Origin: Alphaproteobacteria bacterium
Lineage (GTDB): Bacteria > Pseudomonadota > Alphaproteobacteria > JAJTHO01 > CANGYM01
NCBI GenBank assembly: GCA_947458145.1
Contig: CANGYM010000004.1
Span: 1 to 37,101, forward strand
DNA: 37,101 nucleotides
Reading direction: 5' to 3'
Shown here: positions 1 through 37,101 of the stretch, in pieces
How the letters are laid out: every line of letters starts with the position of its first letter
Numbering within the stretch: position 1 is the stretch's first letter
Made by a program: the position numbers and the translations under genes
The notes under the pieces: model-generated
What the model was told of the DNA's origin: nothing
The model's input: only the letters and a program-made list of their open reading frames with translations
Databases searched by the model: none

Positions 1-160
1 CCTCCAAATCCACCACGTGCAACCACGTGGCACCTTGCTCTTCAAAAAAAGCAGCTTGATCGGGGGGATAGCGGTGGTACACATCCGCATCCGCCAAATC
101 GCCTTGGCGCACACGGACGCAGTGACCGTCTTTGATATCAATAGCGGGGTAAAAGATCAT
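1..160 (-). CDS. hisA: HisA, start of gene only (runs off left edge)
   Basis: This is the N-terminal 53 codons of the phosphoribosylformimino-AICAR-phosphate isomerase of histidine synthesis. Reading down from the ATG at 160-158, the protein begins MIFYPAIDIKDGHCVRVRQG. That is the first strand of the HisA TIM barrel, with the catalytic Asp of AIDIKDG at residue 8 and the VRVRQGD phosphate-loop region. A WLHVVDLE segment follows near residue 45. The start codon overlaps the hisH stop in an ATGA arrangement, so the two are probably translationally coupled in a his operon transcribed leftward. The rest of the gene lies outside the window. Confidence 0.95.
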   Translation of the reverse strand, partial: MIFYPAIDIKDGHCVRVRQGDLADADVYHRYPPDQAAFFEEQGATWLHVVDLE

Positions 161-786
161 GGTTCCCATTGTATGAAGTTTTGCAAAAGACGCAATCCCA
201 CCGGCCCACTTTTTTCGGGGTGGAACTGCACGCCCAGAATGTTCCCCTGCCCCACTGCCGCCGCCAAGGGCATGCCATAATCCACCGTGGCCAAGACCGT
301 GTCCGGATCAGTGGGGGTGATGTGGTAACTGTGGACAAAATACACAAAGGCCCCCGCAAAGGACGCATCCAACACCGGATGATCCCGCGCCGCCGTCAGG
401 GTGTTCCATCCCATGTGGGGGATTTTTAAACCTTCGGCTTTGGGGATCGCCGCAACCTCGCCGTCAATCCACCCCAAACCGTGGTGCAGGCCATGTTCAT
501 ACCCCACACGGGCCAGCAACTGCATCCCGACACAAATCCCCAGAAAGGGCACCTTGTTTTTCCTAACCGCCTGCGTTAAGGCCCCCAACACCCCGGGCCT
601 GTCCAACAATCCCTGCATACACGCCCCAAACGCCCCCACCCCGGGCAAAACAATGCGGCGGGCGGCCAGAATTTCCTCTGGGTCCGAGGTCACCACCACC
701 CGATCCTGTGGATGGGACACAGCCAACACGGCCTTGTGCACAGAGTGCAGGTTGCCGGATTCATAATCAATAATGGCGCAGGACAT
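157..786 (-). CDS. hisH: Imidazole glycerol phosphate synthase, glutaminase subunit HisH
   Basis: HisH hydrolyses glutamine and passes ammonia to HisF to make imidazole glycerol phosphate. The 209-residue protein starts MSCAIIDYESGNLHSV and contains the class I amidotransferase features: oxyanion strand PGVGAFGACM (about 48-57), nucleophile Cys85 in LGICVGMQLL, and His189/Glu191 in GVQFHPEKSG. Its length is normal for the family. I chose the ATG at 786. A longer reading frame upstream (MMTHHSPLTTHH) is only translation of the heptanucleotide repeat just before the gene. It overlaps hisA by 4 bp. Confidence 0.96.
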   Translation of the reverse strand: MSCAIIDYESGNLHSVHKAVLAVSHPQDRVVVTSDPEEILAARRIVLPGVGAFGACMQGLLDRPGVLGALTQAVRKNKVPFLGICVGMQLLARVGYEHGLHHGLGWIDGEVAAIPKAEGLKIPHMGWNTLTAARDHPVLDASFAGAFVYFVHSYHITPTDPDTVLATVDYGMPLAAAVGQGNILGVQFHPEKSGPVGLRLLQNFIQWEP

Positions 787-788
787 AT

Positions 789-816
789 GGTGAGTGGTGA
801 GTGGTGAGTGGTGCGT
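789..816. repeat. Heptanucleotide tandem repeat upstream of hisH
   Basis: Three exact GGTGAGT units (789-809) and one variant GGTGCGT (810-816) lie 2 bp from the hisH ATG, where its ribosome-binding site should be. On the hisH strand the units read ACTCACC, so no purine-rich Shine-Dalgarno sequence is visible. A related sequence in the opposite sense (CACTCACCACTCTCACCACT) occurs near 10950, downstream of rplY. Confidence 0.8.
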
Positions 817-866
817 CATCACTGGTAACAGGTCTGGGGGGGGAAATAAAGGGGGGTGGGAACATC

Positions 867-904
867 TTTACGGGTTATCAGGGTTTATGGTATAAATTAT
901 AAAC
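867..904 (+). promoter_or_regulatory. Candidate promoter and autoregulatory operator of the parD/parE pair
   Basis: A -35-like TTTACG (867-872) and a -10-like TATAAA (891-896) are 18 bp apart, just before the antitoxin gene. The -10 lies inside an inverted repeat, GTTTAT (883-888) and ATAAAC (899-904). ParD-type ribbon-helix-helix antitoxins normally bind such a palindrome to repress their own operon; that role is inferred. Confidence 0.45.
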
Positions 905-920
905 ATATCAGGGTGATTGT

Positions 921-1175
921 ATGCACGTTCGTTTTGCCGAGGTTGATGAAAACTTTATTGCAGAGGCTGTGCGTTCGGGATTTTATGCCAACGCCACGGA
1001 GCTTGTGCGTGATGCTGTCAGGCGTCTTCGGGAAAACAATGCCCTGCATCATCCCTTTTATCAGGCCGTTATGGACGGACTTCAGGATATTGAAAACGGA
1101 AACACACAGCCCCTGACCCCCGCATTGATGAACACCCTGAAAATGCAGGGGTATCAAGACGCCGATGAAGATTGA
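921..1175 (+). CDS. ParD/CopG-type ribbon-helix-helix antitoxin
   Basis: This 84-residue protein resembles type II antitoxins of the ParD family. Residues 1-40 (MHVRFAEVDENFIAEAV, then ANATELVRDAVRRLRE) fit a ribbon-helix-helix DNA-binding fold with the family's S/N-A-T/S-E-x-V-R-x-A-x-R pattern. The remainder is an acidic tail expected to wrap the toxin. The gene overlaps the toxin gene downstream by 11 bp, the classical antitoxin-first arrangement. The pair stands between a leftward his operon and the trxB operon, as a small accessory insertion would. Family assignment is by pattern only. Confidence 0.85.
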   Translation: MHVRFAEVDENFIAEAVRSGFYANATELVRDAVRRLRENNALHHPFYQAVMDGLQDIENGNTQPLTPALMNTLKMQGYQDADED

Positions 1176-1455
1176 GCTTTCTGCCCGTGCCCAAGGGGAT
1201 ATCCGGAGCATTGCGGCATACACCCGCAAAACTTACAGCCTGAACCAAGCGGATCGCTATATTGATGCCCTGTACCAGATGATGAAAAAAATCGCGGACC
1301 AGCCAGGACTGGGGGATGTTCGTCCCGATATACCCATGACCTGCAAGGCCATCTCATGCAACAGGCATGTCATTGTTTACACCGTCAGAAACAATACGGT
1401 TTATGTGGTGCGTGTTCTGCATGATCAATTTGATTTCAAAAAACACGACCTCTAA
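1165..1455 (+). CDS. ParE/RelE-superfamily toxin
   Basis: This 96-residue protein has the ParE layout: an N-terminal strand plus helix (MKIELSARAQGDIRSIAAYT), a basic helix pair around residues 30-45, and C-terminal strands ending VYVVRVLHDQFDF. The VRVLH motif is typical of ParE and RelE toxins. Members closest to ParE poison DNA gyrase, while RelE-like ones cleave mRNA; the sequence alone favours ParE. It starts inside the antitoxin gene, so the two are coupled. No frameshift or missing core segment is seen, so the toxin is likely functional. Confidence 0.85.
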   Translation: MKIELSARAQGDIRSIAAYTRKTYSLNQADRYIDALYQMMKKIADQPGLGDVRPDIPMTCKAISCNRHVIVYTVRNNTVYVVRVLHDQFDFKKHDL

Positions 1456-1495
1456 CCCCCCCCAACTTTTTTATGCCCCTCCCCCCACCCGCCCC

Positions 1496-1524
1496 TTGTT
1501 TTCCTTCACAACTCTCTTTATATT
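1496..1524 (+). promoter_or_regulatory. Candidate sigma-70-type promoter of the trxB operon
   Basis: TTGTTT (1496-1501) and TATATT (1519-1524) are 17 bp apart and 27 bp upstream of the trxB ATG. The spacing is ideal and the -10 box is good. It follows a C-rich stretch after the parE stop. Confidence 0.5.
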
Positions 1525-1550
1525 GATTATCCATTAGGGGCGCATCGATC

Positions 1551-2495
1551 ATGGGACAACATCGTCCACTTTGTATTTTGGGTTCAGGGGCAGCGGGCTA
1601 CACGGCGGCGATTTATGCCGCGCGGGCCAATTTGCCGCCTTTGCTGTTTTCGGGATCTCTGCCTGGGGGGCAGCTGACCATCACCACCGATGTGGAAAAT
1701 TATCCTGGCTTTGCGGATGTGATTCAGGGCCCTTGGTTGATGGAGCAAATGAAGCAACAGGCCCAGCACGTGGGCACCACCATTATCCCCGAAACCATCG
1801 TGCAGGTGGATTTACGGGCCAGTCCCAAAATCTTGGTGGGGGATTCCGGCGAAACCTATACCGCCGATGCCGTGATTATTGCCACAGGGGCCCAGGCCAA
1901 ATGGCTGGGGATCCCGGGGGAAGAGGCCTTTATGGGCCAAGGCGTATCCGCCTGCGCCACCTGTGATGGATCGTTTTTCAAGGATGTCCCCGTGGCCGTC
2001 ATCGGGGGGGGCAACACCGCCGTTGAAGAAGCCCTGTACCTGACCAACCACGCCAGCCACATCACCCTGATTCACCGCCGCGACCAGCTGCGGGCTGAGA
2101 AAATTTTGCAGGATCGCTTGCTTGCTCACCCGAAAATCTCGGTCCTGTGGAATCACGGCACCGAGGAAATCTTGGGCAGCCAAGTGGGCGTCACGGGATT
2201 AAAACTGCGGGATCTAAACACCGGCAAAGAAAAAATTCTGGAGGTTGAGGGGGTTTTTGTGGCCATCGGGCACAAACCCGCCACCGATATGTTTCAGGAA
2301 CAGCTGCCCAAGGATGATTACGGCTATTTATTGCACCACCCCAACAGCAGCAAAACCGACGTAACGGGGGTTTTTGTCGCGGGGGATGTGTGTGACCCCG
2401 TTTACCGCCAAGCCATCACCGCCGCCGGCATGGGCTGTATGGCGGCTTTGGACGCTGTGCATTACTGTCAATCTCTGCCACAAAAAAAACCCTAA
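1551..2495 (+). CDS. trxB: Thioredoxin reductase (NADPH)
   Basis: This FAD enzyme reduces thioredoxin with NADPH in the cytoplasm. The 314-residue protein shows the FAD dinucleotide-binding loop GSGAAGYTAAIYAAR (about 11-25), the GGQLTITTDVENYPG segment, the redox pair Cys135/Cys138 in CATCDG, the NADPH loop GGGNTAVEEA (about 152-161) and HRRDQLRAEK. The C-terminal FAD motif GVFVAGDV precedes YRQAITAAGMG. Length is standard. Two small membrane-anchored cysteine proteins follow after 5 bp and 2 bp and are probably co-transcribed. The CATC centre and the absence of ferredoxin-NADP reductase features make the trxB call firm. Confidence 0.97.
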   Translation: MGQHRPLCILGSGAAGYTAAIYAARANLPPLLFSGSLPGGQLTITTDVENYPGFADVIQGPWLMEQMKQQAQHVGTTIIPETIVQVDLRASPKILVGDSGETYTADAVIIATGAQAKWLGIPGEEAFMGQGVSACATCDGSFFKDVPVAVIGGGNTAVEEALYLTNHASHITLIHRRDQLRAEKILQDRLLAHPKISVLWNHGTEEILGSQVGVTGLKLRDLNTGKEKILEVEGVFVAIGHKPATDMFQEQLPKDDYGYLLHHPNSSKTDVTGVFVAGDVCDPVYRQAITAAGMGCMAALDAVHYCQSLPQKKP

Positions 2496-2500
2496 GCTCT

Positions 2501-2737
2501 ATGAAACGCTTTGATACGATTTTGTTGTTTTTGCTGGTGTCGGGCCTGTGGGCTTGGGCCATCAATTATTTTTCCTATGCCCAGCGGGCGGAATCGCAGG
2601 ATTTTTATTACGAAGTCAAAGAGGCCATCAACAACTGTTCGGTCTTTGGGCGGGTGATTGAGGATTTTTACGGCGCCCACCGGCTCGAGGCCAAAATTGA
2701 CTGCGGCCCCACCTGGATTGACTCGGGGGAACAATAA
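2501..2737 (+). CDS. Small membrane-anchored protein with two cysteines, copy 1
   Basis: I do not recognise this 78-residue protein. Residues 5-25 are a hydrophobic segment rich in Leu and Trp (ILLFLLVSGLWAWAI) after MKR, so it is probably a type II membrane protein or an uncleaved signal anchor with an extracytoplasmic domain of about 50 residues. That domain contains EVKEAINNCSVFGRVIED and ends with a second Cys in KIDCG. The next gene encodes a paralogue with the same plan: helix, N-x-C, V-x-G-R, hydrophobic stretch, Cys. It starts 5 bp after trxB and ends 2 bp before copy 2, so the four genes 1551-3971 look like one operon. Confidence 0.75.
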   Translation: MKRFDTILLFLLVSGLWAWAINYFSYAQRAESQDFYYEVKEAINNCSVFGRVIEDFYGAHRLEAKIDCGPTWIDSGEQ

Positions 2738-2739
2738 TC

Positions 2740-2991
2740 ATGACACTGCTAAAACGCATCACGTTGATTTTGTTTGTGGCCTTGCTCTGGGGATCCTTTT
2801 TCTGGCACGTGGGTCAGGTGCAAAAGGCCGCATCCAACACGCCCCTGATCAACAACATCCGCCGCGCCCTGAACGAATGTGTGGTGCGTGGCCGATTGAC
2901 CAACGAATTTGATGGCAATGCCCAGTTCATTAACCTGAATTCCCGCATTGTCTGCAACCTGCAGGGGGGCAGGGTTGCCCCCAGCCGCTAA
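2740..2991 (+). CDS. Small membrane-anchored protein with two cysteines, copy 2
   Basis: This 83-residue protein is not recognised but is clearly related to the preceding one. MTLLKR is followed by a hydrophobic anchor (ITLILFVALLWGSFFW, about 7-22), then a short extracytoplasmic domain. Its IRRALNECVVRGRLTNEF aligns with the EVKEAINNCSVFGRVIEDF of copy 1, and RIVCNLQ aligns with KIDCGPT. Both cysteines are conserved in position, which suggests a disulfide or metal site outside the cytoplasm. The glycosyltransferase downstream starts after 35 bp. Nothing in the sequence fixes a function. Confidence 0.75.
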   Translation: MTLLKRITLILFVALLWGSFFWHVGQVQKAASNTPLINNIRRALNECVVRGRLTNEFDGNAQFINLNSRIVCNLQGGRVAPSR

Positions 2992-3026
2992 AGGCTGGCT
3001 GGTCCCCACCCCACCCTGAAATCTCC

Positions 3027-3971
3027 ATGACCACCATCGCCTTTTATCATAACGCCCGCATTCCCTATACGCCCGATGATTTGGGGCGGGCGACCATCAA
3101 GGGCATGGAATCCTCCGTCCTGCAATGGGCGGCGGCCTTGACACAGGCCGGCCATACCGTGCGCCTGCACCTGCCCCAGAGTGCCGCCCCCCTGCCCTAT
3201 CCTGATGTGACGCTGTATCCGTTAACCGACACCACCCCCGCCGATGTGGCCGTGGCCCTGAATGAACCCGATTTGCTATGGCGCGTCCCCGCAAAGCGCA
3301 AATTTTTGTGGCTGCACAATGCTTTGCCACTGGAAAAGGCCCTGCGCAAAGGCCGCCTGTGGCCCCTGATCCGCATGAAAATGCCCGTGATTGTCAGCAG
3401 TCGCTGGCACGCCCGCACGCTGTCCCCCCTGCTGGGCTGGCACGGCGTGCATGTCATGCCGCTGGGGATTGCCGATGCCTTTACGCACCATCCCCGCACC
3501 GCAGCCCCCGCGCCCCACGTGGGGTATATCACCCACCCGTACCGCGGGTTGGATCATTTTTTTACCCTGTGGACCCAGCGGATTTTGCCCCACTGTCCAG
3601 CGGCGCAGCTGCACCTGTACGGCCCTAAAACCCTGAATCACCCCAGCGTGGTGCATCATGACGCGGTGGGGTGGGATCAACTGCCCGATATTTTGGGGCG
3701 CCTGCGCTGTGTGGTGTTTCCGTGGGACAAAGCGGAAACCTTTTGTCTGGCCGCCGGCGAAGCGCTGGCCACCGGCACCCCCGTTATCAGCTATGATGTG
3801 GGGGCCATCCCCGAACACGCGGGCGTCACCGCCGTTGCCACGCCGCAGGCCTTTGCCGACACCACCTTGGCCTATTTGACGGATGATGCCCTGTGGATGA
3901 ACACCCACACCGCCCTCTCCCCCCTACCCCGCCCCCGCTGGACCCATCATAATTTTTTTCATGGTGTGTGA
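3027..3971 (+). CDS. Glycosyltransferase, GT4-like (GT-B fold)
   Basis: This 314-residue protein is probably a cytoplasmic or peripheral-membrane sugar transferase for surface glycans. The N-terminal half has a Rossmann-like start (TTIAFYHNARIPY) and a G-rich donor-independent segment. The middle has VIVSSRWHARTL and VMPLGIADAF, the usual linker sequence in GT4 enzymes. The C-terminal half has CVVFPWDKAETFCLAAGEALATGTPVI, where E-x7-E binds the nucleotide sugar, and GAIPEHAG after it. The length is somewhat short for GT4 (usually 350-400). Its stop codon is part of the promoter element of the next orphan gene. The acceptor is unknown. Confidence 0.82.
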   Translation: MTTIAFYHNARIPYTPDDLGRATIKGMESSVLQWAAALTQAGHTVRLHLPQSAAPLPYPDVTLYPLTDTTPADVAVALNEPDLLWRVPAKRKFLWLHNALPLEKALRKGRLWPLIRMKMPVIVSSRWHARTLSPLLGWHGVHVMPLGIADAFTHHPRTAAPAPHVGYITHPYRGLDHFFTLWTQRILPHCPAAQLHLYGPKTLNHPSVVHHDAVGWDQLPDILGRLRCVVFPWDKAETFCLAAGEALATGTPVISYDVGAIPEHAGVTAVATPQAFADTTLAYLTDDALWMNTHTALSPLPRPRWTHHNFFHGV

Positions 3972-4007
3972 AAAATATCACATTTTTAAAGGAAAAACGG
4001 GTATAGT
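3966..4007 (+). promoter_or_regulatory. Family A promoter element, copy 1 (TGTGA-N6-TCACA plus -10)
   Basis: A perfect inverted repeat TGTGA-AAAATA-TCACA (3967-3982), the general Crp-type operator plan, is followed by a TATAGT -10 hexamer (4002-4007). The dyad centre lies about 40 bp before the likely start of transcription, as in class II Crp-dependent promoters; no separate -35 box is seen. Over 40 bp (3966-4005) it matches 4747-4786 at 38 positions. The TGA inside the left arm is also the stop codon of the glycosyltransferase. Confidence 0.65.
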
Positions 4008-4040
4008 TTGGGGGAATGTTTAAGATTTATTGGGGGGGGT

Positions 4041-4733
4041 ATGGGTTTAGTTAGAATAAAATTGCCACCAGCAGAACCTTTTGATGAAATCAAAAGAGAA
4101 TTAGCAACTCTTTTTCCAGAAAAGGATTTTGAAAATCCTGAATCGATCAAAACTCTTCTAAACAGTGAAACTGATCTTGAAACACTTACTGCTGATCGTT
4201 TAGGGGTCTTGGCGATATTGATTCTTGATCAAATACAAAACTACCAAATCAATGACATTGGAACCCTTACCAGCCACGTCCTAACCCGCGTTTGGAAACT
4301 TTTAGAAGAAACTGCCTCTGATGAAAACTTAGATATAAAACTATTGTCGATTATCTACTGTGATGCGGATGATTCTGAGATCAGAAAAACACTAACGCCT
4401 ATTTTTGCAGACAAAGACTTTATTGCACTTAGGGAAACACTGGCTTCTCTGAAATATGCGTTAAACGAAAAAGAGGGTGGAGACCCTCTACTTTTAGCAA
4501 TAATGACCTCGGACCCTGATGCAAATGAATTCCAAAAAATTAGAAAATTTTTACAACAAGATATAGATAAAAATCTACCTGAATTACAACCTATAATTTC
4601 AAGCCTTAAAACAGACCCTAGTTATTTATTAGATTTATTAGAATTATTATATCTGCCAGATGATGAAAGCTTGGCACAAATATCGATGCCCCATATCTTT
4701 GATATCACTAAAAAAAACCACCCCACACCCTAA
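4041..4733 (+). CDS. Orphan acidic helical protein, family A cassette 1
   Basis: I do not recognise this 230-residue protein. It is acidic, leucine-rich and predicted almost wholly helical, without signal peptide or membrane segment. The likely start is the ATG at 4041, eight bases after a purine-rich stretch. A TTG at 4008 in the same frame would add 11 residues. The start is preceded by a run of eight G (4032-4039), which serves as ribosome-binding site and is prone to slippage. Codons are AT-rich, unlike those of the neighbours. The DFIAL segment (about residue 133) resembles DFIAV in the next orphan, and both carry an IGTL(T/S)S stretch, so the two may be very distant relatives. They share a promoter element. 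Confidence 0.7.
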   Translation: MGLVRIKLPPAEPFDEIKRELATLFPEKDFENPESIKTLLNSETDLETLTADRLGVLAILILDQIQNYQINDIGTLTSHVLTRVWKLLEETASDENLDIKLLSIIYCDADDSEIRKTLTPIFADKDFIALRETLASLKYALNEKEGGDPLLLAIMTSDPDANEFQKIRKFLQQDIDKNLPELQPIISSLKTDPSYLLDLLELLYLPDDESLAQISMPHIFDITKKNHPTP

Positions 4734-4746
4734 TTTTTTTACCCCC

Positions 4747-4788
4747 GTGTGAAAAATATCACATTTTTAAAGAAAAAAGGGGTATATT
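4747..4788 (+). promoter_or_regulatory. Family A promoter element, copy 2 (TGTGA-N6-TCACA plus -10)
   Basis: This is the second copy of the element at 3966. TGTGA-AAAATA-TCACA is at 4748-4763 and the -10 hexamer TATATT at 4783-4788, with exactly the same 35-bp offset from the start of the dyad to the -10. Sequence identity is lost just beyond the -10, which indicates that the promoter and not the gene is what has been kept. Confidence 0.65.
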
Positions 4789-4830
4789 ATACAATGATAA
4801 AATCAACCGTAATGGGCAACGGGTGGGGAT

Positions 4831-5517
4831 ATGGGTGGTGAAACACAGTTGGAAACATCTTACTGGCAGCTCACCGAGAAGATGAACAAAACACTCAATC
4901 GGTTTTTAAAACAACATCAGGATACTGACGACATAGATGATTGTACTTCGTCTATTTTGCATGCCTTTATTGCTAAAATATTATGTTCCAAAACTTTACT
5001 AAAAACCTACCCCCGCCAACCCATTGCACCGGATGAAATAGGCACATTAAGCTCAGAAGAACAAGCTGACCTACATGATACAGCAACACACATCACAACC
5101 CGCATAAAGAAACTTATCGTAGGCCAAGGCATCTCAGCGGAAGAATTTTCATCTCTTGTTTATGAAGGAAAACATCTAAATCGACAATTATTACAATATA
5201 ATGAAGCAGATTTCATTGCGGTTGTAAATCGAGAATTTGAACCTGTTTCTAAACACTTTCAACGTAAAGAAGAGGATTTAAAAGACAAACTTGAAAACCT
5301 TTTGGGGACCGATGAATTTCTTCCCCTAACAACCATTCTAACCCATTTAACGCCCTATACACCAAATAATGATACCGCACATGTTATGCTGGATTTTTTG
5401 GTGATGGCTCTATCATCCTTGGATTTCCAACAACCTCCACTTGAAACAGAAACAACACCAACACCAATCCAAAAAACGGTATCGTTACCATCTTTAGACC
5501 AACAACGAACCGCCTAA
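4831..5517 (+). CDS. Orphan helical protein, family A cassette 2
   Basis: This 228-residue protein is not recognised. It is predicted helical, polar and soluble, with a heptad-like stretch around residues 140-170 (EFEPVSKHFQRKEEDLKDKL) and a Thr/Pro-rich tail (ETETTPTPIQKTVSLPS) of the kind seen in disordered C-termini. The ATG at 4831 follows GGGTGGGGAT, a G-rich ribosome-binding site like that of the preceding orphan. Codons are AT-rich compared with folD downstream. A CCCCCGTGTG sequence occurs just after this gene and also just after the preceding orphan (4742-4751), so each is bounded by similar short sequences. Function unknown. Confidence 0.7.
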   Translation: MGGETQLETSYWQLTEKMNKTLNRFLKQHQDTDDIDDCTSSILHAFIAKILCSKTLLKTYPRQPIAPDEIGTLSSEEQADLHDTATHITTRIKKLIVGQGISAEEFSSLVYEGKHLNRQLLQYNEADFIAVVNREFEPVSKHFQRKEEDLKDKLENLLGTDEFLPLTTILTHLTPYTPNNDTAHVMLDFLVMALSSLDFQQPPLETETTPTPIQKTVSLPSLDQQRTA

Positions 5518-5588
5518 AAAATCCCCCGTGACCACCCACCCCCCCGTGTGGTAGAGTCTGTTTTTTTCAATGGTAGAGAACGTTCATC

Positions 5589-6449
5589 ATGTCTGTCATT
5601 TTGGATGGAAAGGCCTTGGCGGCGCTGCGCAAGGATGCGCTGCGGGTGCAGGTCCTGCAATCGGGCCTGACCGTTGGCTTGGCGGTGATTCAGGTGGGGG
5701 ATAACCCCGCCAGCCGCGTGTATGTCAATCACAAAATACGGGCCTGCGCCGATGTGGGCATGCAATCGTTCAAACATCACCTGCCCGAAACCACGGCCCA
5801 AGCCGATGTGGTGGCCCTGATCCAATCCCTGAATCAGGACCCCGATGTGCATGGGATTTTGGTGCAGTTGCCGCTGCCTTCTGCCTTAGACACCGATGCG
5901 GTGTTGGCGGCCATTGATCCGGCCAAGGACGTGGACGGCCTGCACATTCAAAACGCGGGCCGTGTGTTTTTGGGGGATACGGGGGGGCTGGTGCCGTGTA
6001 CCCCGCTGGGCTGTATGATGTTGCTGGATCATTATCTGGCGGATGTGCCTTTGCGGGGCAAACACGCGGTGGTGTTGGGGCGGTCCCGTTTGGTGGGGCG
6101 GCCGGTGGCGTCGCTGTTGTTGCAACGGGATTGCACCGTCACCATCGCCCATTCCGCCACCCAAGGCCTGCCCGCGCTGGTGGGGACTGCGGATATTCTG
6201 GTGGCCGCCATTGGCAAACCCTGCTTTGTGCCCCTGTTGTGGATGAAAGAGGGGGCCATTGTGCTGGACGTGGGCATCAACCGCACCGATCAGGGGACCT
6301 TGGTGGGGGATGTGGATTTTGATGGGGATACCGCGAAACTCTGCGCCTATACCCCCGTGCCCGGGGGCGTGGGGCCCATGACCGTCACCTGTTTGCTGAT
6401 CAACACCTTTAAGGCCGCCGTGGCCCTGCATGGCCGCACCCCCGATTGA
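5589..6449 (+). CDS. folD: FolD, methylenetetrahydrofolate dehydrogenase/cyclohydrolase
   Basis: This bifunctional cytoplasmic enzyme interconverts 5,10-methylene-, methenyl- and 10-formyl-tetrahydrofolate with NADP. The 286-residue protein shows VGDNPASRVYVNHKIRAC (about 37-54; the Lys is catalytic), GILVQLPLP, PAKDVDGLH, the NADP loop VVLGRSRLVGRP, VLDVGINR and the closing TPVPGGVGPMTV. Length is typical. It overlaps serB downstream by one base (TGATG), so the two are probably one transcription unit. Confidence 0.97.
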   Translation: MSVILDGKALAALRKDALRVQVLQSGLTVGLAVIQVGDNPASRVYVNHKIRACADVGMQSFKHHLPETTAQADVVALIQSLNQDPDVHGILVQLPLPSALDTDAVLAAIDPAKDVDGLHIQNAGRVFLGDTGGLVPCTPLGCMMLLDHYLADVPLRGKHAVVLGRSRLVGRPVASLLLQRDCTVTIAHSATQGLPALVGTADILVAAIGKPCFVPLLWMKEGAIVLDVGINRTDQGTLVGDVDFDGDTAKLCAYTPVPGGVGPMTVTCLLINTFKAAVALHGRTPD

Positions 6450-7339
6450 TGATTATGCCCCTGTCGTACTGTTTAACCTTAATCAACACCGTGGACGGCG
6501 TTTCCGCCAAGGACGCCCAGCGCGTGGCAACCTTTTTAAACACCGCCCCCCACCCCTTTGGCCAAGGCCGCGCGGTGGATATCCTCTACACCCCCGATGC
6601 CCCCACCGATGCCATGGCTTTGGCCACCGCCGTTCGAGATCTCTGGGGGGATCATCCTACGCCGTTTGATCTGTGTGTTCAGGATGCAGCGGCGCCCCGC
6701 CAAAAACGCCTGTTGCTGTCGGATATGGATGCCACCATTGTGGCCGAAGAATCGCTGGACGTTCTGGCCGATTATGCGGGCTGTGGCGAGGCCGTGGCCA
6801 CCATCACCGCGCGGGCCATGCGGGGGGATCTGGATTTTCACGCCGCCCTGCGCGAACGGGTGGCCCTGCTGCGGGGGCAACCTGCCACGCTGATTGATCG
6901 GGCTCTGTCCCAAATGACCCTGTCCGCGGGGGCCAGCGATCTGGTGACCACCATGCGGGGTTGGGACGCCAAAACCATCCTGATTTCCGGCGGCTTTACC
7001 CCCTTTACGGCCCATGTTCAGGCCCAAACAGGCTTTGATCAGGCCATTGGCAACACCCTGGGCATGCACAACGGGCACTTCACGGGGGAGGTTCTGGGCC
7101 CCATCGTGGATAAACACGTCAAACAACAAACCCTGTTGCAACAGGCCGCCGCCCTGAACCTCTCCCCCGCCGAGACCATAGCCGTGGGGGACGGCGCCAA
7201 CGATCTGCTGATGCTGCAGGCCGCCGGCCTTGGCGTTGCCTATCGCGGCAAGCCCCTGCTGAAGCAATCCCTACCCACATGGGTGGACATCAGCGATTTA
7301 ACCGCGCTGTTGTATATGCAGGGCTGGGGCGACAAATAA
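6449..7339 (+). CDS. serB: Phosphoserine phosphatase SerB
   Basis: This is the last enzyme of serine synthesis, a haloacid dehalogenase-family phosphatase. Of 296 residues, about 80 form an N-terminal regulatory-like region. The catalytic half has motif I DMDATIVAEES (two catalytic Asp; the family usually has DMDST), motif II ISGGFTPF with Ser, and motif III VGDGANDLLML with Lys upstream. The Ala replacing Ser/Thr in motif I is a mild substitution. The ATG at 6449 overlaps the folD stop. Its last codons run into the degenerate 5' arm of the terminator that opens the family B module at 7341. Confidence 0.94.
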   Translation: MIMPLSYCLTLINTVDGVSAKDAQRVATFLNTAPHPFGQGRAVDILYTPDAPTDAMALATAVRDLWGDHPTPFDLCVQDAAAPRQKRLLLSDMDATIVAEESLDVLADYAGCGEAVATITARAMRGDLDFHAALRERVALLRGQPATLIDRALSQMTLSAGASDLVTTMRGWDAKTILISGGFTPFTAHVQAQTGFDQAIGNTLGMHNGHFTGEVLGPIVDKHVKQQTLLQQAAALNLSPAETIAVGDGANDLLMLQAAGLGVAYRGKPLLKQSLPTWVDISDLTALLYMQGWGDK

Positions 7340-7340
7340 A

Positions 7341-7442
7341 CCCCGCATCATTTTTTTTTCCCAAAACACAAAAAAATGTGACAAATGGCACGGCACGGTA
7401 CGGTACGGTACGGTACGGTACGGTACGGTACGGCATAATGGG
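7341..7442 (+). promoter_or_regulatory. Family B promoter module, copy 1, with nine pentanucleotide units
   Basis: The module begins with terminator-like CCCCGCATCA and nine T, then CCCAAAACACAAAAAAATG, TGTGA (7377-7381), two GGCAC units (7387-7396), seven GGTAC units (7397-7431), GGCAT, and a -10-like CATAAT (7434-7439) followed by GGG. Apart from one T and six repeat units it matches 10029-10100. The spacing from TGTGA to the -10 is 57 bp here and 27 bp in the other copy. Confidence 0.75.
7387..7436. repeat. Pentanucleotide tandem repeat GG(C/T)AC within promoter
   Basis: Nine consecutive 5-bp units (two GGCAC, seven GGTAC) plus a terminal GGCAT lie between the TGTGA motif and the -10 hexamer. 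The homologous promoter at 10075-10094 has only three GGCAC units plus GGCAT. The seven identical units are the sort of tract that changes length by polymerase slippage. Confidence 0.9.
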
Positions 7443-7453
7443 GGCTGTTTCAT

Positions 7454-7473
7454 AAAGTCCCAAGGACTTTTTT
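7454..7473 (+). promoter_or_regulatory. Leader hairpin covering the ribosome-binding site of the orphan gene at 7477
   Basis: AAAGTCC (7454-7460) pairs with GGACTTT (7464-7470) over a CAA loop, followed by a run of T. It looks like a terminator or attenuator. The only Shine-Dalgarno-like sequence before the ATG at 7477, AAGGA (7462-7466), is within its loop and 3' arm, so translation could be masked when the hairpin forms. Confidence 0.5.
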
Positions 7474-7476
7474 CAC

Positions 7477-7740
7477 ATGGCCAACAAAGCCTGGACTCAA
7501 CAGGAGGTTCTGGATCGGCTCCAAGAGCTGAACCCAAAACCTGGTTTTGCTGTAAGAGAGCTTTTACCTGGGGGCGACGAAACCCTAGATTATCCGGCTT
7601 CTCTCCATATGGCAGCCAGTCAAATCGCACACTCACAAACAATTTATGGATATAAAATAGAAAGTATCGAACATGGTAATTTTCTTGATCCGGAGCGTTT
7701 CTGGAATCCGGATCAGGTCCAAGTCAAAATGACGATGTGA
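7477..7740 (+). CDS. Orphan small protein, family B cassette 1
   Basis: I do not recognise this 87-residue soluble protein. It starts MANKAWTQQEVLDRLQELNP, a likely amphipathic helix, and has no signal peptide or membrane segment. No repeat or cysteine motif is visible. It lies between a promoter module and a terminator (7747-7767) that both recur around the unrelated orphan gene at 10140. The shared parts are the flanks, and the proteins show no clear similarity. Expression would depend on the pentanucleotide repeat and on the leader hairpin. The frame is open from the first ATG, but coding status rests on its position within the cassette. Confidence 0.6.
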   Translation: MANKAWTQQEVLDRLQELNPKPGFAVRELLPGGDETLDYPASLHMAASQIAHSQTIYGYKIESIEHGNFLDPERFWNPDQVQVKMTM

Positions 7741-7746
7741 TCTTAG

Positions 7747-7767
7747 AGAGGCCCCCACGGGGCCTCT
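7747..7767 (+). terminator. Terminator of family B cassette 1
   Basis: AGAGGCCCC and GGGGCCTCT form a perfect 9-bp stem around a CAC loop, 7 bp after the orphan stop codon. The T tract is short (TT). A nearly identical stem closes the second family B cassette at 10513. Confidence 0.7.
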
Positions 7768-7926
7768 TCCCCACCGCCGCCGCCGATGTGTGTGCCCTAA
7801 TCCCCCCAAAAACCATTTTCCCTTTGAATACAAATGCATTATACTGGGGGTGTGTTTTGACTCTGGTTTTGGCCCCAATCAAAATACCTGACGCGTATTT
7901 TTCTGAATCCCCACCAGAGCTCCGCC

Positions 7927-8658
7927 ATGTCCATTCCCCCCCATGTTCTGAAAACCGTTCCCTTGTTTGCGGATTTAACGCCGCAAGAGGTCACCCTGTT
8001 GGAACAACACTGTCGCTTGCGAACCTATGAAGAGGGCCAAATCCTTTTTACCCAAGGGGATGCCATCACGTCCCTTTATGTCCTCTGTCAAGGGACCCTG
8101 CAGATTTTTCGCGATACCCAAACGGGGCACGAGGTCACCACCGATATTCTGATTGCGGGGGATCTTTTGGGGGCGGATGATATGCTCAATGCCGTGGAAA
8201 CCCACACATCCAGCGCCAAAGCCGTGGATAAAACCATTCTGGTTGACATTCCGGCGCTGTGGGTCAGACAAAATTTCAAAAGTTTCGACCGTTTGGGGGA
8301 ACACCTGTTGGAATACGTGTCCAAACGCCTGCATCAGGCCCAAACGGAACGGGAACAAAGCATCACCATGACCGCCCCCCAATTGATTGCCTGTTATGTA
8401 CAGCGGCTGTGTTTTTTGTATGGCTTTGATCCAAAGGGGTTTGATTTGCCCTATAAAAAAACCCTCATCGCCTCTCGTCTGGGCATGGCGCTGGAAACCT
8501 TTTCCAGATCGCTGGAAAAACTTTCGGATCATGGCATCATCATTTCAGGCAACCATGTTTCCATTCCGGATATTGAAAAGGCAACAACATTTGTATGTTC
8601 CGAATGTTCCATCAACGATGTTTGTGAAAATCATCCTGAAACGAAAAGTCAATTTTGA
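7927..8658 (+). CDS. Crp/Fnr-family transcription regulator with C-terminal cysteine cluster
   Basis: This 243-residue protein has an N-terminal cyclic-nucleotide-binding-like beta roll (about 10-120), a dimer helix (about 120-145) and a winged helix (about 150-220). The recognition helix contains Glu190-Thr-Phe-Ser193-Arg194, the E-x2-S-R set by which Fnr and FixK read TTGA half sites. The cAMP-contact Arg of Crp is not evident (GDLLGADDML then HTSSAKA), and the N-terminal Fnr cysteines are absent. Cys224, Cys227 and Cys233 form C-x2-C-x5-C near the C-terminus. A TTGAC-N4-GTCAA box overlaps its stop codon and faces the hsp20 gene, the likely target. It resembles FixK/Dnr-type regulators; the signal is unknown. 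Confidence 0.88.
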   Translation: MSIPPHVLKTVPLFADLTPQEVTLLEQHCRLRTYEEGQILFTQGDAITSLYVLCQGTLQIFRDTQTGHEVTTDILIAGDLLGADDMLNAVETHTSSAKAVDKTILVDIPALWVRQNFKSFDRLGEHLLEYVSKRLHQAQTEREQSITMTAPQLIACYVQRLCFLYGFDPKGFDLPYKKTLIASRLGMALETFSRSLEKLSDHGIIISGNHVSIPDIEKATTFVCSECSINDVCENHPETKSQF

Positions 8659-8696
8659 CCTAGGTCAAATCTTTTCCAAACCAGCCATGCTTTAAA
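8654..8696 (+). promoter_or_regulatory. FNR/FixK-type box and -10 upstream of hsp20
   Basis: TTTGACCTAGGTCAAA (8654-8669) is a perfect 16-bp palindrome with the FNR/FixK/Dnr plan TTGA-N6-TCAA. A TTTAAA hexamer at 8691-8696 places the dyad centre about 41 bp before the expected transcription start, the class II activator position. It overlaps the stop codon of the Crp/Fnr gene and precedes the hsp20 start by about 120 bp. Confidence 0.7.
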
Positions 8697-8786
8697 AGGG
8701 GCCATGGGGACCTGCCCAAGACAATCATAAAAAACCGCTTGGGTTGGGCCCGATGTGTTTGATTTTAAAAAGAAAGGACTTTTGTT

Positions 8787-9461
8787 ATGATCTCAGTTTT
8801 TTTACGCCCTTTTCAGGCAAATACCCCGTGGTGGGATTCCTATGTAACCATGCAACAGAACTGGCATGATTTGGCGCGGCAGGCTCTTTCCATGACCCCC
8901 TCCCCTTTGGGATGGACGGATGAAGAGGGTGTGTTTCGCGCCACGCAGCGGGCGGCCGAGCGTTTGCTGGGCGATGCCTTTAACGCCACGCAATCGTCCC
9001 TGCCTTGGATCCAAAAGGGCCAACTGATGCCCACGCTGGACATCACAGAAACGGACAAGGCGTTTGCTTTGCGTGTGGAGCTGCCTGGTATTGCCGCCGA
9101 AGATGTGGAGGTATCCACCAAAAATGGATCCCTGATGGTGCGGGGGGAAAAGAAAGCCGAGCAAACGCAAGAGAATGAATCCTGTCTGCGCCGCGAATGC
9201 ACCTATGGATCTTTTGAACGCGTTGTGGCCCTGCCCAAAGAGGCAGACCTGAACAAAGCCGAAGCCACGTTCAAAAACAACGTCCTGACCATCCAGATTC
9301 CCAAAACGGCCAAGGCCGCAGAAACCGCTGTGAAAATTCCTGTCCGTCAGGAAAAGGGCACAGCCGGCGTCAGCATGGGCATCAAAACTGAGGGCACGGC
9401 CAACCTGAGCCAACACACACAGGGCGCAGGTCAACAGGCCCCCGCCAAAAAGATCGCGTAA
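8787..9461 (+). CDS. Small heat shock protein, Hsp20/alpha-crystallin family
   Basis: This ATP-independent holdase binds unfolding proteins in the cytoplasm. The 224-residue protein has an N-terminal region of about 80 residues with Trp-rich segments (PWWDSYV, NWHDLARQAL). The alpha-crystallin domain (about 85-185) begins MPTLDITETDKAF and has VELPGIAAEDVEVSTKNGSL, RRECTYGSFERVVALP and the closing FKNNVLTIQIPK motif. A long Gly/Gln/Ala tail follows, longer than usual. AAAGGA before the ATG is a good ribosome-binding site. A FNR-type box upstream suggests control by low oxygen, NO or redox stress. It is followed by the host-attachment-family gene. Confidence 0.95.
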   Translation: MISVFLRPFQANTPWWDSYVTMQQNWHDLARQALSMTPSPLGWTDEEGVFRATQRAAERLLGDAFNATQSSLPWIQKGQLMPTLDITETDKAFALRVELPGIAAEDVEVSTKNGSLMVRGEKKAEQTQENESCLRRECTYGSFERVVALPKEADLNKAEATFKNNVLTIQIPKTAKAAETAVKIPVRQEKGTAGVSMGIKTEGTANLSQHTQGAGQQAPAKKIA

Positions 9462-9492
9462 TGGTTAAGGCGTAACTGTTAAGGAGAGTACG

Positions 9493-10008
9493 ATGAATAA
9501 GCTCCACCAGGAAACGCGCGTTGTGGTCGCGGACGCTGTCCGCGCCCGCTTTTTCCGCGTATCCCCCCCCGAATTTCGTTTCGAAGAGTTCCATTCCGAC
9601 ATGGCCCAGCATGTTCCCCAGCCGGCGCACAGCACCCTGACCGAAGAAAGCGATCTGGTGGCGGAAAAAGGCCGCACCACCCATACATCCCGCGGGGATA
9701 TGGGGCGCAGCCATGAATCGGCGTCCCCAACGCGGCATGTCATCGAATCGCGCAGCACGGACGCGGACCTAGACCGCACAGCCTTTGTCCAGCGCATCGT
9801 GAATCATTTGCAGCAACAGTTTCGCAATCATCGCTTTGATCGTCTGGTGCTGGTCATGCCCAGCCGCATGTTGGGGGAGGTCCACCAGCATCTCCCAAAA
9901 CCCCTGCAGTCCATCCTGACCCACGAACTGCATCACGAATGGACACCCCTGCCCGCCAGCGACATCCAAGAACGTTTAAAGGACACCTTGGGTCACCGTA
10001 AACCCTAA
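9493..10008 (+). CDS. Host attachment protein family (release-factor-like fold)
   Basis: This 171-residue protein has the pattern of the family called protein required for attachment to host cells. It starts with a strand TRVVVADAVRARFFRV and has a GR/H-rich middle (DMGRSHESASPTRH), an FVQRIVNHLQQQF helix, LVLVMPSRMLGEVHQHL and a final helical tail with HELHHEW. The family is known from plant-associated alphaproteobacteria and is often co-induced with small heat shock proteins; its molecular activity is not settled. It lies 31 bp after hsp20 (with TAAGGAGAG before the ATG) and ends at a strong terminator, so hsp20 and this gene form one stress operon. Confidence 0.85.
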   Translation: MNKLHQETRVVVADAVRARFFRVSPPEFRFEEFHSDMAQHVPQPAHSTLTEESDLVAEKGRTTHTSRGDMGRSHESASPTRHVIESRSTDADLDRTAFVQRIVNHLQQQFRNHRFDRLVLVMPSRMLGEVHQHLPKPLQSILTHELHHEWTPLPASDIQERLKDTLGHRKP

Positions 10009-10014
10009 CAACAA

Positions 10015-10047
10015 GCGGGGGACAACAGCCCCCGCATCATTTTTTTT
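10015..10047 (+). terminator. Intrinsic terminator of the hsp20 operon
   Basis: GCGGGGG (10015-10021) pairs perfectly with CCCCCGC (10029-10035) around ACAACAG. ATCA and eight T follow. Its 3' arm and T tract are also the first part of the family B promoter module. Confidence 0.85.
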
Positions 10048-10100
10048 CCCAAAACACAAAAAAATGTGACAAATGGCACGGCACGGCACGGCATAATGGG
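10029..10100 (+). promoter_or_regulatory. Family B promoter module, copy 2, with three pentanucleotide units
   Basis: This is the same module as at 7341, with eight T, CCCAAAACACAAAAAAATG, TGTGA (10065-10069), three GGCAC units (10075-10089), GGCAT, and CATAAT (10092-10097) followed by GGG. GTGACA (10066-10071) could act as a weak -35 box, 20 bp from the -10. In copy 1 the same two boxes are 50 bp apart. Confidence 0.75.
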
Positions 10101-10139
10101 ATAGTTTACCATAATCCGTTCTGTAAATCACCTTGTTTC

Positions 10140-10511
10140 ATGTCCACATCTTTGCATTCATATCCAAGGCTGTTGGAAATAACCAATCATGTCTTGGCAA
10201 ACCTTAATCCTAATAAGGATGCTATTGAAATTGACGTTTTTGTTTCTGAGGAATGGAAGACGCACGGCAATGTCGATTCTAGCACTGAAAATAAGCAAGA
10301 TGCAATCTATGCAGCAATCATGAATGCAGTATTAGAAACATTACAACCAAAAATATTACGTCAAATCCGTAACTTCAAAAACAATCATTGCAAAACGATC
10401 CTAACGGAAGTTTTTATTAATCATATGAATGAATCTAATTTTAGAGAAGCATTGTCTTTTTTAAGTTATCAATTTAAGACAAAAAACAATACCCTTAGAT
10501 TAGACCTATAA
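10140..10511 (+). CDS. Orphan protein, family B cassette 2
   Basis: I do not recognise this 123-residue protein. It is predicted mainly helical and soluble, with segments PRLLEITNHVLANLNP, DAIYAAIMNAVLETLQPKIL and a C-terminal region rich in Asn, Lys and Phe. It has no signal peptide. Codons are strongly AT-rich beside GC-rich neighbours. It has no evident similarity to the 87-residue protein of the other B cassette, although promoter and terminator are shared. No Shine-Dalgarno sequence is seen before the ATG at 10140 (leader CACCTTGTTTC), so either it is inefficiently translated or the start differs. Confidence 0.62.
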   Translation: MSTSLHSYPRLLEITNHVLANLNPNKDAIEIDVFVSEEWKTHGNVDSSTENKQDAIYAAIMNAVLETLQPKILRQIRNFKNNHCKTILTEVFINHMNESNFREALSFLSYQFKTKNNTLRLDL

Positions 10512-10512
10512 G

Positions 10513-10532
10513 GAGGCCCCACACGGGGCCTC
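10513..10532 (+). terminator. Terminator of family B cassette 2
   Basis: GAGGCCCC and GGGGCCTC form a perfect 8-bp stem around ACAC, starting one base after the stop codon. It is nearly the same stem as at 7747-7767. The following sequence is C-rich with no T tract. Confidence 0.65.
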
Positions 10533-10549
10533 TCCCCCGCCCCCCCCCA

Positions 10550-10581
10550 CCGACTCAGACCCAATCGGGAATCTGAGTCGG
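10550..10581. terminator. Inverted repeat over the end of the small minus-strand gene
   Basis: CCGACTCAGA (10550-10559) and TCTGAGTCGG (10572-10581) are perfect 10-bp arms with a 12-base loop. The repeat includes the last codons and stop of the gene at 10555-10797. It could act as a transcript end between the two converging genes, though no T tract follows on either strand. Confidence 0.4.
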
Positions 10582-10797
10582 CAGGGGATAGGGGATGGGT
10601 TTTTCGAAATCTTCGGCGGGGATCCGCGCGAAGGTGTAGGGGTTCAGAAAAATTGTCCCATCTGTTTTATGCATAACAATCAGGGGCGTTCCGTAACGCT
10701 GGGAATCTTTAACAATCGTTTCCGCAATGATGGGGCCGGCTTTTTTCAAAGCGGCTTCAAAGCGCTCCTGCCAATCATCGTCTGGATCTGTTGCCAT
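10555..10797 (-). CDS. Small unknown protein
   Basis: This 80-residue protein is not recognised. It begins MATDPDDDWQERFEAALKK (an acidic amphipathic helix), continues IVKDSQRYGTPLIVMHKTDG, and ends in a Pro-rich tail (EKPIPYPLPTQIPDWV). The middle has the look of the short strand-turn-strand proteins found beside antitoxins, but this is not enough for a call. I chose the ATG at 10797, which follows GGGGATTCCCC. Upstream codons in the same frame only translate a palindromic repeat. It converges on the family B orphan and its terminator. Confidence 0.55.
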   Translation of the reverse strand: MATDPDDDWQERFEAALKKAGPIIAETIVKDSQRYGTPLIVMHKTDGTIFLNPYTFARIPAEDFEKPIPYPLPTQIPDWV

Positions 10798-10836
10798 TTG
10801 GGGGAATCCCCTTGGATTTAGAAAACAATAACGATT

Positions 10837-10861
10837 CCCTCTCCCGCTTGCGGGGGAGGGG
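10837..10861. repeat. GC-rich palindromic extragenic repeat, copy 1
   Basis: CCCTCTCCCGC, a TT loop, then GCGGGGGAGGGG make a near-perfect hairpin. Its translation (SPASGRG) is the signature of the common proteobacterial extragenic palindromes that get miscalled as protein ends. Confidence 0.75.
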
Positions 10862-10905
10862 TAAGGAGGGGGTTTTCCCACAATTCAACCGTTTATGGGC
10901 TTATA

Positions 10906-10943
10906 CCCCTCTCCCCGACCCTCTCCCCAAAGGGGGAGAGGGA
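10906..10943. repeat. GC-rich palindromic extragenic repeat, copy 2
   Basis: CCCTCTCCCC (10919-10928) and GGGGAGAGGG (10933-10942) are perfect 10-bp arms. A second CCCCTCTCCCC half-copy precedes it (10906-10916). This is the same repeat family as at 10837, 58 bp away, and it lies downstream of rplY. Confidence 0.75.
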
Positions 10944-10976
10944 GATTCCCACTCACCACTCTCACCACTCCCTACC

Positions 10977-11576
10977 TCACTCCCCCGCTTCTTCCGCAGC
11001 GCCGCTCTTCGGTGCGACGACGGTGGCCAGGGTAAAGTCACGGTCGGTGATGGTCAACGTCACGCCCTCGGGCAGGGTCAGGATGCTGGATTTGATGGCA
11101 TCCCCGATTTTCGCATTCAGCAGATCAATTTCAAAATGGGATGGGATTTTGCTGGCGTAACACAGAACCTCTACGGTGTGGCGCACGACGTTCAGGACAC
11201 CGCCGGCCTTCAGCCCACGGCATTTGTCGGTGTTGATCAAATGCAGGGGCACAGACACCTTGATTTTGGTTTTGTCCGTCACGCGCATGAAATCCACGTG
11301 GATGGGCTGGTCCGTGACGCGGTTAAACTGCACGGCCTTGGGCAGGGCGCGGATGGGGCCGCCCTGATCGGGGGTCAATTCATACACGGTGGCGTAAAAG
11401 GATTCGTTGTGCAATCCGGCCATCAAATCCCGAATATCCAAAGAAAAGGTGACATTGTCATCCCCACCCCCATAAACAACACCCGGAACGCGGCCGGTGG
11501 TGCGCAAACGGTACATGGCATTTTTGCCGGTTTCGGTGCGGGTGGTGACGGGAATGGTGCGGGCGGTGGAACTCAT
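10977..11576 (-). CDS. rplY: Large ribosomal subunit protein bL25, long CTC form
   Basis: This protein binds 5S rRNA in the large ribosomal subunit. The 199-residue form has the bL25 domain (about 1-95: [25 protein letters not shown], ending HVDFMRV) and the C-terminal CTC-type beta domain (about 96-190: [48 protein letters not shown]), which is usual in alphaproteobacteria. The ATG at 11576 overlaps the prs stop (ATGA), so it is co-translated with prs. In most relatives rplY is next to pth; here pth is nearby but on the other strand beyond prs. Confidence 0.96.
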
Positions 11577-12517
11577 GATTTAACTCCTTCAAATAAACTC
11601 GATACGGAACGGTCTTCTGCAATACGAACCATGGCCTCCGCCAGCAGCGGGGCCATGGTCAATTGACGAATTTTTTCAGCATGACGCACATCATCTGTGG
11701 CGACAATACTATCGGTTATCACCAAATTTTCAAGAGGAGATTCCATCACCCGTGCCACGGCCCCCCCAGAAAGAACCCCATGGGTGACATAGGCGGAGAC
11801 ACTCCGCGCCCCCTGATTCATAATGGCCCCCGCCGCGTTGCACAGCGTGCCCGCCGAATCCACAATATCATCCACCATAATGCAGTGGCGGTCCCGAATG
11901 TCCCCGATGATGTTCATGACCTCAGAGATACCGGCTTTTTCGCGCCGTTTGTCAATAATGGCCAAATCCCCGCCCAGACGCTTGGCAATGGCCCGCGCCC
12001 GCATGACACCGCCCACATCGGGGGACACAATCACGGGGGACCGGTTTGCAAAGGTGCGCTGAATGTCCTCAACAAACACCGGTGCGCTGTACAAATTATC
12101 GGTGGGAATATCGAAAAATCCCTGAATCTGACCGGCGTGCAGATCCAGCGTCAACACACGGCTGGCCCCCGCCACGGTGATCAGGTTGGCCACCAGCTTG
12201 GCGGAAATGGGGGTACGGGGGCCGGATTTGCGGTCCTGACGGGCATAGCCAAAATACGGAATCACGGCCGTAATGCGCTGGGCCGATCCGCGGCGCAGGG
12301 CATCGATCATCACCAGCAATTCCATCAAATGATCATTGGCCGGATAGGACGTGGGCTGGATCACAAAAACATCTTGACCGCGCACATTTTCATGAACCTC
12401 AACAAAAATTTCCATATCGGAAAAACGCTTCACCGACGCCTGTGTCAAAGGCACGCCCAGAATCGCGGAGATATTTTCCGCCAGCGGTCGATTCGCGTTG
12501 CAGGTTAAAATTTTCAT
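11573..12517 (-). CDS. prs: Ribose-phosphate pyrophosphokinase (PRPP synthetase)
   Basis: This cytoplasmic enzyme makes PRPP from ribose 5-phosphate and ATP, feeding histidine, purine, pyrimidine and NAD synthesis. The 314-residue protein begins [17 protein letters not shown]. It contains [42 protein letters not shown] (ATP-binding flexible loop region), [12 protein letters not shown] (Mg-PRPP), and [16 protein letters not shown], the phosphoribosyltransferase PRPP loop. I chose the ATG at 12517 because the family begins here; a TTG 24 bases earlier would add eight residues. It forms an operon with rplY and is divergent from pth. Confidence 0.97.
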
Positions 12518-12594
12518 GAAGGAAACGTTAAGGCTTGCCAAAGGGCATCGTTTATACCAAATTATGCAGCAATGTAAATCCCTGATTTTAAACC

Positions 12595-13173
12595 ATGCGC
12601 TGTGTTTTTGTTGGTCTTGGCAATCCCACCGCCGCCTATGTCCTGCACCGTCACAATGCGGGGATGATGGTGGTTGATGCCCTGCATGCCCGTTTACGGG
12701 CCCCCGCGTGGCAGACCAAGCACCACAGCCTGATCAGCCGCACCGCGGACGGCCTGATGCTGGTCAAGCCCCAAACCTATATGAACCGGTCCGGTCTGGC
12801 CGCGTATGATGTGTTAACGTTTTACAAAAAAACCCCCGATCAACTGGTTGTCTTTCACGACGATTTGGACCTGCCGCTGGGGAAAATCAAAATCAAAGTC
12901 GGGGGCGGCCATGGGGGGCACAATGGCCTCAGGGATCTGGACCGCCTGCTGGGCCCCGATTATCTGCGGGTGCGTTTGGGCATCGGGCGCCCCGTGCATA
13001 AAACCCAGGTTCACGATTATGTCCTCAGTCCTTTTACGCCGGATCAAATTCCCGCCGTTGAAACCATGATCCAAACGCTGGAAACCCATGTGGGGGACCT
13101 GCAACAGCTGGCCCTCAGCCAGATTCAGGCGCGGCTGGGGGAAAAAAACTCACAGGTTATCCACACCCCCTAA
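12595..13173 (+). CDS. pth: Peptidyl-tRNA hydrolase
   Basis: This enzyme recycles tRNA from peptidyl-tRNAs released by stalled ribosomes. The 192-residue protein has [18 protein letters not shown] (Asn10 and catalytic His20), [10 protein letters not shown] (Asn64), [13 protein letters not shown] (Asp near 90) and [14 protein letters not shown] (Asn110), then RLGIGRP. It lacks an obvious ribosome-binding site (TTTTAAACC before ATG) and may be leaderless or weakly translated. The last codons contain a DnaA box (13157-13165). It is divergent from prs with 77 bp between the starts. Confidence 0.97.
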
Positions 13174-13341
13174 AAAACGCCAAAATCCCCAGAAACACCG
13201 CATAATCGCCAATGGACATATTTATTTTTTTATAAAAAACAATGATTTAAAACTGGAAGAAAAAAATCCCACAAAACCAAAGGGCCTCTTTAAAGTCCTT
13301 TTTTCTCAAGACGCTTTGAATTATCCACAGACTTATCCACA
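13157..13341 (+). other. Cluster of three perfect DnaA boxes with an AT-rich spacer (candidate origin or DnaA-controlled site)
   Basis: TTATCCACA occurs at 13157-13165 (inside the end of pth), 13321-13329 and 13333-13341, all in the same orientation; the last two are 12 bp apart. Between them is an AT-rich stretch including TATTTATTTTTTTATAAAAAAC (13215-13240) and TTTAAA. The non-coding part of 13174-13344 contains no other gene. In random sequence one perfect copy is expected about 0.3 times in this window on both strands. Confidence 0.55.
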
Positions 13342-13344
13342 GGC

Positions 13345-14124
13345 CTAAACAGGCACGACGGCGTTCAAAACAGAAGCGGGATGCCCCCAATAATAGCCCT
13401 GCTGCAAAAACAAACCTTTGGCACAAAAGGCATCACACTGTGGTTTTGTTTCCACACCCTCGATAATCGGCATCGCGCCGTAATCATGGGCCAAATCCAG
13501 CAAATCTGAAAATTTACCCCTGTGATGGGGGCTTTTGTGCAGATCCATGGTCAAGTGACGGCTGATTTTTAAAAAATCCACAGAAAAATCAAAGCCTTTA
13601 AGACGGTCCTGCAAACAGGAAAACGGCACCTGATCCACATCATCCAAAGCCAAGCGCACCCCCATGGACCCGATGTGCCGCAAACGATCACAGGCCTCTG
13701 GCGACAGTGAAAAATTCCGCGTTTCTGTCACTTCGAGAATCAGGCGGGACAAACCATCGGGGTATGCTTTCGCCCCCTCATAAAACCCCAAAACCCAAAG
13801 AGGATTGTCTAAAGAGAGACACGAAACATTAAAACTAAGGTTCAAACAAGGATGTTCAGCCAGCGCCTTAAACACCATGGATAAACTCTCCGCATCCAAA
13901 GCGGCAATGGACCCATCGGCTTCTGCTTTGTGCACAAAGGAGCTGGGAGAAAAAACCTCCCCATCATCCCCCACAAAACGCAGCAAAGATTCATAAAACA
14001 AAACATGTGATGCGGAAGCATCCACAACTGGCTGATAATAAATATTTTTTTTGAACGCTAAACCCATTTCTTCACAAATACCCTGATCCCATAATTCCCC
14101 GTTTTCCTGCAAATCCCAAGTCAT
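13345..14124 (-). CDS. EAL-domain protein (c-di-GMP phosphodiesterase or binding protein)
   Basis: This 259-residue protein is a stand-alone EAL domain, expected to hydrolyse or bind cyclic di-GMP in the cytoplasm. Signature positions seen are YESLLR (for EALLR), SFNVSCLSL (metal Asn), LEVTET (metal Glu), LALDDVDQV (the two Asp of DDFG), FLKIS (Lys), IIEGVET (Glu) and QGYYWGHP (Gln). Most catalytic residues are kept, but EAL has become ESL and DDFG has become DDVD, so activity is uncertain. An N-terminal stub of about 25 residues carries no sensor. AAGGGG before the ATG is a good ribosome-binding site. It is divergent from ctrA. Confidence 0.88.
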   Translation of the reverse strand: MTWDLQENGELWDQGICEEMGLAFKKNIYYQPVVDASASHVLFYESLLRFVGDDGEVFSPSSFVHKAEADGSIAALDAESLSMVFKALAEHPCLNLSFNVSCLSLDNPLWVLGFYEGAKAYPDGLSRLILEVTETRNFSLSPEACDRLRHIGSMGVRLALDDVDQVPFSCLQDRLKGFDFSVDFLKISRHLTMDLHKSPHHRGKFSDLLDLAHDYGAMPIIEGVETKPQCDAFCAKGLFLQQGYYWGHPASVLNAVVPV

Positions 14125-14288
14125 TAAGCCCCCTTAAAAAAAATCCAGACCAGACAAAAGCAACATATAGTACAATAAAAAACAAAAAAATGCTAAAATT
14201 TTTTTGTTTTGGGAAAATCAAACCAAAAGCGTATCTTAAATGCAACAGCATGACGCACTTTCACAAAAAATCGTAAAAAAGAGTGGCG

Positions 14289-14329
14289 TTAACCTTTTAT
14301 CAACCTTGATATAGTTAACATCACATCAA
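14289..14329 (+). promoter_or_regulatory. Tandem CtrA-type boxes upstream of ctrA
   Basis: TTAACCTTTTATCAA (14289-14303) and TTAACATCACATCAA (14315-14329) both have the form TTAA-N7-TCAA, one base from the Caulobacter CtrA consensus TTAA-N7-TTAA. They are direct repeats 26 bp apart, between the EAL gene and ctrA, and end 27 bp before the ctrA ATG. They suggest autoregulation. Confidence 0.55.
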
Positions 14330-14355
14330 CAAAAACGATAACCCAAGAGGACATT

Positions 14356-15102
14356 ATGCGTATTCTGCTAATCGAAGATGATGCCGACACCGCCCGCGCC
14401 ATTAAAGAAATTCTGCGTCAAAACAACTATGTGGTTGACACCACGGGCTCTGGTGAAGAGGCCCTGGAAATCATTAAAATCTATCTGGACATGTATGATC
14501 TGGTGATTTTGGATTTGATGCTGCCCGACATTCGGGGGTCAGAGGTCATTCGTCGCCTGCGCGCCTCCAAAATCAACGTTCCGGTTTTGGTGCTTTCCGG
14601 ACTTAATGAAACAAGTGAGAAAGTCAATCTTTTGGGTTTTGGTGCCGATGATTACCTCACAAAACCTTACGAAAAAAATGAACTTTTGGCCCGTGTCGGC
14701 GCCATCATTCGTCGCGCCCACGGACATGCTCAGGAACTGATTCGTGTGGGCAAACGTCTTGTCATTGATCTTAAAAACAAAGTGGCTATGGTGGATGAAC
14801 AGCCCCTGCCTATCTCCAACAAAGAGTATGCCATCCTAGAGCTTCTGGCCGTTCGTCAGGGCACAACGATCACCAAAGAAATGTTTCTGAACCACCTTTA
14901 CGGCGGCCTTGACGAACCTGAACTGAAAATCGTGGACGTTTTTGTGTGCAAACTGCGCAAAAAACTTACCCAGGCCACCAACGGTGAAAAATACATTGAA
15001 ACCGTCTGGGGACGTGGTTACGTCCTGCGGAATCCTGAAGCTACACAAAAAGAAGTAAAGGGAACAAAACAAGTTTTCAATGCACAACTGGAAACTGTTT
15101 AA
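14356..15102 (+). CDS. ctrA: Cell cycle response regulator CtrA
   Basis: CtrA is the OmpR-type master regulator of the alphaproteobacterial cell cycle. The receiver domain (about 1-120) has the acidic pair in LLIEDDA, phosphoacceptor Asp53 in ILDLMLPD and the Lys of DDYLTKPY. The winged-helix domain (about 130-235) contains KEMFLNHLYGGLDEPELK, VDVFVCKLRKKL and ETVWGRGYVLR, which are almost letter for letter the CtrA signature and separate it from other OmpR-family proteins. The tail is slightly longer than in Caulobacter and not Ala-Ala ended, so ClpXP recognition may differ. Start ATG 14356 follows GAGGACATT. Confidence 0.96.
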   Translation: MRILLIEDDADTARAIKEILRQNNYVVDTTGSGEEALEIIKIYLDMYDLVILDLMLPDIRGSEVIRRLRASKINVPVLVLSGLNETSEKVNLLGFGADDYLTKPYEKNELLARVGAIIRRAHGHAQELIRVGKRLVIDLKNKVAMVDEQPLPISNKEYAILELLAVRQGTTITKEMFLNHLYGGLDEPELKIVDVFVCKLRKKLTQATNGEKYIETVWGRGYVLRNPEATQKEVKGTKQVFNAQLETV

Positions 15103-15120
15103 CGTTTTTCTTAACCGTTT

Positions 15121-15228
15121 CTGGGCCAGCGCTTCCCCATCCCGTTCATCCTCAGGGGGCACAACAATAACAAAAAAAACCTCCCCATCATCCATGGGGC
15201 TGTACGGGACATGCTGGCCCAGTTTTTT
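15121..15228 (+). other. Nested inverted repeats downstream of ctrA (structured RNA or terminator)
   Basis: CTGGGCCAGC (15121-15130) pairs perfectly with GCTGGCCCAG (15213-15222). Inside lie TCCCGT (15140-15145) with ACGGGA (15204-15209) and the hairpin CCCCAT (15183-15188) with ATGGGG (15194-15199). TTTTTTAATTTTTT follows the outer arm. All three pairings are compatible, giving a folded region of about 100 bases ending in a T-rich stretch. The ctrA stop is only 18 bases upstream. No known RNA family is recognised. Confidence 0.45.
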
Positions 15229-15325
15229 AATTTTTTCTTTTCCAAAGGCCCCTTAACCTTTTTTTCAACTTTGGCCTTTACCATGAGAGTTATATTTCAC
15301 GCCCTATATTTTTTTAGGAGGCTCC

Positions 15326-15658
15326 ATGACGATAGGCCAAAACGCCTACGAGGCACCCGAACTTGTTCACGACAAATTTTCTCACAAAGACGCCTTTTTA
15401 TACAAAGAGCTTTGCTACAAAACCAAAGCCTTTGCCGAACAACTCGCCGGATCCATGAATTTAATGGATGAAAAACGTGCGGATTATATTTTATCCATTT
15501 TAGAAACCATGATTTTTTACCCCAATGATGATGCTTTGGTTGATCGCGCCCTTTGCGATTTGTACCATTCAGGGGTGATGGAAGGCCGCGAACCCATCGA
15601 ACAGATGCTCAACACGGCCAAACACGAGGCCCGCGCCCGTCTGGCCGCTGGTTTTTAA
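15326..15658 (+). CDS. Unknown small helical protein
   Basis: This 110-residue protein is not recognised. It has a very good ribosome-binding site (TAGGAGGCTCC before the ATG at 15326) and backbone-like codon use, so it is probably a real gene. It looks all-helical and soluble: HDKFSHKDAFLYKELCYKTKAFAEQL, KRADYILSILETMIFY, DALVDRALCDLYHSGVM, then a basic helix NTAKHEARARLAAGF. It follows ctrA but after a structured intergenic region, so co-transcription is unclear. Its stop lies 16 bp before a palindromic repeat element. Confidence 0.72.
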   Translation: MTIGQNAYEAPELVHDKFSHKDAFLYKELCYKTKAFAEQLAGSMNLMDEKRADYILSILETMIFYPNDDALVDRALCDLYHSGVMEGREPIEQMLNTAKHEARARLAAGF

Positions 15659-15674
15659 CGGGATTTGCCAAAGG

Positions 15675-15803
15675 TATAGTGTTTCCAATTTATTTTCGTA
15701 CTGAGCCGAGAACAAGCCTAGCGGAGCGATGCCTAGTGAATCTAGGTGAGCGACGCTAGGAGCCGTTCGCAGGCCAGTGCGGGAATAAAGTGGAAATACT
15801 ATA
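15675..15803. mobile_element. Miniature inverted-repeat element
   Basis: Terminal inverted repeats of 20 bp (15675-15694 and 15784-15803) match at 18 positions. Further in, GTACTGAGCC and GGCCAGTGCG are nearly complementary. The core holds CCTAGCG (15717-15723) with CGCTAGG (15754-15760), and CCTAG (15732-15736) with CTAGG (15742-15746). The whole 129 bp could fold into one long hairpin. There is no room for a transposase. Its right end abuts the stop codon of the next gene exactly. Confidence 0.65.
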
Positions 15804-16283
15804 TTACTGATAGGAAATGCCGCCCAAATAATCCCCGCTCATGATCCGGCCCAACACCTTCATGACGGGGATGTTTTGACGCGCAGACTCCGGCGGTGTT
15901 CCCGATGTCCGATTGCCCGACACCAGACGACCCACCATGACATTGTTTAACCCAATGGGCTGATTCACGGGCCCTGTAAACATTATGGTTTCTGGGGCCC
16001 GAATGACTTGATAACAGGACCACCCCCCCCGTCCCCAGCGCGAACAAAACAAATGATCTTCGCTGACTGTCCACACACCCGATTCCGGCTTTTTCCCAAC
16101 ACGTTCATAAAACGTGATACCTCTGGGATCAAAATACTGGGTGCTGACCTCTTGATCGGTGCGCCATATCATGGAATATCCCGACAGGGCGCTGATAATC
16201 TCATCGCGGTTTAATCGGGTATCGGCCAGCGCCGCCGTCGATGCCCATACATATAATCCACAAAAAATAATAATCCGTTTCAT
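15804..16283 (-). CDS. Secreted protein of unknown function
   Basis: This 160-residue protein starts MKRIIIFCGLYVWASTAALA, a clear Sec signal peptide with likely cleavage after ALA (about residue 20). The mature part (about 140 residues) has alternating strands: YSMIWRTDQEVSTQYFDPRG, VGKKPESGVWTVSEDHLFCS, GGWSCYQV, with two cysteines (in LFCSRWG and WSCYQV) that could pair. The G-W-x-V ... C ... W-x-C-Y pattern resembles small periplasmic lipocalin-like families such as DUF995, but only weakly. The ATG at 16283 has AAGGTTTT before it; upstream codons in the frame overlap coaD. The last codons end exactly at the palindromic element. Confidence 0.75.
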   Translation of the reverse strand: MKRIIIFCGLYVWASTAALADTRLNRDEIISALSGYSMIWRTDQEVSTQYFDPRGITFYERVGKKPESGVWTVSEDHLFCSRWGRGGWSCYQVIRAPETIMFTGPVNQPIGLNNVMVGRLVSGNRTSGTPPESARQNIPVMKVLGRIMSGDYLGGISYQ

Positions 16284-16309
16284 AAAACCTTCACGTTTAT
16301 ACCGTAGGC

Positions 16310-16331
16310 GTGATAACACTACAGTTATCAC
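16310..16331. promoter_or_regulatory. Perfect palindrome between the secreted-protein gene and coaD
   Basis: GTGATAAC (16310-16317) and GTTATCAC (16324-16331) are perfect 8-bp arms with a 6-bp spacer, in the 75-bp divergent intergenic region. The spacing suits a dimeric regulator. It is just upstream of a minus-strand TATAAA (16293-16298) for the secreted-protein gene. An outer pair TAGGCGT (16305-16311) and ACGCCTA (16353-16359) reaches the coaD start codon. Confidence 0.55.
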
Positions 16332-16358
16332 AAAAACCCTCAAAAAGAAATAACGCCT

Positions 16359-16844
16359 ATGCGCACAGGGATTTACGCGGGATCTTTTGATCCCGTCACC
16401 ATGGGACACGTTGATATTATGCGCCGCGCCAGCACTTTGGTGGATCGTTTAATTATCGGCGTGGCGGAACACAACAGCAAAGAGCGGTTTCTTTTTACAT
16501 CCCAGCAACGATGCGATTTTATCAAAGATCACATTCATTTCCCCGCCGATGTTCAGGTGATTTCTGGACTGTTGGTTGATTTTGCCAAAGAACACAAAGC
16601 CAACGTCCTGTTTCGCGGACTGCGTGTGGTGGCCGATTTTGATTATGAACTGCAAATGGCCATGATGAATACGCGGCTGGCACCGGATATTGAGACGGTT
16701 TTTCTCATGGCCTCAGAAAAACATCAATTCATCGCCTCGCGTCTGGTGAAGGAAGTGGCCCGTCTGGGCGGAAACATTGACAGCTTTGTGCCCCCTGGGG
16801 TTGCCGAGGCCCTGAGAAAAGCCTACGCCAATCGCCCTACGTAA
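16359..16844 (+). CDS. coaD: Phosphopantetheine adenylyltransferase
   Basis: This enzyme adenylates 4'-phosphopantetheine in coenzyme A synthesis. The 161-residue protein has the nucleotidyltransferase motif GIYAGSFDPVTMGHVDI with the catalytic His of MGH, then FRGLRVVADFDYELQMA and TVFLMASEKHQFIASRLVKEVARLGG, the ISSTxxRE-equivalent segment (here IASRLVKE). Length is standard. The start is the ATG at 16359; no strong ribosome-binding site is seen, and the start codon could pair in a leader stem. It is divergent from the secreted-protein gene. Confidence 0.97.
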   Translation: MRTGIYAGSFDPVTMGHVDIMRRASTLVDRLIIGVAEHNSKERFLFTSQQRCDFIKDHIHFPADVQVISGLLVDFAKEHKANVLFRGLRVVADFDYELQMAMMNTRLAPDIETVFLMASEKHQFIASRLVKEVARLGGNIDSFVPPGVAEALRKAYANRPT

Positions 16845-16920
16845 GCATCTTGCCCCCCTTAAAAAACTCTGCTACATAATCTTTCCTTTTGTTCCTACAG
16901 CTATGGCGGAGAATGACGTT

Positions 16921-17496
16921 ATGGATATCCGAGTTTCCGGTCACCAAATCGATATTGGCGAGGCCCTGAAAACCCACGTGGAAACCACCATCGCCAAAAT
17001 TAACCAAACCTATCTGGACCGTGCCATCAGCTGTCACGTCGTGTTTTCCCGCCGCAATCATTTGTTTACAACGGATGCCACCCTGCTTTCGGGCACAGGC
17101 AGCGGCATTGTGATTAAGGGCACAGGGGAAGACGTCGATGTTTATCGCGCCTTTGATCAGGCCGCAGAACGCCTGAAAAAACAATTGCGCCGCTACAAAC
17201 GTCGCTTAACCGATTATCACAAATCCCAAGGGGATGCCGCCCCTGCCCTGCTGGGCAAAGCCTATGTCATGCGGGCCGAGGAAGAGGTGGATGAGCTGGT
17301 GGATGCCGACGAAGGCCACCCCGTCATCATCGCCGAAACCCCCCACCACATTGAAACCATGGATGTGAAAGACGCCGTTATGCGTCTGGATCTGGCAGAG
17401 GAAACGGTGTTTTTCTTTAAAAACATCAAAAACAACCGCATCAATGCTGTGTTTTCCCGAAAAGACGGCCACATTGGCTGGCTGGACGTCGCCTAA
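16921..17496 (+). CDS. hpf: Ribosome hibernation promoting factor, long form
   Basis: Hpf binds the small ribosomal subunit in stationary phase and pairs 70S ribosomes into inactive 100S dimers. The 191-residue long form has the N-terminal beta-alpha domain (about 1-100: MDIRVSGHQIDIGEALKTHV, TVETTIAKI-like helix, DVDVYRAFDQAAERLKKQLRRYK). A linker and the C-terminal dimerisation domain follow (about 130-190: PVIIAETPHHIETMDVKDAV, RLDLAEETVFFFKNI, AVFSRKDGHIGWLDV). I chose the ATG at 16921 because GGAG lies 9 bases before it and family members start here; an ATG at 16903 would add six residues but has no ribosome-binding site. A CATAAT -10-like box lies about 45 bp upstream. Confidence 0.94.
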   Translation: MDIRVSGHQIDIGEALKTHVETTIAKINQTYLDRAISCHVVFSRRNHLFTTDATLLSGTGSGIVIKGTGEDVDVYRAFDQAAERLKKQLRRYKRRLTDYHKSQGDAAPALLGKAYVMRAEEEVDELVDADEGHPVIIAETPHHIETMDVKDAVMRLDLAEETVFFFKNIKNNRINAVFSRKDGHIGWLDVA

Positions 17497-17508
17497 AGGT
17501 TGCGCGTC

Positions 17509-17928
17509 ATGAACCATACCCCCCTCCCCGCTTCCCCCGCCACCCCATCTTCGGTGCATGTGTGTTTGGATGAGGGGAAAAATCTCTCCGAATCCTTGGC
17601 CCATCACCTGCAGGGCGAAAGCCAGTCCCTCGCCGTGGCCTTTCAAGAGTGGATTGATTTTGCCCTGGAAACGGATCATGCCTCTGTCATGCAGCTGCCT
17701 TTGTTGTGCCTGACCTATGATCATGTTTGCGTCATGCGGCGTGCGGGACGTGTGTTTGTGATTTATGCCCACCCCTATCATAACCGCGCCCACGTGGCGG
17801 GCGTCATTTGCCATCTGAATCACCGGATTCATCATGGTCCCCATGCTCTGGTTTTAAAAAACAGCACCTGCGAAAACCGCATCCGAAGCGTGTTTGACCC
17901 CGCCTTCTCTTTGGCTGAGGCGGCCTGA
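17509..17928 (+). CDS. Unknown protein between hpf and the cinA-like gene
   Basis: I do not recognise this 139-residue protein. It has a Pro/Ser/Thr-rich start (NHTPLPASPATPSS), then a compact domain with SLAVAFQEWIDFALE, PLLCLTYDHVCVMRRAGRVFVIYAHPYHNRAHV, and several histidines (HLNHRIHHGPH) that could bind metal. In many alphaproteobacteria ptsN occupies this place after hpf, but this is not an EIIA-Ntr protein: no GVAIPH motif is present. The stop overlaps the next ATG (TGATG), so it is coupled to the cinA-like gene. A TTG at 17500 is a possible alternative start. Confidence 0.65.
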   Translation: MNHTPLPASPATPSSVHVCLDEGKNLSESLAHHLQGESQSLAVAFQEWIDFALETDHASVMQLPLLCLTYDHVCVMRRAGRVFVIYAHPYHNRAHVAGVICHLNHRIHHGPHALVLKNSTCENRIRSVFDPAFSLAEAA

Positions 17929-18659
17929 TGCCCACAAAAACCGCCATGGTTTTGCTGATTGGCGACGAATTGCTGTCCGGCCGCACAACCGACAAAAACC
18001 TTCCCGTCATTGCGCAAAAGCTGGGCGAAAAGGGGATTGCCGTGATCGAGGCCCGCGTTTTGCCCGATAACGCCGATGTGATTGTGGACACGCTGCGGGC
18101 ATGGTCCCCCCGCGTTGATTACGTTTTAACCACTGGCGGCATCGGCCCCACCCATGATGACATCACGGCATCGTGCGTGGCGCAGGCTGTGGATCGTCCC
18201 TTTGTGCGCCATGCGGGTGCCGAGGCCGCCCTGCGTGCCTATTACAAACCCGAAGATTTAAACGAAGCCCGCCTGTCCATGGCCGATATGCCGCAGGGGG
18301 CGGATTTGATTCCCAACCCCGTCACGGGGGCCCCAGGGTTTTTTATCAACAACATTTTTGTCATGGCGGGCGTGCCCAGCATCATGGGCGCCATGCTGGA
18401 TTTTGTGGTGGATCATCTGACCCCTGGGGCGGTGATCCACAGCCAAACTCTGGCCACCACCCTGATGGAGGGGGAAATGGCCCATGCGCTCTCCGCCGTT
18501 CAGGACCAGTATCCCGACGTCAAAATCGGCAGCTATCCCCATTTTCAGGGCAACAAACGCGGCGTCAGTCTGGTGTTAAGGGCCACCGATCCCCATCGCC
18601 TGAATCAGGCCGCCGCCGCGCTTGAATCCACCTTAAACGCCCTAACGGCCGCCCAATGA
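17928..18659 (+). CDS. CinA-type molybdopterin-binding-domain protein
   Basis: This 243-residue protein matches the N-terminal (COG1058) half of CinA, a MoaB/MogA-like fold linked to ADP-ribose or NMN pyrophosphatase activity. Key segments are AMVLLIGDELLSGRTTDKN (start), VLTTGGIGPTHDDIT (the TGG-x-G-P-T-x-D-D motif), GAPGFFINNIFVMAGVPSIM and an alpha/beta C-terminal part. The amidohydrolase domain of full CinA (NMN deamidase) is absent, as in many alphaproteobacterial paralogues, so this is the stand-alone form. It overlaps folB by 4 bp and the preceding gene by 1 bp. Why it sits in a folate operon is unclear. Confidence 0.9.
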   Translation: MPTKTAMVLLIGDELLSGRTTDKNLPVIAQKLGEKGIAVIEARVLPDNADVIVDTLRAWSPRVDYVLTTGGIGPTHDDITASCVAQAVDRPFVRHAGAEAALRAYYKPEDLNEARLSMADMPQGADLIPNPVTGAPGFFINNIFVMAGVPSIMGAMLDFVVDHLTPGAVIHSQTLATTLMEGEMAHALSAVQDQYPDVKIGSYPHFQGNKRGVSLVLRATDPHRLNQAAAALESTLNALTAAQ

Positions 18660-19003
18660 AAACCACGATCTTGGTGCGGGGGTTCGATCTATCCTGCCTA
18701 ATCGGGATCTTGGACCACGAACACACAACCCCCCAGCGCATCCGTGTTTCTGTGGAACTGACCCTGAAAACCAACAATCCCGTTTCTGTTTTGGGGGATT
18801 CGTTATGTTATATGGATATTCAAAATGTGATCCGCGGCCTGACCCAAACCCACGTGGCTTTGGTGGAACATCTGGCCAATGCTGTGGTGGATCACTATAG
18901 GGGCGATCCCCGCGTTGCGTCCGTGGTGATTGAGGTTTTAAAACTGGATGTGGCCCCCCATGCTCAGGGGGTTGGTGTGCGGGTGTCCTCTGAGGATTTA
19001 TGA
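18656..19003 (+). CDS. folB: Dihydroneopterin aldolase
   Basis: FolB converts 7,8-dihydroneopterin to 6-hydroxymethyl-dihydropterin and glycolaldehyde in folate synthesis. The 115-residue protein has the family pattern: LVRGFDLSCLIGILDHEHTT (pterin-site strand and the Glu of DHEH), PQRIRVSVELTL, GDSLCYMDIQNVI, LVEHLANAVVDHY and VIEVLKLDVAPHAQGVGV with the catalytic Lys in the VLKLD strand. It has 4-bp overlaps at both ends (cinA-like gene and folP), which indicates one transcript. Length is normal. Confidence 0.92.
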   Translation: MKTTILVRGFDLSCLIGILDHEHTTPQRIRVSVELTLKTNNPVSVLGDSLCYMDIQNVIRGLTQTHVALVEHLANAVVDHYRGDPRVASVVIEVLKLDVAPHAQGVGVRVSSEDL

Positions 19004-19860
19004 ACCGTCGCCCCCTGATTATGGGTATTGTCAACATCACGCCGGATTCTTTTTCGGGGGATGGTCGCGTGGATCCACGCGCCGCCTTGGCCCACGCGGA
19101 ATCGTTGCTTCGGGACGGCGCCGATTGTTTGGATATCGGGGCCTACAGCTCGCGCCCAGGCGCCCCTTTCGTGGATCAAAACACGGAATTATCCCGTCTT
19201 TTGCCCGCACTTTCATTGATGCGCCGCACGTTATCATGCCCCCTGTTTGTGGATACCGCCCGCCCTGCCGTGGCCAGAGCCGCCCTTGATCTGGGCATTC
19301 AGGGCATCAACACCATCGAGGGGCTTTCTATCCCTGCCGCGTTGTGGGATGTCCTTGCCGATTATCCCACAGCCAGCGTGATTATCATGCACAATCCCCT
19401 GCCCTTATTATCCGCTGACCAAAAAACCGAGGGCCCCTGCCCCCCATCCCATCCCCCCTATGATTATCCCAAAGGGGTTATGACGCATGTTCGGGATGAT
19501 CTGAAAACCGTCATTGAAAACAGCCCCCTGCCCCCTGCACGCATTCTGCTGGATCCTGGGGTGGGCTTTGGCAAGTCGGCGGCGGATAATTTTGCCCTGA
19601 TTCAAGGCATCGGGGCTCTCAGCACCCTTGGGCATCCCGTCGTTCTGGGGGTTTCGCGCAAATCGTTTTTGGGATCTGTGGTCAAAAAAGAAGCCCCAGA
19701 GCGGATTTACGCCGGTCTGGCGGCCATGCTGTTTGCGGCCCCCCACGTGGCCATGATCCGCACCCACGATGTGGGGGCTCTGGCCGATGGGCTAAAGGTC
19801 AGGGAAGCCTTGGCACAATCAAAGATCGAACCATCCGGCTTCCCCAACATCACACCCTAA
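19000..19860 (+). CDS. folP: Dihydropteroate synthase
   Basis: FolP joins hydroxymethyl-dihydropterin diphosphate to p-aminobenzoate; it is the sulfonamide target. The 286-residue TIM barrel has MGIVNITPDSFSGDG (loop 1 Asn and Asp), LDIGAYSSRPGAP (loop 2 Arg kept, but GGESTRPG is altered), FVDTARPAV (Asp), GINTIEGLS (usually NDI/V, so Asp is replaced by Thr), LLDPGVGFGKSAADN, GVSRKSFLG (Lys) and IRTHDVG (Arg, His). The usual MHMQG segment is shortened to MHNP and followed by a Pro-rich loop. The fold and most catalytic residues are present. It ends with its stop overlapping the convergent skp stop. Confidence 0.9.
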   Translation: MNRRPLIMGIVNITPDSFSGDGRVDPRAALAHAESLLRDGADCLDIGAYSSRPGAPFVDQNTELSRLLPALSLMRRTLSCPLFVDTARPAVARAALDLGIQGINTIEGLSIPAALWDVLADYPTASVIIMHNPLPLLSADQKTEGPCPPSHPPYDYPKGVMTHVRDDLKTVIENSPLPPARILLDPGVGFGKSAADNFALIQGIGALSTLGHPVVLGVSRKSFLGSVVKKEAPERIYAGLAAMLFAAPHVAMIRTHDVGALADGLKVREALAQSKIEPSGFPNITP

Positions 19861-20390
19861 AATTTCAGATCAATGCTGGTGAGTTTTTCATCCAACGCAC
19901 TCAGCACATCTTGGGTAATGTCCATGTTGCTGTCTGTCATCACCAGAACGCTGCTTCTGGGCAAAACCAACGTGTAGTTTTTTTCCTTAGCAATGCCAGA
20001 AATCACAGCCATGGTCTGGGTTTGCAGCGTTTCCATGGCGGTTGAAAACGCCTTGTCCAGACTGTTCTTTTTGCCGCGCATGTTGGCTTGAAGTTTGCCC
20101 AGATCACCCTCAAACGCTTTGCGCTTTTCAGCATAGGCATCGGGGGACAAAACCGAACGATCCCGCGCCAAAGCATCTTTCGCATCGGAAAGTTTCTTTT
20201 GCTGGGATTCCAGATCCTTTTTGTACTCATCCTGCTTTTTGTTCATTTGCTGCTTAATGGATGCGCCCGCTTTCGAGGACTGCAAAATTACCTTTAAATC
20301 CACAACGGCAACGGATTTCAGCTCTTGGGCCGACGCCACCGACGTCAGGGATACCAAAAGCAATAACGAGAAAAACAATACGCGCATCAT
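19857..20390 (-). CDS. skp: Periplasmic chaperone Skp (OmpH)
   Basis: Skp carries unfolded outer-membrane proteins across the periplasm to the BAM complex. The 177-residue protein has a signal peptide (MMRVLFFSLLLLVSLTSVASA), the typical ELKSVAVVDLKVILQSSKAG opening strand, a long charged coiled coil (about 50-130: NKKQDEYKKDLESQQKKL and onward) and a closing strand YTLVLPRSSVLVM. It is normally placed between bamA and lpxD; here it lies alone about 14 kb from bamA on the other strand. AAAGGA lies just before the double ATG at 20390/20387. It converges on folP with overlapping stops. Confidence 0.93.
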   Translation of the reverse strand: MMRVLFFSLLLLVSLTSVASAQELKSVAVVDLKVILQSSKAGASIKQQMNKKQDEYKKDLESQQKKLSDAKDALARDRSVLSPDAYAEKRKAFEGDLGKLQANMRGKKNSLDKAFSTAMETLQTQTMAVISGIAKEKNYTLVLPRSSVLVMTDSNMDITQDVLSALDEKLTSIDLKF

Positions 20391-20511
20391 TCATCCTTTA
20401 TGGTCAAATCTTGTTTAAAAAAGACTGAGGACACCTTGGCCCCACAATCCCTACCTAGGGTCTTACGGAAAAGCCTGCGATTTGGCAAGAAAAATCCGCA
20501 AATATTGATCA

Positions 20512-21249
20512 TCACCCATCATACCGCACCCCCACCAACGTCAGCCCTTGGGGGGGGCGCGTGGCCCCCGCCAGACGCCGATCCCCCGTCATCAGGGCCT
20601 GATGCAGATCCTGCAGCGTTCTGTGCCCCCGCCCGATATCCAGCAGCGTGCCCACCATAATCCGCACCTGATTGTGCAGAAAGGATTTTGCGGCAAAATG
20701 GATATGCAGCTCATCCTCCAGCGTCTCAATACGGACCTCATCCAATGTTTTCACGGGGCTGGGGGCCTGACACGCGGCGCAGCGAAAGGCCGAAAAATCA
20801 TGCCGCCCCACCAACGCCTGCGCGGCGGCCTGCATCATGGCCATATCCAGCGGGCCGGCATAATGATCCACCCGATGGGCCCGCAGGGGGCTGGGGGCCG
20901 TGCGACGCAAAATCCGGTAACGATACCGACGCTGGACGGCGGAAAAACGGGCGTGAAAGGTCTCTGGCACACCATCCGCCGACAACACCGCCACGGGCCA
21001 TGGGCGCAGATGGGCATTGACCCCATGAACAAACGCCCGCAGGGGCAATCCATCATGATCCACATGAATGACCTGACCACTGGCATGAACCCCCGCATCG
21101 GTGCGGCCGGCGGCATGAATGATTTTATCCTGTCCTGTGAGTTTTTTCAGCGCATCCTGCAGAATCCCCTGAACCGTCACGGCGTTGGGTTGATCCTGCC
21201 AACCGGCAAAGGGCGTGCCGTCGTATTCCAAAACCAGTTTAATGCGCAA
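20512..21249 (-). CDS. truA: tRNA pseudouridine(38-40) synthase TruA
   Basis: TruA modifies the anticodon stem of many tRNAs. The 245-residue protein has EYDGTPFAGWQDQP, the catalytic Asp51 in AGRTDAGVHASGQV, FHARFSAVQRRYRYRI, HDFSAFRCAACQAPS and the C-terminal FLHNQVRIMVGTLLDIGRG motif. Length is standard. It overlaps fmt upstream by 11 bp, the usual fmt-truA pair. Between its stop and nothing else of note on that strand lies the 121-bp gap to skp, in which I see no clear promoter. Confidence 0.96.
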   Translation of the reverse strand: MRIKLVLEYDGTPFAGWQDQPNAVTVQGILQDALKKLTGQDKIIHAAGRTDAGVHASGQVIHVDHDGLPLRAFVHGVNAHLRPWPVAVLSADGVPETFHARFSAVQRRYRYRILRRTAPSPLRAHRVDHYAGPLDMAMMQAAAQALVGRHDFSAFRCAACQAPSPVKTLDEVRIETLEDELHIHFAAKSFLHNQVRIMVGTLLDIGRGHRTLQDLHQALMTGDRRLAGATRPPQGLTLVGVRYDG

Positions 21250-22141
21250 GCACTTGCCCCTTGGTCAGCGGAAAGCCCTTTAAAAAATCCGGCGCTTTCA
21301 TCACGGTTTTGCCGCTGCGCTGCACCAGCGTGGGACGCAGCGCTTGCTCGCCGCAGGCCACCAAAAACTGATTGTCCAAAATCATCCCGCAGCGGCCAAA
21401 GGTGTTCACCACCTCCGCATCCAAAACTTTGATCCGCTCGCCCTTATAGTCCGTCCACGCCCCAGGGGCGGGGGCAAAGGCGCGAATCACCCGCAGCAAC
21501 TCAGTGGCCGGACGGGCCCAATCCAAACGCATGGTGTCCTTATCCACCTTGGCGGCATAAGTCACGCCCGCAGCTTCTTGGGGCACAGAGGGCAACGTTT
21601 CCAAATGATCCAGCGCATACACAATGGCCTTGGACCCCGCTTTGGACAGTTGATCCAGCAGCTGGCCCCCCGTGGTTTTATCGGTGATGGGCACGGTGAC
21701 GGTATGAATGACGGGCCCTGTGTCCAAACCGGCCTCCATCATCATAATGGACACCCCTGTTTCTTTATCGCCCGCCATGATGGCCCGCTCAACAGGGGCG
21801 GCCCCACGCCAACGGGGCAACAGGGACGCATGGATGTTTAAACACGGGGCCACATCCAAAACCTTTTGGGGCAAAATCAACCCGTATGCCGCCACCACAA
21901 TGGCCTCAGGTTTATAGGCTTTCAGGGCCTTAACCGTGTCCACATCCCGAAAAGACACCGGCGTTTCCACAGGAATGTGATGATACTGCCCCCAAAGAGA
22001 CACGGGCGAGGGCTGCACGGCCTTTCCCCGACCGGCGGGACGGGGGGGCTGCGTGTACACGGCCACAACGGTGTGGTGTTTGTGCAACGCTTCCAGCGCG
22101 GGCAACGCAAAGGACGGGGTTCCCATAAACACAACGCGCAT
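21239..22141 (-). CDS. fmt: Methionyl-tRNA formyltransferase
   Basis: Fmt formylates initiator Met-tRNA. The 300-residue protein begins MRVVFMGTPSFALPALEAL. It has the 10-formyl-THF domain with HASLLPRWRGAAPVERAI (catalytic His and Arg loop), IMAGDKETGVSIMMMEAGLDTGPV (Asp), and the C-terminal OB-like domain (about 205-300, IRAFAPAPGAWT). I chose the ATG at 22141, preceded by AAAAAGG; the open frame upstream overlaps the mltG start region and encodes nothing like Fmt. The deformylase gene def, often adjacent, is not in this window. Confidence 0.96.
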   Translation of the reverse strand: MRVVFMGTPSFALPALEALHKHHTVVAVYTQPPRPAGRGKAVQPSPVSLWGQYHHIPVETPVSFRDVDTVKALKAYKPEAIVVAAYGLILPQKVLDVAPCLNIHASLLPRWRGAAPVERAIMAGDKETGVSIMMMEAGLDTGPVIHTVTVPITDKTTGGQLLDQLSKAGSKAIVYALDHLETLPSVPQEAAGVTYAAKVDKDTMRLDWARPATELLRVIRAFAPAPGAWTDYKGERIKVLDAEVVNTFGRCGMILDNQFLVACGEQALRPTLVQRSGKTVMKAPDFLKGFPLTKGQVLAH

Positions 22142-22226
22142 ACCGTGAACCTTTTTTCTTTCGGGATTGATCTGTGGCAAAGAGTCTTTTATACACGAAA
22201 GACATGGGGCCAAAAATAGAAAAAAT

Positions 22227-23207
22227 ATGACACGCACCACCTGGGCAATCGTCCTTCTTACGGCCCTTGTGGGATTATCATCATTCGCCCTGATGGCGCG
22301 GTGGGTCTATGAACACCGCGTTGGCACATTCAAAGAATCCGTTATCATCATCCCCAAGGGTGCGTCTTTTCAAAACGTTGTGGATCTTTTGTCACACCAC
22401 AACGCCTTGGCTTACCCCTTCTTTTTTTATGTTTCCGAGGGGCTTTTGGAACACCACCGGTTTTACCCCTCAGGGGAATTCCTGATTCCGGCGGGGTTAA
22501 CGTACCAAGAACTCAGCGTTTTTTTGCGCCGCGCCAAACCCCTGCAACATCCCATTCGGGTGGTTGAGGGCAATACCGTTGCCGCTGTTTTGCAACATTT
22601 AAATGATCATCCTGTATTAACAGGCCACATTGACAGCATGCCCGCCGAGGGCACCCTGTTTGCTGAAACCTATTACGTTTCCCGCGGGGAAAACCGGCAG
22701 CAGATGTTAAACCGGATGCAGGCCATGATGACAAAACAACTCTCCGCCCTTTGGGACAAACGCAATCCCGACGTGCCCATGAAAACCCCTGAGGAAGCCC
22801 TGATTCTGGCCTCTATCGTTGAAAAAGAATCGGGGGGGAAAGACGATCAAACCTACGTCGCCAGTGTGTTTTTGAATCGGTTAAAAGCGGGTATGCCCCT
22901 GCAGGCCGATCCCACCATCATTTATGCCCTCAGCGGGGGCAGCGGCCGCTTAAGCCGCCCCCTGAACCGACAAGACTGGACATTGCAAAGCCCCTATAAC
23001 ACGTATATTCAAACGGGCCTGCCCCCCTCCCCCATTGCCATCCCCAGCGTGGAGGCGTTGCGGGCGGTGCTCAATCCCATCACCACCCCCTATTATTATT
23101 TTGTGGCCGATGGAAAGGGGGGGCACATCTTTTCCACCTCTCTGAGCGATCACAACCGCCACGTTCGGGCGTTTTACCGCACGAAAAAAGAATCCTCTGC
23201 CCCATGA
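22227..23207 (+). CDS. mltG: Endolytic murein transglycosylase MltG
   Basis: MltG cuts nascent peptidoglycan strands at the inner-membrane periplasmic face. The 326-residue protein starts with MTRTTWAIVLLTALVGLSSF, a single N-terminal membrane anchor. A LysM-like region (about 40-110, with IPKGASFQNVVDLL) and the YceG catalytic domain follow, with LILASIVEKESGG (catalytic Glu in EKES), YVASVFLNRLKAGMPLQADPT and SPYNTYIQTGLPPSPIAIPS, ending YYYFVADGKGGHIFS with HN further on. The ATG at 22227 is preferred over upstream codons because the hydrophobic anchor begins there. It is followed 65 bp later by pyrH; it is divergent from fmt. Confidence 0.93.
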   Translation: MTRTTWAIVLLTALVGLSSFALMARWVYEHRVGTFKESVIIIPKGASFQNVVDLLSHHNALAYPFFFYVSEGLLEHHRFYPSGEFLIPAGLTYQELSVFLRRAKPLQHPIRVVEGNTVAAVLQHLNDHPVLTGHIDSMPAEGTLFAETYYVSRGENRQQMLNRMQAMMTKQLSALWDKRNPDVPMKTPEEALILASIVEKESGGKDDQTYVASVFLNRLKAGMPLQADPTIIYALSGGSGRLSRPLNRQDWTLQSPYNTYIQTGLPPSPIAIPSVEALRAVLNPITTPYYYFVADGKGGHIFSTSLSDHNRHVRAFYRTKKESSAP

Positions 23208-23223
23208 TCCATCCTGCGATAGC

Positions 23224-23251
23224 TTGATCTTAACCTTCTTTGGGGTATAGA
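23224..23251 (+). promoter_or_regulatory. Possible pyrH promoter
   Basis: TTGATC (23224-23229) and TATAGA (23246-23251) are 16 bp apart in the 65-bp gap before pyrH. The match is moderate. It overlaps TTAACC, which lacks the second half of a CtrA box. Confidence 0.3.
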
Positions 23252-23272
23252 TTAAAAAAAAAGGATTATCTC

Positions 23273-24007
23273 ATGAGCGCCCCCTACAAACGGATTCTTC
23301 TGAAACTCTCCGGCGAAGCCCTGATGGGCCCCGGGCAGTACGGGATTGACACCGACACGCTGGCCCGCATTGCCCGTGACGTGGCCGAGGTCCGCCAGAC
23401 CGGCACCGAGGTGTGCATGGTCGTGGGGGCCGGCAACATTTTTCGGGGCATGTCCGGCGCCGCCGCGGGGATGGACCGCGCCACCGCGGATTATATGGGT
23501 ATGCTTGGCACCGTTATGAATGCGCTGGGATTGCAAAGTGTTTTAGAGGCGCACGGGATGCAAACCCGCGTCCAATCCGCCATTCCCATGGCCTCGGTCT
23601 GCGAGCCCTATATCCGCCGCCGCGCCATCCGCCACATGGAAAAAGGACGGATTGTCATTTTTGCCGCCGGCACCGGCAACCCCTTTTTTACCACCGACAC
23701 GGCAGCGGCCCTTCGCGCCGTGGAAATGTCCTGTGATGCAGTGGTTAAGGCCACCAAAGTCGATGGCATTTATTCCGCCGACCCCAAAAAGGACAAAAAT
23801 GCCCAGCACCACCGCCATTTGACCTATTTGGATGTTCTGGCCCGTGACCTGCGGGTGATGGATGCCTCCGCCATTTCTCTTGCGCGGGAAAACAATATCC
23901 CTATTATTGTGCTTTCCATTGAAAAAGGGGGAAACTTGGCCGGCGTTCTGCGCGGCGAGGGCCTCTTTACCATTGTCCAAGAAGGAAAGGAAAACGTAAC
24001 ATCATGA
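23273..24007 (+). CDS. pyrH: Uridylate kinase
   Basis: PyrH phosphorylates UMP to UDP. The 244-residue amino-acid-kinase-fold protein has [12 protein letters not shown] (phosphate loop), [48 protein letters not shown] and [17 protein letters not shown]. The ATG at 23273 follows AAAGGATTATCTC; an open frame 33 bases longer has no ribosome-binding site. The stop overlaps the frr ATG by 4 bp (ATCATGAG region), the conserved pyrH-frr pair. Confidence 0.97.
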
Positions 24008-24549
24008 GCGGCGATATCGAAAAACGCATGCAGGGGTCGGCGGAATCCCTGAAAAAAGAATTTTCCGGTCTGCGGACGGGGCGAGCGTCGGCCTCTCTGC
24101 TTGAGCCCGTAACGGTAGAAATCTACGGCAGCCGCATGACCCTGTCTCAGGTGGCCAGCGTGTCCGTCCCAGAATCCCGTTTGCTGGTGGTTCAGGTGTG
24201 GGATCATGGCAGCGCCCCCGCTGTGGAAAAAGCCATTCGTGATGCCGGACTCGGACTGAATCCCGGGCGCGAAGGCGCAACCATTCGGGTGCCCGTGCCA
24301 GAACTGAATGAAGAGCGCCGCAAAGAACTGATCAAAGTGGCCGGAAAATACGCCGAAAGCGCCCGTATTGCCATTCGCAACATCCGCCGCGACGCCATGG
24401 ACGATGTGAAAAAACGCGAAAAAGACGGCCATATCTCTGAGGACGATGTCACCAAACAAAACAAAGACATCCAAACCACCACCGACAAATACATCAAACA
24501 GGTGGATGATATGCTAACCCAGAAAGAACACGACATCAAAACCGTTTAA
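24004..24549 (+). CDS. frr: Ribosome recycling factor
   Basis: RRF, with EF-G, splits post-termination ribosomes. The 181-residue protein has the two-domain layout: helical domain I with [19 protein letters not shown], domain II with [18 protein letters not shown] and [34 protein letters not shown], then the return helix [14 protein letters not shown] to the C-terminus. Length is standard. It overlaps pyrH by 4 bp and converges on pleD with 27 bp between the stops; no clear terminator is seen there. Confidence 0.97.
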
Positions 24550-24576
24550 ATCGTTGTTCTTGATCGAACTTTCCGC

Positions 24577-25986
24577 TTAAACAGCAACGGCCTTTGCAAC
24601 CTCGCTATACCCCACCACCGTGCGGTTACGGCCTGCATGTTTGGCTTGGTACAGGGCCACATCGGCGGCCTTGATCATTTGGTCACGGGTAAAGGTTTCT
24701 TTATCCGTCCCAGAAACCGTCACGCCAATGCTGATGCTGATGGTCATGGTGCCCCCCTGAATCAGGGAAAAAACTTTGTTTTCCACCGCGCGGCGCAACC
24801 GCTCGGCGATTCTAAGGCCCGTGCCCAAAGTGGCATTGTCAACAACCACAACGAATTCTTCCCCCCCCAAACGCGCCACCAGATCACTGTCGCGGGTGCT
24901 CATCTGCAGCAATCGGGCCATTTCCACCAAAACCTTGTCCCCCTGATCATGCCCAAAGGTATCGTTGATGGATTTAAAATGATCAATATCAATGATCATC
25001 AAACATGAAGACCGCCTCTGTCCTGATTCCATCTGCAGCAAAGCATCAAGGTGGGCGTTAAAATAACGGCGGTTATAAAGTTTGGTCAACTCGTCCGTCA
25101 AAGACAAATCCATGGATTTTTCATGCGAAAGCCGTAGCAGTTTCTGATAAAGAAGGCGCTTGGCTTGTGTGCGAATACGCAGGCGGATCTCGTTGGGCTC
25201 GATGGGCTCTAAAATATAATCATTCACGCCAATATCCAGCGCCTTGGCCAGTAAATTTTCCCTAAGATCCTGAGAAATCATAATAATGGGCAAATGACGC
25301 GTGACTGGACTGCTGCGGATCTGCGAACATAAACGCAAGGTCTCTTCCCCATGAAATATCAGCGGCACCAAAGCCATATCATATTTGCGGGTATCCAAGG
25401 CCTTCGAAAAAGCGTCCATACTGGTGAAAAAAGACAGGTTATGTTTATCCACACTCAGAAAACTCTCTATCTTTTCACGCAACACATCATCCTCCATCAG
25501 GCATGCCATGCGCACCCCGTGAATCTGATCATCGGTGGGAAAGGCCACCAGCTGCTCCTCAGGGATCCCTAACCCTGAAGAAGCCATGCGCTGAATTTTC
25601 AGGCTATCCATCAAAACCTTTAGGCGAATCAACGACCGCACACGGGAAAGCAGCTGCAGATCGTGTACGGGTTTGGTTAAAAACTCGTCTGCGCCTGCTT
25701 GCAACCCCCGAATTCTATCCTTAAGCTCACCAAGGGCCGTCACCATAATCACGGGAATATGGGCGGTTTTTGGGTTTTTTTTCAAAATTTCACAAACCTG
25801 ATACCCATCCATGTCCGGCATCATCACATCCAGCAGAATGATGTCCGGCGGCTGCTGATTCACCAAATCCAAGGCTTTCTGACCGGATGTTGCGGTGGTG
25901 ACATCAAAATATTCCGAAGCCAGCTTGGACTCCAAAACCCCCAGATTGGCCACCCGATCATCCACAATAAGAATACGACCCGTCAT
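24577..25986 (-). CDS. pleD: PleD-type diguanylate cyclase response regulator (REC-REC-GGDEF)
   Basis: PleD makes cyclic di-GMP when phosphorylated and drives polar development in Caulobacter. The 469-residue protein has REC1 (about 1-125) with LIVDDRV, phosphoacceptor Asp53 in LLDVMMPDMDGY and the Lys of FLTKPV. REC2 (about 150-275) lacks the Asp (DMALVPL), as expected for the adaptor domain. The GGDEF domain (about 300-460) has DELTKLYNRRYF, IIDIDHFKSINDTFGHDQGD and active site ARLGGEEFVVV. The RDSD motif before it fits the inhibitory RxxD site, so product feedback is likely. It overlaps divK by 4 bp. Confidence 0.93.
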   Translation of the reverse strand: MTGRILIVDDRVANLGVLESKLASEYFDVTTATSGQKALDLVNQQPPDIILLDVMMPDMDGYQVCEILKKNPKTAHIPVIMVTALGELKDRIRGLQAGADEFLTKPVHDLQLLSRVRSLIRLKVLMDSLKIQRMASSGLGIPEEQLVAFPTDDQIHGVRMACLMEDDVLREKIESFLSVDKHNLSFFTSMDAFSKALDTRKYDMALVPLIFHGEETLRLCSQIRSSPVTRHLPIIMISQDLRENLLAKALDIGVNDYILEPIEPNEIRLRIRTQAKRLLYQKLLRLSHEKSMDLSLTDELTKLYNRRYFNAHLDALLQMESGQRRSSCLMIIDIDHFKSINDTFGHDQGDKVLVEMARLLQMSTRDSDLVARLGGEEFVVVVDNATLGTGLRIAERLRRAVENKVFSLIQGGTMTISISIGVTVSGTDKETFTRDQMIKAADVALYQAKHAGRNRTVVGYSEVAKAVAV

Positions 25987-26381
25987 GGCTTGATCCCGTG
26001 ATGGTTGAAAATATCTTCCCCTGCAAAAGAATTAACAATACTCAGCATCGCATTCATATCCACGGGCTTTGTCATATATCCGTGAAAACCCTTGCTTTGG
26101 GCAAGATGCTGTTCCTCAGCATGGACGCACGCCGTCACCGCAATCACGGGAATGGTGGCAGAAAAGGGGTCTTGTTTCAAAAGCTCCATAACATCAAAGC
26201 CCGAGATATCCGGCAACTGAATGTCCAGCAAAATCAAAAACGGCCGCCATTCATGTACGCAGGATACCACATTTAAACCCCTGTGAAGATTTTTTGTGGT
26301 ATAGCCATGAACCGTCAGGAAATCTGCCAAAAGCTTATAATTTAAGCGATTGTCCTCAACGATAAGAATCATCTTATTCAT
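25983..26381 (-). CDS. divK: Single-domain response regulator DivK
   Basis: DivK is a stand-alone receiver that, in Caulobacter, controls the DivL-CckA-CtrA pathway. The 132-residue protein has LIVEDNRLNYKLLADFL (acidic pocket and the N-x-K/L pattern), phosphoacceptor Asp53 in LLDIQLPDISGFDVM, the switch Thr in PVIAVTAC and the Lys in GYMTKPVDM. A short tail (EDIFNHHGIKP) replaces an output domain. Its position directly before pleD with a 4-bp overlap is the same as in Caulobacter, which supports the name over other single receivers. Start is the first ATG; a second in-frame ATG is three codons in. Confidence 0.88.
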   Translation of the reverse strand: MNKMILIVEDNRLNYKLLADFLTVHGYTTKNLHRGLNVVSCVHEWRPFLILLDIQLPDISGFDVMELLKQDPFSATIPVIAVTACVHAEEQHLAQSKGFHGYMTKPVDMNAMLSIVNSFAGEDIFNHHGIKP

Positions 26382-26591
26382 AAAACGTTCATTTCAAAGC
26401 AATTTTGTTTGCATCCAAAGCCTTTCCCTAAACTCTACACCAAAGACCGTTACTTTTTCATTGCCAACAAAACGGCGGAACAACCTTTTGTTCAGGAGTG
26501 TGCATTTTTTTAGGATTTTTTTTAGGATCTTGCGCCTGCGCGGATCCTCGCCTATGAATCAAAGGGATTGTTTAAGCACGAGATCCCCCCC

Positions 26592-28118
26592 ATGGCCCCA
26601 GCCAACCCAGCGCACCAAGACGAATCCATCGCCATGGGCGATTGGCGCCGTTTGTTTTTGGCCTTCAGCCCCACGGGCGAGCCCTATACCACCAAAGGCG
26701 ACATTCTCAGCATCCTGTCCAAAAACGGCATTCATAAAAAAGATACCCGTATTCAGGATTTGATTGAGGCCCTAGAGGCCTACACCCCAAAAGAGCCCAT
26801 AGATTTTGAAACCTTCCGATCCTTGGCCGGACGTCATGTTTATTTGCTGCAACGCGCGGCGCAGGGCGGATTTATTATCCCTGATTTTTCAGGATTTACG
26901 GATCACATTGCCCAGATTTATCAGGATCTTGTGTCCATCAACACTGGCGATGTGGCCCGCTATATCCCCCAACTGGCCAGAGTGGACCCGAAATATCTGG
27001 GCATCAGCGTTTGCACAGTGGATGGACAGACGTTTGATATTGGGGATACGGACGTGGGCTTTTGTGTGCAATCCACCTGCAAACCCGTGACCTATTGTAT
27101 CGCGCTGGAGGACGTTGGCGAAGACAAAGTCCACGCCCACGTGGGCCGCGAACCCAGCGGGCAAAATTTTAACGCCATTACGCTCAACAGCAAAAACCTG
27201 CCCCATAATCCCATGATCAACGCCGGATCCATGGTGTGCGCGTCCCTGATTCGCCCACAACAACCGCTGGCGGATCGTTTTGATGCCATTTTATCCGTCT
27301 GGCAAAGGTTATGCGGCGGCGTTCGCCCAGGATTCAACAGCGCGGTGTATCATTCTGAAAAGGAAACAGCCGACCGCAATTTTGCGCTGGCGTATTTTTT
27401 AAAGGAAGTGGGGGCTTTTCCCAGCGGCACAGATATTCACCAAACCTTGGATCTGTATTTTCAGTGCTGCTCCATTGAGGTCACCACCAAAGCCATGGCC
27501 ACCCTGGCGGCAACCTTCGCCGGCGCGGGGGTGTGCCCCATGACGGGGGAGCGCGTGTTGTCCCCAGAATCCGTAAAGCATGGGTTGTCCCTGATGCTAT
27601 CCTGCGGGATGTATAATTTTTCGGGGGAATTTGCCTTTACTGTGGGATTGCCGGCAAAATCGGGGATTTCCGGTGTGATTATGCTGGTGGTGCCGGGCGT
27701 CATGGGCATCACCATTTGGTCCCCCCGTCTGGACCCTTTGGGCAACAGCGTGCGGGGTGTGGCGTTTTGCGAAAAGCTGGTATCGCTTTACAATTTCCAT
27801 AATTTTGACGGGGTGGGTCCTGCGTCCGAAAAAACGGATCCCCGTTTGCAGGCCCATCAGGAAAAACGATACTTGGCCCTTTCCCTGATTCTGGCCAGCA
27901 GCCAAGGGGATCTGGACGAGGTCAAACGCCTGATGGCCCGCGGGGCATCCCCCGATATTCCCGATTATGATGGACGCACGGCCCTGCATTTGGCCGCGGC
28001 GGAGGGACGGCAAGAGGTCGCCCGTTATCTATGCCGTCTGGGGGCCAATCTGGATGTGCGGGATCGGTTTGGGCGCACCCCGCGCGAGGAAGCCGCCGCT
28101 TCGGGAATCACCCTGTGA
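26592..28118 (+). CDS. glsA: Kidney-type glutaminase with EF-hand-like and ankyrin domains
   Basis: This enzyme hydrolyses glutamine to glutamate and ammonia. The 508-residue protein has the layout of animal GLS: an N-terminal EF-hand-like helical region (about 15-80, IDFETFRSLAGRHVYLLQRA); a glutaminase domain (about 90-405) with FIIPDFSGFTDHI, YIPQLARVDPKYLGISVCTV, FCVQSTCKPV (SxxK pair Ser161 and Lys164), NPMINAGSMV, LSCGMYNFSGEF, VGLPAKSGISG; and C-terminal ankyrin repeats (about 430-500, DYDGRTALHLAAAEGRQEV). E. coli-type glutaminases lack both end domains. No ribosome-binding site is clear, so the start could also be ATG 26634. Its stop overlaps the uppS GTG. Confidence 0.92.
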   Translation: MAPANPAHQDESIAMGDWRRLFLAFSPTGEPYTTKGDILSILSKNGIHKKDTRIQDLIEALEAYTPKEPIDFETFRSLAGRHVYLLQRAAQGGFIIPDFSGFTDHIAQIYQDLVSINTGDVARYIPQLARVDPKYLGISVCTVDGQTFDIGDTDVGFCVQSTCKPVTYCIALEDVGEDKVHAHVGREPSGQNFNAITLNSKNLPHNPMINAGSMVCASLIRPQQPLADRFDAILSVWQRLCGGVRPGFNSAVYHSEKETADRNFALAYFLKEVGAFPSGTDIHQTLDLYFQCCSIEVTTKAMATLAATFAGAGVCPMTGERVLSPESVKHGLSLMLSCGMYNFSGEFAFTVGLPAKSGISGVIMLVVPGVMGITIWSPRLDPLGNSVRGVAFCEKLVSLYNFHNFDGVGPASEKTDPRLQAHQEKRYLALSLILASSQGDLDEVKRLMARGASPDIPDYDGRTALHLAAAEGRQEVARYLCRLGANLDVRDRFGRTPREEAAASGITL

Positions 28119-28819
28119 AGCCCCGCCACGTGGCCATCATCATGGACGGCAATGGCCGGTGGGCTCAGGCCCGTGACCTGCCCCGCAGCCATGGCCATCG
28201 GGCGGGCCAAGAATCCGTCCGAAAAGCCGTCACCTACGCCGCCGAAGTGGGCATCCCCTACCTTACGCTGTATTCCTTTTCCGAAGAAAACTGGCACCGA
28301 CCGCCCGAGGAAATCGAGGCCCTGATGACCCTGCTGGTGCAGGCCCTGAGCGCCGAAACGGATTGGATGGTCCGCAACGGGATTCGCCTGAACGTCATCG
28401 GCGCCACGCACAAATTTTCCCAAACCGTGCAGCAATCCTTGAATCATGCCATGGCGACAACGGCAATCGGAACACGCCTGACCCTGACCCTTGCCCTCAG
28501 TTACGGGGCGCGGCAAGAGATTTTGCACGCCGTGGAAACCATCGTTAACGAAACCAAAAATGCTGCACTGACGCAGGATTTTTTTGCGCAGCATTTATAC
28601 ACCAAAACCCTGCCCGATCCCGACATCATCCTGCGCACGGGCGGGGAATACCGGCTGAGTAATTTTTTGCTGTGGCAATCGGCCTATAGCGAATTGATCT
28701 TTATGGATGTGCTGTGGCCCGATTTTTCTGGGGATCATTTTGCGGAGGCCCTGTCCCTCTTCGCCCGTCGCCAGCGACGCTATGGCCGCATTGATGCGTC
28801 AGCGGAGGCCACCCCATGA
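28115..28819 (+). CDS. uppS: Undecaprenyl diphosphate synthase
   Basis: This cis-prenyltransferase makes the C55 lipid carrier for cell-wall and surface glycans. The 234-residue protein starts at a GTG (VKPRHVAIIMDGNGRWA) that overlaps the glutaminase stop (GTGA). It contains the catalytic Asp in IIMDGNGRWAQ, SHGHRAGQESVR, LYSFSEENWHRP, ILRTGGEYRLSNFLLWQSAY and FMDVLWPDFSG. Length is standard. An ATG-started frame further upstream lies inside the glutaminase gene and is not needed. The 4-bp overlap with cdsA continues the operon. Confidence 0.96.
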   Translation: MKPRHVAIIMDGNGRWAQARDLPRSHGHRAGQESVRKAVTYAAEVGIPYLTLYSFSEENWHRPPEEIEALMTLLVQALSAETDWMVRNGIRLNVIGATHKFSQTVQQSLNHAMATTAIGTRLTLTLALSYGARQEILHAVETIVNETKNAALTQDFFAQHLYTKTLPDPDIILRTGGEYRLSNFLLWQSAYSELIFMDVLWPDFSGDHFAEALSLFARRQRRYGRIDASAEATP

Positions 28820-29424
28820 AGGATCGTCTGCTGGTGGCGCTGGTGTTGGTGGGGATTGTGGCGGGGGCGTTTGCTTTGCACGTGTTTTTTCTGTTGCCGC
28901 TCTTGGTGTGCGCTTTGGGGTTTTGGGAATGGTGGCCATTGTCCAAAAACCCGTCTTGTACGCCGTGGCTGCGTATTGCCGTTCCGGTGGTGTTTTTTGT
29001 GATTCCCGCTGTGAGTTTTTTGGGGCTGGGCAATGATCGGGGATTGGTGTTGGTGATTGTGGTGGCGCTGACCGATACCTTGGCCTATGTCATCGGGCGT
29101 CGATTTGGCCGCCGCAAACTGGCGCCCAGCATCAGCCCCAGCAAAACGTGGGAGGGGTTTTTGGGGGCGATTGTCTTGGCCCCCACCGCCGTAGCGTTGG
29201 GATTGTCTTTTTTTCAGGGGCCGCCGCTCTTTGCCTTTTCCAGTCTGGTGATTCTGTCCCTTATGTCGCAACTGGGGGATTTGATGGAATCAAAACTGAA
29301 ACGTCATCTGAACATTAAGGACACAGGGACCCTGCTGCGGGGGCACGGCGGCATCATGGACCGTGTGGATGGATTCATTCTGGCCGCGCCGGTGGCGTGG
29401 CTGTTGTCGGGTGTTTTATCATGA
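28816..29424 (+). CDS. cdsA: Phosphatidate cytidylyltransferase
   Basis: CdsA makes CDP-diacylglycerol for phospholipids in the inner membrane. The 202-residue protein has several hydrophobic helices (from LLVALVLVGIVAGAF onward), the DTLAYVIGRRFGRRKLAPSI loop, SPSKTWEGFLGA, SQLGDLMESKLKRHLNIKD and the closing signature LLRGHGGIMDRVDGF (usual form PGHGGILDR-D; the Pro is Arg here). At about 200 residues it is shorter than the 260-285 of many CdsA proteins, a form known in alphaproteobacteria. It overlaps uppS and dxr by 4 bp each. Confidence 0.93.
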   Translation: MKDRLLVALVLVGIVAGAFALHVFFLLPLLVCALGFWEWWPLSKNPSCTPWLRIAVPVVFFVIPAVSFLGLGNDRGLVLVIVVALTDTLAYVIGRRFGRRKLAPSISPSKTWEGFLGAIVLAPTAVALGLSFFQGPPLFAFSSLVILSLMSQLGDLMESKLKRHLNIKDTGTLLRGHGGIMDRVDGFILAAPVAWLLSGVLS

Positions 29425-30566
29425 CGATGAAAAAACGTGTCACGATACTCGGATCAACAGGATCGGTGGGACAAACCGCGCTGCGGCTGATGGCGGATCA
29501 CCCTGATGATTTCGACATCTTCGCTTTGGTGGCGGACAGCAACGTTGACCTTTTGGCCCAAGACGCCCGCCGCTTTGGGGCGACATTTGCGGCCTTAGCA
29601 GATCCCCAGCGGCATCATGATTTGAAAAACGCCTTGGCCGGATCCCCCGTTCAGGGGGTTTGTGGGGATGACGCCATTGCCCAAATCTGCGCGGAACCCG
29701 TGGATATTGTCATTGCGGCCATTTCGGGATCGGCGGGTCTGGTGCCCACGTACACGGCCTGTCAGAATGCCCGCGTGGTGGGCATTGCCAACAAAGAATC
29801 CCTGGTTTGCGCCGGATCATGGATTATGGAAACCGCGGCGCGTCGGGGCACGCGCATTGCGCCGCTGGATTCGGAACATCACGCCCTGTCCTGTTTGCTG
29901 CGGGGGGTGCCCGCAGATCAGGTGAAAACCCTTGTGCTGACGGCATCGGGCGGACCCTTTCGCACCCGCCAAGACCTGCGCCATATCACCCCTGCAGAGG
30001 CCCTGCGCCACCCCACGTGGTCCATGGGGAAAAAAATTTCTGTGGATTCCGCAACCTTGATGAACAAGGGGCTGGAGCTGATCGAGGCCTGCGTTCTGTT
30101 TGGCGTTGATGAATCCCGCATAGAAACCCTGATTCATCCCGAATCCATCGTTCATGGTCTGGTGACGTGCAAAAATGGGGGGACGCTGGCCCATCTGGCC
30201 CCTGCCGATATGCGCTATCCTTTGCGGGATGCGTTGTTTGATGAACAGCGGGACGTTCTGGCGCCGCTATCCTTTCAGCAGGGGCTCAGTTTAACCTTTG
30301 AAACGGTGGATCACAAACGCTTTCCCGCCATCACGCTGGCGCGGGCCGCTTACCGCGAGGGTCAGGCCGCATGCATCGTTCTGAATGCTGCCAACGAATG
30401 CGCTGTGCAGGCATTTTTAGAAGGGAAACTTAGCTTTCTGGGCATTTCCACCGCAGTAGAAGAGGCCCTGACCCGCCACCACACGCAAACCATCACAACG
30501 CTTCAGGATGTTCTTGCATTGGATCAGGAAGTCAGGCACAGTGCAAAAAAAACCCTGTTTAGGTGA
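29421..30566 (+). CDS. dxr: 1-deoxy-D-xylulose 5-phosphate reductoisomerase
   Basis: Dxr performs the first committed step of the MEP isoprenoid pathway with NADPH. The 381-residue protein starts MTMKKRVTILGSTGSVGQTA (dinucleotide loop) and has VGIANKESLVCAG, PLDSEHHALSCLL (metal Asp and Glu), LTASGGPFR, HPTWSMGKKISVDSATLMNKGLELIEA and IHPESIVHGLV. I chose the ATG at 29421, which overlaps the cdsA stop (ATGA); upstream codons only extend into cdsA. It is followed 7 bp later by rseP. Confidence 0.97.
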   Translation: MTMKKRVTILGSTGSVGQTALRLMADHPDDFDIFALVADSNVDLLAQDARRFGATFAALADPQRHHDLKNALAGSPVQGVCGDDAIAQICAEPVDIVIAAISGSAGLVPTYTACQNARVVGIANKESLVCAGSWIMETAARRGTRIAPLDSEHHALSCLLRGVPADQVKTLVLTASGGPFRTRQDLRHITPAEALRHPTWSMGKKISVDSATLMNKGLELIEACVLFGVDESRIETLIHPESIVHGLVTCKNGGTLAHLAPADMRYPLRDALFDEQRDVLAPLSFQQGLSLTFETVDHKRFPAITLARAAYREGQAACIVLNAANECAVQAFLEGKLSFLGISTAVEEALTRHHTQTITTLQDVLALDQEVRHSAKKTLFR

Positions 30567-30573
30567 TTGGGCT

Positions 30574-31680
30574 ATGGACTTTTTGCTGCAATACGATGCG
30601 ATTGCCTTTATTTTGGTTCTTACCTCTCTGATTTACGTGCACGAGCTGGGCCATTACGTCGTGGCCCGCATGAACGGCGTTCGGGTTGAGGTGTTTTCCA
30701 TCGGCTTTGGCCCCGAAATTTACGGATGGCGCAACAAACATGGCACCCACTGGAAAATTTCCCTGATCCCCTTTGGCGGGTATGTCAAAATGTTCGGCGA
30801 TACCAACATTGCCAGCGCCCCCATGGGCACAGACGATGGCATGACGGCCGAGGAGAGAAAAGTCGCCTTTCCCTATAAAAAACTTCACCAGCGGGCCGCT
30901 GTGGTGGCCGCGGGGCCCATTGCCAACTTTTTGTTTGCCATTGTCGTGTTTGTTGGGATTTACGCCACGTTGGGTCAGGCCTATGCCCCCCCCGTGGTGG
31001 GTGATTTTACCGATGATTCCGCTGCCAAGGTCCATCTTCAGGTGGGGGACCGCATTGTGTCCATCAATGGCAACGCCATCACAAGCTTCTCTGACATCCA
31101 AAACATGACCCGTCTTTATGATCGGCCAGAGCCCATGATCATTACCTATGAACGTCAGGGCGTTCAAAACACCGTGTCCATCCAACCGCGGCGCGAAAAA
31201 ATCACCGACAATCTGGGGCAAACCACCAGCATTGCCCTTTTGGGCATCACCACCAACGAAACCGCCCTCAGGGATTTACCCTTGCATCGGGCCGTTCCTG
31301 CCGCCTTCGAGGACACGTGGGCCATCGTCACAGGCACCTTGACGGGATTATGGCAAACCATCACCGGCGTGCGTTCGGTCAAGGAACTGGGGGGCCCCGT
31401 TCAAATTTACCGCATTTCTGAAAAAGTGGGCGAGCAGGGCATCATCGCTTTGGTTATTTTTGCGGCGCACCTGTCCATCAGCCTTGGGCTGATCAATTTG
31501 CTGCCCGTGCCTGCCCTGGACGGCGGCCATTTGGTGTTTTATTTTTTTGAGGCCCTTTTGGGAAAACCCCTGCCGCAAAAAGCCCAAGAGATCGGTGCCT
31601 TCGCCGGCGTCGCCCTGATTTTGATGCTGGTGGTTGTGGTGACATGGCATGATGTCCAGAGGATTCTGCAAGCCGGATAA
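30574..31680 (+). CDS. rseP: RseP-type site-2 membrane metalloprotease
   Basis: This inner-membrane zinc protease cuts membrane-embedded substrates such as anti-sigma factors and signal-peptide remnants. The 368-residue protein has the zinc site in TM1 (LIYVHELGHYVVARMNG, HExxH), an NPDG-like loop in ISLIPFGGYVKM, a membrane segment AAVVAAGPIANFLFAIVVF, one PDZ domain (about 120-200, GDFTDDSAAKVHLQVGDRI) and the C-terminal LPVPALDGGHLV motif with a third metal ligand. E. coli RseP has two PDZ domains; one is usual in this class. The ATG at 30574 is preferred because the first helix starts there. It lies between dxr and bamA as in most proteobacteria. Confidence 0.95.
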   Translation: MDFLLQYDAIAFILVLTSLIYVHELGHYVVARMNGVRVEVFSIGFGPEIYGWRNKHGTHWKISLIPFGGYVKMFGDTNIASAPMGTDDGMTAEERKVAFPYKKLHQRAAVVAAGPIANFLFAIVVFVGIYATLGQAYAPPVVGDFTDDSAAKVHLQVGDRIVSINGNAITSFSDIQNMTRLYDRPEPMIITYERQGVQNTVSIQPRREKITDNLGQTTSIALLGITTNETALRDLPLHRAVPAAFEDTWAIVTGTLTGLWQTITGVRSVKELGGPVQIYRISEKVGEQGIIALVIFAAHLSISLGLINLLPVPALDGGHLVFYFFEALLGKPLPQKAQEIGAFAGVALILMLVVVVTWHDVQRILQAG

Positions 31681-31816
31681 AGGTTTCCCATCCAGTGTTG
31701 CCCAAGGGCCACAGGGGGCACGCTCTCTCCCACCCATGATGTTTTCGGGGTAGACCCGTTTCCTTGGGGATGGTAAACCCATAGCCGTGGATTGTGTTTT
31801 GAAACGGAGTTGTGGG

Positions 31817-34093
31817 ATGCCTGTGCGATTTGTTTTTTGCTTTCTGGTGTTGGTGGCTTTTTTGGCGACATCAGCCACAGCCGCAACGGTCAAATCCATC
31901 ACCGTTAAGGGCAATGAACGCATCCAAGACTCCACCATTCGTGCCTATATCCCCCTGCAAACGGGGCAACCTTTCAACCAGTCCGATCTGGATCGCGCCC
32001 TGAAAGAACTCTATGAAACCGGCCTGTTTTCCGATGTAAAAATCACGGATGACCAGGGGATCCTTCGCGTCGTTGTTTCCGAAAACCCCATTTTGAACGA
32101 AGTTATTTTTGAGGGGAATGACGCCCTGTCCGATGATGTCATCAAACAAGAGCTCACCCTGAAATCCCGCGATGTGATCACCGCAGGGAAGGTAAAGCAA
32201 GATGTGGACCGCCTGCAAAAACTGTATCAGCGCAAGGGCTTTTATGGGGCCCAGATCGAGGCCGATTATATCAAAAAAGACCAAAACCGCGTGGATTTGG
32301 TGTTAACCTTTAACGAGGGCGAAAAAACCACCATTTCCCGCATTACCTTTGTGGGCAATCGTTTTTTTAGCCAAGACACCTTGCGCTCTGTGATCACATC
32401 ACGGGAATCGGCGTGGTATCAGTTTCTTTCCAGCACGGACATTTATGATCCGGACTTGGTGACCTATGACGAACAACAATTGACCCAGCATTACCGCAAC
32501 AACGGGTTTATGGATTTCCGCGTCACATCCGTGGATGCCACGTTATCCAAAGACCGAAAGCAATTTTCCCTGACCTTTTTTATTGAGGAAGGCACGCGCT
32601 ATACCATTGGCAACGTGGATTTTAAAAGCGTGTTTAAGGATATCACCCCCGATGATCTGAAACCCCTGATGGTTTTTGAATCCGGCGATGTTTTCCGCCA
32701 GAAAGATATCGATGCCTCTGAATCCGCTTTGGTGGATTTTTTGGGGTCCCGCGGCTATGCGTTTGTGGACATTGATCCCATATACGCACCCCGAGACGTT
32801 AACAAAGAGACCGGTGAAGGGGTGGTGGATGTGACCTTTTCCCTGAAAGAGGGACGCCGTGTCTATATCGAACAGATCAACATCATTGGAAACGTGCGCA
32901 CATTGGACAAAGTCGTTCGCAGAGAATTAACCTTTGCCGAAGGGGATCCCTACAACGCCATCAAAATTCGTGAATCGGAAAAAAACATCCGTAACTTGGG
33001 GTATTTTAAAACCGTTAAGTTTGACATTAAAGAGGGCTCCACCCCCGATCAAAGCATCATTAACATTGAAATTATGGAACAACCCACAGGCGAGCTGTCT
33101 TTGGGTGCCGGTTTTTCATCCACAGAATCCGTATTGGCGGATATTCGGTTAAGAGAGCGAAATTTCCTAGGGCGGGGACAGGATGTTCGGGCCTCAGCCT
33201 CTTTGTCCGGCAAGCGGCAACAGGTGGATCTGGGGATTGCCGACCCGTATTTTCTGGATCGTAAACTTTACGGTGGATTGGATTTCCAAAACGTGGTTCG
33301 TGATCTTCAGGACGAAAGCTCCTACGACGAAGAACGCTTGGGCGGCCGCGCCACACTGGGGTTTGATCTGGGGCCGGATTTAAGCCAGCGCGTGTTTTAT
33401 TTTGCCAACAATGTCAAAATCAGCGATGTGGATGAGGACGCCTCTCGGTTCATCAAGGATCAAGAAGGGGAATTTCTAACCTCAGGGGTGGGCACGCGCT
33501 TTACCTATGACAAGCGGGACAACCGCATTGAACCCAGCGAAGGGTATATGACCTATTATGAAGCCAACTTTGCCGGTGTTGGCGGTGATGTGGACTATTT
33601 GCGCAATGAAATTGGGGCGGTGAAATACTGGCCCCTTTACGAAAAAGACTGGGTGCTCAGCACCGAGGCCGACACAGGCTATGTCTTTGATTATTCCGGC
33701 GGCGATGTGCGCATCAATGACCGATTCTTTTTGGGTGGCGGCCGTTTGCGGGGGTTTGAATTGGCGGGTATTGGTCCCAGAGACAGCACCACAGAGGATG
33801 CCTTGGGGGGACAATATTACGCACGGACATCTGCAGAATTACGCTTCCCCTTGGGATTGCCTGAGGAACTGGGTTTAAGCGGCATTTCCTTTGTCGATGC
33901 GGGGGTTTTAAGTGACGCCGTGGATCAGGGGCCCGAGGTTCAGGACGATAACAGCATCCGCGCCTCGGGTGGGGTGGGATTGGCGTGGCGCTCTCCCTTT
34001 GGTCCCGTCAGCATTGATTATGCCATTCCCTTCGCCAAAGAAGATTATGACCAAGAAGACCGCTTTCGCTTTAGTTTTGGCACCCAGTTTTAG
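31817..34093 (+). CDS. bamA: Outer membrane assembly protein BamA
   Basis: BamA is the essential Omp85 pore that folds beta-barrel proteins into the outer membrane. The 758-residue protein has a signal peptide (MPVRFVFCFLVLVAFLATSATA), five POTRA repeats (about 24-420: VKSITVKGNERIQDSTIRAY, ILNEVIFEGNDALSDDVIKQ, KTTISRITFVGNRFF, RYTIGNVDFKSVFK, VYIEQINIIGNVRTLDKVV) and the 16-strand barrel (about 425-758). The barrel contains the loop-6 motif RLRGFELAGIGPRD and a final aromatic residue (FSFGTQF). I chose the ATG at 31817 (GGAGTTGTGGG before it). It ends the conserved envelope operon; skp is missing from its usual downstream place. Confidence 0.97.
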   Translation: MPVRFVFCFLVLVAFLATSATAATVKSITVKGNERIQDSTIRAYIPLQTGQPFNQSDLDRALKELYETGLFSDVKITDDQGILRVVVSENPILNEVIFEGNDALSDDVIKQELTLKSRDVITAGKVKQDVDRLQKLYQRKGFYGAQIEADYIKKDQNRVDLVLTFNEGEKTTISRITFVGNRFFSQDTLRSVITSRESAWYQFLSSTDIYDPDLVTYDEQQLTQHYRNNGFMDFRVTSVDATLSKDRKQFSLTFFIEEGTRYTIGNVDFKSVFKDITPDDLKPLMVFESGDVFRQKDIDASESALVDFLGSRGYAFVDIDPIYAPRDVNKETGEGVVDVTFSLKEGRRVYIEQINIIGNVRTLDKVVRRELTFAEGDPYNAIKIRESEKNIRNLGYFKTVKFDIKEGSTPDQSIINIEIMEQPTGELSLGAGFSSTESVLADIRLRERNFLGRGQDVRASASLSGKRQQVDLGIADPYFLDRKLYGGLDFQNVVRDLQDESSYDEERLGGRATLGFDLGPDLSQRVFYFANNVKISDVDEDASRFIKDQEGEFLTSGVGTRFTYDKRDNRIEPSEGYMTYYEANFAGVGGDVDYLRNEIGAVKYWPLYEKDWVLSTEADTGYVFDYSGGDVRINDRFFLGGGRLRGFELAGIGPRDSTTEDALGGQYYARTSAELRFPLGLPEELGLSGISFVDAGVLSDAVDQGPEVQDDNSIRASGGVGLAWRSPFGPVSIDYAIPFAKEDYDQEDRFRFSFGTQF

Positions 34094-34293
34094 GGGCTTA
34101 TGCTGATTCGCTAACGGGATATCCCCTTGGATGGATTCTGCTGTTCCCAGAGCAAGCCACAGATCAGGCGGCATATAGCCCTTCCAAAAACACAGGTCGG
34201 GTGCTTCGCCCCTGCACTTAAGTTTTAAACAACCTTTTTTATAATCCAACATCCTAAAGGGATTGATGTCTTTTTTTAAGAACAATCCCACCC

Positions 34294-34308
34294 TTAACGG
34301 TTTTTTAA
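34294..34308 (+). promoter_or_regulatory. Perfect CtrA-type box upstream of the OmpA-like gene
   Basis: TTAACGGTTTTTTAA fits TTAA-N7-TTAA exactly and lies 63 bp before the ATG at 34372. The rest of the 278-bp gap after bamA shows no gene that I can support, only a small GC-rich hairpin near 34199-34215. Confidence 0.5.
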
Positions 34309-34371
34309 GCAAACTTCGTTCATGATACGACCAAGGAACCAAAAAGAGCAAAAACAAAGATGTGACGCGCC

Positions 34372-35931
34372 ATGAAAAAAAGTGTTGTATTTTTAGGACT
34401 TTATCTGTGGGGGGCGTATGGCGCCAACGCGGAATCCTTGGATGGTTTTTTTCAGGATCAGGCACCTTCCGCCCAACCCTCTTCCCAAAACACCGCCAGC
34501 GAGGACGCCCCAAAAAATGAAGACAACAGCGGCCCCACGGTGATCAAGCCGCAGGTTTTGTATTTAGAGGATCTCAATCCCCCTGAAAAACCCAAAGCCA
34601 ACCCGCCCGCCGCCGCATCTGCCCCCGTGGTCAAAGCGGCAAAGGCAAAAGCCCCCTCTAAACCTGAACCCCAAACCACGCCTGTGGCGTTGCCAGCCCC
34701 CCTTCCCACTGCCAAACCAACGGCTGGGGCAGCCTCTGCTGCAGGGAAAATCAAAAAAGAACCTTTGCCCAAAACCATTGCGCAGACCCCAAAGGCCGCC
34801 CCTGTGCCCCCTGCTGCTGCGGCCGCCCCCGCGGCCCCCGTTGTACAAAAATCATTCATTCAGAATCGATCAACACGGGCAGAAGAGACACAAAACAATC
34901 TTCCCGAATCTTCCCAAACGCTGTCGTCTTTTCAGGAACAGCGCCAGGGCCAGTATGCCCCGTTTGCCACGCAAACCTCTCGCCAGCAGGCTGCCCACAG
35001 TCTGGTGACACAGGCCAAAAACGAAGGCCGCACGTATCCCGCCGGCCTTGATCCTTTTGTTATTGAATTTGACCAGACTTTCGCCGTTTTATCCCCCAAC
35101 CGCGCCATTCGGGATCTGTATAAAACCGCCACCATCACGCTACCCACTATGGAAGAGGCGTCCCCATTATCCTTTAATGCCACCATGCCCGCCGCCCCTG
35201 TGGTGACCCTTGCGACGCCTGCGCCAGTTCAGGCCGCCACAGCCCCTGAACCTGAAATACAAAAAACCCCTGATATCCAGATGTCTCTCCAGCCCGCGGT
35301 TGACGCAGTGCCCGAAACACCCCAGAAACCCATGGAATCAACCGAAGAGGTTGCCGCCTTGGCCCCCGAAGCTGAAATAGAAAAAACCCCTGATATCCAG
35401 ATGTCTCTCCAGCCCGTGGTTGACGCAGTGCCCGAAACACCCCAAAAACCCATGGAATCAACAGAAGAGATTGCCGCCTTGGCCCCCGAAACCCCAAACA
35501 CCCTTGTCTTAGAGGACACCGCCCCGACCAGAACCGAAACGCCCCGTCTGACGGACCGCGAAGGCCCCACGACCTTGGCCACGGTTATGGTGCCAGAAAC
35601 GGCGGAAATGCTGGATAATAAAACAAAAGCTCTGCTGGATCAGGTGGCCGCCGCGTATCATGACGGCAGCCTCAGCGTCATTCAGATTACCGGATACGTC
35701 AACACCCGCTCTGGCCAAAATGAAGATGTTCGGGGCTATACCCACATCCAATCCCTGGGCCGCCGCGGTGCTGCCATGGTTGTGGATTATTTAAAGGGGA
35801 AAAACGTCCCTGAATCCGCCATGGCCTACCGCATTATCCCCACCAGCACCATTGCGCTGAAAAATCCGTTTTATGCCTCTCTTTCCACCGAAAACACCCT
35901 GCGGCTGGACGTTGCAGGGGGGCGGTCGTGA
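34372..35931 (+). CDS. Secreted Pro/Ala-rich protein with a C-terminal OmpA-like domain
   Basis: This 519-residue protein has a signal peptide (MKKSVVFLGLYLWGAYGANA) and a long Pro/Ala/Lys-rich disordered region (about 30-170), of the kind that spans periplasm or cell wall. Near residues 294-373 there is a perfect-in-frame tandem repeat of 40 residues. The last 110 residues (SVIQITGYVNTRSG, HIQSLGRRGAAMVVDYLKGKNVPESAM) match the OmpA/MotB peptidoglycan-binding fold, with LGRRGAAMVVDYL in the place of the usual LSxRRAxxVxxYL. The diaminopimelate-contact Asp of NxxLSxxRAxxV is not obvious. A CtrA-type box precedes it. The stop overlaps the next start (GTGA). Confidence 0.78.
   Translation: MKKSVVFLGLYLWGAYGANAESLDGFFQDQAPSAQPSSQNTASEDAPKNEDNSGPTVIKPQVLYLEDLNPPEKPKANPPAAASAPVVKAAKAKAPSKPEPQTTPVALPAPLPTAKPTAGAASAAGKIKKEPLPKTIAQTPKAAPVPPAAAAAPAAPVVQKSFIQNRSTRAEETQNNLPESSQTLSSFQEQRQGQYAPFATQTSRQQAAHSLVTQAKNEGRTYPAGLDPFVIEFDQTFAVLSPNRAIRDLYKTATITLPTMEEASPLSFNATMPAAPVVTLATPAPVQAATAPEPEIQKTPDIQMSLQPAVDAVPETPQKPMESTEEVAALAPEAEIEKTPDIQMSLQPVVDAVPETPQKPMESTEEIAALAPETPNTLVLEDTAPTRTETPRLTDREGPTTLATVMVPETAEMLDNKTKALLDQVAAAYHDGSLSVIQITGYVNTRSGQNEDVRGYTHIQSLGRRGAAMVVDYLKGKNVPESAMAYRIIPTSTIALKNPFYASLSTENTLRLDVAGGRS
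35251..35490 (+). repeat. Two tandem 120-bp in-frame repeats in the OmpA-like gene
   Basis: Copies 35251-35370 and 35371-35490 differ at only a few bases and both encode PDIQMSLQPxVDAVPETPQ-type units followed by KPMESTEE(V/I)AALAPE. A 120-bp period preserves the frame, so copy number can change without breaking the gene. Confidence 0.9.
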
Positions 35932-36968
35932 ACACAGATTTTTTCATAAAAACAAAAACACTCTATCCAAAACACATCATCCCATGGGCCATCATCATGA
36001 TATCCTTGGGGATTTTTTTGTGGATGCCCTTGTGTGCCGATGTGATCTGGTTGGTACATTGTGCCCAAAAATGGATGGCAGGAGGAATACCCTTTAGCGT
36101 CGATTTCGAAGAACTCAATCCCCCTTTTAATGTCGCTCTTTATCTGCCCTTGGCTTGGCTCGTGAATCATAGCACTCTGCCTGCAGCACCCACAATCGCT
36201 CTGGCGGTTTGGATGGTGATGATAGGAATCTATACGCTGATTTCAAACCAACTGAAACACCAAGAAAAATCGGGCATTTTAGAACAAACAACCACCCAAA
36301 ATCTGCATATCGTCACGGCCATCGCCCTATTTTTAATACCCGCCCCAGAAATGGGACAAAAGGAACATTTTCTTCTGGCCTTTACGCTGCCCTATTTGAT
36401 GCTGGCTGCAGGGCAAATTCAGGGAATGTCCATGGGCCTTAGGTATCAGTTGCCCATCGCGGGATTGGCGGGTTTGGGTTTTATCATTAAACCTCAAACC
36501 TTAATGATTCCTTTGTTTATTGAAATCTTCTTGGCTTTTCAACAGCGCTATTTCATATCACTCTTGAATCCTCGATCGATCATGATGGCCGCTGTATGTC
36601 TGGCCTATGGGCTTTGGATTTACACGGCTTTTCCCACCTATCTCACTTTTTATGTCCCTATGTTGATAGAGATCTATAGCAGTTTCGGTATCAATGAAGC
36701 ACGAGTTTACATCGGATTGTTCGTCTCTTTGTGTGTTGTTCTGATTTCAGGCCTTTATACGTTACAAGCATTCCGTCAAGGTTATTTTAAACCCATGCAC
36801 TTTGTCTGGCTATTGTCAGGGTCGGGTTTTCTCATAGTGACGCTATGGCAGGGAAAATTTTTTCTGTACCATTTTTTCCCTTTTTTGGGGATTGTTTTTA
36901 TTTTGTTAGGATCTTTTAAAATAATCCAAAAAGAACGCTTTGTGTTATTAGCTGTTAAGTCCCACTAA
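35928..36968 (+). CDS. Polytopic membrane protein, GT39/PMT-like, probably truncated
   Basis: This 346-residue protein has about nine to ten hydrophobic helices. LNPPFNVALYLPLAWL and GQKEHFLLAFTLPYLML, an acidic or His pair next to membrane helices, resemble the polyprenol-phosphate sugar transferases (GT39/PMT-like, GT-C fold), although shorter than the usual 450-550 residues. The GTG start overlaps the preceding stop (GTGA). The last 21 bp overlap the end of a transposase gene on the other strand, so the final LLAVKSH is probably insertion-element sequence and the original C-terminus is lost. Function is inferred weakly. Confidence 0.65.
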   Translation: MNTDFFIKTKTLYPKHIIPWAIIMISLGIFLWMPLCADVIWLVHCAQKWMAGGIPFSVDFEELNPPFNVALYLPLAWLVNHSTLPAAPTIALAVWMVMIGIYTLISNQLKHQEKSGILEQTTTQNLHIVTAIALFLIPAPEMGQKEHFLLAFTLPYLMLAAGQIQGMSMGLRYQLPIAGLAGLGFIIKPQTLMIPLFIEIFLAFQQRYFISLLNPRSIMMAAVCLAYGLWIYTAFPTYLTFYVPMLIEIYSSFGINEARVYIGLFVSLCVVLISGLYTLQAFRQGYFKPMHFVWLLSGSGFLIVTLWQGKFFLYHFFPFLGIVFILLGSFKIIQKERFVLLAVKSH

Positions 36969-37101
36969 CTTATGGTTAGGATTATCCTTAAATAAGTGTG
37001 GCTGATTTTGATAGGAAAGCAAGAGGAAATCGTAGGGAGTTTGGAATTTGAGAGCTTTGAGTTTTTTTTGATAATTATGCACAAGCAGATACGACATTAA
37101 G
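36948..37101 (-). mobile_element. 3' end of an IS481-like transposase gene (runs off right edge)
   Basis: Reading leftward from the window edge, an open frame ends with a TAA at 36950-36948 after about 50 codons. It reads HNYQKKLKALKFQTPYDFL and closes NPNHKLVGLNS. The Y-Q-x2-LKALK-x-TPY block followed by NP-x-H-x-(I/L)VGLN is the C-terminus of IS481-family DDE transposases. The catalytic residues lie outside the window. The element's end falls near 36945, inside the membrane-protein frame. The AT-rich composition agrees with foreign origin. Confidence 0.8.

Follow-up and report, generated by a model that had tools for sequence, protein, structure and literature searches.

Possibly exchangeable orphan genes behind a Crp-type promoter: two probable members of a genus-specific regulon in an alphaproteobacterium

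Introduction

The origin of new genes, and the way in which existing control comes to include them, is still an open question. In the window analysed here (the whole stretch of DNA, 37,101 nt), two AT-rich orphan genes, A1 and A2, follow a glycosyltransferase-like gene in tandem, and almost the same short promoter precedes each of them. The lineage is a deep one: even the best named FolD relatives reach just 56% identity, and its neighbours mark it as alphaproteobacterial. The locus asks what reads this promoter, and how two seemingly unlike genes came to stand behind it. The reading favoured here, which we hold to be probable, is that A1 and A2 belong, as lineage-specific genes, to a Crp regulon of the genus: exchangeable genes under class II-like promoters, and possibly type IV substrates.

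The orphan genes A1 and A2

A1 (4041..4733, forward strand, 230 aa) and A2 (4831..5517, forward strand, 228 aa) are predicted to encode soluble, acidic proteins. Both look like genuine coding sequence: GC1/GC2/GC3 is 0.48/0.31/0.27 in A1 and 0.51/0.35/0.30 in A2, with GC1 > GC2 > GC3 in both, and every other frame holds 16–28 stops. Their GC3 (0.27 and 0.30) contrasts with 0.66–0.76 in neighbouring metabolic genes. The same holds more widely: A1, A2 and the large orphans without repeat arrays range from 0.27 to 0.37, secretion and metabolic genes from 0.56 to 0.76.

Homologues of A1 and A2 were found neither in 59 genomes (own genus, order and class) nor in viral contigs, plasmids or the PDB, and no family match was accepted in Pfam, NCBIfam, PHROGs or PADLOC; for A1, the genome_contigs collection and phages likewise yielded none. 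A sequence-only reading had called the proteins unrecognised and “at best remotely alike”. Both descriptions hold: no collection searched contains a relative, and the alignment of A1 with A2 reaches only z = 1.3, with 34 of 300 shuffles equally good, so that the similarity is not significant. A DUF4368 match on A2 (E = 0.0013) lies below the curated cut-off and is judged to be chance. A poly-G start motif, GGGGGGGTATGG, common to A1 and an orphan on contig 14, was dropped as a mark of the regulon because its other genomic copies have no preceding Crp-type site and look like coding sequence.

Single-sequence AlphaFold models of both proteins are all-helical, and a helical make-up is probable; at a pLDDT of 45–46 the models are too poor to count on a fold. 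Sequence and domain profile searches found no secretion signal or effector-like domain in either protein. A clearly basic C-terminus is also absent: A1 ends in ...TKKNHPTP and A2 in ...LDQQRTA.

A shared promoter element

Direct reading of the two upstream regions confirms the 38 matches in 40 positions, the perfect dyad and the identically placed -10 that had been proposed (3966–4005, GTGTGAAAAATATCACATTTTTAAAGGAAAAACGGGTATA; 4747–4786, GTGTGAAAAATATCACATTTTTAAAGAAAAAAGGGGTATA). The dyad, TGTGAAAAATATCACA, is a perfect TGTGA-N6-TCACA in both copies (3967..3982 and 4748..4763, forward strand). A -10 like hexamer begins 19 nt past it in each case, TATAGT before A1 (4002–4007) and TATATT before A2 (4783–4788). 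A2 has a better overlapping hexamer 2 nt further on, TATTAT at 4785–4790, 21 nt past the dyad, so that its -10 region spans 4783..4790. No -35 is visible in either copy, and neither promoter contains a tandem repeat array.

The likeness extends further than supposed. A repeat search of the window gives a pair of 61 nt at 84% identity (3945..4005 and 4726..4786, forward strand), the second overlapping the end of A1; the two are direct head-to-tail repeats 781 bp apart. The earlier statement that similarity ends at the -10 is right for the main block only: the two copies already begin to agree about 20 nt 5' of the dyad (TAATTTTTTT), and around the start codons they show a weak likeness once more (GGGG-ATGGGT). 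The first 26 nt of the 40-nt element are the same in both copies, and a scan of the 1.41-Mb genome, allowing up to three mismatches, finds this core only before A1 and A2; the chance expectation of such 26-mer pairs in the window is about 1.5e-7.

The first copy is tied to the gene before it. The glycosyltransferase-like gene (3027..3971, forward strand) ends in a TGA (3969–3971) that is at the same time the TGA of TGTGA in the first dyad, and the same overlap occurs in the sister species (L080). Because it overlaps this gene end and persists in the sister, the first site is considered ancestral. The second element seems to have been copied locally from the first, as its T-run belongs, in copy 1, to the glycosyltransferase reading frame.

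This ancestry also bears on the idea that A1 and A2 are prophage or mobile-element cargo carrying its own promoter. AT-rich orphans amid a GC-rich neighbourhood would suit such an origin. Nevertheless, the first site sits at the glycosyltransferase gene end in both species, neither gene matches a PHROG, phage, viral contig or plasmid, and the window contains no tRNA; of all the explanations weighed, this one receives the least credence.

From the predicted start sites, the dyad centre would lie at about -39.5 to -41.5, with the -10 at 19 nt for A1 and at 19 or 21 nt for A2. Class II activation is suggested by this geometry. CRP bound near -40.5 has effects in E. coli that range from activation to repression (PMC6301791).

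The Crp-type regulon and its candidate regulators

The site is not confined to the window. The 1.41-Mb genome contains 13 exact copies of TGTGA-N6-TCACA and 0 of the reversed pattern; when one mismatch is allowed, the counts are 45 and 11. In the single sister species compared, the dyad count is 20 against 1 for the control, whereas two other families of the order give 3 against 2 and 1 against 2. Sites exceed the control in both species and not in the other two families, which supports a real Crp-type regulon that is confined to this genus among the genomes compared. All exact sites lie before or between genes except one on contig 28, inside an mgtE-like ORF, which is treated as chance rather than as a regulon member.

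Promoter layout varies within the regulon. Averaged over 22 sites, -10 likeness peaks modestly 21–22 nt past the dyad, so the A1 spacing of 19 nt is 2–3 bp short. Two orphan promoters, on contig 14 (TTGATT-N17-TAGAGT) and contig 70 (TTGACA-N17-TAGGGT), lie 30–31 nt past the site, and their layout, which includes a -35, resembles class I. The idea that every member is class II was dropped on account of these two promoters.

Four proteins of the genome match Crp/Fnr-type helix-turn-helix profiles, only two of them above the cut-off. In general, helices of the RETVGR type recognise TGTGA, and those of the ETxSR type TTGAT. Contig 11 encodes a Crp-like protein with the helix TTRETVARAFRKL (CRP-type RETVAR) and a cAMP-pocket-like stretch, FGELAALDKQPRSA; its closest structures are Crp, the best match being the Crp-family structure 4ev0. 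An adenylate-cyclase domain is encoded in both species, although in the genome of the window a contig end interrupts it. The contig-11 protein fits as the putative reader of the TGTGA-N6-TCACA sites. Together with the over-representation of the dyad, the presence of a matching Crp protein supports the proposal that the element is a Crp-type promoter.

The other candidate lies close at hand. A Crp/Fnr-family regulator with an FNR-like recognition helix, LETFSR, is encoded at 7927..8658 (forward strand), 2.4 kb downstream of A2 and adjoining the second group of promoters, family B, and this position would suit a regulator of A1 and A2 other than Crp. Its helix is, however, expected from general knowledge to prefer TTGAT over TGTGA, and its closest structures are cyclic-nucleotide-binding and FNR-type regulators. 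Moreover, the segment 7340–9490, which carries B1, this regulator and an Hsp20-like gene, is absent between serB and the next gene in the sister, where Crp-type sites are equally numerous. The protein at 7927 is probably not the regulator of these sites, and we regard control of A1 and A2 by it as very unlikely.

Kept promoters and changed genes in the sister species

The stretches around the sites were compared with those of one sister species. On contig 14, the promoter and the gene that precedes the site align at 91% with sister contig 31 (flanks and promoter together, 88–91%). Homology stops 68 nt past the site and resumes, at 89%, right after the orphan stop codon. The genes in between, 94 + 981 aa on contig 14 and 638 aa in the sister, align at z = 2.0, which is not significant. 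As read from this alignment, the locus shows genes replaced outright behind a kept promoter.

On contig 70 and sister contig 25, only 104 nt are in common (91%), a stretch that opens with the first Crp-site base and reaches as far as the start codon. The orphan proteins behind it, 655 and 644 aa, are about 26% identical; since the alignment reaches z = 9.7, they are relatives that either diverged fast or moved with the promoter. Fast divergence, not replacement, explains the pattern at this locus.

At the locus of A1 and A2 itself, the sister keeps the site after the glycosyltransferase gene as TGTGAGGGATGTCACATTTTT, followed only by a 31-aa ORF; A1 and A2 are absent. The sister folD lies on another contig than the glycosyltransferase locus. 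Exchange or divergence behind fixed promoters is seen at the two other loci, and we infer it for A1 and A2. The sequence-only reading had guessed at a common way of adding genes to a regulon, and this guess gains support, since elsewhere in the genus promoters stay while the gene behind them changes.

Tandem duplication of promoter and gene together would account for A1 and A2 differently: the proteins diverged, purifying selection kept the promoter, and no gene was exchanged. The direct, head-to-tail arrangement fits this well, as do the near-equal lengths of two acidic, AT-rich and predicted all-helical products, and the contig-70/contig-25 pair provides a precedent for a fast-diverging orphan with a kept promoter. 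That same pair also speaks against it: its z of 9.7 contrasts with 1.3 for A1 and A2, although the longer pair is easier to detect, and the contig-14/contig-31 locus offers outright replacement. Duplication is a serious possibility, to which we give a good deal less than even weight. Exchange or divergence of the genes behind kept promoters is the reading retained below.

Two further observations concern the genome structure around such loci. Gene order breaks repeatedly at promoter-orphan cassettes (L025, L062, L066 and L077 compared with the window, L033, L035, L036 and L040). In both species, several contigs share a dispersed repeat of about 85–100 bp, 85–90% identical (L037:3308-3405 and several loci of the sister).

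Genes behind other sites

About a dozen further genomic sites stand before a protein-export machine and other orphans. A site on contig 10 lies 36 nt upstream of an operon that encodes several VirB2-like pilins together with VirB3 and a VirB4 ATPase (TIGR00929, E = 1e-103), and this virB2-virB3-virB4 type IV secretion operon has the same upstream site in the sister species. On contig 86, a site kept in the sister precedes a 1193-aa multi-spanning membrane protein that carries a DnaJ domain close to the C-terminus (L038:941-4522). By size and make-up this protein reads as VirB6-like, and a VirB6-like protein with a chaperone domain would be an unusual combination. A VirD4-type coupling protein is encoded in both species. 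Another site precedes a 371-aa protein that is 78–79% conserved, and large AT-rich orphans stand behind the sites on contigs 14 and 70.

The regulatory element of A1 and A2 also stands before type IV secretion genes, namely virB2/virB3/virB4 and the gene of the VirB6-like protein, where both species have it; the restricted distribution and atypical G+C of A1 and A2 are as expected of type IV effectors. Weakly suggested as their likeliest role is one directed at a host or at neighbours, perhaps as type IV substrates, because the same site precedes the virB operon, the VirB6-like gene and other large AT-rich orphans. Co-regulation of A1 and A2 with secretion is plausible. The virB site follows a TTGACA-17-TAATCT stretch and possibly sits just downstream of such a promoter, a layout that repression would fit as well as activation, and for this reason expression of A1/A2 may not coincide with that of virB.

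The link to secretion might also be a coincidence, with A1 and A2 as metabolic or stress genes of an ordinary Crp regulon under catabolite control. Crp regulons are broad, and some of the sites do adjoin ordinary genes: that of an ABC substrate-binding protein and, divergently, gyrB and a Dps-like gene. Yet no orphan matches any metabolic family, their low GC3 and species-restricted distribution are out of keeping with such a role, and the sites at secretion genes are kept in both species. This view is rather unlikely in our judgement; the reading of A1 and A2 as exchangeable, lineage-specific members is preferred.

Family B and its repeat arrays

Downstream in the window, family B comprises two promoters of another design. 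Promoter 1 (7377..7439, forward strand) consists of a TGTGA-type site, a pentanucleotide array and CATAAT, with 41 nt from site end to -10; promoter 2 (10065..10097, forward strand) has the same design with a shorter array and 11 nt. The A1 and A2 promoters had been taken for a second, separate case beside family B. This separation is probably wrong: family A (the A1 and A2 promoters) and family B look like parts of one regulon.

Like family B, over a dozen cassettes across the two genomes combine a TGTGA-type site, a run of units (TCACA, GCACG/GTACG or 6-bp units) and CATAAT or a variant. Array cassettes were also seen at L033:3458, L035 and L036 (both minus strand), L040:6986, L041:3796, L062:2001, L067:2001, L073, L074, L077 and L080:2597 and 3696. 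Similar promoters of the sister (L065, L078) carry the 6-bp units GCCCCA and GCCACA in place of 5-bp units. The cassettes often have a small hairpin-like inverted repeat just 5' of the start codon, e.g. AGTCC-GCAA-GGACT (window 7440–7476; L041:3850-3895; L067:2040-2085; L077:2040-2090), which may hold the ribosome-binding site. Behind an array promoter of the sister (L080:2934-3045) lies a perfect run of the 9-mer GATTCTTCA.

Where the array consists of pentanucleotides, site and -10 lie 6, 11, 16 (one 17), 21, 26, 31, 36, 41 or 51 nt apart, a step of 5 bp or half a helical turn. In four sister cassettes this distance is 21 nt, which puts 32 bp between the centres of site and -10, as is optimal for class II; in B1, with 41 nt, the centres are 52 bp apart, near the class I optimum of -61.5. 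Two near-identical sister copies differ in this distance, 51 and 26 nt. Activation by CRP depends on spacing with a periodicity of about 10.5 bp (PMC6301791), and array length as a half-turn expression switch is a natural, candidate hypothesis for family B because of this periodicity.

Proposed mechanism and known systems

In the mechanism proposed, each of A1 and A2 would be served by its own copy of a compact promoter. A Crp-type activator (cAMP-Crp) bound at TGTGA-N6-TCACA, near -40, would replace the -35 and, judging from the layout, recruit RNA polymerase in a class II-like manner to the -10 about 19–21 bp away. The first site, where the glycosyltransferase gene ends, would be ancestral and the second its local copy. 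The promoters would persist while the genes behind them were replaced or diverged beyond recognition, a step that is inferential at A1 and A2. The earlier reading is right in outline, and the setting proves richer than the sequence alone could show: a Crp regulon in which orphan genes that would be exchangeable stand alongside genes for secretion.

The closest parallel for the promoters is provided by the cAMP-CRP class II promoters of E. coli (galP1; dyad near -41.5). The site consensus and the lack of a -35 are alike, the spacing from dyad to -10 agrees within 0–3 bp, and this genome encodes a Crp-like protein with a RETVAR helix. Unlike those promoters, the A1 and A2 copies precede species-specific orphans in direct tandem, activation is here predicted from sequence, and some partners are class I-like or have a repeat array between site and -10.

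For the orphans, the parallel lies in Legionella and Coxiella. Shared regulatory elements and atypical G+C have been used in Legionella to find type IV effectors (PMC2701608), and in the PmrA/CpxR-controlled Icm/Dot effectors of both genera one element likewise stands before secretion genes and many orphans of atypical G+C (PMC2701608 and references therein). The site here is Crp-type, not PmrA/CpxR, and the machinery VirB2/3/4-type, not Icm/Dot; in contrast to those effectors, A1 and A2 are candidates for secretion on the strength of the shared element.

Repeat-length switches at nadA of Neisseria (PMC2791445) and sabA of Helicobacter (PMC4081817) resemble the family B arrays, which likewise vary the distance from regulator site to core promoter. 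The family B unit differs in being 5 bp, a half turn, so that each unit should shift the activator to the opposite face of the DNA; the A1 and A2 promoters are array-free. A more speculative extension, which we put forward tentatively and with some doubt, is that fixed Crp promoters act as sockets for swapped orphans beside type IV secretion: half-turn arrays would toggle one class of socket, and A1 and A2 would occupy the array-free, always-responsive class.

Biological meaning

Comparison of the two sister species shows promoters that persist in front of changing genes, and the step at which genes are wired into existing control thereby becomes visible. The half-turn arrays of family B, if the hypothesis is true, would be a simple and directly testable expression switch. 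If the orphans are secreted, the element would provide a ready list of candidate effectors in this lineage.
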